This document shows, piece after piece, positions 1-55,704 of a stretch of DNA of 55,704 nt. Within the stretch, counting starts at the first letter, position 1. The number at the start of each line of letters is the position of its first letter. The stretch lies in NCBI GenBank assembly GCA_003135475.1, contig PLBW01000177.1:292-55995 (forward strand), in the 5' to 3' direction. The position numbers and the translations under genes are program-made. This stretch comes from Acidobacteriaceae bacterium (GTDB lineage Bacteria > Acidobacteriota > Terriglobia > Terriglobales > Acidobacteriaceae). Under the pieces are notes generated by a model. The model made no database searches. It saw nothing but the letters and a program-made list of their open reading frames with translations, and was not told the origin of the DNA.

Positions 1-603
1 GACAAGAAGGTCGAGGTGCGGGTGGTGTGCGCTACGAACCGGGAATTACACGAGGAGATCGAGCACGGAAACTTCCGGCCCGACCTGTTTTACCGCATTG
101 CCACCATGACCATTCATTTGCCGCCGCTGCGCGAGCGGGCCGTCGATCTGCCCGTCATCAGCGATTACCTGCTGCAGTACTACAACGAGAAGCTCAATGG
201 CCGGGTGATGATGGTGCGCCCCGCCCTGATGGCCAAAATGCAGCGTTATTCGTGGCCGGGCAACGTCCGCCAACTGGAGAACCTGATCAAGCGCTACGTG
301 GTCATGGGCACGGAAGATGTTATCTTAAGCGAGTTGCTTCAGCCCAATGAGCGCGATGCGGTTACCACTCTGATGCTGGATGGACCGGTTTCACTCAAGA
401 AGCTGACCCGGCAGACCGTCCGCAAATTGGAAGCACGTATTATTCTTAATGCACTTCATGCTAACAACTGGAACCGAAAGAAGGCGGCGCGCTCGCTCGA
501 TATCAGCTATCGCGCCTTGCTCTATAAGCTCAAGGAAGTAGGGATCCCGCAACGGCGCTCCAGCTCCGCGAGCAAACACGAAGAGGATGATAAGGCCGAG
601 TAA
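1..603 (+). CDS. Sigma-54-dependent transcriptional activator, NtrC family (5' end outside window)
   Basis: This is the C-terminal 200 residues of an enhancer-binding protein; the reading frame is open from base 1, so the gene starts before the window. Visible parts are the end of the AAA+ sigma-54 interaction domain (CATNREL; RPDLFYRI; LPPLRER), the sensor-II-type motif WPGNVRQLEN, and a C-terminal Fis-type helix-turn-helix (NRKKAARSLDISYRALLYKL). The receiver domain and the GAFTGA loop would lie upstream and cannot be seen. It ends 18 bp before the Wza-like gene, so it heads or sits inside the export operon. Known PEP-CTERM-associated loci carry an activator of this type (PrsR-like). Control of the following genes is inferred. 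Confidence 0.93.
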   Translation, partial: DKKVEVRVVCATNRELHEEIEHGNFRPDLFYRIATMTIHLPPLRERAVDLPVISDYLLQYYNEKLNGRVMMVRPALMAKMQRYSWPGNVRQLENLIKRYVVMGTEDVILSELLQPNERDAVTTLMLDGPVSLKKLTRQTVRKLEARIILNALHANNWNRKKAARSLDISYRALLYKLKEVGIPQRRSSSASKHEEDDKAE

Positions 604-621
604 TCCGGCCGAGGTGGAGTC

Positions 622-1338
622 ATGTATTCGCAAACACGGGCATTTGCAAGTCGCGCAACTTTAACCCTAGTCTTGCTGGTTCTGCTGGGCGCCTGGGCGC
701 ACCCCGCGTCAGGGCAAAACCCGAGCAGTCCCGCCAGCCCAGATAAACCGGTGATCCCGGCCAGCACCGCGGAGCCTCCCAAGGACGTGGCCAACGCCGC
801 GCAACCTGCGGCCGCCGACACGCTTCCCCCGCGGGTTGCACAAGTCCGGCTGGACAGCTACATTATCGGCTCCGACGATGTGTTGGCGATCAATGTCTGG
901 AAAGAGTCCGAGATATCGAGGACGGTCCCGGTTCGACCCGACGGAATGATCTCGCTGCCGTTGTTGGGGGAGATCAAGGCGAAAGGGCTGACTCCGGTAC
1001 AACTGGAAGCCCAAATCGGCGATTTGCTGAAGAAGATTATGTCCGATCCGCAGGTGACCGTGATTGTCACGGCAGTGAATAGCCTGACCTTTAACATCAT
1101 GGGCCAGGTTAACCGGCCGGGATACTTCCCGCTCACTCGTCCCCTCACCGTGCTGGATGCCATAGCGTTCTGCGGCGGCTTTAGGGATTTCGCCAAGCAG
1201 AAGAAAATCTACGTGCTTCGTACGGGCCCCGATGGGAAGCAGGAACGGCTAAAGTTCAACTACAAGGAAGTCATTAAAGGCAAGAATATGGCTCAGAACA
1301 TCCAGCTTCAACCGCACGACACCTTGGTCGTCCCGTGA
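622..1338 (+). CDS. Wza-like polysaccharide export protein (Poly_export + SLBB)
   Basis: A 238-residue periplasmic or outer-membrane export protein. Residues 1-31 form a signal peptide with a leucine-rich core; there is no lipobox cysteine, so it is probably not a lipoprotein. The Poly_export domain begins around residue 80 (YIIGSDDVLAINVWKE; VRPDGMISLPLLGEIKAKG) and one SLBB domain follows (FNIMGQVNRPGYFPLTRPLT; VLDAIAFCGGF). It is shorter than E. coli Wza because it lacks extra SLBB repeats and the C-terminal helix. Proteins of this kind form the periplasmic part of the export channel. A ribosome-binding site (gaggtggag) precedes the ATG. It shares an operon with the downstream barrel and Wzz-like genes. 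Confidence 0.92.
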   Translation: MYSQTRAFASRATLTLVLLVLLGAWAHPASGQNPSSPASPDKPVIPASTAEPPKDVANAAQPAAADTLPPRVAQVRLDSYIIGSDDVLAINVWKESEISRTVPVRPDGMISLPLLGEIKAKGLTPVQLEAQIGDLLKKIMSDPQVTVIVTAVNSLTFNIMGQVNRPGYFPLTRPLTVLDAIAFCGGFRDFAKQKKIYVLRTGPDGKQERLKFNYKEVIKGKNMAQNIQLQPHDTLVVP

Positions 1339-1369
1339 GAGCGGAAAGCGCGAAAAAGAGGAGGGGGCT

Positions 1370-2839
1370 ATGAAACCTCAACTCGGCCTATCTCTGGTGG
1401 TTTTGGCAGTCCTGGCAGTGCCGCCTGCCTGGTCGCAAACTGCTAGCGACCCGGCACAGAGCGGTTCTACGGACCAGTCACAGAGCGGTTCTACGGACCA
1501 GTCGCAAAGCGGTTCTACGGACCAGTCGCAGAACGGTTCTACGGACCAGTCGCAGCAGTCATCCACTGGTCCCCAAGTGGCTTACACTCATCCCGAACAG
1601 CTGCCTCCATTGACATTGCTTAATGAAGTCACGGCGAACACCGGTATTAGGCTCAGCATGTCGACTGGACTGTTAACAACTTACCAGTCGTACGGCGGCT
1701 CGTCCGGTGGTTACTGGCAGAACCTGGGCATGATTACAGGCGGTGTTCACATAACGCAGATTCGTCCCACCTTGTTCTGGGACGTTGGGTACACTGGCGG
1801 GTTTTCGTTAAGCGCCCTGACGGCACGGGGTGCTAGGAATTACTCAAGCCTGAATCAGAACGGGGCCGCCAATATCCTCTGGCAATTCAGCAGGCGCTGG
1901 CAGTTGGCGGTGCGCGATGGCTACGTTTATTCGAACGACCCGTTCGAGCCCTACTTGACCATTGATGGTGTGCCCACTTTTAACAACCCCAATCCCGTCG
2001 TCTACCTACCTCAGGCCGTCACCGAGGCGAATGTGGGTTCGGTCAATCTGACCTATCAGATGGGCGGGCACGATAGCCTTAGTTTTACGGGGGGGGAAAG
2101 CTTTCAACGCTATATCAACACCTCATTTTCGGCCAACAACTCGTTTACGTACTCGGTGGGATCGTACTATCAACATAGCTTCTCGGCGAGGTTGTCGGCC
2201 GGCGGCGGTTACAGCTTCACCGCCCTGGATTACGGGCATGGTTTAGCGCGCTCCGGAATTGAGGGGATGATCGGGTTTGCCAACTATCAGTTGAGCCCAA
2301 CCATGTACGTGACCGCGTTTGCCGGTCCTGAGTACACGGCAAGCAAGGACATTGTTCCAACTTTCTGTTTCCCGGGTTATGGCTGCTTCGGTTATCACGC
2401 AGTGCACCAGGCCCAGTGGGACGTAGCCGAAGGGGGGACTTTCGGCTGGTCAAAGACGAGGAACGCAGTGCGCGTAGGATTTAGGCATCAAAATTCAGAT
2501 GGCGGTGGTCTCCTGGGTACGGTACGGCTCTACCAGCTTACCGCCGGCTACCGGCGGGCACTGACCCAGCACTGGAATTTCTCTGCCGGCGTTTCGTACA
2601 ACGACAGCGCGTCGATATCGCAATTCCACGGCCTCGGCGCCCACGCCAACGAATTTCTTAAAACAGTACAAGGCACAGTGAATTTTGGTCGGAATATCTC
2701 TCAGTCGTGGAATGCAACTATGTATTACGCTGTGATTCACGAGCGTCAGAATTACTTCACACCCCAGCCAACAACTCTGGGCACGAATGGCGTCGGAATT
2801 ACGCTCCGGTACTCCTGGGGCCACTCACTTGGAAGGTGA
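1370..2839 (+). CDS. Outer-membrane beta-barrel protein with N-terminal QSGSTDQS repeats
   Basis: A 489-residue protein. A signal peptide (residues 1-23, ending AWSQ) is followed by a hydrophilic Gln/Ser/Thr linker containing four copies of an eight-residue repeat. The rest, from about residue 75, is rich in alternating aromatic and polar strands (for example SVGSYYQHSFSARLSAGGGY) and ends in RYSWGHSLGR, typical of outer-membrane barrels. It resembles the barrel proteins found in PEP-CTERM/EpsL-type exopolysaccharide loci, where they are thought to form the outer-membrane pore. Function is inferred from position between the Wza-like and Wzz-like genes. The start has a good Shine-Dalgarno sequence (gaggaggggg). 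Confidence 0.8.
   Translation: MKPQLGLSLVVLAVLAVPPAWSQTASDPAQSGSTDQSQSGSTDQSQSGSTDQSQNGSTDQSQQSSTGPQVAYTHPEQLPPLTLLNEVTANTGIRLSMSTGLLTTYQSYGGSSGGYWQNLGMITGGVHITQIRPTLFWDVGYTGGFSLSALTARGARNYSSLNQNGAANILWQFSRRWQLAVRDGYVYSNDPFEPYLTIDGVPTFNNPNPVVYLPQAVTEANVGSVNLTYQMGGHDSLSFTGGESFQRYINTSFSANNSFTYSVGSYYQHSFSARLSAGGGYSFTALDYGHGLARSGIEGMIGFANYQLSPTMYVTAFAGPEYTASKDIVPTFCFPGYGCFGYHAVHQAQWDVAEGGTFGWSKTRNAVRVGFRHQNSDGGGLLGTVRLYQLTAGYRRALTQHWNFSAGVSYNDSASISQFHGLGAHANEFLKTVQGTVNFGRNISQSWNATMYYAVIHERQNYFTPQPTTLGTNGVGITLRYSWGHSLGR
1455..1550 (+). repeat. Four tandem 24-bp units encoding QSGSTDQS
   Basis: Four in-frame 24-bp units lie at 1455-1478, 1479-1502, 1503-1526 and 1527-1550 and differ only at a few positions. 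They encode a low-complexity linker between the signal peptide and the barrel of the outer-membrane protein. The near identity of the units suggests recent slippage expansion. Confidence 0.95.
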
Positions 2840-2842
2840 TTC

Positions 2843-4405
2843 ATGATGGAAGAACTTGATGATCAGAAGTCAACGCAGGGTGCCGATGAATATTGGGCCT
2901 TGGTGGTCCGCCGCAAGTGGTGGATTCTGGGACCGCTTTTTTTGGGATGGCTCCTTGTCTTTGCGTCAACGTGGGTTATTCCCGCGAAGTATGCTTCGGA
3001 AAGCGTGGTGCTGATTGAGCCAGCCAAAGTCCCGAAGGACCTGGTGGCGCCAAACGTTCAGGTCGACTTAGCGGACCGGGTACAAAGTATGAGCACGCAG
3101 GTGCTGAGCCGCACGCGCCTGCTCGACCTCATCAAGAAACATAACCTCTACCCCGGCTATGCCAATTCGCCTGATGACCAGGTGGAAAAGATGCGCGACG
3201 ATGTTAAGTTCGAATTGATTCAAGCTCCTGCGGCCAACGGAGTCCAGGAACTGGTCGCGTTCAAGCTGGCGTATAAGGCCCCAGACGCCGCGATTGCCCA
3301 AAAGGTGAACGCGGCCTTGACCTCGTTCTTCGTTGACGAGAACGTGAAGGCCAGCCAGGAGCAGTCGGAAGCGACCACCCATTTCCTGGATTCTCAAGTG
3401 CGGGCACTGGGGCAGACGCTGGCCGACGACGAGGCCAAGGTGCGCGCCTATGAGGCCCAGCACGAGGGGTCGTTGCCGCAGCAATTGCAAAGCAACCTCC
3501 AGATCCTCAATGGCATTCAAACGCAGTTACAGGCCGCGCACTCCACCCATGAGAGGGCCTTGCAGCAGCAGACTTATCTGAACTCGCTGCAGAAACAATA
3601 CGAAACGATGGGCGATTCGGCAGACGTGCCCAGCAGCCTCGACAACCAACTGGAAGGCGCGCGCGCCCAATTGGCCGACCTGCGGGCCCGCTACACCGAC
3701 GACCATCCCGATATCAGGAAACTGAAGGAAACCATCGCTGGTCTGGAGAAACTGAAGAAAGACATGGGCGCCGAGGCCAAGGAGAAACTCGAAACCAATA
3801 CCGCGAGTATGGCCCAGGTGCAGGCCATGACGCCGCGGGTGCAACTGCAGAACCAAATCAAGATGAACAAGATCGAGATCCAAACATCCGCCGAGCAAAT
3901 CCAGCGTCTCGAACAGGCTGGTCAGATGTATCAGGCCCGCCTGAATGCGACCCCGGCCGTGGAAGCTGAGATGAGTGATATGATGCGCGATTTCGGCAAT
4001 ATGAGAAAGGAATATCTCGAACTGCTCGCCAAGAAGCAGAACTCCGCGCTGGCCACCAGTCTGGAGAATCAGCAACAGGGCGCGCAGTTCCGCGTGATCG
4101 ATCCGCCCAGTCTTCCGGACAAGCCGGTGTTTCCCGATCGATTCAAGTTTTCACTGGCTGCAATCGGCGTCGGCTTTGCCTTTGCCGTGTTGTTCGGATT
4201 CGGCTCGGAGATCCTCGATGATCGTATCCGCAACGAACAGGCCCTCAACGAAGCTGTCAGTTTGCCGATCCTGGTAGATATTCCGGCTCTGCCAACCCCA
4301 GCGGAAACTCGCGCCGCTCGCTGGAAGCCGTGGTTGGCGGTGGCGGCCACCGTAATGGTGGTCATCCTGCTTCCCTCAGGCGTGGCTTACGCCTATTTTT
4401 GGTGA
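2843..4405 (+). CDS. Wzz/GumC-like polysaccharide chain-length determinant
   Basis: A 520-residue inner-membrane protein. The first membrane segment lies at about residues 31-50 (WWILGPLFLGWLLVFASTWV) and the second near the C-terminus (WLAVAATVMVVILLPSGVAY). The periplasmic part between them contains long coiled-coil stretches (about residues 170-410). A proline-rich PSLPDKPVFPDR motif lies a little before the C-terminal membrane region, as in Wzz/GumC proteins. There is no fused kinase domain; the kinase is the separate gene at 5383. It begins 3 bp after the barrel gene and its ribosome-binding site (ggaagg) lies inside that gene's end, so the two are probably translationally coupled. Role: control of polymer length and assembly of the trans-envelope export complex. 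Confidence 0.92.
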   Translation: MMEELDDQKSTQGADEYWALVVRRKWWILGPLFLGWLLVFASTWVIPAKYASESVVLIEPAKVPKDLVAPNVQVDLADRVQSMSTQVLSRTRLLDLIKKHNLYPGYANSPDDQVEKMRDDVKFELIQAPAANGVQELVAFKLAYKAPDAAIAQKVNAALTSFFVDENVKASQEQSEATTHFLDSQVRALGQTLADDEAKVRAYEAQHEGSLPQQLQSNLQILNGIQTQLQAAHSTHERALQQQTYLNSLQKQYETMGDSADVPSSLDNQLEGARAQLADLRARYTDDHPDIRKLKETIAGLEKLKKDMGAEAKEKLETNTASMAQVQAMTPRVQLQNQIKMNKIEIQTSAEQIQRLEQAGQMYQARLNATPAVEAEMSDMMRDFGNMRKEYLELLAKKQNSALATSLENQQQGAQFRVIDPPSLPDKPVFPDRFKFSLAAIGVGFAFAVLFGFGSEILDDRIRNEQALNEAVSLPILVDIPALPTPAETRAARWKPWLAVAATVMVVILLPSGVAYAYFW

Positions 4406-4411
4406 TAGTGC

Positions 4412-5380
4412 ATGTATAAACAATTCTTCGGGTTGACGCGCAATCCCTTTGAGATTAGCCCCGACCCGTTCTTTTACCATCCGACGCCGCGTCACAATGA
4501 AGCCTTGGCCAACCTGCATTATGGGGTAGGCCGCAGAAAGGGCTTCATCGTGATCACCGGTGAGGTGGGCACGGGCAAGACCTTGCTGGTCCGTTGCCTG
4601 CTAACCGAGTTGCGCAAGAACAACATCGCTTTCGCCTACGTTTTCAATCCCTTGCTGCCGGTGGTGGAGTTCTTCCAGTACATCATGGCCGACCTGGGGC
4701 TGCCCTACGCCGGGCGCACCAAGACGGAGATGCTGCTGGACCTGAACCGCTACCTCATCCAGCGCCACGCCCGCGGCCTGATCACGGCCCTGGTGGTCGA
4801 TGAGGCGCAGGCGTTGCGGCACGAACTGCTGGAGGAGATCCGGCTGTTGACCAATCTGGAGACGTCGCAGCAGAAGTTGCTGCAGATTGTTCTTCTGGGT
4901 CAGCCGGAGTTGGAAATGATGCTTGACTCTCCCGAGTTGCGGCAACTGAAGCAGCGGGTCTCCTTGCGCTGTCAGCTGCAGCCGCTGGACGAAGCCCAGA
5001 CCCGCGCCTATGTGCTGTCCCGCCTGGAGCGTGCCGGCGCGCATGCCGAACCGCCGATTTTCGCCGACCAAGCCTTGAGCAGGCTCTTTGAGTATTCCGG
5101 CGGCATTCCGCGCATCATCAACAATCTTTGCGAGAACTCCATGGTGAACGCCTTTGCTCGCGAACAGCGGACGGTGACTCCCGAGATGATCACCGAAGTG
5201 GCCGCAGATTTCCGTTTGACGGGCCCGTCCCTGCCGGAAGAGGTCCCGCTGCCCGTGGCCGCGGCCGAGGAGAACGGCGAAAGCTTGTTGCGCTCGTTGT
5301 TCCGTCTCCTGCGCACCATGGACCACCAGACTTTAGAAACCGAAAAAGCCATACCCACCACTGTCGGGAGGAGAATTTAG
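4412..5380 (+). CDS. ExeA-like AAA ATPase of the exopolysaccharide/PEP-CTERM type
   Basis: A 322-residue cytoplasmic ATPase. The N-terminal MYKQFFGLTRNPFEISPDP signature is shared by ExeA/GspA-type ATPases and the XrtA-associated ATPase family. The Walker A motif is GEVGTGKT (Lys56) and the Walker B motif is ALVVDEAQ. A later GGIPRIINNLCENS motif belongs to the C-terminal lid region. It has no periplasmic peptidoglycan-binding extension, unlike ExeA. It lies between the Wzz-like and BY-kinase genes with 6 bp and 2 bp gaps. Its molecular job in these loci is not settled; energising or regulating export is inferred. Confidence 0.9.
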   Translation: MYKQFFGLTRNPFEISPDPFFYHPTPRHNEALANLHYGVGRRKGFIVITGEVGTGKTLLVRCLLTELRKNNIAFAYVFNPLLPVVEFFQYIMADLGLPYAGRTKTEMLLDLNRYLIQRHARGLITALVVDEAQALRHELLEEIRLLTNLETSQQKLLQIVLLGQPELEMMLDSPELRQLKQRVSLRCQLQPLDEAQTRAYVLSRLERAGAHAEPPIFADQALSRLFEYSGGIPRIINNLCENSMVNAFAREQRTVTPEMITEVAADFRLTGPSLPEEVPLPVAAAEENGESLLRSLFRLLRTMDHQTLETEKAIPTTVGRRI

Positions 5381-5382
5381 CC

Positions 5383-6321
5383 ATGAGTCGAGTGTACGAA
5401 GCGTTACAGAAGTCCCAGGGTGAAAGTCCGAGTGCCTCGCCCTTGGTTTCAGGCGGACCAGAAGCGGCGCCTGGCGAAGCCACTGCCGTTGCCGTTGCGG
5501 CCGGCGTCTCCGTGGGCACACCCATGGATGCGACTTGGTTGAAGGTTCCTGCCGACCGCGTCCTGCACCCCACCCCCACTCCCGAGCAGCGCCTGGTGGC
5601 GCTGGCTGAGCCCAACAGTCAGGGAGCGGAGATGTTCCGGGTCCTGGCGACCCGCCTGGCGCACATGCAGAACAAGCGGCGGCTGCAGAAGCTGCTCATC
5701 ACCAGTTCTGTGGGCGACGAGGGCAAGTCGGTGGTGGCTGTCAACCTCGCTCTGACCTTGGCGCGGCGTCACAACGCGCGCACCCTGCTGATCGAAGCTG
5801 ATCTCCGCCGGCCTAGCGCCAGTCATTTGCTGACCAACTCGTCCTTGCGCGGCATTGCGGAGTGGGATGCGGGCAAACTCTCGCTCGAAGATTCGCTGTA
5901 CCAGGTCAACGACCTGCCGCTGTGGTTTCTCTCCGCAGGCCACGGCATGGAGGAACCGCTACCGCTTCTGGAATCGGACCGTTTCGCCAAGATGTTGGAC
6001 ACCATCTCGTCGACCTTCGACTGGGTGCTGCTCGATGCCACACCTATGTTGCCCATGGCCGACGCTACTTCGCTTTCGCGTCTCTGTGATGGTGTCCTGG
6101 TGGTGGTGCGCGAAGGGTTTACCCGCCGTAAGGTCCTGGATAAGGCGCTGGAATCGATCGAGAAGTCCAAACTTCTGGGCGTGGTCTTCAACCAAGCCTC
6201 CATGTTGAACCTCGGTTACGACCGCTACTACGGCGGCAACAACTCATCCGGAAAATCGAAGAAGGACGCTAAAAAACAACCCGATAAGGAAACGGACAAG
6301 GTAACAGCGGCGACGGCATGA
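5383..6321 (+). CDS. CpsD/CapB-like tyrosine kinase (BY-kinase)
   Basis: A 312-residue P-loop kinase. I chose the ATG at 5383 because gggaggag lies just upstream and the protein then begins MSRVYEALQ, the usual start of this family. Key motifs are the modified Walker A SSVGDEGKS (Lys115), Walker A' LLIEADLRRPS, and Walker B WVLLDATPM. The C-terminal tail has a small tyrosine cluster (YDRYYGG) followed by a lysine-rich stretch; such clusters are the usual autophosphorylation site. It works with the Wzz-like protein at 2843, a split arrangement like CpsC/CpsD. Residues 10-65 are a low-complexity Ala/Pro/Ser linker. Confidence 0.92.
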   Translation: MSRVYEALQKSQGESPSASPLVSGGPEAAPGEATAVAVAAGVSVGTPMDATWLKVPADRVLHPTPTPEQRLVALAEPNSQGAEMFRVLATRLAHMQNKRRLQKLLITSSVGDEGKSVVAVNLALTLARRHNARTLLIEADLRRPSASHLLTNSSLRGIAEWDAGKLSLEDSLYQVNDLPLWFLSAGHGMEEPLPLLESDRFAKMLDTISSTFDWVLLDATPMLPMADATSLSRLCDGVLVVVREGFTRRKVLDKALESIEKSKLLGVVFNQASMLNLGYDRYYGGNNSSGKSKKDAKKQPDKETDKVTAATA

Positions 6322-7697
6322 TTCGTTTGTTCAATGCCTATTTCCCCACCCGCACACTGTTGCTCACGGTGACCGAGGTCATACTCGTTACCTTGGGTTT
6401 TGTGCTGGCGGTGGAATTTTGGGCAGGGACGGCCTCCGACGCCAGCATTTATCTGCTGTACGAAAACGGCTTGGGGCGGATCGGCCTGGTGGTCGCAGTC
6501 TTCCTCATCCTGATGTACTACTTCGATCTCTACGATTCCCTTGTGCTCGCCAACCGGCGAGAGGTGATCACCCGCCTGGTGGGCGTCCTGGGCTGTGCCT
6601 TCGTCGCGTTGGCAGTGCTCTACTACGCGTTTCCCGAGGTTAGCCTGGGTGGCAGCACCTTGTGGATCGGGGTGGGTATTGTCGGCGTCGCGGTTCCCGC
6701 CTGGCGCCGACTGTTTTTTGTGCTCAACCGCTCTGCCCGTTTTTCGGAGAGGGCCATCGTTTACGGGGACGGGCCCCTGGCGGGGCCGCTGATGGCGGAG
6801 ATCGCCCATCGTGCCGAACTAGGCATTCGGGTCGTGGGTTTCGTCGGTCAGAACGCGCCCACGGTCCCCGGCATTCCCCTGTGTGGTGGCAACATTGAGG
6901 AGCTGGTGCTGGAGCGGAACGCGCAGCGCGTCCTGGTGACCATGGGGGACCGCCGCGGCAAACTGCAAGTGGAAGAGTTGCTCAAGCTGAAGGCCCGGGG
7001 TGTGCACATCCAGGATGGGCCCGAGTACTACGAGAGCGTTACCGGCAAGATTCCGTTAGAGTCTCTGCGTCTCAGTTGGCTGCTGTTTTCGCCCGGCTTT
7101 CACGTGCGCACCGCCCTGCGGATCTACAAACGCTTGTTCTCGATCATTCTCGGCTCGCTGGCCATCCTGCTGACTTCCCCGCTGATGCTGCTGGCCGCCA
7201 TCGCGATTCGTCTCGACTCGCCGGGTCCGGCGATTTTTCGCCAGAAGCGCGTGGGCGAACACGGACGTCTGTTCACCGTGTACAAGTTCCGATCCATGTA
7301 CGAGGGGTCGGACAAGAAGCGGTTGAAGCCGGCCGAGCATGGGGATGCGCGCGTCACCGCGGTGGGCAGGTGGCTGCGCCGCACCCGCATCGACGAATTG
7401 CCGCAATTGTTCAACATCGTCAAAGGCGATATGGCATTCGTCGGACCGCGGCCTTTCGTTCCCGAGCAGGAAGAAGAGTGCGTGCAAAACATCCCGTTCT
7501 ATAAAGAGCGCTGGCTGGTGAAGCCTGGCGCTACGGGATGGGCGCAGATCAACCGTGGCTATAACGCGACCCTGGAAGACAACCGCGAGAAACTGGCCTA
7601 CGACCTGTTCTACATCAAGAACGTCTCCTTTGGACTCGACCTCTATATCATGTTTGCGACCGTCAAGATCCTGCTGCTGGGGAGGGGAGGACGGTAG
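6318..7697 (+). CDS. Polyprenyl glycosylphosphotransferase (initiating sugar-phosphate transferase)
   Basis: A 459-residue membrane enzyme of the WbaP/EpsB2 class that moves a sugar phosphate onto undecaprenyl phosphate and so starts the repeat unit. The N-terminal part has four or five membrane helices and a Rossmann-like region (IVYGDGPLAGPLMAEI). The C-terminal catalytic domain carries the helix LFSIILGSLAILLTSPLMLL, then DSPGPAIFRQKRVGEHG, YKFRSM, RRTRIDELPQLFNIVKGDM and FVGPRPF. The ATG overlaps the stop of the kinase gene (ATGA), indicating coupling. The architecture matches the phosphotransferases found in PEP-CTERM-associated loci. The sugar cannot be read from sequence. Confidence 0.93.
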   Translation: MIRLFNAYFPTRTLLLTVTEVILVTLGFVLAVEFWAGTASDASIYLLYENGLGRIGLVVAVFLILMYYFDLYDSLVLANRREVITRLVGVLGCAFVALAVLYYAFPEVSLGGSTLWIGVGIVGVAVPAWRRLFFVLNRSARFSERAIVYGDGPLAGPLMAEIAHRAELGIRVVGFVGQNAPTVPGIPLCGGNIEELVLERNAQRVLVTMGDRRGKLQVEELLKLKARGVHIQDGPEYYESVTGKIPLESLRLSWLLFSPGFHVRTALRIYKRLFSIILGSLAILLTSPLMLLAAIAIRLDSPGPAIFRQKRVGEHGRLFTVYKFRSMYEGSDKKRLKPAEHGDARVTAVGRWLRRTRIDELPQLFNIVKGDMAFVGPRPFVPEQEEECVQNIPFYKERWLVKPGATGWAQINRGYNATLEDNREKLAYDLFYIKNVSFGLDLYIMFATVKILLLGRGGR

Positions 7698-7843
7698 TTT
7701 CCTCCACCGCGTCAGACGGTCCCTGCGCGGATGCGATATCCTTGAGCAATGCTAAGAACGACCGCGGATGCGCCACCCGCGCGGATGGGTACTACTTACT
7801 CAATCCGCGCTGTGGGGCACGAATTTAAGGAGAGAGTTGTTTT

Positions 7844-8860
7844 ATGAAGAAGGCCTTAATCACCGGCATTTCCGGCCAGGACGGCAGCTACCTTGCCGAA
7901 TACCTGCTTGAACTCGGATACAGCGTTTATGGCGTGGTGCGCCGGGAGACGGCAACCATGCGCTGGCTCAGCCCCATCCAGGACAAGATTGAGGTCCTCT
8001 ATGGCGACATGCGCGACACCGCCTCCCTGGAAGTCGCCTTTGCCAAGGCCTCGCCGGACGAAGTTTATAACCTTGCGGGCCAGGTTTTCGTCCCTACCAG
8101 CTGGCAAATTCCTGCCGAGACCTTCGACATCAATGTTGGCGGACTGGCGCGCTTGCTGAGCATCATCGAGCGCCAGAAGCCGGATACGCGCATCTATCAG
8201 GCCTCCAGTTCGGAGATGTATGGCAATCAGAACGGCTTGCGCAATGAGCAAACGGCGCTGGCTCCCACCTCGCCTTATGGAGTTTCCAAGACCGCGGCTC
8301 ACCGTTTGTGCAGCGTCTACCGAGAGCGCGGAATTTTCGCTGTCGGCGGCGTTCTCTTTAATCATGAGTCCCCGCGCCGCGGCCCGGAGATGGTGACCCG
8401 CAAAATCACGCTGGCGGCGGCCGATTGGGCGCAGGGCAAGAAGAGCAAGCTGAAGCTGGGCAACATGCAGGCCCGTCGCGACTGGGGATTTGCCGGCGAT
8501 TACATCCGCGCCATGCACGCCATGCTGCAGCAGGAGAAGCCCAACGATTACGTCATCGCCACCGGCGAATCGCACAGCGTTTACGAATTTGTGGTCGAAG
8601 TGCTGCAATGCCTGGATTTGGTGCCTTCCGGCCGCAACGTTGCCGAAGTGGTGAATGAGTTCGTCGAAGTGGACCCCAAGCTGTTTCGCACCGGCGAGAT
8701 TCATGACCTGCGGGGCGACTCCAGCCTGGCTCGGCGCTCCTTAAACTGGAATCCCGACGTGGATTTCAAACGCCTGGTGCGCATGATGGTCGAGTCGGAT
8801 GCCTTGGGACGAGAGGAAGCTCGCTCCGCGAAAGCCCAGTTGGCTAAGAGCGGCGTATGA
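7844..8860 (+). CDS. gmd: GDP-mannose 4,6-dehydratase
   Basis: A 338-residue extended-SDR enzyme that converts GDP-mannose to GDP-4-keto-6-deoxymannose, the precursor of GDP-fucose, GDP-rhamnose and related sugars. It shows the NAD(P)-binding TGISGQDGSYLAEYLL motif, the catalytic region ASSSEMYG, the SPYGVSKTAAH Tyr/Lys pair, and the family motifs FNHESPRRGPEMVTRKI and RRDWGFAGDYIRAMH. Start: aaggagagag lies 8 bp before the ATG. A 146-bp gap separates it from the phosphotransferase. No GDP-fucose synthase or reductase is visible in the window, so the final sugar is unknown. Confidence 0.95.
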   Translation: MKKALITGISGQDGSYLAEYLLELGYSVYGVVRRETATMRWLSPIQDKIEVLYGDMRDTASLEVAFAKASPDEVYNLAGQVFVPTSWQIPAETFDINVGGLARLLSIIERQKPDTRIYQASSSEMYGNQNGLRNEQTALAPTSPYGVSKTAAHRLCSVYRERGIFAVGGVLFNHESPRRGPEMVTRKITLAAADWAQGKKSKLKLGNMQARRDWGFAGDYIRAMHAMLQQEKPNDYVIATGESHSVYEFVVEVLQCLDLVPSGRNVAEVVNEFVEVDPKLFRTGEIHDLRGDSSLARRSLNWNPDVDFKRLVRMMVESDALGREEARSAKAQLAKSGV

Positions 8861-9008
8861 GTTAATTCAACGTGGTGATCGGATACGAGGCGAGGCGGGG
8901 TAGCAAGCTCTCGTAGCCGTAGCGGTGTTGGGGGATGGTCTATCCCCGGACAAAGGCAAAAATAGCGGGCTGGCGAGCTTTGCAATTAGAAACGGAAATT
9001 TCAGCTAA

Positions 9009-10322
9009 ATGAACTATCGGAAGAACTCGGTTAAAGGAGGTACGCGCCCAACAACGACGCTTAAAATCATTCGCTCTCCGGCCTGCATGGTGCTGGTTGG
9101 ATTGGTGGCGCGGGTACTCTACATCGTCCTCGCACACTCGTACCGCCTTAGCTTCTCCTACTGGTCGAAGTTCGAGATGGCCAATCTCGCCTATTCACTG
9201 GCCACCGGCCACGGATTTAGCTCTCCCTTCGGGGGGGACACTGGCCCTTCCGCTTGGACCGCTCCCCTCTATCCGTGGGTCATTTCTCTGGCGTTTCGCG
9301 CTCTTGGGATCTACTCGCATACGGCCGCGTTCGCAATGCTGGTATTCAACAGCGTCTTCTCTGCGCTCACCAGTTGGAGCATCTATCGCATAGCGCGCCG
9401 CGTCTTCAACCAAACCGTTGCCGTCTGGTCGGGATGGGTTTGGGCGCTGTCACCGTACACCATCTATTGGGTGAGTTGGATTTGGGAAACAAGCCTGTCG
9501 GCGTTTTTGCTGAGCCTGCTATTCATGCTCACCCTGGAGATGGAAGACGATGACCACCTCTGGTCTTGGTGCGGCTACGGGCTGCTATGGGGGATCGCCG
9601 GGCTGACCAATACTTCCATGCTTTCCTGGCTTCCTTTCTCTGGATGTTGGCTCGCCTACCAATTGCATCGTCGCGGCAAACATACCGTGGTGCCGGTGCT
9701 CTTGGGTGCCGTGGTCTTCTGGCTGACACTGATGCCGTGGCTTGTGCGCAACTACTCCGTGTTTGGCAAACCGCTCTTCGTCCGTGGCGACCTCGGTGTG
9801 GAACTCCGCATCGGCAACAATCCGCGGGCCGAGGGCCGGTGGGTTCCAACGTACCACCCTTTTTATAATAGCTTTGTCTACCAGCAGTACAAGCAGATGG
9901 GCGAACCGGCCTTCGACACTGAACAGGCTCATCTGGCGAAAGAATGGATCGCTCGGCATCCCAAGCGGTTCGTGTTGCTAAGCCTTCGCAAGTTCCTGTT
10001 TTTTTGGGCTGGTATTCCTCGGACCGGGCTGGAGCAGGTGAAAAATCTGCTCTTCCTGGCATCGTCGTTACTGGCCATCGGTGGACTACTGCTGGCCGGC
10101 AAATGGCGTGTGCACGGCGTTTTTCTTTTCGCCACGCTGTTGGGCTTCTATCCCTTGATTTACTACTTTACTACTCCGATGTCCCGGTACCGGCATCCCA
10201 TCGATCCGGAACTGGCAATCCTTGCAGTGTTTGTGATTTCGTCTTTTCCAGGTTTCCATCGTCGTCACCAATCAGGGGCGATGTCGGGCCATGATGCAAC
10301 AGCCCCCGAGCCGGATAAATGA
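9009..10322 (+). CDS. GT-C-type integral membrane glycosyltransferase, first copy of a tandem pair
   Basis: A 437-residue polytopic protein, probably with 9-11 membrane helices. An early soluble loop carries the SYWSKFEMANLAYSLATGHGFSSPF region and is followed by TAPLYPWVISLAFRALGIYS, like the first loop of ArnT/PMT (GT39/GT83) enzymes that use polyprenyl-phosphate sugars. A long hydrophilic loop after residue 250 (GDLGVELRIGNNPRAEG) precedes further helices. It overlaps the next gene by 4 bp (ATGA). The two genes are very similar at DNA level over their shared length, beginning at the start codon. A role in adding a lipid-linked sugar at the outer face of the membrane is inferred. Confidence 0.82.
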   Translation: MNYRKNSVKGGTRPTTTLKIIRSPACMVLVGLVARVLYIVLAHSYRLSFSYWSKFEMANLAYSLATGHGFSSPFGGDTGPSAWTAPLYPWVISLAFRALGIYSHTAAFAMLVFNSVFSALTSWSIYRIARRVFNQTVAVWSGWVWALSPYTIYWVSWIWETSLSAFLLSLLFMLTLEMEDDDHLWSWCGYGLLWGIAGLTNTSMLSWLPFSGCWLAYQLHRRGKHTVVPVLLGAVVFWLTLMPWLVRNYSVFGKPLFVRGDLGVELRIGNNPRAEGRWVPTYHPFYNSFVYQQYKQMGEPAFDTEQAHLAKEWIARHPKRFVLLSLRKFLFFWAGIPRTGLEQVKNLLFLASSLLAIGGLLLAGKWRVHGVFLFATLLGFYPLIYYFTTPMSRYRHPIDPELAILAVFVISSFPGFHRRHQSGAMSGHDATAPEPDK

Positions 10323-12526
10323 ACGATTGGAAGAACACGGTTAAGGGAGCTACGCTCCCCACAACGACGCATGGATTTGTCCGCTCGCCGGTCTGGATGG
10401 TGCTGGTTGCGTTGGTGGCGCGGGTACTCTACATCGTGATCGCGCACTCGTACCGCTTTGACGCCTCCCACTGGCTTACCTTCGAGATGGCCAATCTCGG
10501 CCATTCGCTGGCCACTGGCCACGGATTTAGCTCTCCCTTCTGGGGTGAAACTGGCCCCTCCGCCTGGACCCCGCCACTCTATCCGTGGGTCATTTCTCTG
10601 GCGTTTCGTGCTTTTGGGATCTACTCGCACAGCGCCGCATTCGCGATCCTGCTATTCAACAGCGTCTTCTCTGCGCTCACCAGTTGGACCATCTATCGCA
10701 TCGCGCGCCGGGTCTTCAACGAAACCGTTGCCGTCTGGTCGGGATGGGTTTGGGCACTCTTGCCCTACAGCGTCTATTGGGCGGTGGTCTGGATTTGGGA
10801 GACGAGCCTGTCGGCGTTTCTGCTGAGCCTGCTGTTCATGCTCACGCTGGAGATGGAAGACAACGGCCGTCTCTCGTCGTGGTTCGGTTATGGACTGCTG
10901 TGGGGCATCGCCGGGCTGATCAATACTGCCGTGCTTGCGTGGCTTCCTTTCTCGGGATGCTGGCTCGCCTATCAGTTGCATCGCCGTGGCAAACGCTTCG
11001 TAGTACCCGCAGTGTTAGGCGCGCTGGTTTTCTGGGCGACGCTCTCGCCCTGGCTTGCGCGCAATTACCTCGTGTTCGACAAACCGCTTTTGGTCCGTGG
11101 CGATCTCGGTGTGGAACTCCGTATTGGCAACAATCCAGAGGCCGAGGGCTGGGGGGTTTTAACGTACCATCCCGGCAGTAATCGATTTCTCAACGAACAA
11201 TACAAGCAGATGGGCGAAGCGGCGTATGACGACGAGCAGGCTGATCTGGCGAAAGAATGGATCGCTCAGCATCCGAAGTTGTTCCTGACGCTAAGCTTCC
11301 GCAGATTTATCTTCTTTTGGGCTGGAATTCCGCGGGGAGGGCTGGAGCAGGTCAAGAATTTGCTCTTTTTGGCATCCTCGCTGCTGGCCATCGGGGGACT
11401 ACTGCTGGCTGCCAAGCGGCGCGTCCAAGGCGTTTTTCTATTCGCCACGCTGTTGGGGTTCTATCCGTTGATTTACTATTTCACTTTTCCGACGCCCAGG
11501 TACCGGCATGCCATCGATCCGGAACTGGTAATCCTTGCAGTGTTTTTGATTTCGTCTTTTCCAGCTTTCCAGCGGCGGCGCCAATCTGCGGTGACGTCGG
11601 GCCATGATGCCTCCGAGGAGCCGGCTCTGGCCGGCCGCCTTCTGCGCTGGATTACAACCAACGTTGCCATGCTCATCCTATTGGTGGCCGTCGTCCTGGC
11701 TGCGGTGGCATTGACAATGTGGAACAACAACTATTCGCTTCACCGGACGTCTCGGGCCGAGTTCTCTTCGCAGTTAGATCATGCGATCGACACTTCGACG
11801 CAGTGGATCGTACAACACCCTGAAATTCAGGAAAATCCGGCGTTGATGTTGATGCTGGGGGACATGCAGGAGATGTCGGGAGACCCGCGTCTGCACAGTT
11901 ATGTGGAAAGCTATTTGTCCGGCAAGCGAGTGCGAGTTCCCGGCGAGCCCATCACTTGGTACTACGCCCGCATGGCTGACCCACGATCCCCAGTTCCGAT
12001 GCTGCTGGTGGCGGACCAGGGTAACATTGTTTGGGAAGATCGCTGGTGCGCCTACGCCACGGCCCCGAATCGGGTGGAATTAACCGCGGCGGACCGTGCC
12101 GACATGTTCTCAGCTACCAAATACAGTTGGGGAACCAGACTGCATATCCAACTGTTCACGTTGGATATCTATCGTCGCTTCAACGGACCGTCACCAGAAC
12201 TGGATCGCGCGATAAATCCTGTCACCGAGGGAGTCGCGCATGACGCATATTGGGACTTCCGCGTCAACGATTCCTACTATCAGCGCAGCGCCTTTATCTT
12301 TGGAGCTGGCAGGCCTGACCTTGTCAGACGGCGTTGGATCGAGCGTATGCTTGACTACCAGCGTCCCGACGGCTCGTGGGCGACTTGCTGGTACGGCTGG
12401 TGTCGCGGAGTGTTTCAATTCAGCCTTGGAAAGGGTGATCCGGGGCACTCTACCGTGCAGGCAGCCTGGGCTCTGTACATGCTGAAGTATCGCTACCCGC
12501 AATGGATCGAGCAGCACTACCGGTAG
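10319..12526 (+). CDS. GT-C-type membrane glycosyltransferase with fused C-terminal domain, second copy of the pair
   Basis: A 735-residue protein. Residues 1 to about 430 are a close paralogue of the preceding gene (shared HGFSSPF, PPLYPWVISLAFRAFGIYS and GDLGVELRIGNN). After a further membrane helix (VAMLILLVAVVLAAVALTMW, around residue 450) comes a soluble domain of about 280 residues that the first copy lacks. This domain ends with RPDGSWATCWYGW and HSTVQAAWALYMLKYRYP, which look like repeats of an alpha/alpha-toroid (terpene-cyclase or glycosidase-like) fold. The domain probably faces the periplasm. What it binds or modifies is unknown. The start overlaps the stop of the first copy. Confidence 0.82.
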   Translation: MNDWKNTVKGATLPTTTHGFVRSPVWMVLVALVARVLYIVIAHSYRFDASHWLTFEMANLGHSLATGHGFSSPFWGETGPSAWTPPLYPWVISLAFRAFGIYSHSAAFAILLFNSVFSALTSWTIYRIARRVFNETVAVWSGWVWALLPYSVYWAVVWIWETSLSAFLLSLLFMLTLEMEDNGRLSSWFGYGLLWGIAGLINTAVLAWLPFSGCWLAYQLHRRGKRFVVPAVLGALVFWATLSPWLARNYLVFDKPLLVRGDLGVELRIGNNPEAEGWGVLTYHPGSNRFLNEQYKQMGEAAYDDEQADLAKEWIAQHPKLFLTLSFRRFIFFWAGIPRGGLEQVKNLLFLASSLLAIGGLLLAAKRRVQGVFLFATLLGFYPLIYYFTFPTPRYRHAIDPELVILAVFLISSFPAFQRRRQSAVTSGHDASEEPALAGRLLRWITTNVAMLILLVAVVLAAVALTMWNNNYSLHRTSRAEFSSQLDHAIDTSTQWIVQHPEIQENPALMLMLGDMQEMSGDPRLHSYVESYLSGKRVRVPGEPITWYYARMADPRSPVPMLLVADQGNIVWEDRWCAYATAPNRVELTAADRADMFSATKYSWGTRLHIQLFTLDIYRRFNGPSPELDRAINPVTEGVAHDAYWDFRVNDSYYQRSAFIFGAGRPDLVRRRWIERMLDYQRPDGSWATCWYGWCRGVFQFSLGKGDPGHSTVQAAWALYMLKYRYPQWIEQHYR

Positions 12527-12885
12527 TTCAACCCGCGTTTCTTCCTTGAAATTGGCCTAAGCCGCCACGGGACCTGACCAACGCCAGTATTCATGCGGTT
12601 TGACGGCGCAACCGACACCCCGGAGGTTTGCCCCAGTGGCTGAATAACAAAACCAGCCCTTTTCAGTTCTCGATGGGAAGGCCGAGGCCAGTAGTTTCGG
12701 GACCGGCGTTGGGAAAGTGCCCCACCCCTGTCCGAAGCTGTGCCCAGCCAAGGAAAATAGTGCGCTGGAATTCCTCGATGGCTGTAGAGTCTGGGGTCGT
12801 TGAGAACTAAAATAGAAATCCTGGCTTTTTTACCGTCGTATGCACGCCAATACCAACGATCCTGACGGTGGAAGGACCCTGGACC
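12527..12885. other. Intergenic region without a supported gene
   Basis: About 360 bp between the fused GT-C gene and the GT2 gene. Open frames on either strand show no family resemblance. The end holds a Shine-Dalgarno-like ggaagg before the GT2 start. I see no clear promoter or terminator. Confidence 0.5.
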
Positions 12886-13839
12886 ATGTCTCTGTCTATC
12901 ATTGTGCCCTTGTTCAACAAGGCAGGCTACATACGCCGTGCGCTTGATTCGGTTGCGCATCAAACGTTTGGTGATTTCGAGGTCATCATAGTAGATGATG
13001 GATCGACCGATGGAAGCGAAATGATCGCTGGTTCCTATCCAGATGCGCGCTTCCGCGTCATACGTCAAGAGAACCAGGGACCGGGTGCGGCGCGCAACAC
13101 AGGCATCGCTGAATCCACGGGCGAGCTAACCGCATTCTTAGATGCCGACGACGAATGGCTACCCCATCACCTGGAGACAGCGGTAAAGGCTTTTGATCAG
13201 TACGGCCCGAAACTGGCAGCTTTCACTGCCGGCTACATCGAATTTCCAGCGGACGCATCGACTGAGCCCATGTGGCGACGACGCGGCATCAAGGAAGGAT
13301 TGGTTGCAATTGATGCATCGACTCGACCAGAGATCCTGCACTATATGCTGGCCTATATGTCTCCTTGCTCAACCGTGGCGCGACCGGAAACCCTGCGCAA
13401 ATGGGGAGGGTTCTACGAGCACCGATGCACGTTTGGTGAGGATTCCTTTCTCTGGCTAAAGATTCTATTGAACGAGCCTGTGCTTTTTGAGCTGCGGCCG
13501 GGCGTGCGCGTTCACCGCGAGGCTGGGAATCTCAGCCAGAATCTGGGAGGCGCCAGACCGCTTGAGCCTTTGCTTTCCAATACCGATGACATCGAGCGGG
13601 ACTGCCCGCAACACTTGCTTCCCCTCTTGCATAGATTCTTTACGGTGCGTGCCTTCAAAACCGCTTGCGTCTGGGGCTACTGGGGCATGTGGCGGGAGGC
13701 GCGATCGATCCGTGCGAGTTTCCGGTCCCCAGGAGACTTCCGGTTGCCGTACTACTCGAGTTCTTGGATATGCTCCACTCCGCTCGGAGCGAGGTTGGGA
13801 GCACTGGCTAGGCGGTTGTTGGACGGTGGAAGAGGATAG
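12886..13839 (+). CDS. Family 2 glycosyltransferase
   Basis: A 317-residue GT-A enzyme. It begins with the classic SIIVPLFNKAGYIRRALDSV strand-helix, followed by VIIVDDGSTDGS (nucleotide binding), GPGAARNTGI, and the metal-binding AFLDADDEW. EDSFLWLKILL resembles the catalytic ED region. I chose the ATG at 12886 because it puts the first beta strand at the N-terminus and has ggaagg upstream; a GTG at 12868 would add six residues. No membrane segment is evident. It should transfer a nucleotide-sugar-derived residue to the growing lipid-linked repeat unit; donor and acceptor cannot be told. Confidence 0.92.
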   Translation: MSLSIIVPLFNKAGYIRRALDSVAHQTFGDFEVIIVDDGSTDGSEMIAGSYPDARFRVIRQENQGPGAARNTGIAESTGELTAFLDADDEWLPHHLETAVKAFDQYGPKLAAFTAGYIEFPADASTEPMWRRRGIKEGLVAIDASTRPEILHYMLAYMSPCSTVARPETLRKWGGFYEHRCTFGEDSFLWLKILLNEPVLFELRPGVRVHREAGNLSQNLGGARPLEPLLSNTDDIERDCPQHLLPLLHRFFTVRAFKTACVWGYWGMWREARSIRASFRSPGDFRLPYYSSSWICSTPLGARLGALARRLLDGGRG

Positions 13840-14160
13840 GGCACGGAGTTGGCTCCAGATCGGCGATATAGCCAAGCAAGTCTTGCGAACCATTCCAGTC
13901 GTGATTGACCAGCGGCAGAGTCGAGCCGCCAAGCCCTCCCTCCATTTCCGTAGAGAGCGACGGAATCCCCAATACCGGTTCAAATAAACGGTAAATGGTT
14001 TACTTTCGATTCAGGACCGCGATTATGTTGGAGTTCAATTTCCCCCCGAAGCTCAGTGCTAACCCCTTCTGGACAAAACACTCAGCCCACCCTACAGGCC
14101 CCAGCCGATCGAAGATACTCGAGTTTTCCTTTCACCCAATTCATCAGTTTGGTTGTGGTC
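13840..14160. other. Intergenic region between convergent genes
   Basis: About 320 bp between the GT2 gene (+) and a GT4 gene (-). I see no supported gene and no convincing T-tailed hairpin, although transcription from both sides should end here. Confidence 0.45.
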
Positions 14161-15318
14161 TCAACCTGGAGAAGTAGCCAATGAATTGTAAAATTGTTCA
14201 AGCTGGCGAATTGTCTTGCTGACTTCGAAGCACTCAGTGCAGCGTTGCAAGCCTGCCAGCCCCATCTGGAGCCGCAGGTCTTCGTTCCGCAGCAAGTGAA
14301 TCAGCGGCCTGGCAAAGGCCTCCGGGGTCCGTTCACGAACCAGGTACCCCGTCTGGCCATCGACGATTGCGTCGCGGTTACCCCCTACGTCCGTAGCCAC
14401 GACGGGCAAGCCTGCCGCCATGTACTCCATCACAGCGTTCGAAAACCCCTCACTGAAAGAGCTCAGACATCCGATGCACATCCGGGAAAGATAGTCCATG
14501 ATCTTCCCCTCTCCCCGGGTAAAAAACACGCGGTCCTGCAACCCCAATTCACCGACTAATTGGCAGAGCTCCTGGTGTTGTTCGCCGTGACCTGCAATCA
14601 GGAATACGACGTCATCAAATTCCTGCGCTACGATTCTCGCCCCCCGCAGAAACAAAGGGATGTCCTTAACGGGACGAAGATTTGCGACGATCCCTATTAC
14701 CCGGCTGCTTCGAGGAATCCCGAGTCGCTCGCTGACCGATGCATCGCCCAGTCCCAGATTAAACACGGTCATATCCAGGCCTTGATAAACCACCGCAACC
14801 TTGTCTGGGTCCAAACGTTCCGCCGCAACGGCAACGCGCTTGGCTTCTTGCGAATTCGCCATCACGGCGTTGGTGCGCAGATTCAAGAGGCGAAAAACGG
14901 TGCGTAACGCCGGCGTGTACCAGTACCCTATGTTCAACCGGCTTGTAACCACCATGCGAGAGGAGGCCAATGACGTCAGCACCGCGAACATCGCGGTTTT
15001 ATTCATGTAGGCGTGCACGATCTGAATGTGATGACGATCGAGGTATCGTCGGAACCGTGCCGCTTGCCGGATTCCGCTCCATGAGTTCACGCTAGCGGTG
15101 GGAAAAACCGCCGTCTGGCAATGCCCCTTCAGCCCATTCAATTGAGGGCTAGTCTCCAGGCAGCAGACGTGAACTTCAAACTTATTCTGGTCGAGCCTTC
15201 GGGCTGTTTCCACGACCTGCCGCTCCGTGCCGGCATCATTGCCCACGGTGTCACATAACAGGCAAACGCGGATACGATTGCCGGCAGCCGCTACGCCGGC
15301 TTCCGATTTTGTCCCCAT
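14161..15318 (-). CDS. Family 4 glycosyltransferase
   Basis: A 385-residue GT-B enzyme. The N-terminal domain contains VCLLCDTVGNDAGTERQVVETARRL, a substrate-binding loop typical of GT4. The C-terminal domain has GIVANLRPVKDIPLFLRGARI and the EX7E nucleotide-sugar-binding motif in SEGFSNAVMEYMAAGLPVVA, then VGGNRDAIVDGQTGYLV. Length is normal for the family. It overlaps the start-distal end of the methyltransferase gene upstream (28 bp), so the leftward genes from 18103 to 14161 form one operon: acetyltransferase, ligase, methyltransferase, GT4. Confidence 0.92.
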   Translation of the reverse strand: MGTKSEAGVAAAGNRIRVCLLCDTVGNDAGTERQVVETARRLDQNKFEVHVCCLETSPQLNGLKGHCQTAVFPTASVNSWSGIRQAARFRRYLDRHHIQIVHAYMNKTAMFAVLTSLASSRMVVTSRLNIGYWYTPALRTVFRLLNLRTNAVMANSQEAKRVAVAAERLDPDKVAVVYQGLDMTVFNLGLGDASVSERLGIPRSSRVIGIVANLRPVKDIPLFLRGARIVAQEFDDVVFLIAGHGEQHQELCQLVGELGLQDRVFFTRGEGKIMDYLSRMCIGCLSSFSEGFSNAVMEYMAAGLPVVATDVGGNRDAIVDGQTGYLVRERTPEAFARPLIHLLRNEDLRLQMGLAGLQRCTECFEVSKTIRQLEQFYNSLATSPG

Positions 15319-16130
15319 TCCTGAGACTTCCCCTTAACAATTCGAACCACACCGCGCTGGACCGTTCCGACCGAACGGAAGAAATCCAGAGTTTCCTCGT
15401 CGTACCAATCCAGCAAGCCATAGTGTTCCGGGTGAGAGTTCAGTTCGAGGTGCAAGAAACCTCCTCCCCGAAGATGCGACACGGCATCCTCCACGAAAAA
15501 TCGCCATTCTGATGCTCCCCATTCGTCCAATTGGCGATGGCGATTGAAGCAAACCCAGAACGCAGTGATGGCGTCGAGGTCGCGATACGGGAGCGACATT
15601 GGGACAAATCGCTCGATCAAGACTGGAGAGACATATCGATCGCATGCCAGGGCAGCGAGCGTCTCGCTGTAGACCCGGTTTTCAACCTCTGACAAGATAT
15701 TGGTGGGAGCGTCGATTCCATAGCACTGATGACCGCAGGCCTGCGCCGCCGCCAGAAAATACCCGGGACCGCAGCCGATATCGAGAATTCGCAGCGGAGT
15801 AGAGGTGTGCAAAGACAAGGCACCTATCCTGGCTACGTTGAACGGAATCCAGTAACCGTAGTCGGCATATTTTGCGGCGCAGGCGGGGTCGCGCTCGAGC
15901 ACCGGGGCCATTTCGCGGGCCAGTCTCTCGATCCGCGGCAGATCGGCATTTTCGCAGATTTGCGAAGGAAGGCGGCACAACCTTACTGATCCATACTGCC
16001 CGATGCGCGCCCAAGTCTTGGCAATCTGCCATGGGCGACTAGGTTCCCGCCCCCGTTCTTTGTTTGGCCTGATCACCCGGTCGCTGGTATCTCCCAGATC
16101 TGCTAGGCATGGATCCCCGTCATCGAGCAT
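15291..16130 (-). CDS. SAM-dependent methyltransferase
   Basis: A 279-residue class I methyltransferase. The SAM-binding motif I is LRILDIGCGPGYFLAAAQACG near residue 117, preceded by ADYGYWIPFNVARIG. Later parts (ITAFWVCFNRH, LRGGGFLHLELNSHPEHYG) match the post-motif strands of the fold. I prefer the ATG at 16130, which overlaps the upstream ligase gene by only 11 bp and has a purine-rich sequence before it; a start at 16211 would overlap by 92 bp. The N-terminal 100 residues have no recognisable domain. The target is unknown, perhaps a sugar hydroxyl or carboxyl of the polymer. Confidence 0.82.
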   Translation of the reverse strand: MLDDGDPCLADLGDTSDRVIRPNKERGREPSRPWQIAKTWARIGQYGSVRLCRLPSQICENADLPRIERLAREMAPVLERDPACAAKYADYGYWIPFNVARIGALSLHTSTPLRILDIGCGPGYFLAAAQACGHQCYGIDAPTNILSEVENRVYSETLAALACDRYVSPVLIERFVPMSLPYRDLDAITAFWVCFNRHRQLDEWGASEWRFFVEDAVSHLRGGGFLHLELNSHPEHYGLLDWYDEETLDFFRSVGTVQRGVVRIVKGKSQEWGQNRKPA

Positions 16131-17514
16131 TTTCCGAGGCCTGCCGTCTCGCTTGTCTGGCTTGGTTCGCGACGGCCGCTTGTAAGGTTGCCGAAATTGT
16201 AATAACGACAATAACCATGCCCCCGTACGCTATGCTCAAGAAGAAGGCACCCACCGCAGTAATAACCACCGCCATCTGTGTGAATAGGGCAGCACGCCGC
16301 ACCCGCACATCCGGATACTTGTTCCTGATGGGGGACAAGCCTCGATAAGCGCCAAAAAGTGCGATGACGAACAGCACAAGGCCCGTAATTCCGGTCTCAC
16401 TTGAAAGTTCCGCGTAGGTGTTATGAGTGTAGTGCCACATCCCCCTGTGGCCTTCCTCCCCGGCCTCTTGGGCCTCGGCGTCAATAAACTCACCGGGGCC
16501 AACTCCAAAGAACGGGTGCTCCGCCGTCAATACCAGAGCACGGAGCAGCAGCTGTTTCCGGGCTTCCGCTGATCCAGCAGCTTCAGCCGACGCGGCTGAG
16601 CGGGCCTCGAAATAGGTCGTAAATCGCTCAAGAATTCTTGGCGGCAAGAAGGATAGCGCCAGTATCAAGAGAGCAACACCAGCGGCAATGACAGCCACCC
16701 TCTGCTTGACTGAGGCAAAGATGAGATACAGGAGCAAGCCTGCCAGCAGGGCGAGCAGCCCCATCCTGGATCCGGTCCGAGCTGCTCCTGCGAACATAGG
16801 CAGCATCAACGACAGCAACAGTACCTTCTTGAAGCCAGTCTTCGTTGAAGCGGAGAACCAGAGAAAAGGCAGGCCGATGACTATGTAGAGGCAGAGAAAG
16901 TTGGCATCTGCCAAGGTGTTAGTTTGTCCACCCAGTCCCAGGCGAAAGTCTTGTACTCTGCCTGGGCCTGAAACTTTGCCTCCGCCGACAAGCAGGGCCA
17001 ATACTCCCACGGCAGCCATGGCGATCCCCACCGTCCACATCACTCGGAAGCAGTCGGGGATGGTTCGGATGAATGCCGCCATGAAAACAACCAGTGCAAG
17101 AGCTTGAAGAGCTACAAGAAATACTGTAAAGCTACCACCTCTCCACACGCTGAAAGGTACGCAGATCGCCACCCAAGCAGTGATTGCGATCAAGACTTTG
17201 CCGAGCGGCATCCGTAAGATCGCTGTCGTGCGCTGGGTCATGATCATGCCAATCAGCAAAACAGGCTGCAAAATCATGCCGATGCGGGCGTTGGGGATGA
17301 GCTCCATAATTCGGCTGCAATAGAAAAAGAGGTATATCAACAACAACATGTGAAAAGGCTTGTAAAACCTTGCACTTGCGGGAGCCCGGAACGCCTGGGG
17401 ACGTTGCTCTGCCGAGGTACTGCCGAGATCTATTGTGCTGGAATCTGGATAGGCCGGATATTCGCCGGTCGCGGCAGGCGTCATTCCCTGACCCTGATAC
17501 ATGAACATACTCAC
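16120..17514 (-). CDS. O-antigen ligase/polymerase (Wzy_C family) membrane protein
   Basis: A 464-residue protein with about 10-12 hydrophobic helices. The periplasmic loop typical of WaaL/Wzy proteins is present late in the sequence: HPFFGVGPGEFIDAEAQE, then HYTHNTYAELSSETGITG followed by a helix. The GTG start at 17514 has agggag upstream, 4 bp after the acetyltransferase stop. Members join lipid-linked glycans to an acceptor or polymerise them; in a locus with a Wzx-like flippase (46977) and a Wzz-like protein (2843) it is a good candidate for the polymerase. Ligase and polymerase roles cannot be separated by sequence alone. Confidence 0.88.
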   Translation of the reverse strand: MSMFMYQGQGMTPAATGEYPAYPDSSTIDLGSTSAEQRPQAFRAPASARFYKPFHMLLLIYLFFYCSRIMELIPNARIGMILQPVLLIGMIMTQRTTAILRMPLGKVLIAITAWVAICVPFSVWRGGSFTVFLVALQALALVVFMAAFIRTIPDCFRVMWTVGIAMAAVGVLALLVGGGKVSGPGRVQDFRLGLGGQTNTLADANFLCLYIVIGLPFLWFSASTKTGFKKVLLLSLMLPMFAGAARTGSRMGLLALLAGLLLYLIFASVKQRVAVIAAGVALLILALSFLPPRILERFTTYFEARSAASAEAAGSAEARKQLLLRALVLTAEHPFFGVGPGEFIDAEAQEAGEEGHRGMWHYTHNTYAELSSETGITGLVLFVIALFGAYRGLSPIRNKYPDVRVRRAALFTQMAVVITAVGAFFLSIAYGGMVIVVITISATLQAAVANQARQARRQASENAR

Positions 17515-17518
17515 GTGG

Positions 17519-18103
17519 TTACTCCCTAGAATCTGGACATAGTTCTTTAATCGCTCGTGCGGGATTGCCTACGGCGACAACTTGACTGGCGATTGGCCGG
17601 ACCACAACCGCGCCGGCGCCGATGGTCGTGCCGAACCCAACTGAAGCCATTATGATAGAAGACGCCCCAATCCAGCAATCGGCCCCGATCTCGATCACCT
17701 CAAAGTCGGCTTCCGAGGCGCCGCCGATTTGGCCCGACCCTTCCCTCCGGTGTTGCCGCCGCCCGCTTAAGATCTGGACCTGCGACGCGATTTGTGTCCG
17801 CTCCCCGATCGAGCAGCGTCCCAAAATGCAGTATGATCCAATGTAAACTCCCTGTCCAAGCACGACGTTTGGATGGGCGAAAAACGAGCCGAAGGACACG
17901 CGGCTATATAAAGAGCACTGTTTCAGAGTCAGCTTATAAAATGCAATTCGAAAATAGTCGCCGACAACACCGGGAACCAGAGCGCAGGCATGTGCCGCGA
18001 GCGAGAACGTCGGAGGAAAGCGGCCAAACCCGGCAATCGCGGCCAGGGGCAAGGCAAGCGCCAGGAAAACGACGTGCAAGCAATTCTTAGCAATTTTTTT
18101 CAT
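17519..18103 (-). CDS. Left-handed beta-helix acetyltransferase (WcaF-like)
   Basis: A 194-residue acyltransferase of the hexapeptide-repeat family. Repeats are visible from about residue 70 (NVVLGQGVYIGSYCILGRCSIGERTQIASQVQ) and again after residue 135 (IEIGADCWIGASSIIMASVGFG, then TTIGAGAVVVRPI). The end, VVAVGNPARAIKEL, is the usual C-terminal strand. An N-terminal hydrophobic stretch (residues 8-27) suggests membrane association. The catalytic histidine normally found before the long loop is not obvious; the loop contains SGRRQHRREGSG. It probably O-acetylates a sugar of the repeat unit. First gene of the leftward operon. Confidence 0.88.
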   Translation of the reverse strand: MKKIAKNCLHVVFLALALPLAAIAGFGRFPPTFSLAAHACALVPGVVGDYFRIAFYKLTLKQCSLYSRVSFGSFFAHPNVVLGQGVYIGSYCILGRCSIGERTQIASQVQILSGRRQHRREGSGQIGGASEADFEVIEIGADCWIGASSIIMASVGFGTTIGAGAVVVRPIASQVVAVGNPARAIKELCPDSRE

Positions 18104-18287
18104 TCCCAGGCATGCAGACCGCTGGCTGAATCAGGCCACCAGTGTAACATTCCCGGCGAGTTGTTCGACACCAGAAGTTCCATGCAATATTGATCGGAAA
18201 AAGTGCAGAAGTCCTTGAACATGCGCGTGTTGTATTTCTCGCGGTAAGGTTGTAGCCCGTTGGGATGGGCCGAGCAGCTCCGCGACT

Positions 18288-18728
18288 TTGCCTCGCGCGC
18301 TAGTTTCGCGGAGCGCAACACCATATGGCATTGCGCTGGCAGGCGTGACCGTCACGGGCACCGTCGATGATGTCCGCCCGTTCTATCACAGCGCTCTTGC
18401 CACCGTGGTGCCGTTGCGCGTCGGCGGTGGGACCCGGTTAAGAGTCCTGGAAGCGATGGCAGCCGGCACTCCCGTCATTTCAACCACTCTGGGCGCTGGA
18501 GGACTGGCTGTGATGGCCGGCAAAGACATCCTGGTCGCCGATTCTCCCGAGGCAATCGCGGATACTGTCGCGGCGCTGCAAGCCGACAGTCCCGCTTGGC
18601 AAAGCCTGATCACGAACGCGCGTACCCTGGTTCAGACGCAATACGACTGGTCGGTAATTGGGGAGGTACTGTTACGGTTGTACGCGGAACAGGTCGAGGT
18701 GGGAGCAAGATGCTTGGGCACGGCCTAG
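18288..18728 (+). pseudogene. C-terminal remnant of a GT4 glycosyltransferase
   Basis: The frame encodes 146 residues, of which those from about residue 19 (GVTVTGTVDDVRPFYHSA, then PLRVGGGTRLRVLEAMAAGTPVISTT) are the C-terminal third of a GT4 enzyme, including the nucleotide-sugar-binding region. The N-terminal domain and most of the C-terminal domain are missing. The junction lies near 18335; the sequence before it looks unrelated. Such glycosyltransferases are frequent in PEP-CTERM-type loci. I read this as a deletion or recombination scar rather than a working gene. The next gene starts inside its last 20 bp. Confidence 0.8.
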
Positions 18729-19363
18729 AGACGAAACGTGGTCAAGCATCCACCTTCCGACGGAAACGATTTTCCGTGTTCAAGCGCTTTATCGTAGCCC
18801 TTGCTATCGTGGCTCTCGTCATCGTGCTACTGTCGCACGCCGGGTCATTCCTGATTTTGAACGCTCCCGAGCACGCGGACGCTATCGTGGTACTGGGAGG
18901 AGCCGAGGGCTCGTACTGGCACGCCGTTAAATTGCAAAAACAAGGCTATGCCGACAGGATCTTGCTGGATGCAAGTGTAATTCGGATGGTGTTCGGAAGG
19001 TCGGAAGTCGACTTGGCTACTGAGTTTCTGAACCGAACTTCCCCGCCGCTGGCTGAGGTGTGTCCTACCGTTCAGGATTCCACCTTCGGTGAAGCCGCAG
19101 ATGTCAAACGCTGTCTGGCACGGCTGAACATTCCCTCGGTATTAATTGTCACCTCAGACTTTCATACTCGCATGGCTCTGTCGATCTTTCAGAAGCGCCT
19201 GCCGCAATACCGCTGGTCGGTGGCCGCCGCCTCAGCCCCGTACCACTATGCCGATCGGTGGTGGAAACACCGGGCCTGGGCAAAAACGGTTCTTGACGAA
19301 TGGCAACAACTTGCCTGGTGGGAGTTGGTTGACCGGTGGAGGCCGGACGTTGCGCTCCGTTAG
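18710..19363 (+). CDS. YdcF/ElyC-family (DUF218) membrane-anchored protein
   Basis: A 217-residue protein with one N-terminal membrane helix (FIVALAIVALVIVLLSHAGSFL, about residues 24-46) and a DUF218 domain: ADAIVVLGGAEGSYWHAVKLQ, YADRILLDAS, then STFGEAADVKRCLARL and VLIVTSDFHTRMALSIF. ElyC and SanA in E. coli belong to this family and act in envelope and lipid-carrier homeostasis, but the chemistry is unclear. I chose the ATG at 18710 (gaggtgggag upstream); it overlaps the GT remnant. The full-length glycosyltransferase probably once stood in front of it in one operon. Confidence 0.85.
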   Translation: MLGHGLETKRGQASTFRRKRFSVFKRFIVALAIVALVIVLLSHAGSFLILNAPEHADAIVVLGGAEGSYWHAVKLQKQGYADRILLDASVIRMVFGRSEVDLATEFLNRTSPPLAEVCPTVQDSTFGEAADVKRCLARLNIPSVLIVTSDFHTRMALSIFQKRLPQYRWSVAAASAPYHYADRWWKHRAWAKTVLDEWQQLAWWELVDRWRPDVALR

Positions 19364-19426
19364 GGAACGACACGAATCCCCGCCTATTCCTGCAAGTGAT
19401 CTCGCAGTGTCTAAACCAAGCGCCTC

Positions 19427-20575
19427 TCAGCGGCTCTCGAGAGTTTTCTGGTAAAACTCCACCAGCGATCGTTTGTACGCGTCGGGCGTGAAATTGGATT
19501 GGGCCCGCAGCTGTGCCGCCGCTCCCATCCGCAGACGCATCCCCGCATCGGTCAGGATTCGCAGGATCGCGCTCGCCATCGCATCCGGGTTGCGCGGCGG
19601 AACCATTAGACCCGTAACGCCGTCTTCAAGAATTTCTGGAACACCCCCCACTGCGGTTGCCGCGATCGGCAGACCGGCTGCCATCCCCTCGAGAACGACG
19701 TTGGGAGAGCCTTCTGTATGGGACGGCACGGCCAAAACTGTGGCGATGCTGTAATACGGCTTCGTATCCCGCTGGAAGCCCGCCAGCGTCAGCTTTGCTT
19801 CGATGCCGAGCTGTGATGCCAAACGCGCCAGCGACTCCCGTTCTGGGCCATCGCCGACCAGCACGAGGCGAAAATCGGGGACGTCCTTGGTATTGCTGAG
19901 CACGGCCACCGCCCTGAGCAGATCGGCCATACCCTTCTCGTAGGAAAGCCGTCCGACCGCGAGTATCACGGCTTCGTCGTGCAGGCCGAGGCTGTGCCGA
20001 ACGCGCTGCACCTGCTCCAACGGTGGAGCTACGAACGGCTTCACGGAGTTGTGCAGGACGGTAATTCTGTCGCGGTCGATCCCGCGACTTGCCAGCTTGT
20101 CGGCAAAGGTGCCACAGACCGTAACCACGCGATAGGCCCCGCGCAGCGACCAGCGGTCCAGTTGGCTGTAGCTCCGGTCAAGCCAGTTGGTTGCGGTGTA
20201 TCCGTGGTTCCAGGCCACCCAGCGGCACTTTTTGTGCAAACCGAGCATGCGCACCAGGAAATGCGACTTCACATTTCGCGATTCCAAAATGTCGGGCTGA
20301 CATTGGGCAATCAACCGCCGCAACTGGGGAAAAACCTTTGTGTCCCAGCGTCGGCGCTCGAACATAGTAAATACCGAAAGTCCGGCGTTTTTGGCCGTCA
20401 ACGCCAATGCGCTCTCGGCCGAACCTCGCTGATAAGTTGCGACGATGACCTCAACCGGCGGCAAGCCGGCCTCGGGGATGGCCGCCAGTTTCCCGAATTC
20501 GATCAAATTGCGTGAGGGGCCGGTGACGGTCGAGCTTTCGATCAAGGTGAGCACTCGAATGCTTTGCTGGGTCAC
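19427..20575 (-). CDS. Family 4 glycosyltransferase
   Basis: A 382-residue GT-B enzyme. I chose the GTG at 20575, which has tctggag upstream and begins at the first beta strand (IRVLTLIESSTVTGPSRNLIEF); an upstream start at 20632 adds 19 unlikely residues. The C-terminal domain carries LAVGRLSYEKGMADLLRAVA, LVGDGPERESL and the EX7E motif in TEGSPNVVLEGMAAGLPIAA, followed by GGVPEILEDGVTGLMV. It converges with the DUF218 gene and lies downstream of the wecB-like scrap. Confidence 0.92.
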   Translation of the reverse strand: MTQQSIRVLTLIESSTVTGPSRNLIEFGKLAAIPEAGLPPVEVIVATYQRGSAESALALTAKNAGLSVFTMFERRRWDTKVFPQLRRLIAQCQPDILESRNVKSHFLVRMLGLHKKCRWVAWNHGYTATNWLDRSYSQLDRWSLRGAYRVVTVCGTFADKLASRGIDRDRITVLHNSVKPFVAPPLEQVQRVRHSLGLHDEAVILAVGRLSYEKGMADLLRAVAVLSNTKDVPDFRLVLVGDGPERESLARLASQLGIEAKLTLAGFQRDTKPYYSIATVLAVPSHTEGSPNVVLEGMAAGLPIAATAVGGVPEILEDGVTGLMVPPRNPDAMASAILRILTDAGMRLRMGAAAQLRAQSNFTPDAYKRSLVEFYQKTLESR

Positions 20576-20736
20576 TGTGGCTCCAGAACGGCACCAGACG
20601 AGCGCAACAGAGACCGCTCTATTCGGTACCACGCCAAGCTTCGATGTAGGTTATCTCCGATGATGAAATAGGGCAGGTAGCCTGGTTCTGTGACGCCGGT
20701 CGTATCGCCCTGCGAAGGGCGGACGTCGCACGCTCG

Positions 20737-20805
20737 GATTGGGGTAGCCTTCATAAAGATCGGACGGGCGCCTACTCGATGCGGCATGTTTAAGGGAGAA
20801 CTCAT
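20737..20805 (-). pseudogene. Possible wecB N-terminal scrap
   Basis: Read on the minus strand, the sequence encodes VGARPIFMKATPI, which matches the start of UDP-GlcNAc 2-epimerase (AGARPNFMKIAPL in the intact gene at 30329) at 8 of 12 positions from the GARP motif. The similarity stops there, and the frame runs into the adjacent GT4 gene. It suggests that an epimerase gene once lay here or that a recombination event copied its start. The short length makes this tentative. Confidence 0.4.
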
Positions 20806-20826
20806 GGCGCCGGTTCCGCGGTCGTT

Positions 20827-21447
20827 TCAGGCATTTGCGACTGCGGCTGGAACAACCCGCTCAAGAGAGAGCCGCGCCGTGCCGTACCCGCCGCCCTGAT
20901 CGTGGACGGCGTCCACGGAAAAACCGCGATCGGACAAGCGCCGAAACAAAGTCTGGGGGTCGCCCGAAGGATGATACTCCATTTCGATGCGGCGGATGCG
21001 GCTTAAAATGTCCGTGCTCGCCGCGGGCAGTACCTGGTATTCGGCGCCTTCAATGTCGATCTTGAGCAGGTCCACGGTCTGGTAAGGAGCGGCGATGCTA
21101 TCAAGGGTCAGGGCTGGAATCTCAACCCCTCCCCGCCCGGTCATGCGAAATTGGCTGCCGGCATTCATGTCAATGGTGGTTGTGCCCGCGTCGTCCCAGA
21201 GGGCGGCCTGGTGAATGGCACAACGATTTGCGAAACCATGCCGGTGAATCAGATCGCGCAGCCGCTGGCAGCTGTCGTTAGCTGGCTCAATGGCAATCAC
21301 AAACGCCTGCGGAGCTCGAAGCAGACAGTACAAGGTGAAAGCGCCGATGTTTGCGCCGACGTCGATTATCAGCCGGTCGTTCGGCCGGACGGTGTACGCC
21401 GAAATGTTGCTGTTAAGGTGTACAATTGTATTCGTTTTCAACACCAA
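20827..21447 (-). CDS. FkbM-family methyltransferase, possibly shortened at the N-terminus
   Basis: A 206-residue methyltransferase. Motif I is LIIDVGANIGAFTLYCLLR, followed by VIAIEPANDSCQRLRDLI, LTLDSIAAP and VDLLKIDIEGAEYQVLPAAS, the FkbM signature. FkbM enzymes usually O-methylate sugars or related hydroxyls. Only about 26 residues precede motif I and the only available start is TTG, 10 bp from the start codon of the divergent carrier-protein gene. That leaves no room for promoters, so the 5' part may have been lost. Its downstream neighbour is the GT4 gene at 19427. Confidence 0.82.
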   Translation of the reverse strand: MVLKTNTIVHLNSNISAYTVRPNDRLIIDVGANIGAFTLYCLLRAPQAFVIAIEPANDSCQRLRDLIHRHGFANRCAIHQAALWDDAGTTTIDMNAGSQFRMTGRGGVEIPALTLDSIAAPYQTVDLLKIDIEGAEYQVLPAASTDILSRIRRIEMEYHPSGDPQTLFRRLSDRGFSVDAVHDQGGGYGTARLSLERVVPAAVANA

Positions 21448-21457
21448 GGGAATAGCG

Positions 21458-21691
21458 ATGACTCGTGAGGAATTTCTATCCGAGCTGGATGAACTAGTCG
21501 AACTGCTGCCAGGTACCCTGAAAGGGCCTGAAAGGCTGGAAGATCTAGATCAATGGACGTCAATGGCAATCGTAGGCTTCATCGCTCTGGCCGACACCCA
21601 CAACGGTACGAAGTTGGGGCCCACCCAGATTGCTAAGTGCTCGACCGTCGACGACTTATTGAATCTGGCTAAAGTCGACCCCGCCTCTTAA
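21458..21691 (+). CDS. Acyl carrier protein-like protein
   Basis: A 77-residue acidic protein with the predicted four-helix pattern of carrier proteins. Ser35 in LDQWTSMAIV stands where the phosphopantetheine-bearing serine of D-S-L is found; the usual Asp is replaced by Thr, so modification should be checked. I chose the ATG at 21458 because of the aaggg ribosome-binding site and because upstream codons do not resemble the family. It is followed by KAS III, methyltransferase and SDR genes, so it probably holds a special acyl chain for decorating the glycan. Confidence 0.8.
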   Translation: MTREEFLSELDELVELLPGTLKGPERLEDLDQWTSMAIVGFIALADTHNGTKLGPTQIAKCSTVDDLLNLAKVDPAS

Positions 21692-21788
21692 GACAACCGG
21701 ACGAAATCCTCGATTCGGTCCGGCTGGCGGACGGTGATGGTATTGCTTCGCGGATCCGCTTCACCGAATAGGCTTCTGAGGTCGCCCT

Positions 21789-22805
21789 ATGCACGCGTCA
21801 ATTTCTGCGATCGAATACTTTCTGCCGGAAAAAACCGTCTCAACCGCGGATTTGTCGGCCGAATTTCCGGAATGGTCGGTTGAAAAGATCGACACCAAAA
21901 CCGGCATACGGGACAGACATATAGTTGGCCCGGAGGAGTGTTCTTCGGACTTGGCATTTGCGGCCGCACAGAAACTCTTCGAGTCGGGGGCTTGCCGGCC
22001 GGAGCAGATCGATTTCATCCTGTTGTGCACGCAAAGCCCCGATTACTTCCTGCCGACCACGGCGTGCCTTCTGCAAGACCGCCTCGGTATCTCCACTTCC
22101 GCGGGCGCATTGGACTTTAATCTTGGGTGTTCAGGTTTCGTTTATGGACTGGGACTGGCTGAGGGACTGATTTCGTCGGGCCAAACTTCTAATGTTTTAC
22201 TGCTGACGGCGGAGACTTACAGCAAATTTCTAAATCCACAAGACCGAAGTGTCCGAACCATATTCGGCGATGCCGCCGCTGCGACGCTGGTGAAATCTGT
22301 CGATGCGCCGAGGCCGCTGATCGGGCCGTTTGTCTATGGCACGGACGGAAGGGGAGGGCCGAATCTGATCGTGCCCACCGGGGGCATGCGGAAGCCACGC
22401 ACTGCGGAGAGTGGCGTTGCGTCAGTGGATGAGGGCGGAAATGTTCGCAGCCCCGACAATCTCTACATGAACGGAGCGGAGATTTTCAATTTCACACTCA
22501 CGGCGGTTCCGGAGAGCCTTCAGGCCTTGTTGGACAAGTCCGGCTTCAGGCTGGAGGATATCGATCTTTTCGTGTTTCACCAGGCCAACAAGTACATGTT
22601 GGACCATCTGCGAAAACGGTTGAAGATTCCTGAGGAAAAGTTCCAGCTTGCCATGAGCCACTGCGGAAACACGGTGTCGTCAACCATCCCGATTGCCCTG
22701 AAGCACGCATCAGTGGACGGGAAACTCAAGGCGGGTTCTCTGGTCATGCTGGTGGGATTCGGAGTTGGCTATTCGTGGGGAGCTACTCTGCTGCGTTGGA
22801 GTTAG
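21789..22805 (+). CDS. 3-oxoacyl-ACP synthase III (KAS III/FabH-like)
   Basis: A 338-residue thiolase-fold condensing enzyme. The catalytic triad is visible: Cys114 in NLGCSGFVYGL, His264 in FVFHQANKYML and Asn294 in SHCGNTVSSTIP. FGDAAAATLV and the C-terminal GFGVGYSWGATLLRW are also family features. It differs from housekeeping FabH in residues around the acceptor region, and its neighbours are a dedicated carrier protein, a methyltransferase and an SDR rather than other fab genes. It should condense a short acyl primer with malonyl on a carrier protein. A role in making an acyl substituent for the polysaccharide is inferred. Confidence 0.92.
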   Translation: MHASISAIEYFLPEKTVSTADLSAEFPEWSVEKIDTKTGIRDRHIVGPEECSSDLAFAAAQKLFESGACRPEQIDFILLCTQSPDYFLPTTACLLQDRLGISTSAGALDFNLGCSGFVYGLGLAEGLISSGQTSNVLLLTAETYSKFLNPQDRSVRTIFGDAAAATLVKSVDAPRPLIGPFVYGTDGRGGPNLIVPTGGMRKPRTAESGVASVDEGGNVRSPDNLYMNGAEIFNFTLTAVPESLQALLDKSGFRLEDIDLFVFHQANKYMLDHLRKRLKIPEEKFQLAMSHCGNTVSSTIPIALKHASVDGKLKAGSLVMLVGFGVGYSWGATLLRWS

Positions 22806-22917
22806 ATTCGCTGCGTCGCTACTACCGCCCGGCTGTCAGAGTAGGCGCAGCCCAGACAGGGGCTTGGGGCGTGACGGGAAAGGGATACTCGAAGATGAGC
22901 AACAGAAGAGGTGTTCC

Positions 22918-23832
22918 ATGTCACCTAAGAAAGTGCCAGGGGTCCCCTTAGGGAAGCCTTCCATAGAAGCTCCACTAACCGAGCCTTATTGGTCGGTTGA
23001 CATGGACAAGTCTCCGGATGAAGCAAAGGCACATTACCGTGCTTTCTATGACCAAGTCACACGCCAGTTGAATTCTTCCCCATATGGGGAGTTCTCCCTG
23101 TTTCTCAACTACGGTTACGTGGCAAACGAGAACCCACAGTTTGCGAAGTTCGAAGTGCCAGCATCCTTGTTGAACCCGAACTCCGTAAAATTGGTGCTGG
23201 AGTTGGTTGGGACCTGCGAGATCGCGGGCCGTCGCGTGCTCGACGTCGGGTGCGGGCGAGGCGGCATGATCTTCGCACTGGACTATTTCTTCTCTCCAAA
23301 GTGCCTTCAGGGTGTCGATCTGTCACCCAGCGCCGTCAGTTTTTGTCGCAAAACACAGGAAAAGCCTACCATCGCGTTCCGCGAGGGAGATGCCGAAAAT
23401 TTGCCATTTGCTGACGGCTCTTTCGATGTAGTCACCAACGTAGAGTCGTCGCATAGTTATCCTTCAATTCACAAGTTTTACAGTGAGGTCGCTCGCGTGC
23501 TGGTGCCCGGGGGTTATTTCCTCTACACCGACGTATTGCCGACCGATCAATGGCGTGAAGGGCTCAACTATTTGAGCGAGGCTGGACTTATGCTGGAGCA
23601 CGATAGGAACATCACCGCGAATGTTCTGCTGTCTCTTGATCAGGTCGCGCGCAGATACATGAAGGCCTACGAACCGAATAACGATCCAAAGGTGATGGAA
23701 GACTTCCTTGCGACTCCCGGGTCATTGGTATATGAAGGCATGCGGACGGGCGAGTGGACTTACCGCCTCGTTCGGTTCCGCGCCTCACTCATGCGGATGG
23801 GAGAAGAGAAAGCATCGGGTGTGCCAGCATGA
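22918..23832 (+). CDS. SAM-dependent methyltransferase of the acyl cassette
   Basis: A 304-residue class I methyltransferase with a long N-terminal segment. SAM-binding motif I is GRRVLDVGCGRGGMIFALDYF; later motifs are GVDLSPSAVSFC, GDAENLPFADGSFDVVTNV and EVARVLVPGGYFLYTDV. The overall order resembles methyltransferases that act on polyketide or mycoside precursors, but this is weak evidence. The ATG at 22918 follows agaagaggtg. It overlaps the SDR start by 4 bp (ATGA). It could methylate the acyl chain made by the KAS III or a sugar that receives it. Confidence 0.88.
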   Translation: MSPKKVPGVPLGKPSIEAPLTEPYWSVDMDKSPDEAKAHYRAFYDQVTRQLNSSPYGEFSLFLNYGYVANENPQFAKFEVPASLLNPNSVKLVLELVGTCEIAGRRVLDVGCGRGGMIFALDYFFSPKCLQGVDLSPSAVSFCRKTQEKPTIAFREGDAENLPFADGSFDVVTNVESSHSYPSIHKFYSEVARVLVPGGYFLYTDVLPTDQWREGLNYLSEAGLMLEHDRNITANVLLSLDQVARRYMKAYEPNNDPKVMEDFLATPGSLVYEGMRTGEWTYRLVRFRASLMRMGEEKASGVPA

Positions 23833-24584
23833 ATCCTCTCGACCTCACAGGCAAAACCATCATGATAACCGGAGCCTCCAATGGCATTGGCCGTTCGACC
23901 TCCGTGTATTTAAGCCGGATGGGCGCGAGAATTCTTGCGGTAGGTCGAAACCAGGCGAGGCTTGACGAAACGCTCTCGGCCCTCGAGGGGACTCGACACC
24001 GCTCCTATGCTCTTGACCTGTCAGACGTTGAGCCTCTACCCGCGTGGATGAAACGGGTTGCTGCCGAAGTGGGACCGCTCTATGGGCTGGTTCACAGCGC
24101 TGGCATGGTGTTGAATCGGCCCTTGAGGGTGCTAACTTACTCCGACTACTCGGCGATTCTGCGCATCAATCTCGATGCTGCTGTCATGCTGTCGAAGGGA
24201 TTCCGTCAGAAGGGCGTGCGCGACGAATCCGGAAGCGCCATCGTATACCTGTCGTCGGTTGCGGCGTTCAAGCCCAAGCCGGCATTAGCTGCGTACGCCG
24301 CCTCCAAGGGAGCTTTGATTTCGCTGGCGCGAACTCTGGCACACGAGTTGGCCGCCGATAGAGTCCGGGTAAACTGCGTCTGCCCGGGTTTGGTGCAAAC
24401 GAATATGGTGGCGGATCTAAATGAAATAATTCCGGAGGAACAGCTCAAGGCATTGCTGAGCGAATACCCGCTCGGGATCGGAACACCCGAGGACGTAGCC
24501 TACGCCACAGCATTTCTACTAGCCCCGGCTGCTAAGTGGATTACTGGCACAGCCCTAGTGATCGATGGCGGCTACAGCGCCTGA
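23829..24584 (+). CDS. FabG-like short-chain dehydrogenase/reductase
   Basis: A 251-residue classical SDR. The cofactor motif is TGASNGIGR, followed by LVHSAGM in place of NAG, and the catalytic Ser-Tyr-Lys in VYLSSVAAF and AYAASKGALISL. The end ITGTALVIDGGYSA is typical of FabG-type reductases. Translationally coupled to the methyltransferase. With a KAS III product as substrate it would give a 3-hydroxyacyl group, such as the hydroxybutyryl decorations known on several bacterial surface sugars; a sugar ketone is an alternative substrate. Its 3' end overlaps the convergent acetyltransferase gene by 13 bp. Confidence 0.9.
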   Translation: MNPLDLTGKTIMITGASNGIGRSTSVYLSRMGARILAVGRNQARLDETLSALEGTRHRSYALDLSDVEPLPAWMKRVAAEVGPLYGLVHSAGMVLNRPLRVLTYSDYSAILRINLDAAVMLSKGFRQKGVRDESGSAIVYLSSVAAFKPKPALAAYAASKGALISLARTLAHELAADRVRVNCVCPGLVQTNMVADLNEIIPEEQLKALLSEYPLGIGTPEDVAYATAFLLAPAAKWITGTALVIDGGYSA

Positions 24585-25384
24585 TCGTTAGAGATCGATT
24601 CGGCACGTGTTGTTTCGGGCTGGCCGTTGACTTTCGTCACTTTCTGGGTGCGTTTAGCGGTCGAAGGTTTCCCGAAACCCCGGATGAATACCTCCGCCGG
24701 GTTCCCCATCGCGAGCGCAAACGGCGGGACGTCGGAAATCACAACACTGTTGGCCCCGATAACGGCGCCTTCTCCCACTGTCACCCCCTTCATGATGTGG
24801 CTGCCATTGCCAATCCAAGCGCCGCGGCAGATGCGAACCGGCCTGATATCCTTGGGTTCGGGAGGTACGTCGGCGTTTCGCAGATCAAATTCGCGGGGAT
24901 GACCATCTGAATCGGAAATACGGCAGTCGTAGGAAACGCGCGCGTGTTCCTCAATAACCACTTCGCGGTTCACAGCGATGATTACATTCCAGCCTAGGCC
25001 TGCATTGTCACCAATAACCAATCGGGGCTCATCGAGCATTTTCCCGGAGATGACAACGATTTTTCCGCCGAGGTAAACATTATCGCCGATCTCAATCTTC
25101 ACGTGGCCGCTAACGAAAGGCAATCCGTCGATCGACAGATTCCTGCCAACCTTTTCGCACCTGGCCTGAAAAAGCGGAAGACGATAGAAAATCGTGATTA
25201 AAGATCGGAACGCAACCACTACGAAGTAGTGAAGTTCGTAGAAAAAACGCAGCGGAGGGCGCAGAAGGCGTGGCAGAGGCGGTATCTGGGGACGGTAAAA
25301 ACTCTTCAACGCATTACGCATAAAACGGTGAAGAGGCGTCTTACCGCGTTTGACATGAAGAATAAGTCTGCTAATCGAATCCAA
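24572..25384 (-). CDS. Left-handed beta-helix acyltransferase
   Basis: A 270-residue hexapeptide-repeat acyltransferase. The N-terminal 90 residues are basic with a hydrophobic stretch (FFYELHYFVVVAFRSLITIF) that may attach to the membrane. The repeats start at KIEIGDNVYLGGKIVVISGK and resume after the loop at RICRGAWIGNGSHIMKGVTVG, then EGAVIGANSVV, ending FALAMGNPAEVFIRGF. DSDGHPREFDLRNADVP is the inserted loop and contains the likely catalytic His. It has a longer C-terminal tail (about 35 polar residues) than usual. Convergent with the SDR gene. It could transfer acetyl or the acyl group made by the adjacent cassette. Confidence 0.87.
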   Translation of the reverse strand: MDSISRLILHVKRGKTPLHRFMRNALKSFYRPQIPPLPRLLRPPLRFFYELHYFVVVAFRSLITIFYRLPLFQARCEKVGRNLSIDGLPFVSGHVKIEIGDNVYLGGKIVVISGKMLDEPRLVIGDNAGLGWNVIIAVNREVVIEEHARVSYDCRISDSDGHPREFDLRNADVPPEPKDIRPVRICRGAWIGNGSHIMKGVTVGEGAVIGANSVVISDVPPFALAMGNPAEVFIRGFGKPSTAKRTQKVTKVNGQPETTRAESISNDQAL

Positions 25385-25571
25385 GCTTGCTCCGAACTAT
25401 GTCACGGCCGAGTATCCCAATCAAAAATTGACGTTTAGATGACTATATGCAATCGACTACGGCGCATGCAAGGAGCGCAGGTGGTTGATAGCGTCTTATC
25501 TCAAATCAATCTGTGCGGTCCATCTGTCACGGCATTTGTAACCGTGGCCTGGTTGCAATCGCACGGACGGA

Positions 25572-26831
25572 TCACTGGATGGCCCTGATTATGGTAGCCA
25601 GTTGTTCCGCCTGGTATTCAGCGTTGAAGTTGTTCCGGAACCAAAGGCTGCAGGGTGTGGGCGCAGTGGGTAGCCGCAGGAAGGCCAAGAGTTTGCGATC
25701 GACAGCCTCCATCTCGTCATCGGCGTAGATGCACATGTAGGGCACTCCGGCCTTTTCGAGTATCTGCTCCACCGCGGACCGTTGCGGCACCAGTGCCAGA
25801 ATAGGCCGACCGATGCAAATGTATTCGAAGAGCTTGCCGGGTATCTGAATATTGCTCTGCGGCTGGACCAGCAACAACCCGTCAGCTTCCTCCATCAGCC
25901 GCTGCGATTCTCTTTTTGGCACCGCCGGCCGCAACTCCAACCATCCATCCCGCTCGGCTTCGTCGTAGAGCGCTGCATCCAATCCCGCTTTTGCATCCAC
26001 CGCCCCCAGCAGGAGAATGCGGACAGAAGAAGCCTCCGTCACCCCTCTCTTGCGCAGTCGTGAAAGCGATTCAATGAAAAGGTCCGGATTCCTTCCATGA
26101 TAAAGCGCTCCGGCGTGAACGATCACTTTCTGCTTGCGCGGCGGCAACTCCCGTGCGGTAGGCGCGTCATCGGGATCGAAACCATTGCAGATCACATGCA
26201 ATTTCCCCTGAGCATCCGGATAACGATTACGCCATACCATGGCTGCACCTTCCGCATTTGCCACCACTGCCCTGGCCGTACGGAATACGAACGACTCCAG
26301 ACAGTGATTCCAGAAACGCGCATGCCGCGGCAGAGGGCCCACCCCCACACCGACGCCAATGGGATCCCGAAAATCGGCTATCCAGGGAATCCTCTCTCGC
26401 AACCGTACGATGAGGCCGCCGAAAAGAACGCCAAGAGGCGGGTATGTGGAGAATAGGACGAATCTATGCTGAGGGTGGTCGTGCACGAGCGCGCGGCAGT
26501 GCGCAGCAACTTCAACCGACCACATGATGCCAATATGACCAGGGAACATGAGTTTCCGAATCAGCAATTCTACCCATGCCTTAAAGGAAAGCCGCTGCTT
26601 GGTCCATCCCTCCCAGATGGGACGCAAGTGATCAGGTACATACACAACATCGGCAGGACATTCCTCTTCCGGTTCAGTCGCGGTGATGACATGGCACACA
26701 TACCCCATTTGCTTGAGGTACTTATAAAAGCGAAATGGCCGAAATCCGCCGATCTCCTGCGCGGGAGGAAAATGATAGGCGATCAGAATGACATGGGGCT
26801 TTGCCTTTTGCATATTCGAGCCAACTGTCAT
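25572..26831 (-). CDS. Glycosyltransferase (GT4-like)
   Basis: A 419-residue GT-B protein. It begins HVILIAYHFPPAQEIGGFRPFRFYKYL, the N-terminal acceptor loop seen in many exopolysaccharide glycosyltransferases. The nucleotide-sugar side shows VIVHAGALYHGRNPDLFIESL and SNIQIPGKLFEYICIGRPILAL, where the conserved glutamate is in LFEYI. Alternative starts at codons 1 and 7 cannot be separated. It stands alone on the minus strand, with 138 bp to the methyltransferase gene upstream. Confidence 0.87.
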   Translation of the reverse strand: MTVGSNMQKAKPHVILIAYHFPPAQEIGGFRPFRFYKYLKQMGYVCHVITATEPEEECPADVVYVPDHLRPIWEGWTKQRLSFKAWVELLIRKLMFPGHIGIMWSVEVAAHCRALVHDHPQHRFVLFSTYPPLGVLFGGLIVRLRERIPWIADFRDPIGVGVGVGPLPRHARFWNHCLESFVFRTARAVVANAEGAAMVWRNRYPDAQGKLHVICNGFDPDDAPTARELPPRKQKVIVHAGALYHGRNPDLFIESLSRLRKRGVTEASSVRILLLGAVDAKAGLDAALYDEAERDGWLELRPAVPKRESQRLMEEADGLLLVQPQSNIQIPGKLFEYICIGRPILALVPQRSAVEQILEKAGVPYMCIYADDEMEAVDRKLLAFLRLPTAPTPCSLWFRNNFNAEYQAEQLATIIRAIQ

Positions 26832-26969
26832 GTAAGCGGATTTCCCGAAATCAGAACGAGCGGCTCAGAACGAAACATGGCCGTCTTCAGTTCTGGCGAA
26901 CTACCGGCGAAAAACATCCGAATGTTGCTGACTAATCGCGCCCGAATGCCTCAGTACCAACACAGCTAG

Positions 26970-27761
26970 CTACAGCTTACGCGCAGAAACCAGATATACC
27001 GACGCTAGGCAACGCAGCAGCGGGATTGAGCACAAAGGCTCCAATGCCGCCGCCACGCGGACATTGAGGGTTGGAATACGATTTAGAGGAAAAATGAAAA
27101 AGTTTGAATAATGATCCTGCCCCGGCTCAAGTGCGTGATGTCGTAGGAGCGCCCGAAAGCTCCACGGCACGCATAGGTTTCGCTGAAAAGCAGACTTGAT
27201 CGGTGCAGGCGTAGAACCCCGGCGCGTCAACCGCTTGGCGGTCCGCCACAGCGGTGCAATTGAAACGCTTGCCAAGCGCTCGCCAAGTTCACACTGACTG
27301 ATCCGGCTCGGAATGGCAAATATTGCTAAACCACCCGGTCGCAGTACACGATGAATCTCCTGCACTGCTGCGTGGTAATTTGGCAGGAACTCAAACACAC
27401 CAAGACAGATGACATGGTCCATGGACTGGGTCAGGAAGGGAAGCCGGTCTGTGTCTGCTAGGCAGAAGGTCACCTGGGGGTCGCTGGCGAAGCGGTGGCG
27501 TGCAAACTCCAGCATACGTGGCGAAATATCAATACCAACAACCGAGAAACCGCGGGCTCGCAATTCAGGAATCTCCCCACCTGCCGCACAACCGATGTCC
27601 AGTATCCGCCCACTCTCCCCAGCGAGCATCGAAATTACGATCGCCAGCTGCGCCCGAAAGTAAGGGGTGCGTTCGCGCTCAGTGGCATAGTGGTCGGCCC
27701 ATTGCTCGAATATCTCGCACACTTGACGCTTCCCGTCCGTTATTTGCGCTGGTTGCTGCAT
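26970..27761 (-). CDS. SAM-dependent methyltransferase
   Basis: A 263-residue class I methyltransferase. Motif I is GRILDIGCAAGGEIPELRARG, then VVGIDISPRMLEFAR, CLADTDRLPFLTQSMDHVICLGV and EIHRVLRPGGLAIFAIP. The C-terminal 90 residues are basic and somewhat hydrophobic and may touch the membrane. It directly follows the GNAT gene (stop of the GNAT and start of this gene adjoin), so both are probably co-transcribed. Confidence 0.88.
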   Translation of the reverse strand: MQQPAQITDGKRQVCEIFEQWADHYATERERTPYFRAQLAIVISMLAGESGRILDIGCAAGGEIPELRARGFSVVGIDISPRMLEFARHRFASDPQVTFCLADTDRLPFLTQSMDHVICLGVFEFLPNYHAAVQEIHRVLRPGGLAIFAIPSRISQCELGERLASVSIAPLWRTAKRLTRRGSTPAPIKSAFQRNLCVPWSFRALLRHHALEPGQDHYSNFFIFPLNRIPTLNVRVAAALEPLCSIPLLRCLASVYLVSARKL

Positions 27762-28838
27762 CTAGATACCGTCAAAGTCTCCAACCATGAGTTGCCATCC
27801 ACTCGATGGCACATGGTCCATAGTGAGGCCCTTATCCAAGAAGCGCATGGCCACGTGTAGGTGGGGCTTGTAGGTCAAAGGGCAAGCGCGCCGTAAAAGC
27901 CGCGCGCCCGCACACATTGCACCAGTTTGGAGCGTCCAGGTGTGCACCGAGTGCACGCCATCGGCAAGCATCGCGTCCATAGCAGTCCTCAGCAACGCAG
28001 CCGCCGCTTGCATATCCCCCGGTTCGGTAAACAAGTCTACGATGTGACCAATGCGTTCGGCGGGGCTGACAAAGCTTACGAGGTATCCGGCAGTGCAGTC
28101 TCCTCGGTGCGCGATCCACAATTGGTACCGGGTCGGACAATTCACGTAACGCCAGTTCAAGTACTTGTTATCTCTCACTAAAGCGAACGAGTATCCTCGT
28201 CGGACACGTTCCCAGAACTCGTCCATCTCAGCCGCAAACCCGACCAGCGGTTGAACGCTTACCGAACCGTCAGCGGAAGGCAGAACTAACCGACGGGCAA
28301 TCCAATCCACCCCGAGAATACGGCACACTGTGGGCGATAGACCAAGCTTGCGGTAAATCAGGCCGCTTGGAGCGACGTAGCGTCGTGCATCGACCTTTTG
28401 TGCTTCAACGAACGATAGGGCCTTCGTTAGGACTGGGAAAGAGATCTCGTTTGGGCGCACATATACGAATCCGGCCCCGCGTTTCGCCGCCTCGCTGCAC
28501 ACCAACTGAATCAGGCTCGAGAAAAGCCCTTGCTTGCGGTACTGGCTGTCGGTTATGAAATCTCCCAACTCGAACGCCAAGACACTCTGACAGTTCACCT
28601 CAATCCGTTTCGGGGTGCCAGCCACTACACTTATGATCCGGTCTCCCTTTACAGCCACGCCAACTGCGGCGTCACCGACTGGATTGGAAAAGTATTTCCA
28701 GCGGCAGAAATCAGCCGCAGTTTTCCCTGGAAAGCGTTCCGGGAAAAAAGGTCCGGCAACGTGCGGTAGCAGACGCCCGATCTCCTCTAAGTCTTCGGGA
28801 CGCGCTAGCCGCATTTCCACGCTTGTGTCGATAGCCAT
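27762..28838 (-). CDS. GNAT-family N-acyltransferase
   Basis: A 358-residue protein with a GNAT domain in its first half: MRLARPEDLEEIGRLLP, then motif A, FELGDFITDSQYRKQGLFSS, with the QYRKQG acyl-CoA pyrophosphate loop. The second half (YLNWRYVNCPTRYQLWIAHR) resembles long GNAT proteins found in polysaccharide loci. I chose the ATG at 28838, preceded by aaggggttg; an upstream start at 28919 adds 27 residues without family features. It probably N-acylates an amino sugar of the repeat unit; this is inferred from context. Confidence 0.85.
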   Translation of the reverse strand: MAIDTSVEMRLARPEDLEEIGRLLPHVAGPFFPERFPGKTAADFCRWKYFSNPVGDAAVGVAVKGDRIISVVAGTPKRIEVNCQSVLAFELGDFITDSQYRKQGLFSSLIQLVCSEAAKRGAGFVYVRPNEISFPVLTKALSFVEAQKVDARRYVAPSGLIYRKLGLSPTVCRILGVDWIARRLVLPSADGSVSVQPLVGFAAEMDEFWERVRRGYSFALVRDNKYLNWRYVNCPTRYQLWIAHRGDCTAGYLVSFVSPAERIGHIVDLFTEPGDMQAAAALLRTAMDAMLADGVHSVHTWTLQTGAMCAGARLLRRACPLTYKPHLHVAMRFLDKGLTMDHVPSSGWQLMVGDFDGI

Positions 28839-29100
28839 CAACCCCTTTTTTTTTAGCACAAGCCTAGGCTTGTTCCATTGAAATTCCAAGGCCGCAGGCG
28901 ATACCGCTTTCCCATCCAAATAACGGATGGAGTGGGTGGCGCCCGTTGCCTGCCCGCTGGCAATAGCGCTCGATTAGCGCGCAGAGCGGTCCACGGCACC
29001 CCTTGCTCACCGACAATCGCCCTGCTACAAGTCCAACGTCTTTCGCCGCCTCTGGCAACGGCACCGCCTCAAGCACATCCCTACCAGATTCTACAGCCAG

Positions 29101-30102
29101 CTATGTGCGAAACGCTGCCACATGGTTCTGGAATTGATGAAAGGGCAATTCGGCGCCGCAGGAAATTCGTCTCAACAGGAACGGATCGTCGCCCTTAAAC
29201 ACCTGCCCCCGGATAGTGGTTACTGAGGTTTCATACCCGGCGTCCCGCACGATTTTGACGATGGATGGCGAGAAATCTTGGGGTTGCCCGTTGGGATACG
29301 CAAAATGCAGCACCGGCTTGTCCAGTTCGGCCTCGATTTTGTTTTTTGATCCGACAATTTCTTCGTATAACTGTGCCTGCTCCTCCACTTGAGTAAGGAT
29401 CGGGTGAGTTACGGAGTGAGCTCCAAATTCGACTTTGTCGCGGGCCATGAGTCTGACCTCGTCCCAGCTCAAAGCTACCCATTCCTGTGGGGCTTCGTCT
29501 GGCACCTGAACTCCCAGAGACAACTCCAGATTCTTCAAGCAGAGGGAAAAGTACTTGTCCGGAACAACTTTCATCAGCTCCATGTATTGCTCCGCCAACC
29601 CTAGTCGCCGATCCCTGCTGCCGAGCGCCATTGGATTATGAGCCGTCTGTCGGGGTCCTGACGCCATGCCTTCTGCAGAAGGTGGATTCGGAAGATCTAC
29701 TTCTTGCCGTCGGGACGTGAGGAACGCGTACGCCACACGATCAAACCAGAGCCACCCGCGAGTGTCCAACGGGCGTGTCGTAAGATATACAGTTACTGGG
29801 AAATCGAACTTGGCAAAGACCGGATAGGCGTAATGATAAAAACTACCGTGTCCGTCGTCTACCGTAATCACTACAGACCAATCCGGCAAAGGATCGCCAT
29901 TGCGCAGGAGTTGAGACAAACGCCCTAAGGAAATCACCTGGTAATATTTCCGAAGATACCTGCACTGGCTTTCCAGCATTGCCAGGTCTGCCGGGAACTT
30001 GTGGTACATCAGAATCGTCACGCCCTTTCGGCGCAGCCACCGAACCGCCTGTATCCCGCCGCAACCATGAAAGAGCTGACGAGAAATCTGCCGATACCAC
30101 AT
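29101..30102 (-). CDS. Polysaccharide deacetylase (NodB homology domain)
   Basis: A 333-residue carbohydrate esterase family 4 protein. VTILMYHKF is the usual entry, VVITVDDGHGSFYHYAYP carries the motif 1 aspartates, and EFGAHSVTHPILTQV supplies the metal-binding histidines. FAYPNGQPQDFSP is the RxxY/FAYPxG motif 3. I prefer the ATG at 30102 (ggaga 8 bp upstream); the longer reading from 30144 has no ribosome-binding site. No clear signal peptide is seen, so it may be cytoplasmic or use an unusual anchor. Likely role: removing N-acetyl groups from the polymer or its precursor. Confidence 0.88.
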   Translation of the reverse strand: MWYRQISRQLFHGCGGIQAVRWLRRKGVTILMYHKFPADLAMLESQCRYLRKYYQVISLGRLSQLLRNGDPLPDWSVVITVDDGHGSFYHYAYPVFAKFDFPVTVYLTTRPLDTRGWLWFDRVAYAFLTSRRQEVDLPNPPSAEGMASGPRQTAHNPMALGSRDRRLGLAEQYMELMKVVPDKYFSLCLKNLELSLGVQVPDEAPQEWVALSWDEVRLMARDKVEFGAHSVTHPILTQVEEQAQLYEEIVGSKNKIEAELDKPVLHFAYPNGQPQDFSPSIVKIVRDAGYETSVTTIRGQVFKGDDPFLLRRISCGAELPFHQFQNHVAAFRT

Positions 30103-30328
30103 TTGGGAGTCTCCCATACTGCTTTTATTCAAGCTGGCGCACATTGTAAACTCATCGCGAACCGACGGTCATGCCAAGACGGCGATAACGCCGCTCCGGC
30201 CACGCCGAGCTGTACCGAAGGGCCCATTTCTTGGAACCGCATCTGGGTTGCCTATGATCCTTCGGAGCGTCATAAATGGCAGAACATTGAATGCCTTATG
30301 TAATTAGTCAGCCGCAGGGTCGGGTACA

Positions 30329-31522
30329 ATGACGCAGGAAGCCAACACAGGTCCTTCAGTGCATCCGTTTGTGACAACTCCACCAATACCAATTCGGCTG
30401 GCAATTGTTGCCGGCGCCCGTCCCAATTTTATGAAGATCGCGCCCTTGATGAAGGCGCTTTCGCACCATGCCGAGTTCCAACTGTCGCTGATCCACACCG
30501 GCCAGCACTATGACGACAATATGTCGGGCCAGTTTTTCCGTGAGCTTGGGATTGCCGACCCCCAGTACTGGCTGGATGTCGGCTCCGGCAGCCATGCCCA
30601 GCAGACGGCGGAGATCATGAAGCGGATTGAGCCCGTGTTCGAGCAGCTCCACCCTACGGCGGTGATTGTGGTGGGGGACGTGAACTCGACCGCTGCAGCA
30701 GCCCTGGTGGCGAAGAAACTGGGGATCGACGTGGTTCACGTAGAGGCCGGATTACGGAGCTTCGATCGCTCCATGCCGGAGGAGATCAATCGCATTGTTA
30801 CCGATTCCATTGCTGACGTTTTCCTGGTTACCGAGGAGAGCGGACGCAGCAACCTTTTGCGGGAAGGGATTGCTCCCGAGCGGATTCACCTGGTCGGCAA
30901 TCTGATGATCGACTCACTGCGCCAGCATCTGGAGCGCGCCCGCGCCTCCGATATCGCCGATAGACTCGGTGTCCGAGGTAAGCCCTACGGATTGGTTACG
31001 CTTCACCGGCCGGGAAATGTTGACGATGTCGATAGCCTGAGCGAGATCCTGGGGGCGTTGCACGTGATCGCGGAGTCCCTGCCCCTGCTCTGGCCGATGC
31101 ATCCTCGTACGAGATCGCGGCTGCACAGCAGCGGAATCGAGCTTTCCTCCGGCATTCGGGTCTTAGAACCGCTAGGCTACCTGGATTTCTTGTCCCTCGA
31201 AGCAGATAGCTCGATCGTACTTACCGATTCGGGCGGGATCCAGGAGGAAACGACCGCCCTGGGAGTGAACTGTCTTACCCTACGCGACAACACGGAGCGT
31301 CCAGCGACGATCCAGTTTGGCACCAACCGCTTGGCCGGCACACGCAAAGCTTCTATTTTGAGCGCTTGGGAGGAAGTCCAAAGGTCCTCGCGGGTAAACC
31401 AGATTCCTCCACTGTGGGATGGGCAAGCGGGGCCTCGCTGCTGTGAGGTCCTTCGCCGGTTATACTTAAAACGCATTATCAGCGAAAGAACGGAGACCCC
31501 TTTCGCAACGACATCTTCCTGA
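30329..31522 (+). CDS. wecB: UDP-N-acetylglucosamine 2-epimerase (non-hydrolysing)
   Basis: A 397-residue enzyme that interconverts UDP-GlcNAc and UDP-ManNAc. Motifs: AGARPNFMKIAPLMKAL, HTGQHYDDNMSGQFF, VVVGDVNSTAAAALVAKKLG, HVEAGLRSFDRSMPEEINR, VTLHRPGNVD and LTDSGGIQEETTALGVNCLT with the catalytic glutamates. Length is normal. The start gives a polar N-terminal extension of about 25 residues. UDP-ManNAc would feed the glycan of this locus or be oxidised to ManNAcA; no dehydrogenase is visible in the window. Confidence 0.95.
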   Translation: MTQEANTGPSVHPFVTTPPIPIRLAIVAGARPNFMKIAPLMKALSHHAEFQLSLIHTGQHYDDNMSGQFFRELGIADPQYWLDVGSGSHAQQTAEIMKRIEPVFEQLHPTAVIVVGDVNSTAAAALVAKKLGIDVVHVEAGLRSFDRSMPEEINRIVTDSIADVFLVTEESGRSNLLREGIAPERIHLVGNLMIDSLRQHLERARASDIADRLGVRGKPYGLVTLHRPGNVDDVDSLSEILGALHVIAESLPLLWPMHPRTRSRLHSSGIELSSGIRVLEPLGYLDFLSLEADSSIVLTDSGGIQEETTALGVNCLTLRDNTERPATIQFGTNRLAGTRKASILSAWEEVQRSSRVNQIPPLWDGQAGPRCCEVLRRLYLKRIISERTETPFATTSS

Positions 31523-31636
31523 GTCTCAAGTGTGCCGCGAAGGTCTGCTTCCCAACCAGTCTCGCGATTTGCCGAGTCGCCGTGTTCGGGTTTGGGTGAT
31601 TCTCAGCATCCGCCGAAATGGAGGGCATGATTCCGA

Positions 31637-32392
31637 TTGACGGATATCCAGAAATACCGAGAAAGCGAACCAGAAAAGGCCCGCACAGCCGACCTCTTGC
31701 GACTACTGCCCAGCGGCAGGTCTTCTGTTCTCGACATTGGCGCCCGCGATGGCCATTTTTCAAGATTGTTGACGGAATACTTCGAGTTGGTCACGGGACT
31801 CGACTTGGAGAAGCCTCGGTTCGAGTACCCGCAGGTGACCACGGTTGCGGGCGACGTCACCAAGCTGCAGTTCCCGGATTCATCCTTTGACTGCGTGTTC
31901 TGTGCGGAGGTCCTGGAACACATTCCGGATGTTGAACGAGCTTGCCGCGAAATTGCCCGCGTGGCTCGACATGAAATCGTTATCGGCGTTCCGTACCGGC
32001 AGGATACCAGGGTCGGGCGTACCACTTGCCAAGAATGTGGGAGACGGAATCCACCGTGGGCACATGTGAACACTTTCGACGAACCCCGGCTCATTGAGCT
32101 CTTCCCGCAACTTGAGCTGAAGGCAAAATCGTTCGTTGGATCTGTGAAATCAGCGACGAATCCAGTTTCAACACTACTGATGGACCTGGCCGGGAATCCT
32201 TGGGGAACGTATGAACAGGAAGAACCATGTATTCACTGCGGAGCGAAGTTGGTTGCACCGGTCCACCGGCGATCCATCCTTGCGAGAATCTGTTCCGGGC
32301 TGGCTATCCGAATGAATGTGGCACAATCATTGGTTACTCCGGCACATGGGAACTGGATACATGTCGTGTTTTCCAAGGCCGGGAACCGGTGA
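31637..32392 (+). CDS. SAM-dependent methyltransferase with a zinc-ribbon-like insert
   Basis: A 251-residue methyltransferase. Motif I is SSVLDIGARDGHFSRLLTEYF; VAGDVTKLQFPDSSFDCVFC and EVLEHIPDVERACREIARV follow. The C-terminal half contains two Cys pairs, TTCQECGRRN and EEPCIHCGAK, which could bind zinc. I use the TTG at 31637 with ggaggg 11 bp upstream; no in-frame ATG fits. A decayed paralogue occurs at 48554 in front of the flippase, sharing PYRQDTRVGRTTCQ and SFVGSVKSATNPV. The substrate is unknown. Confidence 0.85.
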   Translation: MTDIQKYRESEPEKARTADLLRLLPSGRSSVLDIGARDGHFSRLLTEYFELVTGLDLEKPRFEYPQVTTVAGDVTKLQFPDSSFDCVFCAEVLEHIPDVERACREIARVARHEIVIGVPYRQDTRVGRTTCQECGRRNPPWAHVNTFDEPRLIELFPQLELKAKSFVGSVKSATNPVSTLLMDLAGNPWGTYEQEEPCIHCGAKLVAPVHRRSILARICSGLAIRMNVAQSLVTPAHGNWIHVVFSKAGNR

Positions 32393-33278
32393 TCAACTCG
32401 GAGCCGCTGGCGGCTTGCCGACTGTTCCCATCCCGGCCGAGCGACGTCCATCGCGCACCGGCAAAAGAGCTTTCCTTAATCGCCAAGTAACTCGGCCGGT
32501 AACTCTCTGTTAGTTTCCCTATAACTTAGAAGTCACGGCACCCCTCCGAAGAACCGCAGCAAAATACCCACATGACGCGGTAACCAAAGTAAATCGGTTC
32601 TGCACAAGAATCTGACAGGCCCCGCGTATTCATTGGGGTTCCTTCAGTAAGAGTATTAGCTCTCCGCCGACCCTGAGAGATCGCTGAAGTGCCATATCGC
32701 CAATGTTTGCAGCCCTTCGAAGGGATTGGGAGGTAAGTGAGTTCCGACGAGATGCGCCTGCCCTTCCTCTTACCGATCCCCAAGCGAACGCTCTTAACTT
32801 GATACCCCCTCGAGGAAAAGCTTCGAGCCCGCCGCACCCACGCCCTGAAAGCGCCGATTAGGGTTAGGCTGCACGATCCTCTCGCCAACTGCACTGGCTT
32901 TCAACCCCGCCATCTCGCACAAGCCCTTGAATCATCGGCGGTTAACACCGTCGCCGTGCGTGCTCACCCGCTCCTCGCGTGCCCATCCCACGCTCTCCCT
33001 CACTTCCACCACCATTTCTCTTCGCTCGGCTCCAGAAGATTCGTGGCTTGGGGGACCAGGGCGGCCAACCTCAACAACAACCTCTTGGGCCCAAAACGTT
33101 CCAAACCCACGCCAATTGGCCACTTCTCCAGATTCCTGCACAGAGCCAGTAAATCTTTGCCGGTTACTTTCGTGCGGACCTCGGACTTATCGCAAAGCCC
33201 CAATACGCCGATAGCTACTTCTAAAGGCCCAAAAGTGGGCTGCCTAGCAAATTTGCCTGTTCGTGGGAGGAGATTTTC
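32393..33278. other. Long intergenic region, no supported gene
   Basis: Nearly 0.9 kb. Several frames are open in places but none shows a family motif, a believable start or normal amino-acid usage. It contains GCGGTAACCAAAGT at 32577-32590 and GGTTACTTTCGTGC at 33162-33175; both recur close together at 36429-36469 upstream of the next secreted-protein gene. The end holds gtgggaggag, the ribosome-binding site of the gene at 33279. It may be a long leader or the remains of lost genes. Confidence 0.5.
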
Positions 33279-34877
33279 ATGAGAACCGTCATACGCTGGT
33301 TATGCACTTTTGCTATCCGTCAGCAGGTGCTGATGCCTACATTGCTGTACATCATCATTGCAGGCGTGTTCTCCGCGCCGCTGTTTGCGACAGTTAATTC
33401 CGGTGAGATCATTCCGAGTAGCGTCTCCGCGACTCGTAGCAGTACTTTCGATCCCATCAATGGCTACTCGGTTACCTTCCGATGGACGACTGTCCATCGG
33501 AGCAACTCGATTGTTCTGATCGAAAACTCTGATGACTACCGGGGAAGTACTAATTATTCCAGCCGCCAAATTGTGCAGAACGACTACGTAACCAACCACA
33601 CGGTGGTAGTCGATCACTTCCCGGCGTACAGCTACTCCGGTACCTGGGGCTATTATGTTGCTTCGCGGCAGTTGGGTGGAGTCATTTGGCGGCAGCCGGG
33701 CGGAGCTATTTGGCGGCAGCCCGGCGGACCGCCTGCAACTCCTTACACGGCCGGGACTTGGGCGACATATCCGGGGCCGGCTACGCCTGCCTGCAACTCC
33801 GCACATGTTCCCGGATGTGGCGGCTCGTATCTTACATTCAACCTGCCCACTGCCCCCACCAACCCGAATGGCACTCTGGTATTTACCCTGTGGCCTATCG
33901 GGGGCCAGAATGTCTATCAAGGCGATCCTGCGGAGTCGCCAGCGTGCACCCCCACCGAGAAAAACTCGCGGGAATGCAATGACCTGTACATAGCCCTGCA
34001 AGCCAATCTGATGAGCGGACCGGCCGACCGTATGGTGCAGATGCAGAATGTGGTAATCAGCAATACGGACACGGGGCGACGAGTCACGGACAACAGCGTC
34101 ACGGCACAATATCTCTGCAACCTTGGTGCCCCCTCCAATCCTCCTCCCCCGGGCTGGGATGGAGCCTATAACCTGACCAACAACTCCTGTTATAACGCAA
34201 CTCTCTACAGTACAAATACGACGTTGCGATTGCGAGCGAATTCCCGGGCTGTTCCTGGTCATTATCAGGTCACGGCACGGTTTCAGGCGCAGTACGGGGG
34301 AGTCAACTACGGTAATCCGGTTGCGGTGACCTACAACTTCATGGTTCTGCCGAAGGCTTCCTTCACGCCCACCCCGCCGGGTTCGTTCCCCGAGATTGCG
34401 GGACTCGCGACCTGGCAGAGCAATATGGTTAACCCCACCCCTTACCCGGGACACGGAGGAACGCCATATCGATCGGGGGAGTCTTGGTGTACTGACAACA
34501 AGAAAATCAATCCGTGGTGGAGCCTGGACAACGGAAACTTCGCGGGCTACTTCGACTTGCCTTCGAGCATTTTTTTCGAGGCGTGGAACTATGATGGCGG
34601 ACGTGTCTATCAGCAGATCGCAGACTATGATTACAACATTCTGGGAATGCCGGGATATCAGAACCCAGCGCATCGCGATCACTGGAAGCGCTGCGCCGAA
34701 CTGGCGCTAGAGCCCTACAAAGACACGGCCCTCGCGACCAAAGGCGGATTCATCTGGGAGGCCAACCAGTTTCCTTATGGCCTGGCGATGAATTATCTGC
34801 GAACTGGCGACCCGACCATGCAGCAAGCTGTCAATGTTCTGGCCGCAGCTCCAATACAATCTCAGCGTCGGCGGTAG
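33279..34877 (+). CDS. Large secreted protein, N-terminal part of a frameshifted gene
   Basis: A 532-residue reading frame. A hydrophobic stretch at residues 15-37 looks like a signal peptide with a long n-region. A fibronectin-III-like module follows (YSVTFRWTTVHRSNSIVLIE), then a short repeat VIWRQPGG/AIWRQPGG, a second beta domain, and the start of a helical domain (NYDGGRVYQQI, HWKRCAELALEPY, YGLAMNYLRTGDPTMQQAVN). The frame ends soon after VLAAAPIQ at a stop, and the homologous continuation is found in the +1 frame from 34834. The intact paralogue at 39760 shows that both belong to one protein of about 925 residues. Function unknown; perhaps glycan binding or cleavage. Confidence 0.75.
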   Translation: MRTVIRWLCTFAIRQQVLMPTLLYIIIAGVFSAPLFATVNSGEIIPSSVSATRSSTFDPINGYSVTFRWTTVHRSNSIVLIENSDDYRGSTNYSSRQIVQNDYVTNHTVVVDHFPAYSYSGTWGYYVASRQLGGVIWRQPGGAIWRQPGGPPATPYTAGTWATYPGPATPACNSAHVPGCGGSYLTFNLPTAPTNPNGTLVFTLWPIGGQNVYQGDPAESPACTPTEKNSRECNDLYIALQANLMSGPADRMVQMQNVVISNTDTGRRVTDNSVTAQYLCNLGAPSNPPPPGWDGAYNLTNNSCYNATLYSTNTTLRLRANSRAVPGHYQVTARFQAQYGGVNYGNPVAVTYNFMVLPKASFTPTPPGSFPEIAGLATWQSNMVNPTPYPGHGGTPYRSGESWCTDNKKINPWWSLDNGNFAGYFDLPSSIFFEAWNYDGGRVYQQIADYDYNILGMPGYQNPAHRDHWKRCAELALEPYKDTALATKGGFIWEANQFPYGLAMNYLRTGDPTMQQAVNVLAAAPIQSQRRR

Positions 34878-36054
34878 TGCTTATGTTTCGTTCGCACGAA
34901 TTGGGGCATATGTGCTTGACAATCGTCTTGCCGCCGAGATCGCAGGCGCATCTCGAAACCCGTTGGTGCCGCGAGAGGTTGACGTGCTGCTGGGCTACCT
35001 GGACCAGAGCTATAACTTCAGCGTGAATAACCCAAACCAGCAGCAGTACCGCACCCTCCCGTTCTCCATCGGCCTCGGCATGGAAGCCCTCATCAATTAT
35101 TATGAGCTTGATGAGGTCGAAGGGAACACGCCGGATGCGAGGATCCCGCTGGAGATCAAGAAAGTGCTTGACTGGTGGCATTCCACGCAATACATTGCCT
35201 CGACGCACACTCTCGCCTACCAGCCGTATAACGTTCCAGTTGACTTTACCCTGGTGGGAGGAAATCTCTATGGTGCAACCTCACTGAACGACTTGGTCTC
35301 CCCAGCTTACGCCTGGTACTGGAGCAAAACCGGGGACAATAGATATCTGGCTGAAGGCGATGACCTCTTCAATCATGTCTTTGATGATGCCATGTTTTAC
35401 AATCCCACTGGATTATTGGACGGGGGATGGACCTGGTCCGTTAAGGAGTTCAATCAGATCTACAAATGGAGTTTCGACTACGTGAGATGGAGGACCGGTC
35501 AGAACCCGGATGGCTCGTTCCCCGCGGTGGGAACGGTCCAGGCGGCCGCCAACCCTTGTGACAACGGGTCGCATCCTTGCGTTGCGCCCGGGGCCGACCA
35601 CACAACCCCGGTTCAGTTTTTGTGGGGGCCCGGCGTTGGCACCACTCCACCGACTATGAACCCGGTGCTCTCCAATGCGAGCGTCACGGCCACCACGGCC
35701 ACGTTCAGGCTTAATACCTTCAAACCAAACGTCACTCTGACCGTGTACTACGGGACAGCGGCTCCTACGGCGTGCAATCTAAATAACCCACAGCCGCCAA
35801 ACTGCATGCAACCGTTCCCAAACTTTGGCTTCCAGGCCATGCTCTCGGCAAACTATCCCTACAGGTCCACGACCACAGGGGTGGTGCAGGACCAGACAGC
35901 AGTATCTCAGGGAGTGCTGAACGTTTACGATGCGACCGTGACCGTAACTGGACTGAGACCGAACACCACGTATCACTGGAGGCCGCTGACAACAGACGCC
36001 TCCGGCAACATGGCGGCGTATCACGACCAGACGTTCACCACCGGCGCACACTAA
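34834..36054 (+). CDS. Large secreted protein, C-terminal part of the frameshifted gene
   Basis: This 406-residue frame continues the protein above. It overlaps it by 44 bp, and the span 33279-36054 is 2776 bp, one more than a multiple of three, so a single-base insertion (or two-base loss) near 34850 would explain the break. Homology with the protein at 39760 resumes at once: PFSIGLGMEALINYYELDEVEG, NDLVSPAYAWYWSKTGDNRY and FNQIYKWSFDYVRWRTGQNP. The helical domain is followed by a fibronectin-III-like end (NTTYHWRPLTTDASGNMAAY). The nominal start codon is unlikely to be used. Either a sequencing error, a real pseudogene or a programmed shift. Confidence 0.7.
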   Translation: MFWPQLQYNLSVGGSAYVSFARIGAYVLDNRLAAEIAGASRNPLVPREVDVLLGYLDQSYNFSVNNPNQQQYRTLPFSIGLGMEALINYYELDEVEGNTPDARIPLEIKKVLDWWHSTQYIASTHTLAYQPYNVPVDFTLVGGNLYGATSLNDLVSPAYAWYWSKTGDNRYLAEGDDLFNHVFDDAMFYNPTGLLDGGWTWSVKEFNQIYKWSFDYVRWRTGQNPDGSFPAVGTVQAAANPCDNGSHPCVAPGADHTTPVQFLWGPGVGTTPPTMNPVLSNASVTATTATFRLNTFKPNVTLTVYYGTAAPTACNLNNPQPPNCMQPFPNFGFQAMLSANYPYRSTTTGVVQDQTAVSQGVLNVYDATVTVTGLRPNTTYHWRPLTTDASGNMAAYHDQTFTTGAH

Positions 36055-36725
36055 CCGGCCACCAAACGCGTTGGCGTGGGCTCATCATCTGCAACCGTAC
36101 AGCTGATGGACCCATGCCAACCCGACAGACGGTCCAGATCTTCCCAAGTTGATTCCCGGCGGCTTCCGCGCTTCCATGCAAAGCTTTAAGTCCGCCATAT
36201 TTCCGGCGGTGAGCGGATTTCGCGCCGCAAAACCAAACCTCACTTCTCGGACCGCGGGTCAGACTCCAGACGATATTTTGGAAGTCGTGGTAGATCGCAA
36301 ACTGGCGACCGGACCGCTCCTCCGAGGACTGAAAGCCCCACCGCTCAGGCGGAGTCGCAGTCTCAGCCAGTTCAGTTCTTGCAGCATCGAAACGCTATGG
36401 CCTATATCGGCTAAGCCTCTTACATAATGCGGTAACCAAAGTCATCGTTCTAACTGGTTACTTTCGTGCCCCCATCGGGTACTTCTGGCTGGCCGCAACA
36501 AGCCCTGAGACGCGATACTTGCTCGATGAACCCCCGAGAGATGGCTGTACTGCCTTTTTGCCAAGAGGTTCTCACAAGATTTGGAAACAGCGTCTTGCGC
36601 CCAACCGTGCAACGCTATTTTCCGGTCGGCGGAAGCAGACGCTTACATTGCCGTGCATCGTCAATGGATTTGTCCTCGCGGGGTATCGAGTCTGGGCTTA
36701 TTGGAAGCTAAAAGGAGATTTCCGG
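36055..36725. other. Intergenic region upstream of the malectin-like secreted protein
   Basis: About 670 bp. No gene is supported, though one frame is open from 36519 into the next gene. The part at 36429-36469 has GCGGTAACCAAAGT and GGTTACTTTCGTGC; their inner GTAACC and GGTTAC are inverted copies. The same two words occur upstream of 33279, so they may mark a shared control site. A clear aaaggaga ribosome-binding site precedes 36726. Confidence 0.5.
36429..36469 (+). promoter_or_regulatory. Candidate shared regulatory element (GTAACC/GGTTAC inverted pair)
   Basis: GCGGTAACCAAAGT (36429-36442) and GGTTACTTTCGTGC (36456-36469) flank a 13-bp spacer, with an inverted GTAACC/GGTTAC core. Exact copies of each half also occur upstream of the gene at 33279, at 32577 and 33162. 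Exact 14-bp matches to both halves make chance unlikely, but a regulator is not identified. Confidence 0.4.
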
Positions 36726-39392
36726 ATGAGACATAAGTACCTCGCGCTGGGCCTTTTCATAATTTTCATGTTCACAGGCTCTTCGTGGGCCCAAAAGCTG
36801 CAATACTGTAGAATTACGTCGGATACGGCCCCTCCGGCTGTTGATGCCGGAAGCACGCACGCGTTCACCGCCAGTTGCCCAAATCCAGTGTGGAGTGTCA
36901 GCGGGCCTGGGTCTATCAATCCTTCGACTGGCGTATATACCGCTCCGGCAACGGTATGGGCACAGGACGTGTCTCGTGGCTGGCAATTGCTTCCACTTGA
37001 CAATGTATACAAGCTGCCAATCAACAGATTGCCAGTTGATAGCCGTTCTTCCTACTGGATGCAACGGGTAGCCGATAACGGGCCAGCCTTACCTTCTTAC
37101 CACACCTTCAAACTGAATCAGCCTGGGCTGATGGGATTCTATGACAACGTGGTCAATAACTCGACACCCACCCAACGGATGCACTTCTATTATGCAGGCG
37201 ATTCGAATCCGTGGCAGGACACGCTCTGGCCTGTACCCCTGCCGCCCAACGTAAATATGCAAGCTGGCTGGTCACAAGACGTGGCCGTTGGCCTTGATAT
37301 GCACCTCTTCTCCATCAATAGCCAGACCGGGGACGATGCCGAGATGTATGCTTTTTACCCGGATTTTCCGACCATCGCAATTACGGCTAGAAATCCAACC
37401 TCCATCGCCTACACGACTCATTCAATTCGGACGCTGCAGAATCCGCTCCGGGTCTACATAAGCGGCATTACGGGTGGCTGCTCGATTCTGAATGGCAACT
37501 ATCTGGCGACCGTCGTTTCGCAGACTCCGGGTACTGGAGGAACGCTGACTGTCCCGGTCAATACCACCGGGTTGAATTGTTCCAGCGGCGCTCCCAAGAT
37601 GGGGGGCAACGTAGAATATTGCCCGACCTGCAACTCGCAAGGCGGGCAGCACTGGTTCCCATACTCAAACGGCATCACCGGAGGGACAGACGCCGGCGGC
37701 TCCCCGATCAGTGCGACTTCGGTTCACACCGAGGAATGGTGGAACGTCGTCCAGCAGAACATTCTCGACCCGGCCTGTAACTGCGTAACCCTGGGCCACG
37801 CCATGCGCACAGACCTGAGCAACGCCTACATATCACCCCGCAACTTGTGGCCGGCCATTCTCGGGAATCAAGTTACGTTTGGACACGCTAACATGCTTCT
37901 AGTCAGCGCCACTACGGGCGCGACGACGACCTTTACGGTCTCCAGCATAGGCTGCGCTGGGCAGTCCTGCCTCACATACCAGTTGCCGTGCTCTGGCTTC
38001 ACCTATACGGTTGGCTGCACGTTTCACATTGTAATCGGCAATTACAACCCCTATACCGGAGCCTGGTTCGCAGCAAATGGGAACTGGCTGGCGACTGCCG
38101 TAAGTAACACCTCTTTTTCGATTTCCCTTAACTCCACTGGATTTCCGGCGCTTCCCGCCAACGGCACGTTCATCTTCGACTGGCTGCCGTATGGCGCACA
38201 TATCCGCCTGAAGTCGTCGTTTAATGTGAATGAATTTTGCAGTAACAATTCACTGACCGATAAATGTCCCTATGAAAAGGCCATTCTCAACACGCTTCAG
38301 GTCTATGGCTTGGTGCTGCTGGATGGCACGACACCGGGCGACAATTGGGACTCCGGTATCGAAAGCAGCGATTTCGACCCCGACCAACTAACCGACGCGG
38401 CGGTTGACTTGCGCCATAATTCCGCCTTCCAGTACATCGAGCAGTATCTGGAAGTGGCCGACGCGCACGGCCAGCAAATCAACTTCACCCCGTACACGCA
38501 AACCAACAACCAGCTCGGGCTGACGGCAAACAACCGGGTGACCGTGAGCGTGAGCAGCTCTGGATTTTCCCCGGGTTCAATTGATGTGCAGCTGCAGGGA
38601 ACCGCGGTGGGAACGGATCGAGAGCGTATCAGCATGGTGACCGGTACCACTTACCAGATAAATTCTTGGGTGACCGGAAATGACGACAACACCGTCACCT
38701 ACACAATGTCGCCGCCAGTGTCGGGAGCTTCGGTTTCGGGGAGCGGTCTAATCACTGCACCGTCCTCCGTGTCGGCCGTGACCAAAACTATAGTTATGAT
38801 CACCAGTGTGGCGGACAGTACCGCAAATGCATATGTCGATGTTTATTTCATTCCTGTATCGCCAGATGGTTCGATTCGTCTGAACTTTGGTCAGCACGCT
38901 ACTAGCTATACAGACCATCTCGGCAAGATTTGGTGGGGCCAGGTGGTTACCAGGCTCTTCAATTCCAGCTACGAGATTGGCGATGGCGTTGGCTTCGCCA
39001 TCCTGAACGGATCATGGCAAGTACATTCACTTCTCTGGGGCGGGACAATTGACGCCCAACTGTATGCGCAAAGCACTTCGGCGGAGAACGATACCAACCT
39101 GTCCATCGTGGTCCCCAATGGCTCATACAATCTGACTCTTTACGGGGAGCCGGGGTATAACATAACCGCCCCGGGTCACAACGTTTATGACGTTGAAATA
39201 AATGGGACGGTGGTGTCAAGCTATAACGATGGCTTCCTGTTAGCTGGAGGCTTGTATAAGGGTTACACTTCACAGTATTACGCCACGGTCTCCAACGGAA
39301 TTCTGCAGTTCAACGGGAGAATTCGGCAGTACGATCTGAATGGTTTCGGTATGTCGCTGAGTTCCCTGCTCATCTCCCCAGGAGGTCGCTAG
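36726..39392 (+). CDS. Large secreted protein with C-terminal malectin-like domain
   Basis: An 888-residue exported protein. I chose the ATG at 36726 because of aaaggaga upstream and because it gives a proper signal peptide (LALGLFIIFMFTGSSWAQ). A bacterial Ig-like segment follows (NPVWSVSGPGSINPSTGVYT). The middle of about 500 residues is rich in Asn, Thr, Ser and aromatic residues and contains cysteine pairs (CPTCNSQGG, DPACNCV). A second Ig-like piece (VSGSGLITAPSSV) precedes a C-terminal malectin-like fold (IRLNFGQHATSYTDHLGKIW; VYDVEINGTVV). Malectin domains bind carbohydrates, so surface glycan binding or hydrolysis is likely. No catalytic motif is recognised. Confidence 0.82.
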   Translation: MRHKYLALGLFIIFMFTGSSWAQKLQYCRITSDTAPPAVDAGSTHAFTASCPNPVWSVSGPGSINPSTGVYTAPATVWAQDVSRGWQLLPLDNVYKLPINRLPVDSRSSYWMQRVADNGPALPSYHTFKLNQPGLMGFYDNVVNNSTPTQRMHFYYAGDSNPWQDTLWPVPLPPNVNMQAGWSQDVAVGLDMHLFSINSQTGDDAEMYAFYPDFPTIAITARNPTSIAYTTHSIRTLQNPLRVYISGITGGCSILNGNYLATVVSQTPGTGGTLTVPVNTTGLNCSSGAPKMGGNVEYCPTCNSQGGQHWFPYSNGITGGTDAGGSPISATSVHTEEWWNVVQQNILDPACNCVTLGHAMRTDLSNAYISPRNLWPAILGNQVTFGHANMLLVSATTGATTTFTVSSIGCAGQSCLTYQLPCSGFTYTVGCTFHIVIGNYNPYTGAWFAANGNWLATAVSNTSFSISLNSTGFPALPANGTFIFDWLPYGAHIRLKSSFNVNEFCSNNSLTDKCPYEKAILNTLQVYGLVLLDGTTPGDNWDSGIESSDFDPDQLTDAAVDLRHNSAFQYIEQYLEVADAHGQQINFTPYTQTNNQLGLTANNRVTVSVSSSGFSPGSIDVQLQGTAVGTDRERISMVTGTTYQINSWVTGNDDNTVTYTMSPPVSGASVSGSGLITAPSSVSAVTKTIVMITSVADSTANAYVDVYFIPVSPDGSIRLNFGQHATSYTDHLGKIWWGQVVTRLFNSSYEIGDGVGFAILNGSWQVHSLLWGGTIDAQLYAQSTSAENDTNLSIVVPNGSYNLTLYGEPGYNITAPGHNVYDVEINGTVVSSYNDGFLLAGGLYKGYTSQYYATVSNGILQFNGRIRQYDLNGFGMSLSSLLISPGGR

Positions 39393-39759
39393 CGTAATTC
39401 TACAACGCGTCTTTATAGATCGTCGCCTTTGGTGAATTCCACCACGCGGGAATGTTTTCAACCCGGGGAAGCAATTTGAGCGGCTTCCCCGGGAGTTTCA
39501 CCGCGAACCTTGGCTCCATCTTTCAACTCAACCGCGATCTCAACGTGAGTGAGCAATATGGGTAGGATGTCTACCCGCTTCTCTTGCTCGACTGGATCCC
39601 TGTTTTTCCTATAGAGTAAATACAGCGGTGAGGCCGGGAACCGCCACATTTCGGTTTTGGCGCTTCCAATTGCCTGAAATGCTGTCGCAAAGCCGGTTGC
39701 AAATGCACAACGCCCCAAATCCTGATTTGCTGTTAAAGTGTGGGAGAGGTTCTTAAGTG
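39393..39759. other. Intergenic region with a strong hairpin
   Basis: About 370 bp between two secreted-protein genes. It holds the 11-bp perfect inverted repeat at 39462-39493. A minus-strand frame of 114 codons spans most of it but resembles no family and overlaps the start of the next gene, so I do not call it. A gggagagg ribosome-binding site precedes 39760. Confidence 0.5.
39462..39493 (+). terminator. Perfect 11-bp stem-loop, possible terminator
   Basis: CCCGGGGAAGC (39462-39472) pairs with GCTTCCCCGGG (39483-39493) across a 10-nt loop. It lies 70 bp after the stop at 39392. Only a short, imperfect T-rich stretch follows, so it may stop or stabilise the transcript rather than act as a classic terminator. 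Confidence 0.5.
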
Positions 39760-42027
39760 ATGGTTTTTGTTCGAGCCTTTCGTGTTGCTGCAGTATGTGC
39801 ATTGCCGGTCCTGCTGTTCATCTGTCGGGTTTCGGCGAGCACTGGACGTTCACGCGAGATCACCAACATTCATTTTGAGAATGTTACTCAGACCACGGTT
39901 GATGTTGTGTGGAACACGGTGCACCCCAGCACATCTCAGGTGCTGATTGCCCGTGATACCAACTACGAACCGGAGCGCTGGACCCCAGTAACTGCCGACG
40001 GGGCGTTGGTCACGACTCATCACGTTACAGTGGACCATCTGCTTCCCTACAATCAGCCGGTCGGCGACGGCCAGTATTACATCTATGTTACGTCCGTCGA
40101 CTCTCATGGAGAGATGTCCACTGCGCCTGGTCCGCAGACGGGCGACGGGAAGAATCCCTTGCTCTCCATGCGGACCCTACCCACCGACGCGTCCGCTGCC
40201 CCGAGTTTCAAGCTTTATACTCTCGGGCCGAATGAGGTCTTCGCCGGCAGCGACATGTACTTTATGGTGCAGTCCGTACTGATTTCTGGGCCTGTAGGCA
40301 AGCTCTACATCTATAACCAAGACGGGTACAACAACGGAAGTGACGGTGTGGTGAAGCATGAGGGAGCAACCGGTAAGAAGGGCACCACTGACACCATCAG
40401 CGTGCACTTCTCCTGCGCCTGGAGCAATCCCACCGCGCTCGACCGCAACGAGCAATCTCTTGACCGGCTGCGGAATCTCGGCTTCTGTAACAATGGAAAC
40501 AACAATAGTCGCGATCTGACATTTCGTCTCCGGACGCAGCCCAACACGATTCCTGGAAAGTACTCCGTAACCTTCACCCTCGAAACCAACGGCCAGCAGC
40601 AGACGGCAACCTACGAATTTATTGTCCTGCCGCCGCCCACGGCCCCTCTGCGTCCGCAGCTTACGATCACGAAGATTCCCGGTCTATCGACGTGGGAGAA
40701 GCAGCTGGTCGAGATGGGCGACAAGTGGTGTGCCTATCGCGATCAACAGAACGCTGCCGGCAACTTCGTGGACAACTGGGGATGGAGTGGCGACGCCTGG
40801 TTCTACGATGGAGGCCGGGTGTTCGAGAGCATCGATTCCTATACCGCCGCCGCGGGACATCCAAATCACGCTCATTGGCAGCATTGTGCCCTGACCATTC
40901 TCGCCCCCTACGCGAACTACCAGACCGCCAATAACGGTGCCATCGCAGTCTATTCAATGTTTACCTATGGGATGGCGATGAATTACCTGCGAACCCATTC
41001 GCAGGTCATGCGGCAGGCGATCAATATCCTGGCGACGGTCAGCCCGACGCATGTTTCCTGTGGCAGCGTGGACATTTGGGGAATTCGCGAGAACGCGTAC
41101 CGAAGTAACGTGTGGATGTCGAACGAGATGCTTGGCGCTCCCCGCTCACCCCTGCTCCAGCGCAATATCGACAAGCTCATGGGCAATCTGAACATTTTCG
41201 CGAATGGACAGTTTGCTTCGGTGCATCCCTTCATGATTGGTTTGGCAATGGAGACGCTTATCCACTGGTACGAACTCAATCTGGCCGAGGGGCATCCCGA
41301 TTATCGGGTTCTCCCGGTGATCAAAGGAGCCTTGGACCGGTTGTGGCGCGACAACTGGCTTCCGGGGCAAAAGATGCTGGATTACAACCGCCTCGCGCTG
41401 CCGCCTAGACGCGATCCCGTGATGACTACGCTGAATAACCTGGTGTCAGTCAATTATGCGTGGTATTGGCAGCAGACGGGCGATCCAGACGCGCTGGCTC
41501 GCGGCGACCTGCTATTCGCACATGCGTTCGACTCGCCAGGCGGCTATGGTTCGAGTGGCAAACAATTCTCCCAGGAGTATGAGTTCAGCTTCGACTTCGT
41601 GCGCTACCGCCAAGGATTGGCTACTTCGACCGTGGCTCCCGAGAATAATCCATTCTCCGGGCCCTATGCCGACACTGACCCTCCCATCAGCGAGAAGGTA
41701 AATTGCGACCGCAACTATTATCCAGGCTGCAAGCCGGGAACCATCGGGAGCACCACCGCGACCATCTTTTGGAACACCTACAAGCCGGCCACCACACAGC
41801 TCATATACGGAAAGACCACCGCCTATGGGCAGAATTCGGACCTCGATAAAACTATGGTCCTGTCGCACACTGTCAACCTGACCCATCTGCAGCCGGGTAA
41901 CACCTACCATTTCCGGACCAGGTCGGTGGACAGCGCAGGTAATGTAGGTTCCATGCACGACTTGAGCTTTACCACGTTGCCTGGGGAGACCTCTGGATCG
42001 CAAGCGCCACAGGACCAGATACGTTAG
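39760..42027 (+). CDS. Large secreted protein with fibronectin-III ends and helical core
   Basis: A 755-residue exported protein, the intact paralogue of the broken gene at 33279-36054. A signal peptide (VFVRAFRVAAVCALPVLLFI) is followed by a fibronectin-III-like module (ITNIHFENVTQTTVDVVWNT), a second beta module, and then a helical region from about residue 305: GLSTWEKQLVEMGDKWCAY, WFYDGGRVFESIDSY, HWQHCALTILAPY and NNLVSVNYAWYWQQTGDP. A C-terminal fibronectin-III-like module ends the protein (TTATIFWNTYKPATTQLIYG). The helical core looks like an alpha/alpha toroid, a fold common in polysaccharide lyases and glycosidases, but no catalytic residues are recognised. The ATG at 39760 is preceded by a GTG at 39757 in the same frame. 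Confidence 0.82.
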   Translation: MVFVRAFRVAAVCALPVLLFICRVSASTGRSREITNIHFENVTQTTVDVVWNTVHPSTSQVLIARDTNYEPERWTPVTADGALVTTHHVTVDHLLPYNQPVGDGQYYIYVTSVDSHGEMSTAPGPQTGDGKNPLLSMRTLPTDASAAPSFKLYTLGPNEVFAGSDMYFMVQSVLISGPVGKLYIYNQDGYNNGSDGVVKHEGATGKKGTTDTISVHFSCAWSNPTALDRNEQSLDRLRNLGFCNNGNNNSRDLTFRLRTQPNTIPGKYSVTFTLETNGQQQTATYEFIVLPPPTAPLRPQLTITKIPGLSTWEKQLVEMGDKWCAYRDQQNAAGNFVDNWGWSGDAWFYDGGRVFESIDSYTAAAGHPNHAHWQHCALTILAPYANYQTANNGAIAVYSMFTYGMAMNYLRTHSQVMRQAINILATVSPTHVSCGSVDIWGIRENAYRSNVWMSNEMLGAPRSPLLQRNIDKLMGNLNIFANGQFASVHPFMIGLAMETLIHWYELNLAEGHPDYRVLPVIKGALDRLWRDNWLPGQKMLDYNRLALPPRRDPVMTTLNNLVSVNYAWYWQQTGDPDALARGDLLFAHAFDSPGGYGSSGKQFSQEYEFSFDFVRYRQGLATSTVAPENNPFSGPYADTDPPISEKVNCDRNYYPGCKPGTIGSTTATIFWNTYKPATTQLIYGKTTAYGQNSDLDKTMVLSHTVNLTHLQPGNTYHFRTRSVDSAGNVGSMHDLSFTTLPGETSGSQAPQDQIR

Positions 42028-42396
42028 CTTATTGCTACGCCTGGCAAGGTCGGGTGCGTGGGTGATCGTGAAACGAACTATAAGGAAATGGCCATGCGGG
42101 AAGAGAGGTATGCCCAGACGTCTGGGGCCAGCACACGTCCGGGGCCGGAGTGGAAGCAATGGAGGTATGGGAGCAGCACCATGCCGTCGAAGGCCTCGGT
42201 GGAGAGAAGAAATTGGGTTGCTTTTCAAGGGGAACAGAAGCATAATCGCTCGCTGGGACAGAATGGAAATCCCTTGTTAGAGCAGGGGAATCACCCTACG
42301 ACAACATCTGGATATATCGGACAGGCCCAGGCGATGCTTTCGCAGGGCGCCGCCCTGAGCGACGGCCAAACCTGTCGCTGAATTGCGCCTAGGCCA
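42028..42396. other. Intergenic region upstream of the Dlt-like operon
   Basis: About 370 bp. A frame of 107 codons (42058-42381) is open but has odd composition (many Gln, Ser, Arg), a GTG start and no family resemblance, so it is left uncalled. The promoter of the six-gene operon should lie here, but I cannot identify convincing boxes. Confidence 0.45.
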
Positions 42397-43575
42397 ATGG
42401 AACTGAGTCTCCTCGATATCAAATTCGTCGGTATTCTGGCTTTAGTGGCTACCGCGCGGAAGTTTTGCCCGGTACGGTATTACCCACAATATGGCGTGGC
42501 TGTAAGCGCTCTCCTAGTCGGTGTCGCCTCCGTTCAAACCTTAGCAGTCATCACCCTCATAACTCTTCTCTATTTGTATCCAGTTCACCTTCTATGGCGA
42601 CACCTCCGGGCAAGGAAGCGAGACTATGCCAGGCTGATGTTGGGTTTGAGCATCGCCGGCCTTGTTCTGTTGCTGTTTGGATTTAAGGTTTACCGTCAAT
42701 TTAAGGTTCCGTTCTTGGGCGGACTCTGGGCAAGTGATCGGATACTCGCGTTGATCGGATTTTCCTACTTTGTCCTCCGCGCAATCAACTTCCTGCACAT
42801 TCAATCGATCTTGGACGTGGACGAGCGGACTCCCTGGGGTCTCCTGTTCTTTATGCTGTTTCCACCTACAGTGACCAGCGGCCCGATTCAGAAGTATCAG
42901 GATTTCGCCGCGCAGATCACAGCTCCCTTGCCATTGACGACCCCGCTGATTGCCCAATCGGTTTATCGCATCACTCGGGGATACTTCCGAAAAGCTGTGC
43001 TGGCCTATGTTTTGGATCAACTGGTCAAGCGACTCCTTGGATCGACCGCCTTGAACGCATACGGCAGTTTGGCGATAATAGTCCTGCTTTATCTCTATTT
43101 TTATTTCGACTTTGCCGGATATTCGGACGTGGCCATAGGTTTCGGGGGCCTAATGGGAATTCGCGTGCCGGAGAATTTCAGGAACCCATTTCGGGCAACC
43201 TCCGTCAGCGAGTTCTGGCGTCACTGGCACATCACCTTAGTGGACTGGTTCCGGGACAACGTCTTTATTCCTTTGGGGGGTATGCGATCGGGGAAAATAC
43301 GTACGGCATGCCTGGCACTGCTGATTATGGTACTGTGCGGAATGTGGCATGGTTTGACCATCGCCTTCATTGCGTGGGGCTGCTGGCACGGGATGTTGTT
43401 GTTCCTTGAGGCCATTACCGGCTCGAAACCGATGCCACCGTCGCAACGCCACGGGCCGCGTTACTGGTCCAGAGTCCTGTGGACCAACGCACGAGTGGCG
43501 TTGGGGGGGTTGCTTTTTCTTCCCAGCATGAAATCCACGCTGGCTGTACTTGGAGGGTTAGCAAAATGGTATTAA
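42397..43575 (+). CDS. MBOAT acyltransferase (DltB-like)
   Basis: A 392-residue polytopic membrane-bound O-acyltransferase. Family motifs: FFMLFPPTVTSGPIQKYQDF, YFDFAGYSDVAIGFGGLMGI, EFWRHWHITLVDWFRDNVFI and CGMWHGLTIAFIAWGCWHG. His318 in MWHG is the expected catalytic histidine. In the Dlt pathway DltB takes the acyl group from a carrier protein in the cytoplasm and passes it across the membrane to a tyrosine in a C-terminal hexapeptide. Here the MBOAT itself ends GGLAKWY without that hexapeptide, and the next gene, which overlaps it by 10 bp, supplies one. It is the first gene of the operon. Confidence 0.93.
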   Translation: MELSLLDIKFVGILALVATARKFCPVRYYPQYGVAVSALLVGVASVQTLAVITLITLLYLYPVHLLWRHLRARKRDYARLMLGLSIAGLVLLLFGFKVYRQFKVPFLGGLWASDRILALIGFSYFVLRAINFLHIQSILDVDERTPWGLLFFMLFPPTVTSGPIQKYQDFAAQITAPLPLTTPLIAQSVYRITRGYFRKAVLAYVLDQLVKRLLGSTALNAYGSLAIIVLLYLYFYFDFAGYSDVAIGFGGLMGIRVPENFRNPFRATSVSEFWRHWHITLVDWFRDNVFIPLGGMRSGKIRTACLALLIMVLCGMWHGLTIAFIAWGCWHGMLLFLEAITGSKPMPPSQRHGPRYWSRVLWTNARVALGGLLFLPSMKSTLAVLGGLAKWY

Positions 43576-43718
43576 TAAAAAAACTCTGGAACGGCGATCC
43601 GGTGTTCTCGCGGGTGCTGCGATGGGCATTCATGTCGGCCGCAATATTCTGGTCAGTCGCGTATCGGTTGGGAGCACAGGCCTCCAAACTGCCTCAATTC
43701 ATTTATGTCAACTTCTAA
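43566..43718 (+). CDS. DltX-like membrane microprotein with FIYVNF C-terminus
   Basis: A 50-residue protein, easily missed by gene callers. It has a basic N-terminus, one membrane helix (about residues 17-36, VLRWAFMSAAIFWSVAYRLG) and ends exactly in FIYVNF followed by the stop. DltX of Gram-positive bacteria is a similar microprotein whose C-terminal F-x-Y-x-x-F hexapeptide carries the acyl group on its tyrosine between DltB and DltD. The ATG follows ggagggtt and overlaps the MBOAT gene by 10 bp; its 3' end overlaps the SGNH gene by 14 bp. Size, topology, motif and position all agree. Direct homology to DltX elsewhere in the sequence is weak. Confidence 0.82.
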   Translation: MVLIKKLWNGDPVFSRVLRWAFMSAAIFWSVAYRLGAQASKLPQFIYVNF

Positions 43719-44877
43719 TCCAGCCACGGCAGCATCGGCTGAGGGAGTAGCCTCTGCTGCGCCGAAGTTACGGTACCTCGTAGTGGCGGTACTTGGAGTG
43801 TGGATCCTATCGATTCCCTGTGCTGAGATCATCTTCCGTCTGCTCGGAGAGCGTACCACTACCGACTTAGTTGGGCTGTATCAGAGCTTTGGACGGAACG
43901 GCGGCTACAAGCTGGCGCCCAACGCGCGAGCCGACGCTGACACCCTGGTGGGCCGCTTTTCTGTCCTAACGAACGATCTCGGGCTCCGCTGCGGAAAGGT
44001 GGATCTCCGACGACGCTCGGTCGCCGAGAACAGAGGCATTCTCGTCCTGGGCGATTCGCAGGCCTACGGAGAAGGCCTCGATTACGAGGACACCGTGGTG
44101 GGGCAACTGGCTTCCCTGGCCAAGCAGCGGGGGCTGGTTGTGAATAATGCCGCCGTAGGCGGCCATTACCTCGAAAATCAGTTTGAATTGGCCCGCTGGC
44201 TTGATGACCAGGGCGCACGACCCAAGCACATCATCGTGCTGCTCACCCCATACCTTATCGCGACGGCCGGGCGCTACAACCATGTTTTCGTGGGCCCCGA
44301 TGGAGTCTTGTACGATAAAGAGTCTACTTCCCGTCATCATCTCACCCGTTGGTTAAAGCAGCACACGGTCGTTTACGCAAGAGTAAGGAACGCCGTTAGT
44401 AGCTTTCGTCCCGCCCCTAAAACCGACTTGACGCCGGCCCTGGTCAAGTTCTACAGCCGGGCCGAGGAGGCGGGATATCAAGAACGACTGGTGCAGTTCC
44501 TCACGCGGCTATCGGCTTGGTGTGCTGAGCGACAAATAACGATTATGCTTGTCTACACTCCGGGTGTAGTGGAGTTCAAATTTGATCCCGTCGTCCAAGC
44601 TGGGCGTTCGGCGGGCATTGAGGTAGACCGGGACGCTCCGTTTAGGGCTGCACGATCTGCGGCCACTATCCTCAGCATACCGTTTCAGGATCTCCGGCCG
44701 GTAATTGAATGCGAGAGTCTCAACAACCACCCGCTAGCGCTCAGGGATGAAGCGCACTACAGCGCGCCCGTATGCGCTAGCGTTGCGCGCAACATTTGGG
44801 AAGCTTTCATGGGCGGCGCTCTGGGGGACCAATGCGCATCGCCCTCTCATCCCCATCCAGTGGCTAGCCACTATTGA
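43705..44877 (+). CDS. Membrane-anchored SGNH-hydrolase-like acyltransferase (DltD-like role)
   Basis: A 390-residue protein with one N-terminal membrane helix (LRYLVVAVLGVWILSIPCAEII) and a periplasmic SGNH/GDSL domain. Ser118 in VLGDSQAYGEG is the likely nucleophile, and Asp348/His351 in DEAHYS complete the triad. The domain order is that of DltD and AlgX/PatB-type transferases. In the Dlt pathway the serine accepts the acyl group from the DltX tyrosine and hands it to the polymer. The C-terminal 20 residues are polar and poorly conserved-looking. Overlaps the microprotein gene and is 13 bp from the carrier-protein start. Confidence 0.88.
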   Translation: MSTSNPATAASAEGVASAAPKLRYLVVAVLGVWILSIPCAEIIFRLLGERTTTDLVGLYQSFGRNGGYKLAPNARADADTLVGRFSVLTNDLGLRCGKVDLRRRSVAENRGILVLGDSQAYGEGLDYEDTVVGQLASLAKQRGLVVNNAAVGGHYLENQFELARWLDDQGARPKHIIVLLTPYLIATAGRYNHVFVGPDGVLYDKESTSRHHLTRWLKQHTVVYARVRNAVSSFRPAPKTDLTPALVKFYSRAEEAGYQERLVQFLTRLSAWCAERQITIMLVYTPGVVEFKFDPVVQAGRSAGIEVDRDAPFRAARSAATILSIPFQDLRPVIECESLNNHPLALRDEAHYSAPVCASVARNIWEAFMGGALGDQCASPSHPHPVASHY

Positions 44878-44890
44878 AACGGTGACCGAC

Positions 44891-45163
44891 ATGGAAATTG
44901 CACAAGCTCAAGCTGTGGAAACGCTACGAAACTTTATCCGGCAGCGATATAATGTACCGCTAGACGATGCGGATTTTAGCGATGATGTTCATCTCTTCGA
45001 CTACGGGTATATCGATTCCTTTGGAGCAGTCGATCTTATTGCGTTCGTCGAAAGCGCATTCGACATCAAGATAAGCCAGTCTGACCTGGTGGCGTATCCG
45101 TTGAATACCATCCGGGAGATCGCAGACTTCGCGCTTCAAAGGAGAAAGGCGAACGGCATATGA
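44891..45163 (+). CDS. Carrier protein (DltC-like role)
   Basis: A 90-residue acidic carrier protein. Ser43 in DYGYIDSFGAVDLI is the phosphopantetheine attachment site (D-S-x-G/A pattern), and helix III follows (KISQSDLVAYPLNTIREIADFA). I chose the ATG at 44891, which lies 13 bp after the SGNH stop; an upstream start would overlap that gene by more than 130 bp. It overlaps the ligase gene by 4 bp (ATGA), so the two products are probably made in proportion. It should be loaded with an amino acid by the ligase and present it to the MBOAT. A phosphopantetheinyl transferase is not encoded nearby. Confidence 0.92.
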   Translation: MEIAQAQAVETLRNFIRQRYNVPLDDADFSDDVHLFDYGYIDSFGAVDLIAFVESAFDIKISQSDLVAYPLNTIREIADFALQRRKANGI

Positions 45164-46371
45164 CAATCGACTTGGAACAGTTGGACGCAGATTATCTGGC
45201 ACAGGTGCGTTATGCGCTGGCGTTCATCTCCGAAGACGTCGTCTCCTACGATATTGACGCAGCCGCGAAGAAAATCACGATCGAACTCGGGCCTGGCGCC
45301 GATGAAGCCGAAGTGCGGACAAGAGTCGGCGAGATTCTGTCGCGCTACGATCAAAGCCAGTTCGGAATGAAAACGGTGGTCGATTTTGAGCAAAAACGCG
45401 ATCTGCCTGCGTTGGATGCTTGGGCTGGCATGCTGGAACGGCGGTGGGCCACTCCCGTGGGCGACGGACACGTGGTCCTGCGTGGACCGGCAGCGCTTCT
45501 GATGGCACTCGTCGATCATAAAGTTGACTCTATCTTTGCGGAGGAATTCGGAGCCGAGTTAGAGTACTTTCCCTCCACGATCAAGTCAGAGACTCTCCAC
45601 CGGTGTAACCATTTCACTTCGTTCCCCGAACACATGGACTTTGTCGCCCACCTCAAACAGGATCTCGGGGTCCTAAAGCATTTCTCCGATAGCTGTCGGG
45701 ACAAAGGGTGGTCGCCCGAACTGCACGACGGCACCATGAGCCGAAGCGACTTTGCCATTAGCCCGTCCTGCTGCTACCACGCATATGAGGCCATGGAAGG
45801 CTGGGAACTCGAAAAGCCCGGCCGCTGCCTCACCGCAACTCTGCACTGTCACCGCTATGAGGGCGCCAACCACAAGTACATGAGTCGTCTCCGTGCCTTC
45901 ACCATGCGTGAGGTTGTCTGGGTGGGCCACCCGGCTTACATCATTTCCGGCCGGGCGCGGGCGGAACAATTGATTATCCAGTGGGCAAAAGATTGGGAGC
46001 TGAGTTGCCGTTTTGAAACCGCCAATGACATGTTCTTCACGGACGACTACGCGGTAAAAGCATCCTTCCAGCGCCAGCAACAGGGCAAGAAGGAGCTGCG
46101 CCTTGATGTTCCATCGGAAGGCCGCTCGATTAGCTGCTTCTCTTCCAATTTTCACTCTACGACCTTTGGCAAGGCCTTTGGCATCAGCGTGGCCGGCCGG
46201 CCCGCAACCAGCGGGTGCATCGCCTGGGGGTACGAACGGTGGGTTTATGCACTCCTCAGCCAGTTCGGGTTTAGACCAGAGGAATGGCCCGCCGGACTCC
46301 GCGACGACTACGAACGCTTCGTCAGGGACCGCCGTACCACCCTTCCGGCACGTGCGGCTACACCAGAATGA
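45160..46371 (+). CDS. Class II aminoacyl-tRNA-synthetase-like amino acid:carrier protein ligase
   Basis: A 403-residue protein resembling the truncated seryl-tRNA-synthetase homologues that load amino acids onto carrier proteins instead of tRNA. Visible features: SPSCCYHAYEAM, a motif-2-like region HRYEGANHKYMSRLRAFTMRE, and a motif-3-like ATSGCIAWGYERWVYALL. Cys204/Cys205, Glu251 and Cys353 have the spacing expected for the zinc-binding Cys-Glu-Cys set. There is no tRNA-binding coiled-coil arm. The first 90 residues (an alpha/beta region) are an extension beyond the catalytic core. Position next to a carrier protein and MBOAT makes it the functional stand-in for DltA. The amino acid is not predictable; small ones (Gly, Ala, Ser) are plausible. 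Confidence 0.88.
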   Translation: MTIDLEQLDADYLAQVRYALAFISEDVVSYDIDAAAKKITIELGPGADEAEVRTRVGEILSRYDQSQFGMKTVVDFEQKRDLPALDAWAGMLERRWATPVGDGHVVLRGPAALLMALVDHKVDSIFAEEFGAELEYFPSTIKSETLHRCNHFTSFPEHMDFVAHLKQDLGVLKHFSDSCRDKGWSPELHDGTMSRSDFAISPSCCYHAYEAMEGWELEKPGRCLTATLHCHRYEGANHKYMSRLRAFTMREVVWVGHPAYIISGRARAEQLIIQWAKDWELSCRFETANDMFFTDDYAVKASFQRQQQGKKELRLDVPSEGRSISCFSSNFHSTTFGKAFGISVAGRPATSGCIAWGYERWVYALLSQFGFRPEEWPAGLRDDYERFVRDRRTTLPARAATPE

Positions 46372-46880
46372 GTGGGACTGTCACTATCGAGCCGCTGGCG
46401 ACGGCGGACTTTCCGATGGTTGCGCAATGGCTTTCGGAACCGCAAACCAATCAGTGGCTAAGCAGCGATTGGAGGGGTCGGACCGTTGATCCGACGCTGA
46501 TCGGGGTGGCGATGCGTAACCGAAAGAACCGCTTCTACCTGGTTCGCTGCGACGGCCACGCGTGCGGGCTTGTGGCCCTCGCTGACCTTGATCTGACTGA
46601 CGGGATCGCAATGATCTGGTACGTTTTGGGCAACAAGAATGTGCAAGCTCGGGGAATCACGACTTCAGCAGTGCGCCAACTTATCCACTCAGCATTTAAT
46701 GAGATGCAACTGGAATCGGTCCATGCCTGGGTCATGGAAGACAATACGGCCTCTGCTCGCGTACTCGAAAAAGCAGGATTTCGAGAGGCCGGAAGGTTGC
46801 GTTCTGCCGCTTCTCATAACGGCAGGCGGGTGGATCGAATCTACTTTGACAAGACGCGGTTGGATGTTGATCCTCCTTAA
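46368..46880 (+). CDS. GNAT-family N-acetyltransferase (RimJ/RimL type)
   Basis: A 170-residue GNAT. It starts VTIEPLATADFPMVAQWLSE, has the acyl-CoA-binding region NKNVQARGITTSAVRQLIHS, and the conserved NTASARVLEKAGFREAGRLR. The ATG at 46368 overlaps the ligase stop by 4 bp. It is the last gene of the operon. In this place it could acylate the amino group of the aminoacyl-carrier or of the free amino acid, so that the transferred group is an N-acyl amino acid. This is inferred; it could also act on a sugar amino group. Confidence 0.88.
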   Translation: MSGTVTIEPLATADFPMVAQWLSEPQTNQWLSSDWRGRTVDPTLIGVAMRNRKNRFYLVRCDGHACGLVALADLDLTDGIAMIWYVLGNKNVQARGITTSAVRQLIHSAFNEMQLESVHAWVMEDNTASARVLEKAGFREAGRLRSAASHNGRRVDRIYFDKTRLDVDPP

Positions 46881-46976
46881 AGCTGACCGGCGCCACATAG
46901 CCCGATGAAAGCAACGGCGTTGTCCTGCGACGGCTGCATGGACTGCGTCGCGTGGGTCCAAAACATCCGGATTGCA

Positions 46977-48557
46977 TCAAAGCCCACTCGGGCCGACACG
47001 CTCTTCAAGGTATTGCGCAACCCTGCGGAAAGCCGGACGGGACGAGCCGTTCAAGACGACCGCCAATTCCAACAGCACGGGCGGTTTGCGCCACAGCAGG
47101 AGTGCCAGATACACAACCACGCCGAACCCCACTGTGCTGATCAAATTGAACCCAGCGTTCTGGATCCCAAGCTGGCGCAATCCTTGCAGCCAAGCTTCGG
47201 TTGCGGCGGCCATTGCGAGGCTTATCCACATGGTAGGCCAGAGAGTTTGCAGGAGTTTCTTCCCCGACAGTTGAACCAGCCGGAAGGGAATCAGAAAACC
47301 CGGAACCATCAGCAACAGCCAGACGAACGCATAGCACCCGGCCACCCCCAGGATGCCCCAGCGCAATCCCAGCGCAAAGGATCCAACATACATAACACTG
47401 GCAAACATCGACCAGCGAAACTGAAGATCGGGCCGCCCCTGCGTATTGTAGATTAGGCCAACCGTGGTGTAGATCGATTGTGCCGCTCCCAAGGGAGCGA
47501 AAATGATCAACAGTCCAGCCACCGGCATCCATCGCGCTCCAAGGAAAACGCGGACGAAAGGCTGCGCGGTCACCGCGAGGCCCAGCATCAGTGGGAAGGT
47601 CAGTAGCCCGATCAACCGACAGGTACGCAGATATGCGGTACGGAAGCGCTCCCGATCGTCCTGAATCTTGGACAAGGCCGGATAGACGACCTGAGCGACT
47701 ACCCCAGCGAAGTTCTGGATGGGATAGGTCATCAACATATACCCCATCTGGTAAAAGCCCAGAGGCCCGCTCCCCAGAAACTTACCCACCAGAAGGTTAT
47801 CGGCATTGCGTGAGAAATAATTCAGCACGTTGAACCCGCTCAGGTTCAGTCCGAAAGAAAGCATATGCCGGGCATCCACTGGACGGAAAACCGCTTTAAG
47901 TCGAAACGGGGAGGCGATCCATATCGCCAGGGTCGCTACCGCGGTGGTCGCAATAGACCCGCTCACCAGGCTCCAGACCTTGCCTCCAGCCAGCGCAACC
48001 GTAACCGCCACCACTGTTCCGCTGATAGCGCCCGCAGTCTGCGCTAACGCCACTTTGCGGAAGGCCATCTCTCGATTCAGCATGGATAGCGGCACCACGC
48101 CGATCGTACCCACGAAGAACCCGATGGAAAGGAACTGCAGCACAGTCGCGACTTGCGGTTCATGAAAGAAGCGCGCCGTCGGCCACGAAACCGCAATCAT
48201 GATCAGGGCGATGAGGACACCCGAACCACAGGTGAGCCAGAAGACAGTCGCGGCCAAATCCTGGGAAACCTCGCGTTCCCGCACCAAGGCAGTACCTATG
48301 CCCGCGTCACGAACAGTCTCCAGCAAGGCGACAATTACGACGGCCATGGCCACCAGACCGTAGGCCGAGGGGGGGACCTTGCGCGCCAGAACCGATACCG
48401 AGCCGATTTGCAACAGCTGGCGGGCTATCTGGAAGAGGCTGATCCAGGCGACGCCGGAAGCGGTCTTGTGCGTAAGTGTGCGCTTGTCCCCGGGAATGCC
48501 GCCTGACGAATCTTCCTTCTGCCGGCCTCGGATCACGTTGGAAGCCGGTTCGCTCAT
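46977..48557 (-). CDS. Wzx-like lipopolysaccharide/oligosaccharide flippase (MOP superfamily)
   Basis: A 526-residue protein with about 12-14 membrane helices. The N-terminal part contains TASGVAWISLFQIARQLLQI and VPPSAYGLVAMAVVIVALLE, then DAGIGTALVRERE, the usual Polysacc_synt motif; NYFSRNADNLLVGKFLGSGP and PLGFYQMGYMLMTYPIQ follow. These proteins move undecaprenyl-linked repeat units to the outer face of the membrane. It is the only flippase in the window. Its ATG overlaps the stop of the decayed methyltransferase frame (ATGA), a sign of former coupling. Convergent with the GNAT gene of the Dlt-like operon. Confidence 0.92.
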   Translation of the reverse strand: MSEPASNVIRGRQKEDSSGGIPGDKRTLTHKTASGVAWISLFQIARQLLQIGSVSVLARKVPPSAYGLVAMAVVIVALLETVRDAGIGTALVREREVSQDLAATVFWLTCGSGVLIALIMIAVSWPTARFFHEPQVATVLQFLSIGFFVGTIGVVPLSMLNREMAFRKVALAQTAGAISGTVVAVTVALAGGKVWSLVSGSIATTAVATLAIWIASPFRLKAVFRPVDARHMLSFGLNLSGFNVLNYFSRNADNLLVGKFLGSGPLGFYQMGYMLMTYPIQNFAGVVAQVVYPALSKIQDDRERFRTAYLRTCRLIGLLTFPLMLGLAVTAQPFVRVFLGARWMPVAGLLIIFAPLGAAQSIYTTVGLIYNTQGRPDLQFRWSMFASVMYVGSFALGLRWGILGVAGCYAFVWLLLMVPGFLIPFRLVQLSGKKLLQTLWPTMWISLAMAAATEAWLQGLRQLGIQNAGFNLISTVGFGVVVYLALLLWRKPPVLLELAVVLNGSSRPAFRRVAQYLEERVGPSGL

Positions 48558-48979
48558 GGATGGCCGTCCTTCGAAAACACTGCGTGTAGCCAGTTCGCGT
48601 GAGTTTGAGTGAACGACTTTGTGAAAACCGGGTTTGTTTCAGACCGCACGGATCCCACGAAGAACGACGCTTTGACGCTTAGCCCAGGAAACAGTCTCGC
48701 AAGCCGACGTTCGTCAGATCGATTGATGTGTCCCCAGGAAGGATTTGGTTTCCTGCATTGCTGGCAGGTGGTACGGCCAGCGCGGGTGTCTTGCTTGTAC
48801 GGCGCCCCAATGACCACTCCCCGCCCCTCGCCCGTCGCGGCGGCTCGGTTGGGATGACAATTTAAGCAGACCAGCGCCCTCATGCCCAACTCCCTGGCTG
48901 AGTTGACTTGCGTAAGATGCCGCTTCCGCACGGCATGCAAGGCCTTGAGCCGGTCTCGCTCCCTGGCTGCCATCCTCAA
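48554..48979 (-). pseudogene. Decayed methyltransferase fused to a transposase-like N-terminal scrap
   Basis: A 141-residue frame made of two unrelated parts. Residues 1-33 (AARERDRLKALHAVRKRHLT, then QVNSARELG) resemble the N-terminal helix-turn-helix of IS transposases (ISNCY- or IS481-like), cut before the second helix. From residue 55 (VVIGAPYKQDTRAGRTTCQQ) it matches the C-terminal half of the methyltransferase at 31637, ending NWLHAVFSKDG as that one ends NWIHVVFSKAG, but the SAM-binding half and about 60 internal residues with the second Cys pair are missing. It cannot be an active methyltransferase. An insertion-mediated deletion is likely. Confidence 0.7.
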
Positions 48980-49273
48980 CTCTCTCGCTTCACTATCTTA
49001 GCTAAGCGGCCTTTCTATGTTGCACAACGAGGAACCTCCCATCTTGCGGGGCCCAAAACCTCTTGACATCTTGAAGCTGGGCACACTATACACCCAATCA
49101 GTCAACAAAATTATTCTGGGTCAGATCTTTTGCGTGCAAAACCGTAATCGCAAACCCGTCTAGGAGTATTTTATTGCTTGAAGCGCGTTCCCCGCTACTC
49201 TGCATCCCGTACCGAATGGCATATTTAAGGTTCAGTTTAAATCCAACTCTGAAGCTGCAAGTGGAGTGACAGA
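48980..49273. other. Intergenic region between divergent genes
   Basis: About 295 bp, AT-richer than its surroundings. It carries a good sigma-70-type promoter candidate at 49063-49092 for the rightward gene. Nothing else is recognised. Confidence 0.45.
49063..49092 (+). promoter_or_regulatory. Candidate sigma-70-type promoter
   Basis: TTGACA at 49063-49068 and TATACA at 49087-49092 are separated by 18 bp. It would start a transcript about 170 bp upstream of the secreted-protein gene at 49274. Judged only by match to consensus. Confidence 0.4.
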
Positions 49274-51265
49274 ATGAAACGACTTTTATTAGTCCTAATC
49301 TTACTTTGTAGCGCCGTACATGCGCTCACGTTCAACCGCAGCACTGGAACCGGATTAGCTAGCAATGCAAACAATTGGAGCACGCGCGTCGCGCCTTGTG
49401 GAGCAGGTGGCGATGGCGTCTTTTTAGCAGTACAGACGCTAATTGTTAATGATTGCGCTAGTATAGGCTCGACGATCGGCATAAATGGCCTTCGAATTGA
49501 AGCTGGCGGTTCTCTTTGTGCTTATGATCGCATACATACAAATACTTGCGGTAACACTTCTACTCAAGGAGCTCAAGTCATCTACTTTAACTCCACCGGC
49601 ACGAATCCCATCGGCAGCGGCTCTGTAACCAATCCAGGCTCCGATGCCACTGCGTTCGGTCTTTTCATCAGTTACGGCACTTTCCAGTTTCTCGGCGATG
49701 CCAACGACCAACTGACGTTGACACCGGCTAATACTAGCTACCCTATTTATGTCGCCCACGAGTTCAACGCCTATAGTGGCGGAATCGGAATAGGTGCGGG
49801 CGGAGAAACCGGGGGCGCGGCTCAAAGCATTCATGGCGGGGTCCTTACTTGCCGCTATTGTAAGTTTGTCAATGTTGGCAGCCCCGCCTTTCCACCCATG
49901 ATGGAGGGCCTAGCTTACGAGTTACGCTCGGCAGAAACAACGCCGGTCTCATCGCTCGATATTGAGCACTACGAGTTTGATTCGCCGTATGAGTTTACGA
50001 TCGGCAACAGTGCTGGGTTCTTATTCAATTACAACTGGACAATGGCTAACGGGTGGTTCAACGGGTGCACGGGGCAATTCTTATTTAACATAGTCAACGT
50101 CTACGGCGGCGGCTTCAACATCACAAACTTCACAGAAACAGGATGCACTACAACCGGGCAGACTGCGAAGTTTGTCTATAGGCCGGCAACACTCACTTGG
50201 ACGGGCAACGTTACTGTGGGAACGAGTGACGGCACGGTCCAGCGCGGCCAGTTGCTCATCCAAACTGGTGGCGCAGCCGGTGGTCCGTTGACGATCAGCA
50301 ACAACGCAGTCTTTAATTCGGAAGGAGCAGTTACCAGCTCATCCAATGCTTTCGATGTCCGCTTTGCGGCCAATGACGCTACCTCTACCATCAGTGGAAA
50401 TATAGCTTGGGGAACTTATCAGCCGTTTCACTTTATTAGCGCCCCCAGCACCAGCGGCCCATTGCTTAACAACAATTGGGGTGCGCAATGGAAGGAGGCA
50501 GCACTCGGGCAGGGTGTTTATGAATCCGCAGGGTGCTACTTTAACCTAAAGAACAATATCGCTATTGTTGAGAATGACCATGGCAACATACCCATGCTCT
50601 TATACTCTTCTGTCTGCCCGGCGGCTGCTGTATTCAAAGTGGATAACATGACGCTATATTTTGTTTCTCCGGGCAACGGAAATTCAGCGGGGGTAGATAT
50701 TGGAGATACCGGCGGCACCTCGACAGCAGTGGCCTCGCCGAGTTGGTTTCGGTCGAGCATTATTTACGGAGCTTACAGCGGATATGTAAATAACACGGCG
50801 AATTACTACTCTACGTCCGGCATTTATGGTGTTGGCCCTAGTAACAATCTGGTTTATGGAGCTCACTCGGGGCGAGACTACTGCGGGGCGGGAGCGACTT
50901 GCCCCAGCCACGGAACCGGCGTGGGATATGACAATGGTTCAGTCTATCATCCCAATTTAGCCGACTATGGCGACCTATCCGATGCTACAAACCCATCGTT
51001 TCTTGACCCAACCCGCCGGCCAACGGGCTACAGTACGCACTGCGGCGGCCGGGGGACCATTGCCGATCTAGGTATCCAATACTCCCTCAGAGATGGCTTG
51101 GGCGCTGCTTACAATAATTGCTATGACATTACGAAAATGCTTCTGTGGCTGCAAGTAGGATTTGCGCCGCGGAATCCGCAGCTAAATCAGGCAGGATATA
51201 ACCACACGTATGTAGGAGCGATCCCGGTCCTACCATCGGTTGGCACACTTACAATGACACAATAA
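49274..51265 (+). CDS. Secreted protein, probably repetitive beta structure
   Basis: A 663-residue exported protein. The signal peptide is clear (KRLLLVLILLCSAVHA). The mature part is rich in Gly, Asn, Ser, Thr and Tyr, with many short strand-turn segments (INGLRIEAGGSL; QLLIQTGGAAGGPLTISNNA) as in right-handed parallel beta-helices of surface carbohydrate-active proteins. Several cysteines (for example LTCRYCKF) may form disulfides. No family motif is certain. The gene looks lower in GC than its neighbours and uses more AT-ending codons, which suggests separate acquisition. Function unknown. Confidence 0.72.
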   Translation: MKRLLLVLILLCSAVHALTFNRSTGTGLASNANNWSTRVAPCGAGGDGVFLAVQTLIVNDCASIGSTIGINGLRIEAGGSLCAYDRIHTNTCGNTSTQGAQVIYFNSTGTNPIGSGSVTNPGSDATAFGLFISYGTFQFLGDANDQLTLTPANTSYPIYVAHEFNAYSGGIGIGAGGETGGAAQSIHGGVLTCRYCKFVNVGSPAFPPMMEGLAYELRSAETTPVSSLDIEHYEFDSPYEFTIGNSAGFLFNYNWTMANGWFNGCTGQFLFNIVNVYGGGFNITNFTETGCTTTGQTAKFVYRPATLTWTGNVTVGTSDGTVQRGQLLIQTGGAAGGPLTISNNAVFNSEGAVTSSSNAFDVRFAANDATSTISGNIAWGTYQPFHFISAPSTSGPLLNNNWGAQWKEAALGQGVYESAGCYFNLKNNIAIVENDHGNIPMLLYSSVCPAAAVFKVDNMTLYFVSPGNGNSAGVDIGDTGGTSTAVASPSWFRSSIIYGAYSGYVNNTANYYSTSGIYGVGPSNNLVYGAHSGRDYCGAGATCPSHGTGVGYDNGSVYHPNLADYGDLSDATNPSFLDPTRRPTGYSTHCGGRGTIADLGIQYSLRDGLGAAYNNCYDITKMLLWLQVGFAPRNPQLNQAGYNHTYVGAIPVLPSVGTLTMTQ

Positions 51266-51694
51266 GATCCAGAACAGAATAAAGAGAGGTCTGCAGGAAC
51301 TTGACGCGATGAAGGATTCCGTAGCCGGACGCAGTTAAATTATCCCAAACCTGTGGGCTCGTTGGACTAGGGCGGTAGGCTGCCACCAAAGTGCTAGGTA
51401 ATAGAGCTAACTAGAGTTCTGTTAGAAGCTTCTCGACATTTTGACAAGCTGGTCGCACTGAGGAGCCGATGGGTCGACAAAATGCCAAAATTCGTCGACC
51501 TGTATGGTCCCAAAGCCATTTTCTGCGGCAACGCTGCTACGCTCGATGTTCTTGGCGGTGGAGCGTCCCGGCGCTCCGTACGGACCTGCATGTCCGCACT
51601 ACCCGAGGCCTTGCTTGTTCAGCAACCTGTCAAATCGCTCGCCTTCTGCTTGAAAAAGTTAGTCGGATATAATCCTCGAAACCAGGGAGCATGA
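51266..51694. other. Intergenic region, no supported gene
   Basis: About 430 bp. A 70-codon frame at 51482-51694 is open but resembles no family and overlaps the next start. The end provides a weak ribosome-binding site (cagggag) for the GTG at 51695. Confidence 0.45.
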
Positions 51695-53326
51695 GTGACT
51701 TCAGTTGTTTCGACACCGGCGATGGCGGCCCGGTCCCGGCCCGGCCCGGGTTGGCTCGATTGGATCGCGACGCGGACCTGGGTCCTGAGCCTTCTGCTGG
51801 CGGCCGCGACCCTCGCGCTTTACTATCCGGTGCACCATCACCCGTTCGTCAACTACGACGACTCACTTTACGTCACGGAAAACCTGCGCGTGCAGTCCGG
51901 CTTGGACTGGGACACCGTCAAGTGGGCGTTCACGACCTACGATCAGGCGAATTGGCATCCTCTGACCTGGCTCTCGCACTGCTTGGATTACCAGCTTTTT
52001 GAGCTGAATCCGGCCGGGCATCACGACGTAAATCTGCTCTTGCATGTGCTGAATGTCCTGCTTTTGTTCTGGGTGCTAAACCGGGCGACGGGTTTTGCCG
52101 GCCGCAGCTTCATGGTGGCAGCGTTGTTTGCCCTGCATCCCATCAACGTCCAAACCGTGGCTTGGGTGGCCGAACGCAAGAACCTCCTCAGCATGATGTT
52201 TTTCCTGCTCGCGCTGGGTGCTTACCAATGGTATGCGCGCGAGCCTCGAGTCGGGCGTTATGCCGTCGTCGCCCTGCTGTTTGCGCTGGGCTTGATGGCC
52301 AAGCCGCAGGTGATTACCCTGCCGTGCGTTCTGCTGCTGTGGGATTACTGGCCCTTGCGACGCATGTCTCTGCCCGCTCTGGGGCATTCGTCCGGCGAAG
52401 TTCCGGCAAAAAGCTTCTACTCTCTGTTAGAGGAAAAGTTCCCCCTGTTGGCCATTGCCGGTGTCAGCGCTTTCATCACCATGCAAGCGCAGGGCAGGGG
52501 TGGCGCCAGAAATTACTTTCCCCGCTTTATCCGGCTAGGCAACGCGATTATCTGCTGCGCACGGTATGTGGGAAAGGCGGTTTGGCCGTCGCGTCTGGCG
52601 CTTTTTTACCCCCATCCCGGCACCTCCCTCAAAATGTCGCATGTCCTCGCGGCGCTGGTTTTCTTGCTGGCGGTCACCGCTATGGTTGCCCTCCAGTGGC
52701 GCCGCCGCTATCTCGCCGTGGGATGGCTTTGGTTTCTAGGGACCTTGGTCCCCATGATTGGTTTGATCCAGGTGGGGGTGCAGGCCATGGCTGATCGCTA
52801 CGCCTATTTACCCTTCATCGGCTTGTTCATCATGATTTGCTGGGGCGTGGCGGACTGGTCAGAGGAACGGCACATCTCCCCCGCCTGGCTGGCTACTGTC
52901 AGCGTCGCGGTGTTGGTGGCGCTGACGGTGACGGCCCGTGTGCAGCTCGGCCACTGGGCCGACAATGTCACCTTGTGGTCCCACACTTTGCAGGTCACAG
53001 GACCGAATTTCATAGCCGAGAACAGTCTCGGGATTGCTCTGGCGCGTGCGGGCAGACCGGATGAAGGGATTACCCACATCCGAGCGGCTGTGGCAATTAA
53101 ACCCGACGACGCCGCCAGCAATCTGAACCTGGCTGAGTACGACCGGCGGCACGGGAACTTGATTGCGTGCATCGAGCGCTGCAAGAAGGTGCCAGCTATG
53201 ACGCAGTTGGCGGTGGAAAAGGCCGCAGCCTATGCAAAGATGGCCCTGGCCTATCACGAGCTCGGAGATACTGCCCATGAGCGGGAATGCCTCGAAGAGG
53301 TGCAAAAAATCCAGCGCGGACAATAG
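51695..53326 (+). CDS. GT-C-like membrane protein with C-terminal TPR, first copy of a pair
   Basis: A 543-residue polytopic protein. After a short cytoplasmic tail comes the characteristic loop HHPFVNYDDSLYVTENLRVQ, then NWHPLTWLSHCLDYQLFELN and NVQTVAWVAERKNLLSMMFF, features of TMTC-like/DUF1736-type proteins related to O-mannosyltransferases. About 10-12 membrane helices follow. The last 110 residues are TPR-like helices (ENSLGIALARAGRPDEGITH; AYAKMALAYHELGDTAHERE). The GTG at 51695 or an ATG at 51722 could be the start. It may use polyprenyl-phosphate sugars to glycosylate proteins; this is inferred from the fold. Confidence 0.82.
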   Translation: MTSVVSTPAMAARSRPGPGWLDWIATRTWVLSLLLAAATLALYYPVHHHPFVNYDDSLYVTENLRVQSGLDWDTVKWAFTTYDQANWHPLTWLSHCLDYQLFELNPAGHHDVNLLLHVLNVLLLFWVLNRATGFAGRSFMVAALFALHPINVQTVAWVAERKNLLSMMFFLLALGAYQWYAREPRVGRYAVVALLFALGLMAKPQVITLPCVLLLWDYWPLRRMSLPALGHSSGEVPAKSFYSLLEEKFPLLAIAGVSAFITMQAQGRGGARNYFPRFIRLGNAIICCARYVGKAVWPSRLALFYPHPGTSLKMSHVLAALVFLLAVTAMVALQWRRRYLAVGWLWFLGTLVPMIGLIQVGVQAMADRYAYLPFIGLFIMICWGVADWSEERHISPAWLATVSVAVLVALTVTARVQLGHWADNVTLWSHTLQVTGPNFIAENSLGIALARAGRPDEGITHIRAAVAIKPDDAASNLNLAEYDRRHGNLIACIERCKKVPAMTQLAVEKAAAYAKMALAYHELGDTAHERECLEEVQKIQRGQ

Positions 53327-53380
53327 GACCACTCTGGCCAAAAATTGTCGGGATTTGATCTGCGAAAACAAGGAGAAGTA

Positions 53381-55063
53381 GTGGGTTCCGATGGCTTGAC
53401 ACCGAAGGTGGCAACGCAAGCCCATCCCGGCACGGCTCCGGTGCATGGAATCGAGAAGTACACTTGGGCTCTGGGACTCCTGCTTGTGATTGCGACGGTC
53501 GCGTTGTACTACCCGGTTAGCGGTCACCCTTTCGTCAACTACGATGACAACGTTTATGTAACCGAGAATGCACAGGTCAAGTCCGGCCTGAACTGGGACA
53601 CGCTGCAGTGGGCATTCACTACCACCGAGGCGGGCAACTGGCATCCACTCACCTGGCTATCGCACGCTTTCGACTATCAGCTTTTTCAGGCGGATCCCGC
53701 CGGCCACCACAATACCAATCTGCTGCTGCACGTCTTCAACGTGCTGCTGCTGTTCTGGGTGCTGCGACAGGCGACCGGCTTCACCGGCCGCAGTTTGATG
53801 GTAGCCGCGCTGTTTGCCCTGCATCCCGTCAACGTCGAATCGGTGGCGTGGATTTCCGAGCGCAAGAACCTGCTCAGCATGCTGTTCTTCCTGCTCGCGC
53901 TGGGGGCTTACCGCTGGTACGTGAGCGAGCCCCGAACCAGCCGCTACGCCGTCGTGGCTGCATTCTTTGCGCTTGGGTTGATGGCCAAACCAGTAGTCAT
54001 CACCCTTCCGTTCGTGCTGTTGCTTTGGGATTACTGGCCGTTGCGGCGGATGGCGATTGCCCGCGATCAGCCTGCATTGGAAATAGCAGATGACTCCCCC
54101 CTCGTCAAGAACAGACTAGAACGGGACACCCTTCCGGAGCGGAGTTTTTCCTGGCTGTTAGGGGAAAAGCTCCCATTGCTCGCCTTGTGCGGAGCCAGCG
54201 CTTTCATCACCATGAGAGCGCAGCAGGCGGCAGGCGCGATGCACACCGTAAAGAACACGTTTCCGCTATCCATCCGCCTGGGCAACGCCATTGTCTGCTA
54301 TGCCCGCTACCTCGGAAAGGCCTTCTGGCCGTCGCATCTGGCGCTCATCTATCCGCATCCGGGCACCTCTCTAAAATCCTGGGAGGTACTCGCGGCATTG
54401 GTTCTCTTGCTGGCCGTAACCGCTCTGGTCCTTCGAGGGCGGCGGCGCCGCTATCTGCTGGTGGGGTGGTTCTGGTTTCTGGGAACCATGGTACCCATGA
54501 TCGGCCTTGTGCAGGTCGGTGAACAGGCCATGGCCGATCGCTATGCGTATCTGCCTTTCATCGGCTTATTCATCATGGTCTGCTGGGGGGTTGCGGACTG
54601 GGCCGAGCAGAGAAAGATTTCTTCCGCCGTGCTGGCCGGCGCCAGCGCAGTGGTCCTGACGGTGCTCAGCGTGGTGGCTTATCGTCAGCTCAGCTACTGG
54701 AGCGACAATGTCATCTTGTGGACGCACATCATCGAGGTCACCCCTCCCAACTACATCGCTCAGGATGACTTGGGCGGAGCGTTGCTGAACACAGGACAAC
54801 TAGAGGAAGCTATGAAGCATTTCCGCGCGGCTGCGGAGATCTATCCTCTCGACCCTTTTAGCAACCTTAACCTCGCCATTTACGCGCAACAGCATGACGA
54901 TCCGCAGCAGGCGATCGCGCGCTCGAACATCGTTCTCACCCGCACGCCAAGCCCCAGGCTGCGATCTAAGGCATACACCACCATGGGGCTTGCCTATCGC
55001 GCGCTCGGCAACCAGGAAGAATCGCGGAAATGCTTCGAGGCGGCGCAGCAGGAGGGCCCGTAA
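53381..55063 (+). CDS. GT-C-like membrane protein with C-terminal TPR, second copy of the pair
   Basis: A 560-residue paralogue of the preceding gene with the same layout: GHPFVNYDDNVYVTENAQVK, NWHPLTWLSHAFDYQLFQAD, NVESVAWISERKNLLSMLFF, a stack of helices, and TPR-like C-terminal helices (TGQLEEAMKHFRAAAEIYPL; KAYTTMGLAYRALGNQEESR). I chose the GTG at 53381 with aaggagaa upstream; a TTG at 53345 would add 12 residues. It differs by an insertion of about 20 residues after the LLLWDYWPLRRM helix. The pair arose by tandem duplication and they are probably co-transcribed. Confidence 0.82.
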   Translation: MGSDGLTPKVATQAHPGTAPVHGIEKYTWALGLLLVIATVALYYPVSGHPFVNYDDNVYVTENAQVKSGLNWDTLQWAFTTTEAGNWHPLTWLSHAFDYQLFQADPAGHHNTNLLLHVFNVLLLFWVLRQATGFTGRSLMVAALFALHPVNVESVAWISERKNLLSMLFFLLALGAYRWYVSEPRTSRYAVVAAFFALGLMAKPVVITLPFVLLLWDYWPLRRMAIARDQPALEIADDSPLVKNRLERDTLPERSFSWLLGEKLPLLALCGASAFITMRAQQAAGAMHTVKNTFPLSIRLGNAIVCYARYLGKAFWPSHLALIYPHPGTSLKSWEVLAALVLLLAVTALVLRGRRRRYLLVGWFWFLGTMVPMIGLVQVGEQAMADRYAYLPFIGLFIMVCWGVADWAEQRKISSAVLAGASAVVLTVLSVVAYRQLSYWSDNVILWTHIIEVTPPNYIAQDDLGGALLNTGQLEEAMKHFRAAAEIYPLDPFSNLNLAIYAQQHDDPQQAIARSNIVLTRTPSPRLRSKAYTTMGLAYRALGNQEESRKCFEAAQQEGP

Positions 55064-55116
55064 TTGCCGTGTACGGTCCCTTGTCCGTGGGTTTGGTTTC
55101 ACCAAGAAGCTTGGCG

Positions 55117-55701
55117 TTAGAGTTCGCCAAACACTTCGGCGGTGAACGCCTGCAATTGGGCGCCATGCTGCCACGCGTCCGGCGACAGTCCGGCCTTCAG
55201 GCAGGCCTGTGCCAGAAAGGTTTCACGGTCCCATTTCCACTCGATGGGAACCTGCGGCAGCAGCAATCCACGGCGGTTGCCCTGGGTGACGACAAGTCCG
55301 TGTTGGCCGACGATGACCTCTTCGGGCCGAATGGGCTGCAAAGGCGACAGCACGCTGATCTCAATCTTCAGGTGTGGCGCCTCCGCCGGCGTCACTGGCG
55401 GGAAACGCGGGTCATCCAAGGCTGCAGCCCTGGCTGACTCGGCAACCGTCGCATGGAGGGACTGGGTGGGCAGCACATATCCGATACATCCGCGCAGTTC
55501 ACCCTCCAGGTGCAAAGTGGTGAAGGCCCCGCGTGGCTCGGCCAGGTGGGCCGTTGGCGAGGTTGGGTCGATAGCGCGTCCTTCCAGCGCCAATTCAATC
55601 GAGCGATGAGCGAGCCGCAGAAGCAGTTCTCGTTCTTCCTGCGAATACTCGCACCGCTGTACTGCGGTCGCGATGTTAGGTCCTTCAGAGTACGGGGACA
55701 T
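55117..55701 (-). CDS. AMMECR1-domain protein (AmmeMemoRadiSam system protein A type)
   Basis: A 194-residue protein of the AMMECR1 family. Key segments: GAFTTLHLEGELRGCIGYVL, the highly conserved LRGCIG motif; SARAAALDDPRFPPVTPAEA; LKIEISVLSPLQPI; and LLLPQVPIEWKWDRETFLAQ. In bacteria and archaea such proteins often neighbour MEMO and radical-SAM proteins, but none is visible here because the window ends. The biochemical function is not established. An ATG lies at 55701, but the frame may continue beyond the window edge. It appears unrelated to the polysaccharide genes and may mark the end of the locus. Confidence 0.9.
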   Translation of the reverse strand: MSPYSEGPNIATAVQRCEYSQEERELLLRLAHRSIELALEGRAIDPTSPTAHLAEPRGAFTTLHLEGELRGCIGYVLPTQSLHATVAESARAAALDDPRFPPVTPAEAPHLKIEISVLSPLQPIRPEEVIVGQHGLVVTQGNRRGLLLPQVPIEWKWDRETFLAQACLKAGLSPDAWQHGAQLQAFTAEVFGEL

Positions 55702-55704
55702 CGT

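Follow-up and report, generated by a model that had tools for sequence, protein, structure and literature searches.

The six-gene operon at positions 42397-46880 of the window (the whole 55,704-nucleotide stretch of DNA analysed here) is likely to encode a carrier-dependent system for the transfer of aminoacyl, and probably N-acyl-aminoacyl, groups to an exported polysaccharide. All six open reading frames are on the plus strand, in the order MBOAT, microprotein, SGNH protein, carrier, ligase and GNAT (Table 1). The MBOAT and microprotein genes overlap by 10 bp and those of the microprotein and the SGNH protein by 14 bp, a gap of 13 bp separates the SGNH and carrier genes, and overlaps of 4 bp join carrier to ligase and ligase to GNAT. 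These positions and junctions had been given by the initial annotation and were borne out to the base, while the protein types it had named (an MBOAT, a 50-residue membrane microprotein, an anchored SGNH protein, a carrier, a class II ligase and a GNAT) agree with the family searches or, for the microprotein, with position equivalents in other genomes. Judging by sequence, the operon sits inside an exopolysaccharide cluster; the rest of the window holds Poly_export, Bac_transf, GDP-mannose dehydratase, Wzy_C and UDP-GlcNAc 2-epimerase genes.

Table 1. Genes of the operon and a neighbouring gene, with their positions in the window.
Feature	Position	Strand	Evidence
MBOAT acyltransferase, DltB-like, 392 aa	42397..43575	+	PF03062, TIGR04091, PDB DltB matches
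One-helix microprotein, DltX-like, 50 aa	43566..43718	+	C-terminal motif, position equivalents in other genomes
SGNH protein, N-terminally membrane-anchored	43705..44877	+	PF13472 (weak), Foldseek, invariant residues
Phosphopantetheine carrier protein, DltC-like, 90 aa	44891..45163	+	PF00550, DltC models
Class II synthetase-like amino acid:[carrier protein] ligase, 403 aa	45160..46371	+	NF005479, Bll0957 alignment, AlphaFold model
GNAT N-acyltransferase, RimJ/PseH-like, 170 aa	46368..46880	+	PF13302, TIGR03585
Wzx-type polysaccharide flippase (context only)	46977..48557	-	PF13440, 5.4e-83

The computation shows the order of the genes, the conservation of catalytic residues, the placement in families and the return of the complete set in more than one layout; the individual reactions, which amino acid is used, when the GNAT acts and which polymer is modified are inferred. 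The ligase would activate a small alpha-amino acid with ATP, the amino group being held on the active-site zinc, and would load it as a thioester onto the phosphopantetheine arm of the carrier, where the GNAT would then probably acylate the exposed amino group, with acetylation as the simplest case. At the cytoplasmic face, the DltB-like MBOAT would accept the acyl group of the carrier and hand it on to Tyr47 of the microprotein; from there it would move to Ser118, the catalytic residue of the anchored SGNH protein, and finally to a hydroxyl on the exopolysaccharide that the surrounding cluster produces. This proposed succession of thioester, tyrosine ester, serine ester and polymer would be that of Gram-positive teichoic acid D-alanylation (dltXABCD), with which the operon shares a DltB-like MBOAT, a one-helix microprotein with F-x-Y-x-x-F, an anchored SGNH protein and a DltC-like carrier. 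It differs in its loader, which is class II synthetase-like whereas that of Dlt is the AMP-binding DltA, in an SGNH protein that is not recognised as DltD and whose orthologue matches AlgX, in the added GNAT, and in its host, an acidobacterium with an exopolysaccharide cluster and not teichoic acid. We regard the chemistry as a relay of the Dlt kind in which another enzyme does the activating.

The activating enzyme, of tRNA-synthetase descent, has as a homologue in both sequence and fold Bll0957, a glycine:[carrier protein] ligase whose structure is solved (PDB 3mey, 4h2s). It matches Bll0957 in the PDB search at 3.9e-28 with 28% identity and the NCBIfam model NF005479 ('amino acid--[ACP] ligase') at 5.3e-37, below the equivalog cut-off, and its AlphaFold model (pLDDT 81) matches Bll0957 at a target TM of 0.83-0.88. 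The two have in common the catalytic core, the pairing with a carrier and the zinc and ATP-site positions, which in the window ligase are C205, E251 and C353 (the zinc ligands of Bll0957 being C131/E176/C279), R232/E234 in motif 2 and E359-R360 in motif 3. All of these align with Bll0957 and are invariant in 18 homologues, giving a class II core with its zinc ligands and the arginines of both motifs (R232, R360). Every catalytic position being conserved, an inactive ligase was ruled out at the sequence level, and the amino-acid-activating site that the initial annotation had presupposed is complete in the alignment, the homologues and the model; the ligase is predicted to load an amino acid onto the carrier. 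It differs from Bll0957 in having an additional domain of some 105 residues at the N-terminus (approximately residues 1-105) and in its coupling to an MBOAT-SGNH relay, while the other Bll0957-type relatives seen have dehydrogenases or biosynthetic clusters as neighbours.

The carrier matches PF00550 above the cut-off (1.6e-9), and DltC models are among its best NCBIfam matches (5e-8 and 4e-6, below the cut-off). As in DltC, there is a predicted phosphopantetheine site, Ser43 in FDYGYIDSFG (codon 45017-45019), with the DSxx serine kept. As with Bll0957-type ligases, the carrier is a dedicated one, encoded by a gene overlapping that of the ligase in the window and by a divergent gene in locus L038, and the carriers adjoining the ligase in L003-L006 are 48-61% identical to that of the window.

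The components of the relay were characterised in the same way. The MBOAT is of DltB type: it matches PF03062 at 9.5e-25 and the DltB model TIGR04091 at 3e-54 (under the equivalog cut-off), its sole PDB matches are the DltB structures 6bug/8jem (about 2.5e-31), and it has both histidine motifs, EFWRHWH (H278) and CGMWHG (H318). Identity to its counterparts is 62% in L005 and 53% in L006. The window MBOAT itself is without a shuttle motif, which is found at the C-terminus of the microprotein, F45-I-Y47-V-N-F50 (codons 43698-43715). FXYXXF is the acyl-shuttle motif of DltX, whose tyrosine accepts D-Ala (PMC12148441). The microprotein gave no match to any family in the searches; equivalents are present at the same position in L005 and L006 and adjoining the MBOAT in L038, with the F, Y and F of the motif invariant across the four sequences. 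In the 637 kb of ligase loci plus the window, F-x-Y-x-x-F occurs immediately before a stop in 8 instances, five of them in short proteins adjoining an MBOAT and three at the C-terminus of an MBOAT itself.

The SGNH protein, weak by sequence (PF13472, 1.6e-4), has the nucleophile motif GDSQ with S118 (codon 44056-44058), as well as H351, and G116-D117-S118 and H351 are invariant in three orthologues. Its model reaches a moderate pLDDT of 63 and was used for the fold class alone; the Foldseek matches were SGNH esterases, with E down to 3e-5. No DltD match was found in Pfam or NCBIfam, and by these family searches the protein is outside the DltD family; the analogy with Dlt drawn in the initial annotation holds at family level for the MBOAT, the microprotein and the carrier (DltB, DltX and DltC) and not for the SGNH component. 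The L005 orthologue matches AlgX (PF16822, 7.9e-8), and an MBOAT with an AlgX-like SGNH protein for an exported polysaccharide is also the arrangement of alginate O-acetylation (AlgI, AlgX/AlgJ), in which we know of no carrier, ligase or GNAT.

In the tree, the ligase belongs to a clade of six members (support 100/99) from Acidobacteriota and Planctomycetota. All six possess MBOAT, F-x-Y-x-x-F shuttle, SGNH protein, carrier and GNAT, and MBOAT, shuttle tyrosine motif and SGNH protein share a locus in the window and in each of the other five members. In L003, L004 and L038 the SGNH protein was assigned from motifs, Pfam giving weak matches or none. Three genomes (window, L005, L006) have the operon as in the window, two (L003, L004) have a fused-shuttle MBOAT of PatA/AlgI type, and one (L038) has a rearranged divergent set. 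The association of the six components is not accidental: they recur in three layouts across six genomes from two phyla, which rules out a chance neighbourhood, and the co-occurrence that had been anticipated was found in both related and distant genomes. All loci compared come from metagenome-assembled genomes. The ligase is absent from all eight same-genus genomes searched, and the locus is therefore accessory in that genus. The GNAT (PF13302, 1.8e-18; PseH model TIGR03585, 1.3e-12 in NCBIfam) stands beside ligase and carrier in every clade member and in most other full-length ligase loci, and the GNATs of the six clade members fall in two subtypes with no detectable mutual similarity, that of L038 being of the other subtype. 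Several full-length ligases (e.g. L085, L089, L093) have a carrier and a GNAT and no adjoining shuttle MBOAT, so the trio is not solely for the relay. In L086-L088 the trio is accompanied by an MBOAT, and shuttle motif and SGNH protein were not found.

The operon contains no DltA or AMP-binding ligase, and in the window genome (82% complete) no gene exceeds the DltA cut-off (TIGR01734). Its best DltA-like gene (G000 C76, L110) lies elsewhere, with a carrier and without MBOAT or SGNH protein, and a dlt operon hidden elsewhere in the genome was thus discarded. Nor was an ancestral, DltA-bearing version of the operon seen among the five closest MBOATs from 227 genomes of the phylum: none of the five had a ligase or a carrier by profile search, and four were fused-shuttle types. 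Related fused-shuttle MBOAT loci of the phylum (L117-L120) had no carrier gene by profile. The claim that DltA is replaced in this operon is accordingly correct as anatomy; as history it finds no DltA-containing ancestor, the closest sampled MBOATs being mostly fused-shuttle types without a carrier.

Other explanations have to be weighed. A plain Dlt-like aminoacylation, with a free-amine group such as glycyl passed to the polymer and the GNAT acting on a sugar or in detoxification, shares the relay with the explanation favoured here and differs solely in the GNAT step. Every Dlt part is present, and DltC itself carries and delivers its amino acid with the amino group free (PMC12148441). We nonetheless regard this as unlikely, given that the GNAT is the most constant partner of ligase and carrier, that its gene overlaps that of the ligase, and that it is found in 6 of 6 clade members, as two dissimilar subtypes, and also beside full-length ligases without a shuttle MBOAT. 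The MBOAT could also take acetyl-CoA as PatA does, carrier and ligase then serving another task. In peptidoglycan O-acetylation (PatA/PatB) the same logic of MBOAT, shuttle tyrosine and SGNH serine is found, in the fused-shuttle form seen in L003/L004; however, PatA takes acetyl-CoA with no carrier, whereas in L003/L004 the relay still has a carrier and a ligase beside it.

Such a separation of tasks would have the ligase, carrier and GNAT form an amide on a cytoplasmic amino sugar, with the aminoacyl-carrier as donor, and the MBOAT, microprotein and SGNH protein O-acetylate the polymer from acetyl-CoA. Acyl-CoA is the donor in other MBOAT-SGNH systems (PMC12148441), the GNAT is similar to PseH, an amino-sugar N-acetyltransferase, and some of the ligase-carrier-GNAT sets without a shuttle MBOAT adjoin hexapeptide acyltransferases and other sugar genes. 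Described systems, however, pair a separate microprotein with a DltB/carrier arrangement, shuttle MBOAT and trio stay together in the whole clade despite rearrangement and module exchange, and no carrier gene was detected by profile in the related fused-shuttle loci L117-L120, all of which makes two independent jobs unlikely. It is very improbable that the ligase supplies a small-molecule pathway (for instance to extender units of the aminomalonyl type or to dehydrogenated amino acids), with the MBOAT genes beside it by coincidence: homologues on plasmids of Streptomyces and Alkalihalophilus do have acyl-CoA dehydrogenase, 3-hydroxyacyl-CoA dehydrogenase, acyltransferase and carriers as neighbours, but the operon has no dehydrogenase, ketosynthase or condensation domain, and its clade is separate in the tree, spans two phyla and always has the MBOAT set.

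Returning to carrier-dependent (N-acyl-)aminoacyl transfer, the initial proposal that two chemistries are joined here to modify a surface polysaccharide is supported by the intact ligase site and the recurrence of the set, while amino acid, GNAT role and polymer stay a matter of inference. More tentatively, ligase, carrier and GNAT may constitute a portable donor module making N-acyl-aminoacyl-carrier, plugged into a DltB plus microprotein relay, a fused-shuttle PatA-type MBOAT or perhaps cytoplasmic hexapeptide acyltransferases, and decorating exopolysaccharides of Acidobacteriota and Planctomycetota with N-acylated amino acids. To our knowledge, no MBOAT uses such a donor. In the open-access literature searched we found no description of an MBOAT combined with a synthetase-like ligase, and no paper naming Bll0957 along with a related term; the novelty of the system is judged from this limited literature.

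Structures have been solved for amino acid:[carrier protein] ligases of the synthetase-like kind, which occur across bacterial phyla, and we know of no settled cellular role for them. This operon would give them a concrete and testable one. If the proposed route is true, Dlt would be joined by another MBOAT relay that is fed from a carrier, and L003 and L004 would be exceptions to a published rule, namely that MBOAT systems with a fused shuttle use acyl-CoA and for that reason have no carrier. If the GNAT step is also true, the donor would be chemically new for this class of enzymes.

All six open reading frames of the operon, their strand and their junctions were found in the window sequence as the initial annotation had described them. 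The MBOAT is DltB-like (TIGR04091, 3e-54), and DltB was its only PDB relative at E up to 0.1; the microprotein has 50 residues with a single hydrophobic stretch and ends in QFIYVNF, while family profile searches identified the carrier as DltC-like and the GNAT as being of the RimJ/PseH type. The SGNH protein is weakly recognized by sequence; its structure model groups with SGNH esterases, G-D-S and one histidine are invariant in three orthologues, and the orthologue in L005 passes the AlgX cut-off. The operon lies within an exopolysaccharide cluster, beside a Wzx-type flippase. Two other genes of this cluster (Table) suggest that it also produces an additional acyl group.

The ligase matches NF005479 (5e-37, below cut-off) and the structurally solved glycine:[carrier protein] ligase Bll0957 (4e-28), whose structures contain a bound glycyl-adenylate analogue according to the title of 3mf1. 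Its AlphaFold model (pLDDT 81) reached a target-normalised TM of up to 0.88 against Bll0957, and the top structural match overall was an archaeal-type SerRS, with an alignment long enough to cover the N-terminal domain. The zinc positions of Bll0957 (C131, E176 and C279) and the arginines of its motifs 2 and 3 align with C205, E251, C353, R232 and R360 of the ligase, all of them invariant across 18 homologues. Since zinc holds the amino group of the substrate in type-2 SerRS and Bll0957, we expect an amino acid with a free amine to be loaded, and any N-acylation would therefore come after loading.

A scan of genome contigs yielded four close ligase relatives. Two, from Acidobacteria (L005) and Planctomycetota (L006), belong to complete six-gene sets in identical order, with microproteins of 49% and 44% local identity, respectively. 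In the other two (L003 and L004, Acidobacteriota) carrier, ligase and GNAT are kept, and the divergent neighbour is an MBOAT of 485-490 residues ending in FVYFAF, followed by an SGNH-like protein with the motifs GGSVS or GASVS and DGVH, for which Pfam is weak or silent. In L038, whose genome was sampled within the same phylum as L006, the ligase (35% identity) is followed by an SGNH-like protein with a GNS motif and no Pfam match, a 57-residue microprotein ending in GGTFIYEGF and an MBOAT; a carrier and a GNAT of a different subtype lie upstream on the opposite strand. One clade of the tree holds these five ligases and that of the window (support 100/99); its loci include metagenome assemblies.

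M23, W29, L35, F45, Y47 and F50, and no other positions, are invariant across the four microproteins compared. In the 636,778 bases of the window and ligase loci, F-x-Y-x-x-F occurs directly before a stop eight times, five in short proteins next to an MBOAT (window, L005, L006, L038, L040) and three as the end of the MBOAT itself (L003, L004, L091). The L040 locus, where no GNAT was noted, is possibly another carrier-fed relay. Two shuttle motifs coexist in L119 (Table).

Coordinates of the operon and of loci discussed in the text
Locus	Position	Strand	Features
Window	42397-46880	+	Six-gene operon
Window	21789-24584		Ketoacyl-ACP synthase III-like gene, short-chain dehydrogenase
L040	8190-12405		Bll0957-type ligase, carrier, AurF-like oxygenase; convergent to microprotein (ending VVFRYEGF), MBOAT, second carrier
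L119	5694-7559		MBOAT with fused shuttle motif (ending DFLYFQF), then separate 57-residue protein ending FVYDIF
L086	6796-9925		Distant MBOAT (no Pfam match), carrier, ligase, GNAT in a row
L087	1-3191		As L086
L088	2432-5597		As L086
L110 (window genome, contig C76)	7640-9419		DltA-like AMP-binding gene adjoining carrier, in another cluster

Linkage of carrier, ligase and GNAT is wider than that of the relay. GNATs near the ligase are of 170 residues in the five closest loci, of about 165 in L023, L038 and L086-L088, and of about 320, related by BLAST, in L085, L089, L090, L091, L093 and L055. Several ligase loci that have no adjacent shuttle MBOAT adjoin hexapeptide acyltransferases (L085, L089, L091, L092, L022). 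Because of this wider linkage and these acyltransferases, we infer that the three genes make a single donor, most simply an N-acyl-aminoacyl-carrier, shared by different terminal transferases. Alternatively, the GNAT itself could be the transferase, and taken alone the GNAT step is close to an even call. Neither shuttle motif nor SGNH gene was found in L086-L088, possibly a cytoplasmic-side or lipid-directed variant of the set. Separately, ligase homologues in Streptomyces and Alkalihalophilus plasmids (L043, L044, L045) accompany carriers, 3-hydroxyacyl-CoA dehydrogenase, acyl-CoA dehydrogenase and acyltransferases; they stand where we would expect the NRPS-type seryl-loading domain of aminomalonyl-carrier pathways, and may be seryl:carrier ligases.

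The initial annotation had DltA replaced by the ligase. No gene of the window genome passed the DltA cut-off; the best scored 263 bits vs 560, and its cluster (L110) holds neither MBOAT nor SGNH. Among 227 genomes sampled in the phylum, four of the five closest other MBOATs are fused-shuttle types, and no ligase or carrier was found beside the five. Replacement thus describes the make-up of the operon rather than a demonstrated history.

The ligase is missing from eight genomes of the same genus. Few of the genomes sampled in the phylum carry any homologue (11 of 396); homologues are commoner in the family of L004 (24/237) and also occur in the phylum of L006 (6/392). One hit, C149:130322-131425, came up in two of the scans, by which the window genome and the family of L004 seem to fall in one class, making the host an acidobacterium. 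Ligase loci are patchy and accessory.

DltX hands D-Ala from DltB on to DltD via the Tyr of FXYXXF, and a carrier is said to be absent from other MBOAT-SGNH systems because they use acyl-CoA (PMC12148441); the dlt operon is given as dltXABCD in most Gram-positive bacteria (PMC5541007). The DltB relationship and the conserved linkage lead us to infer that this MBOAT draws on the carrier and not on CoA. An MBOAT joined to a synthetase-like ligase was not described in the open-access literature searched, and on that basis the novelty of the combination is probable, short of proven. More likely than not, the operon encodes a carrier-fed relay, probably including the GNAT step, that would deliver an amino-acid-derived group to an exported polymer.
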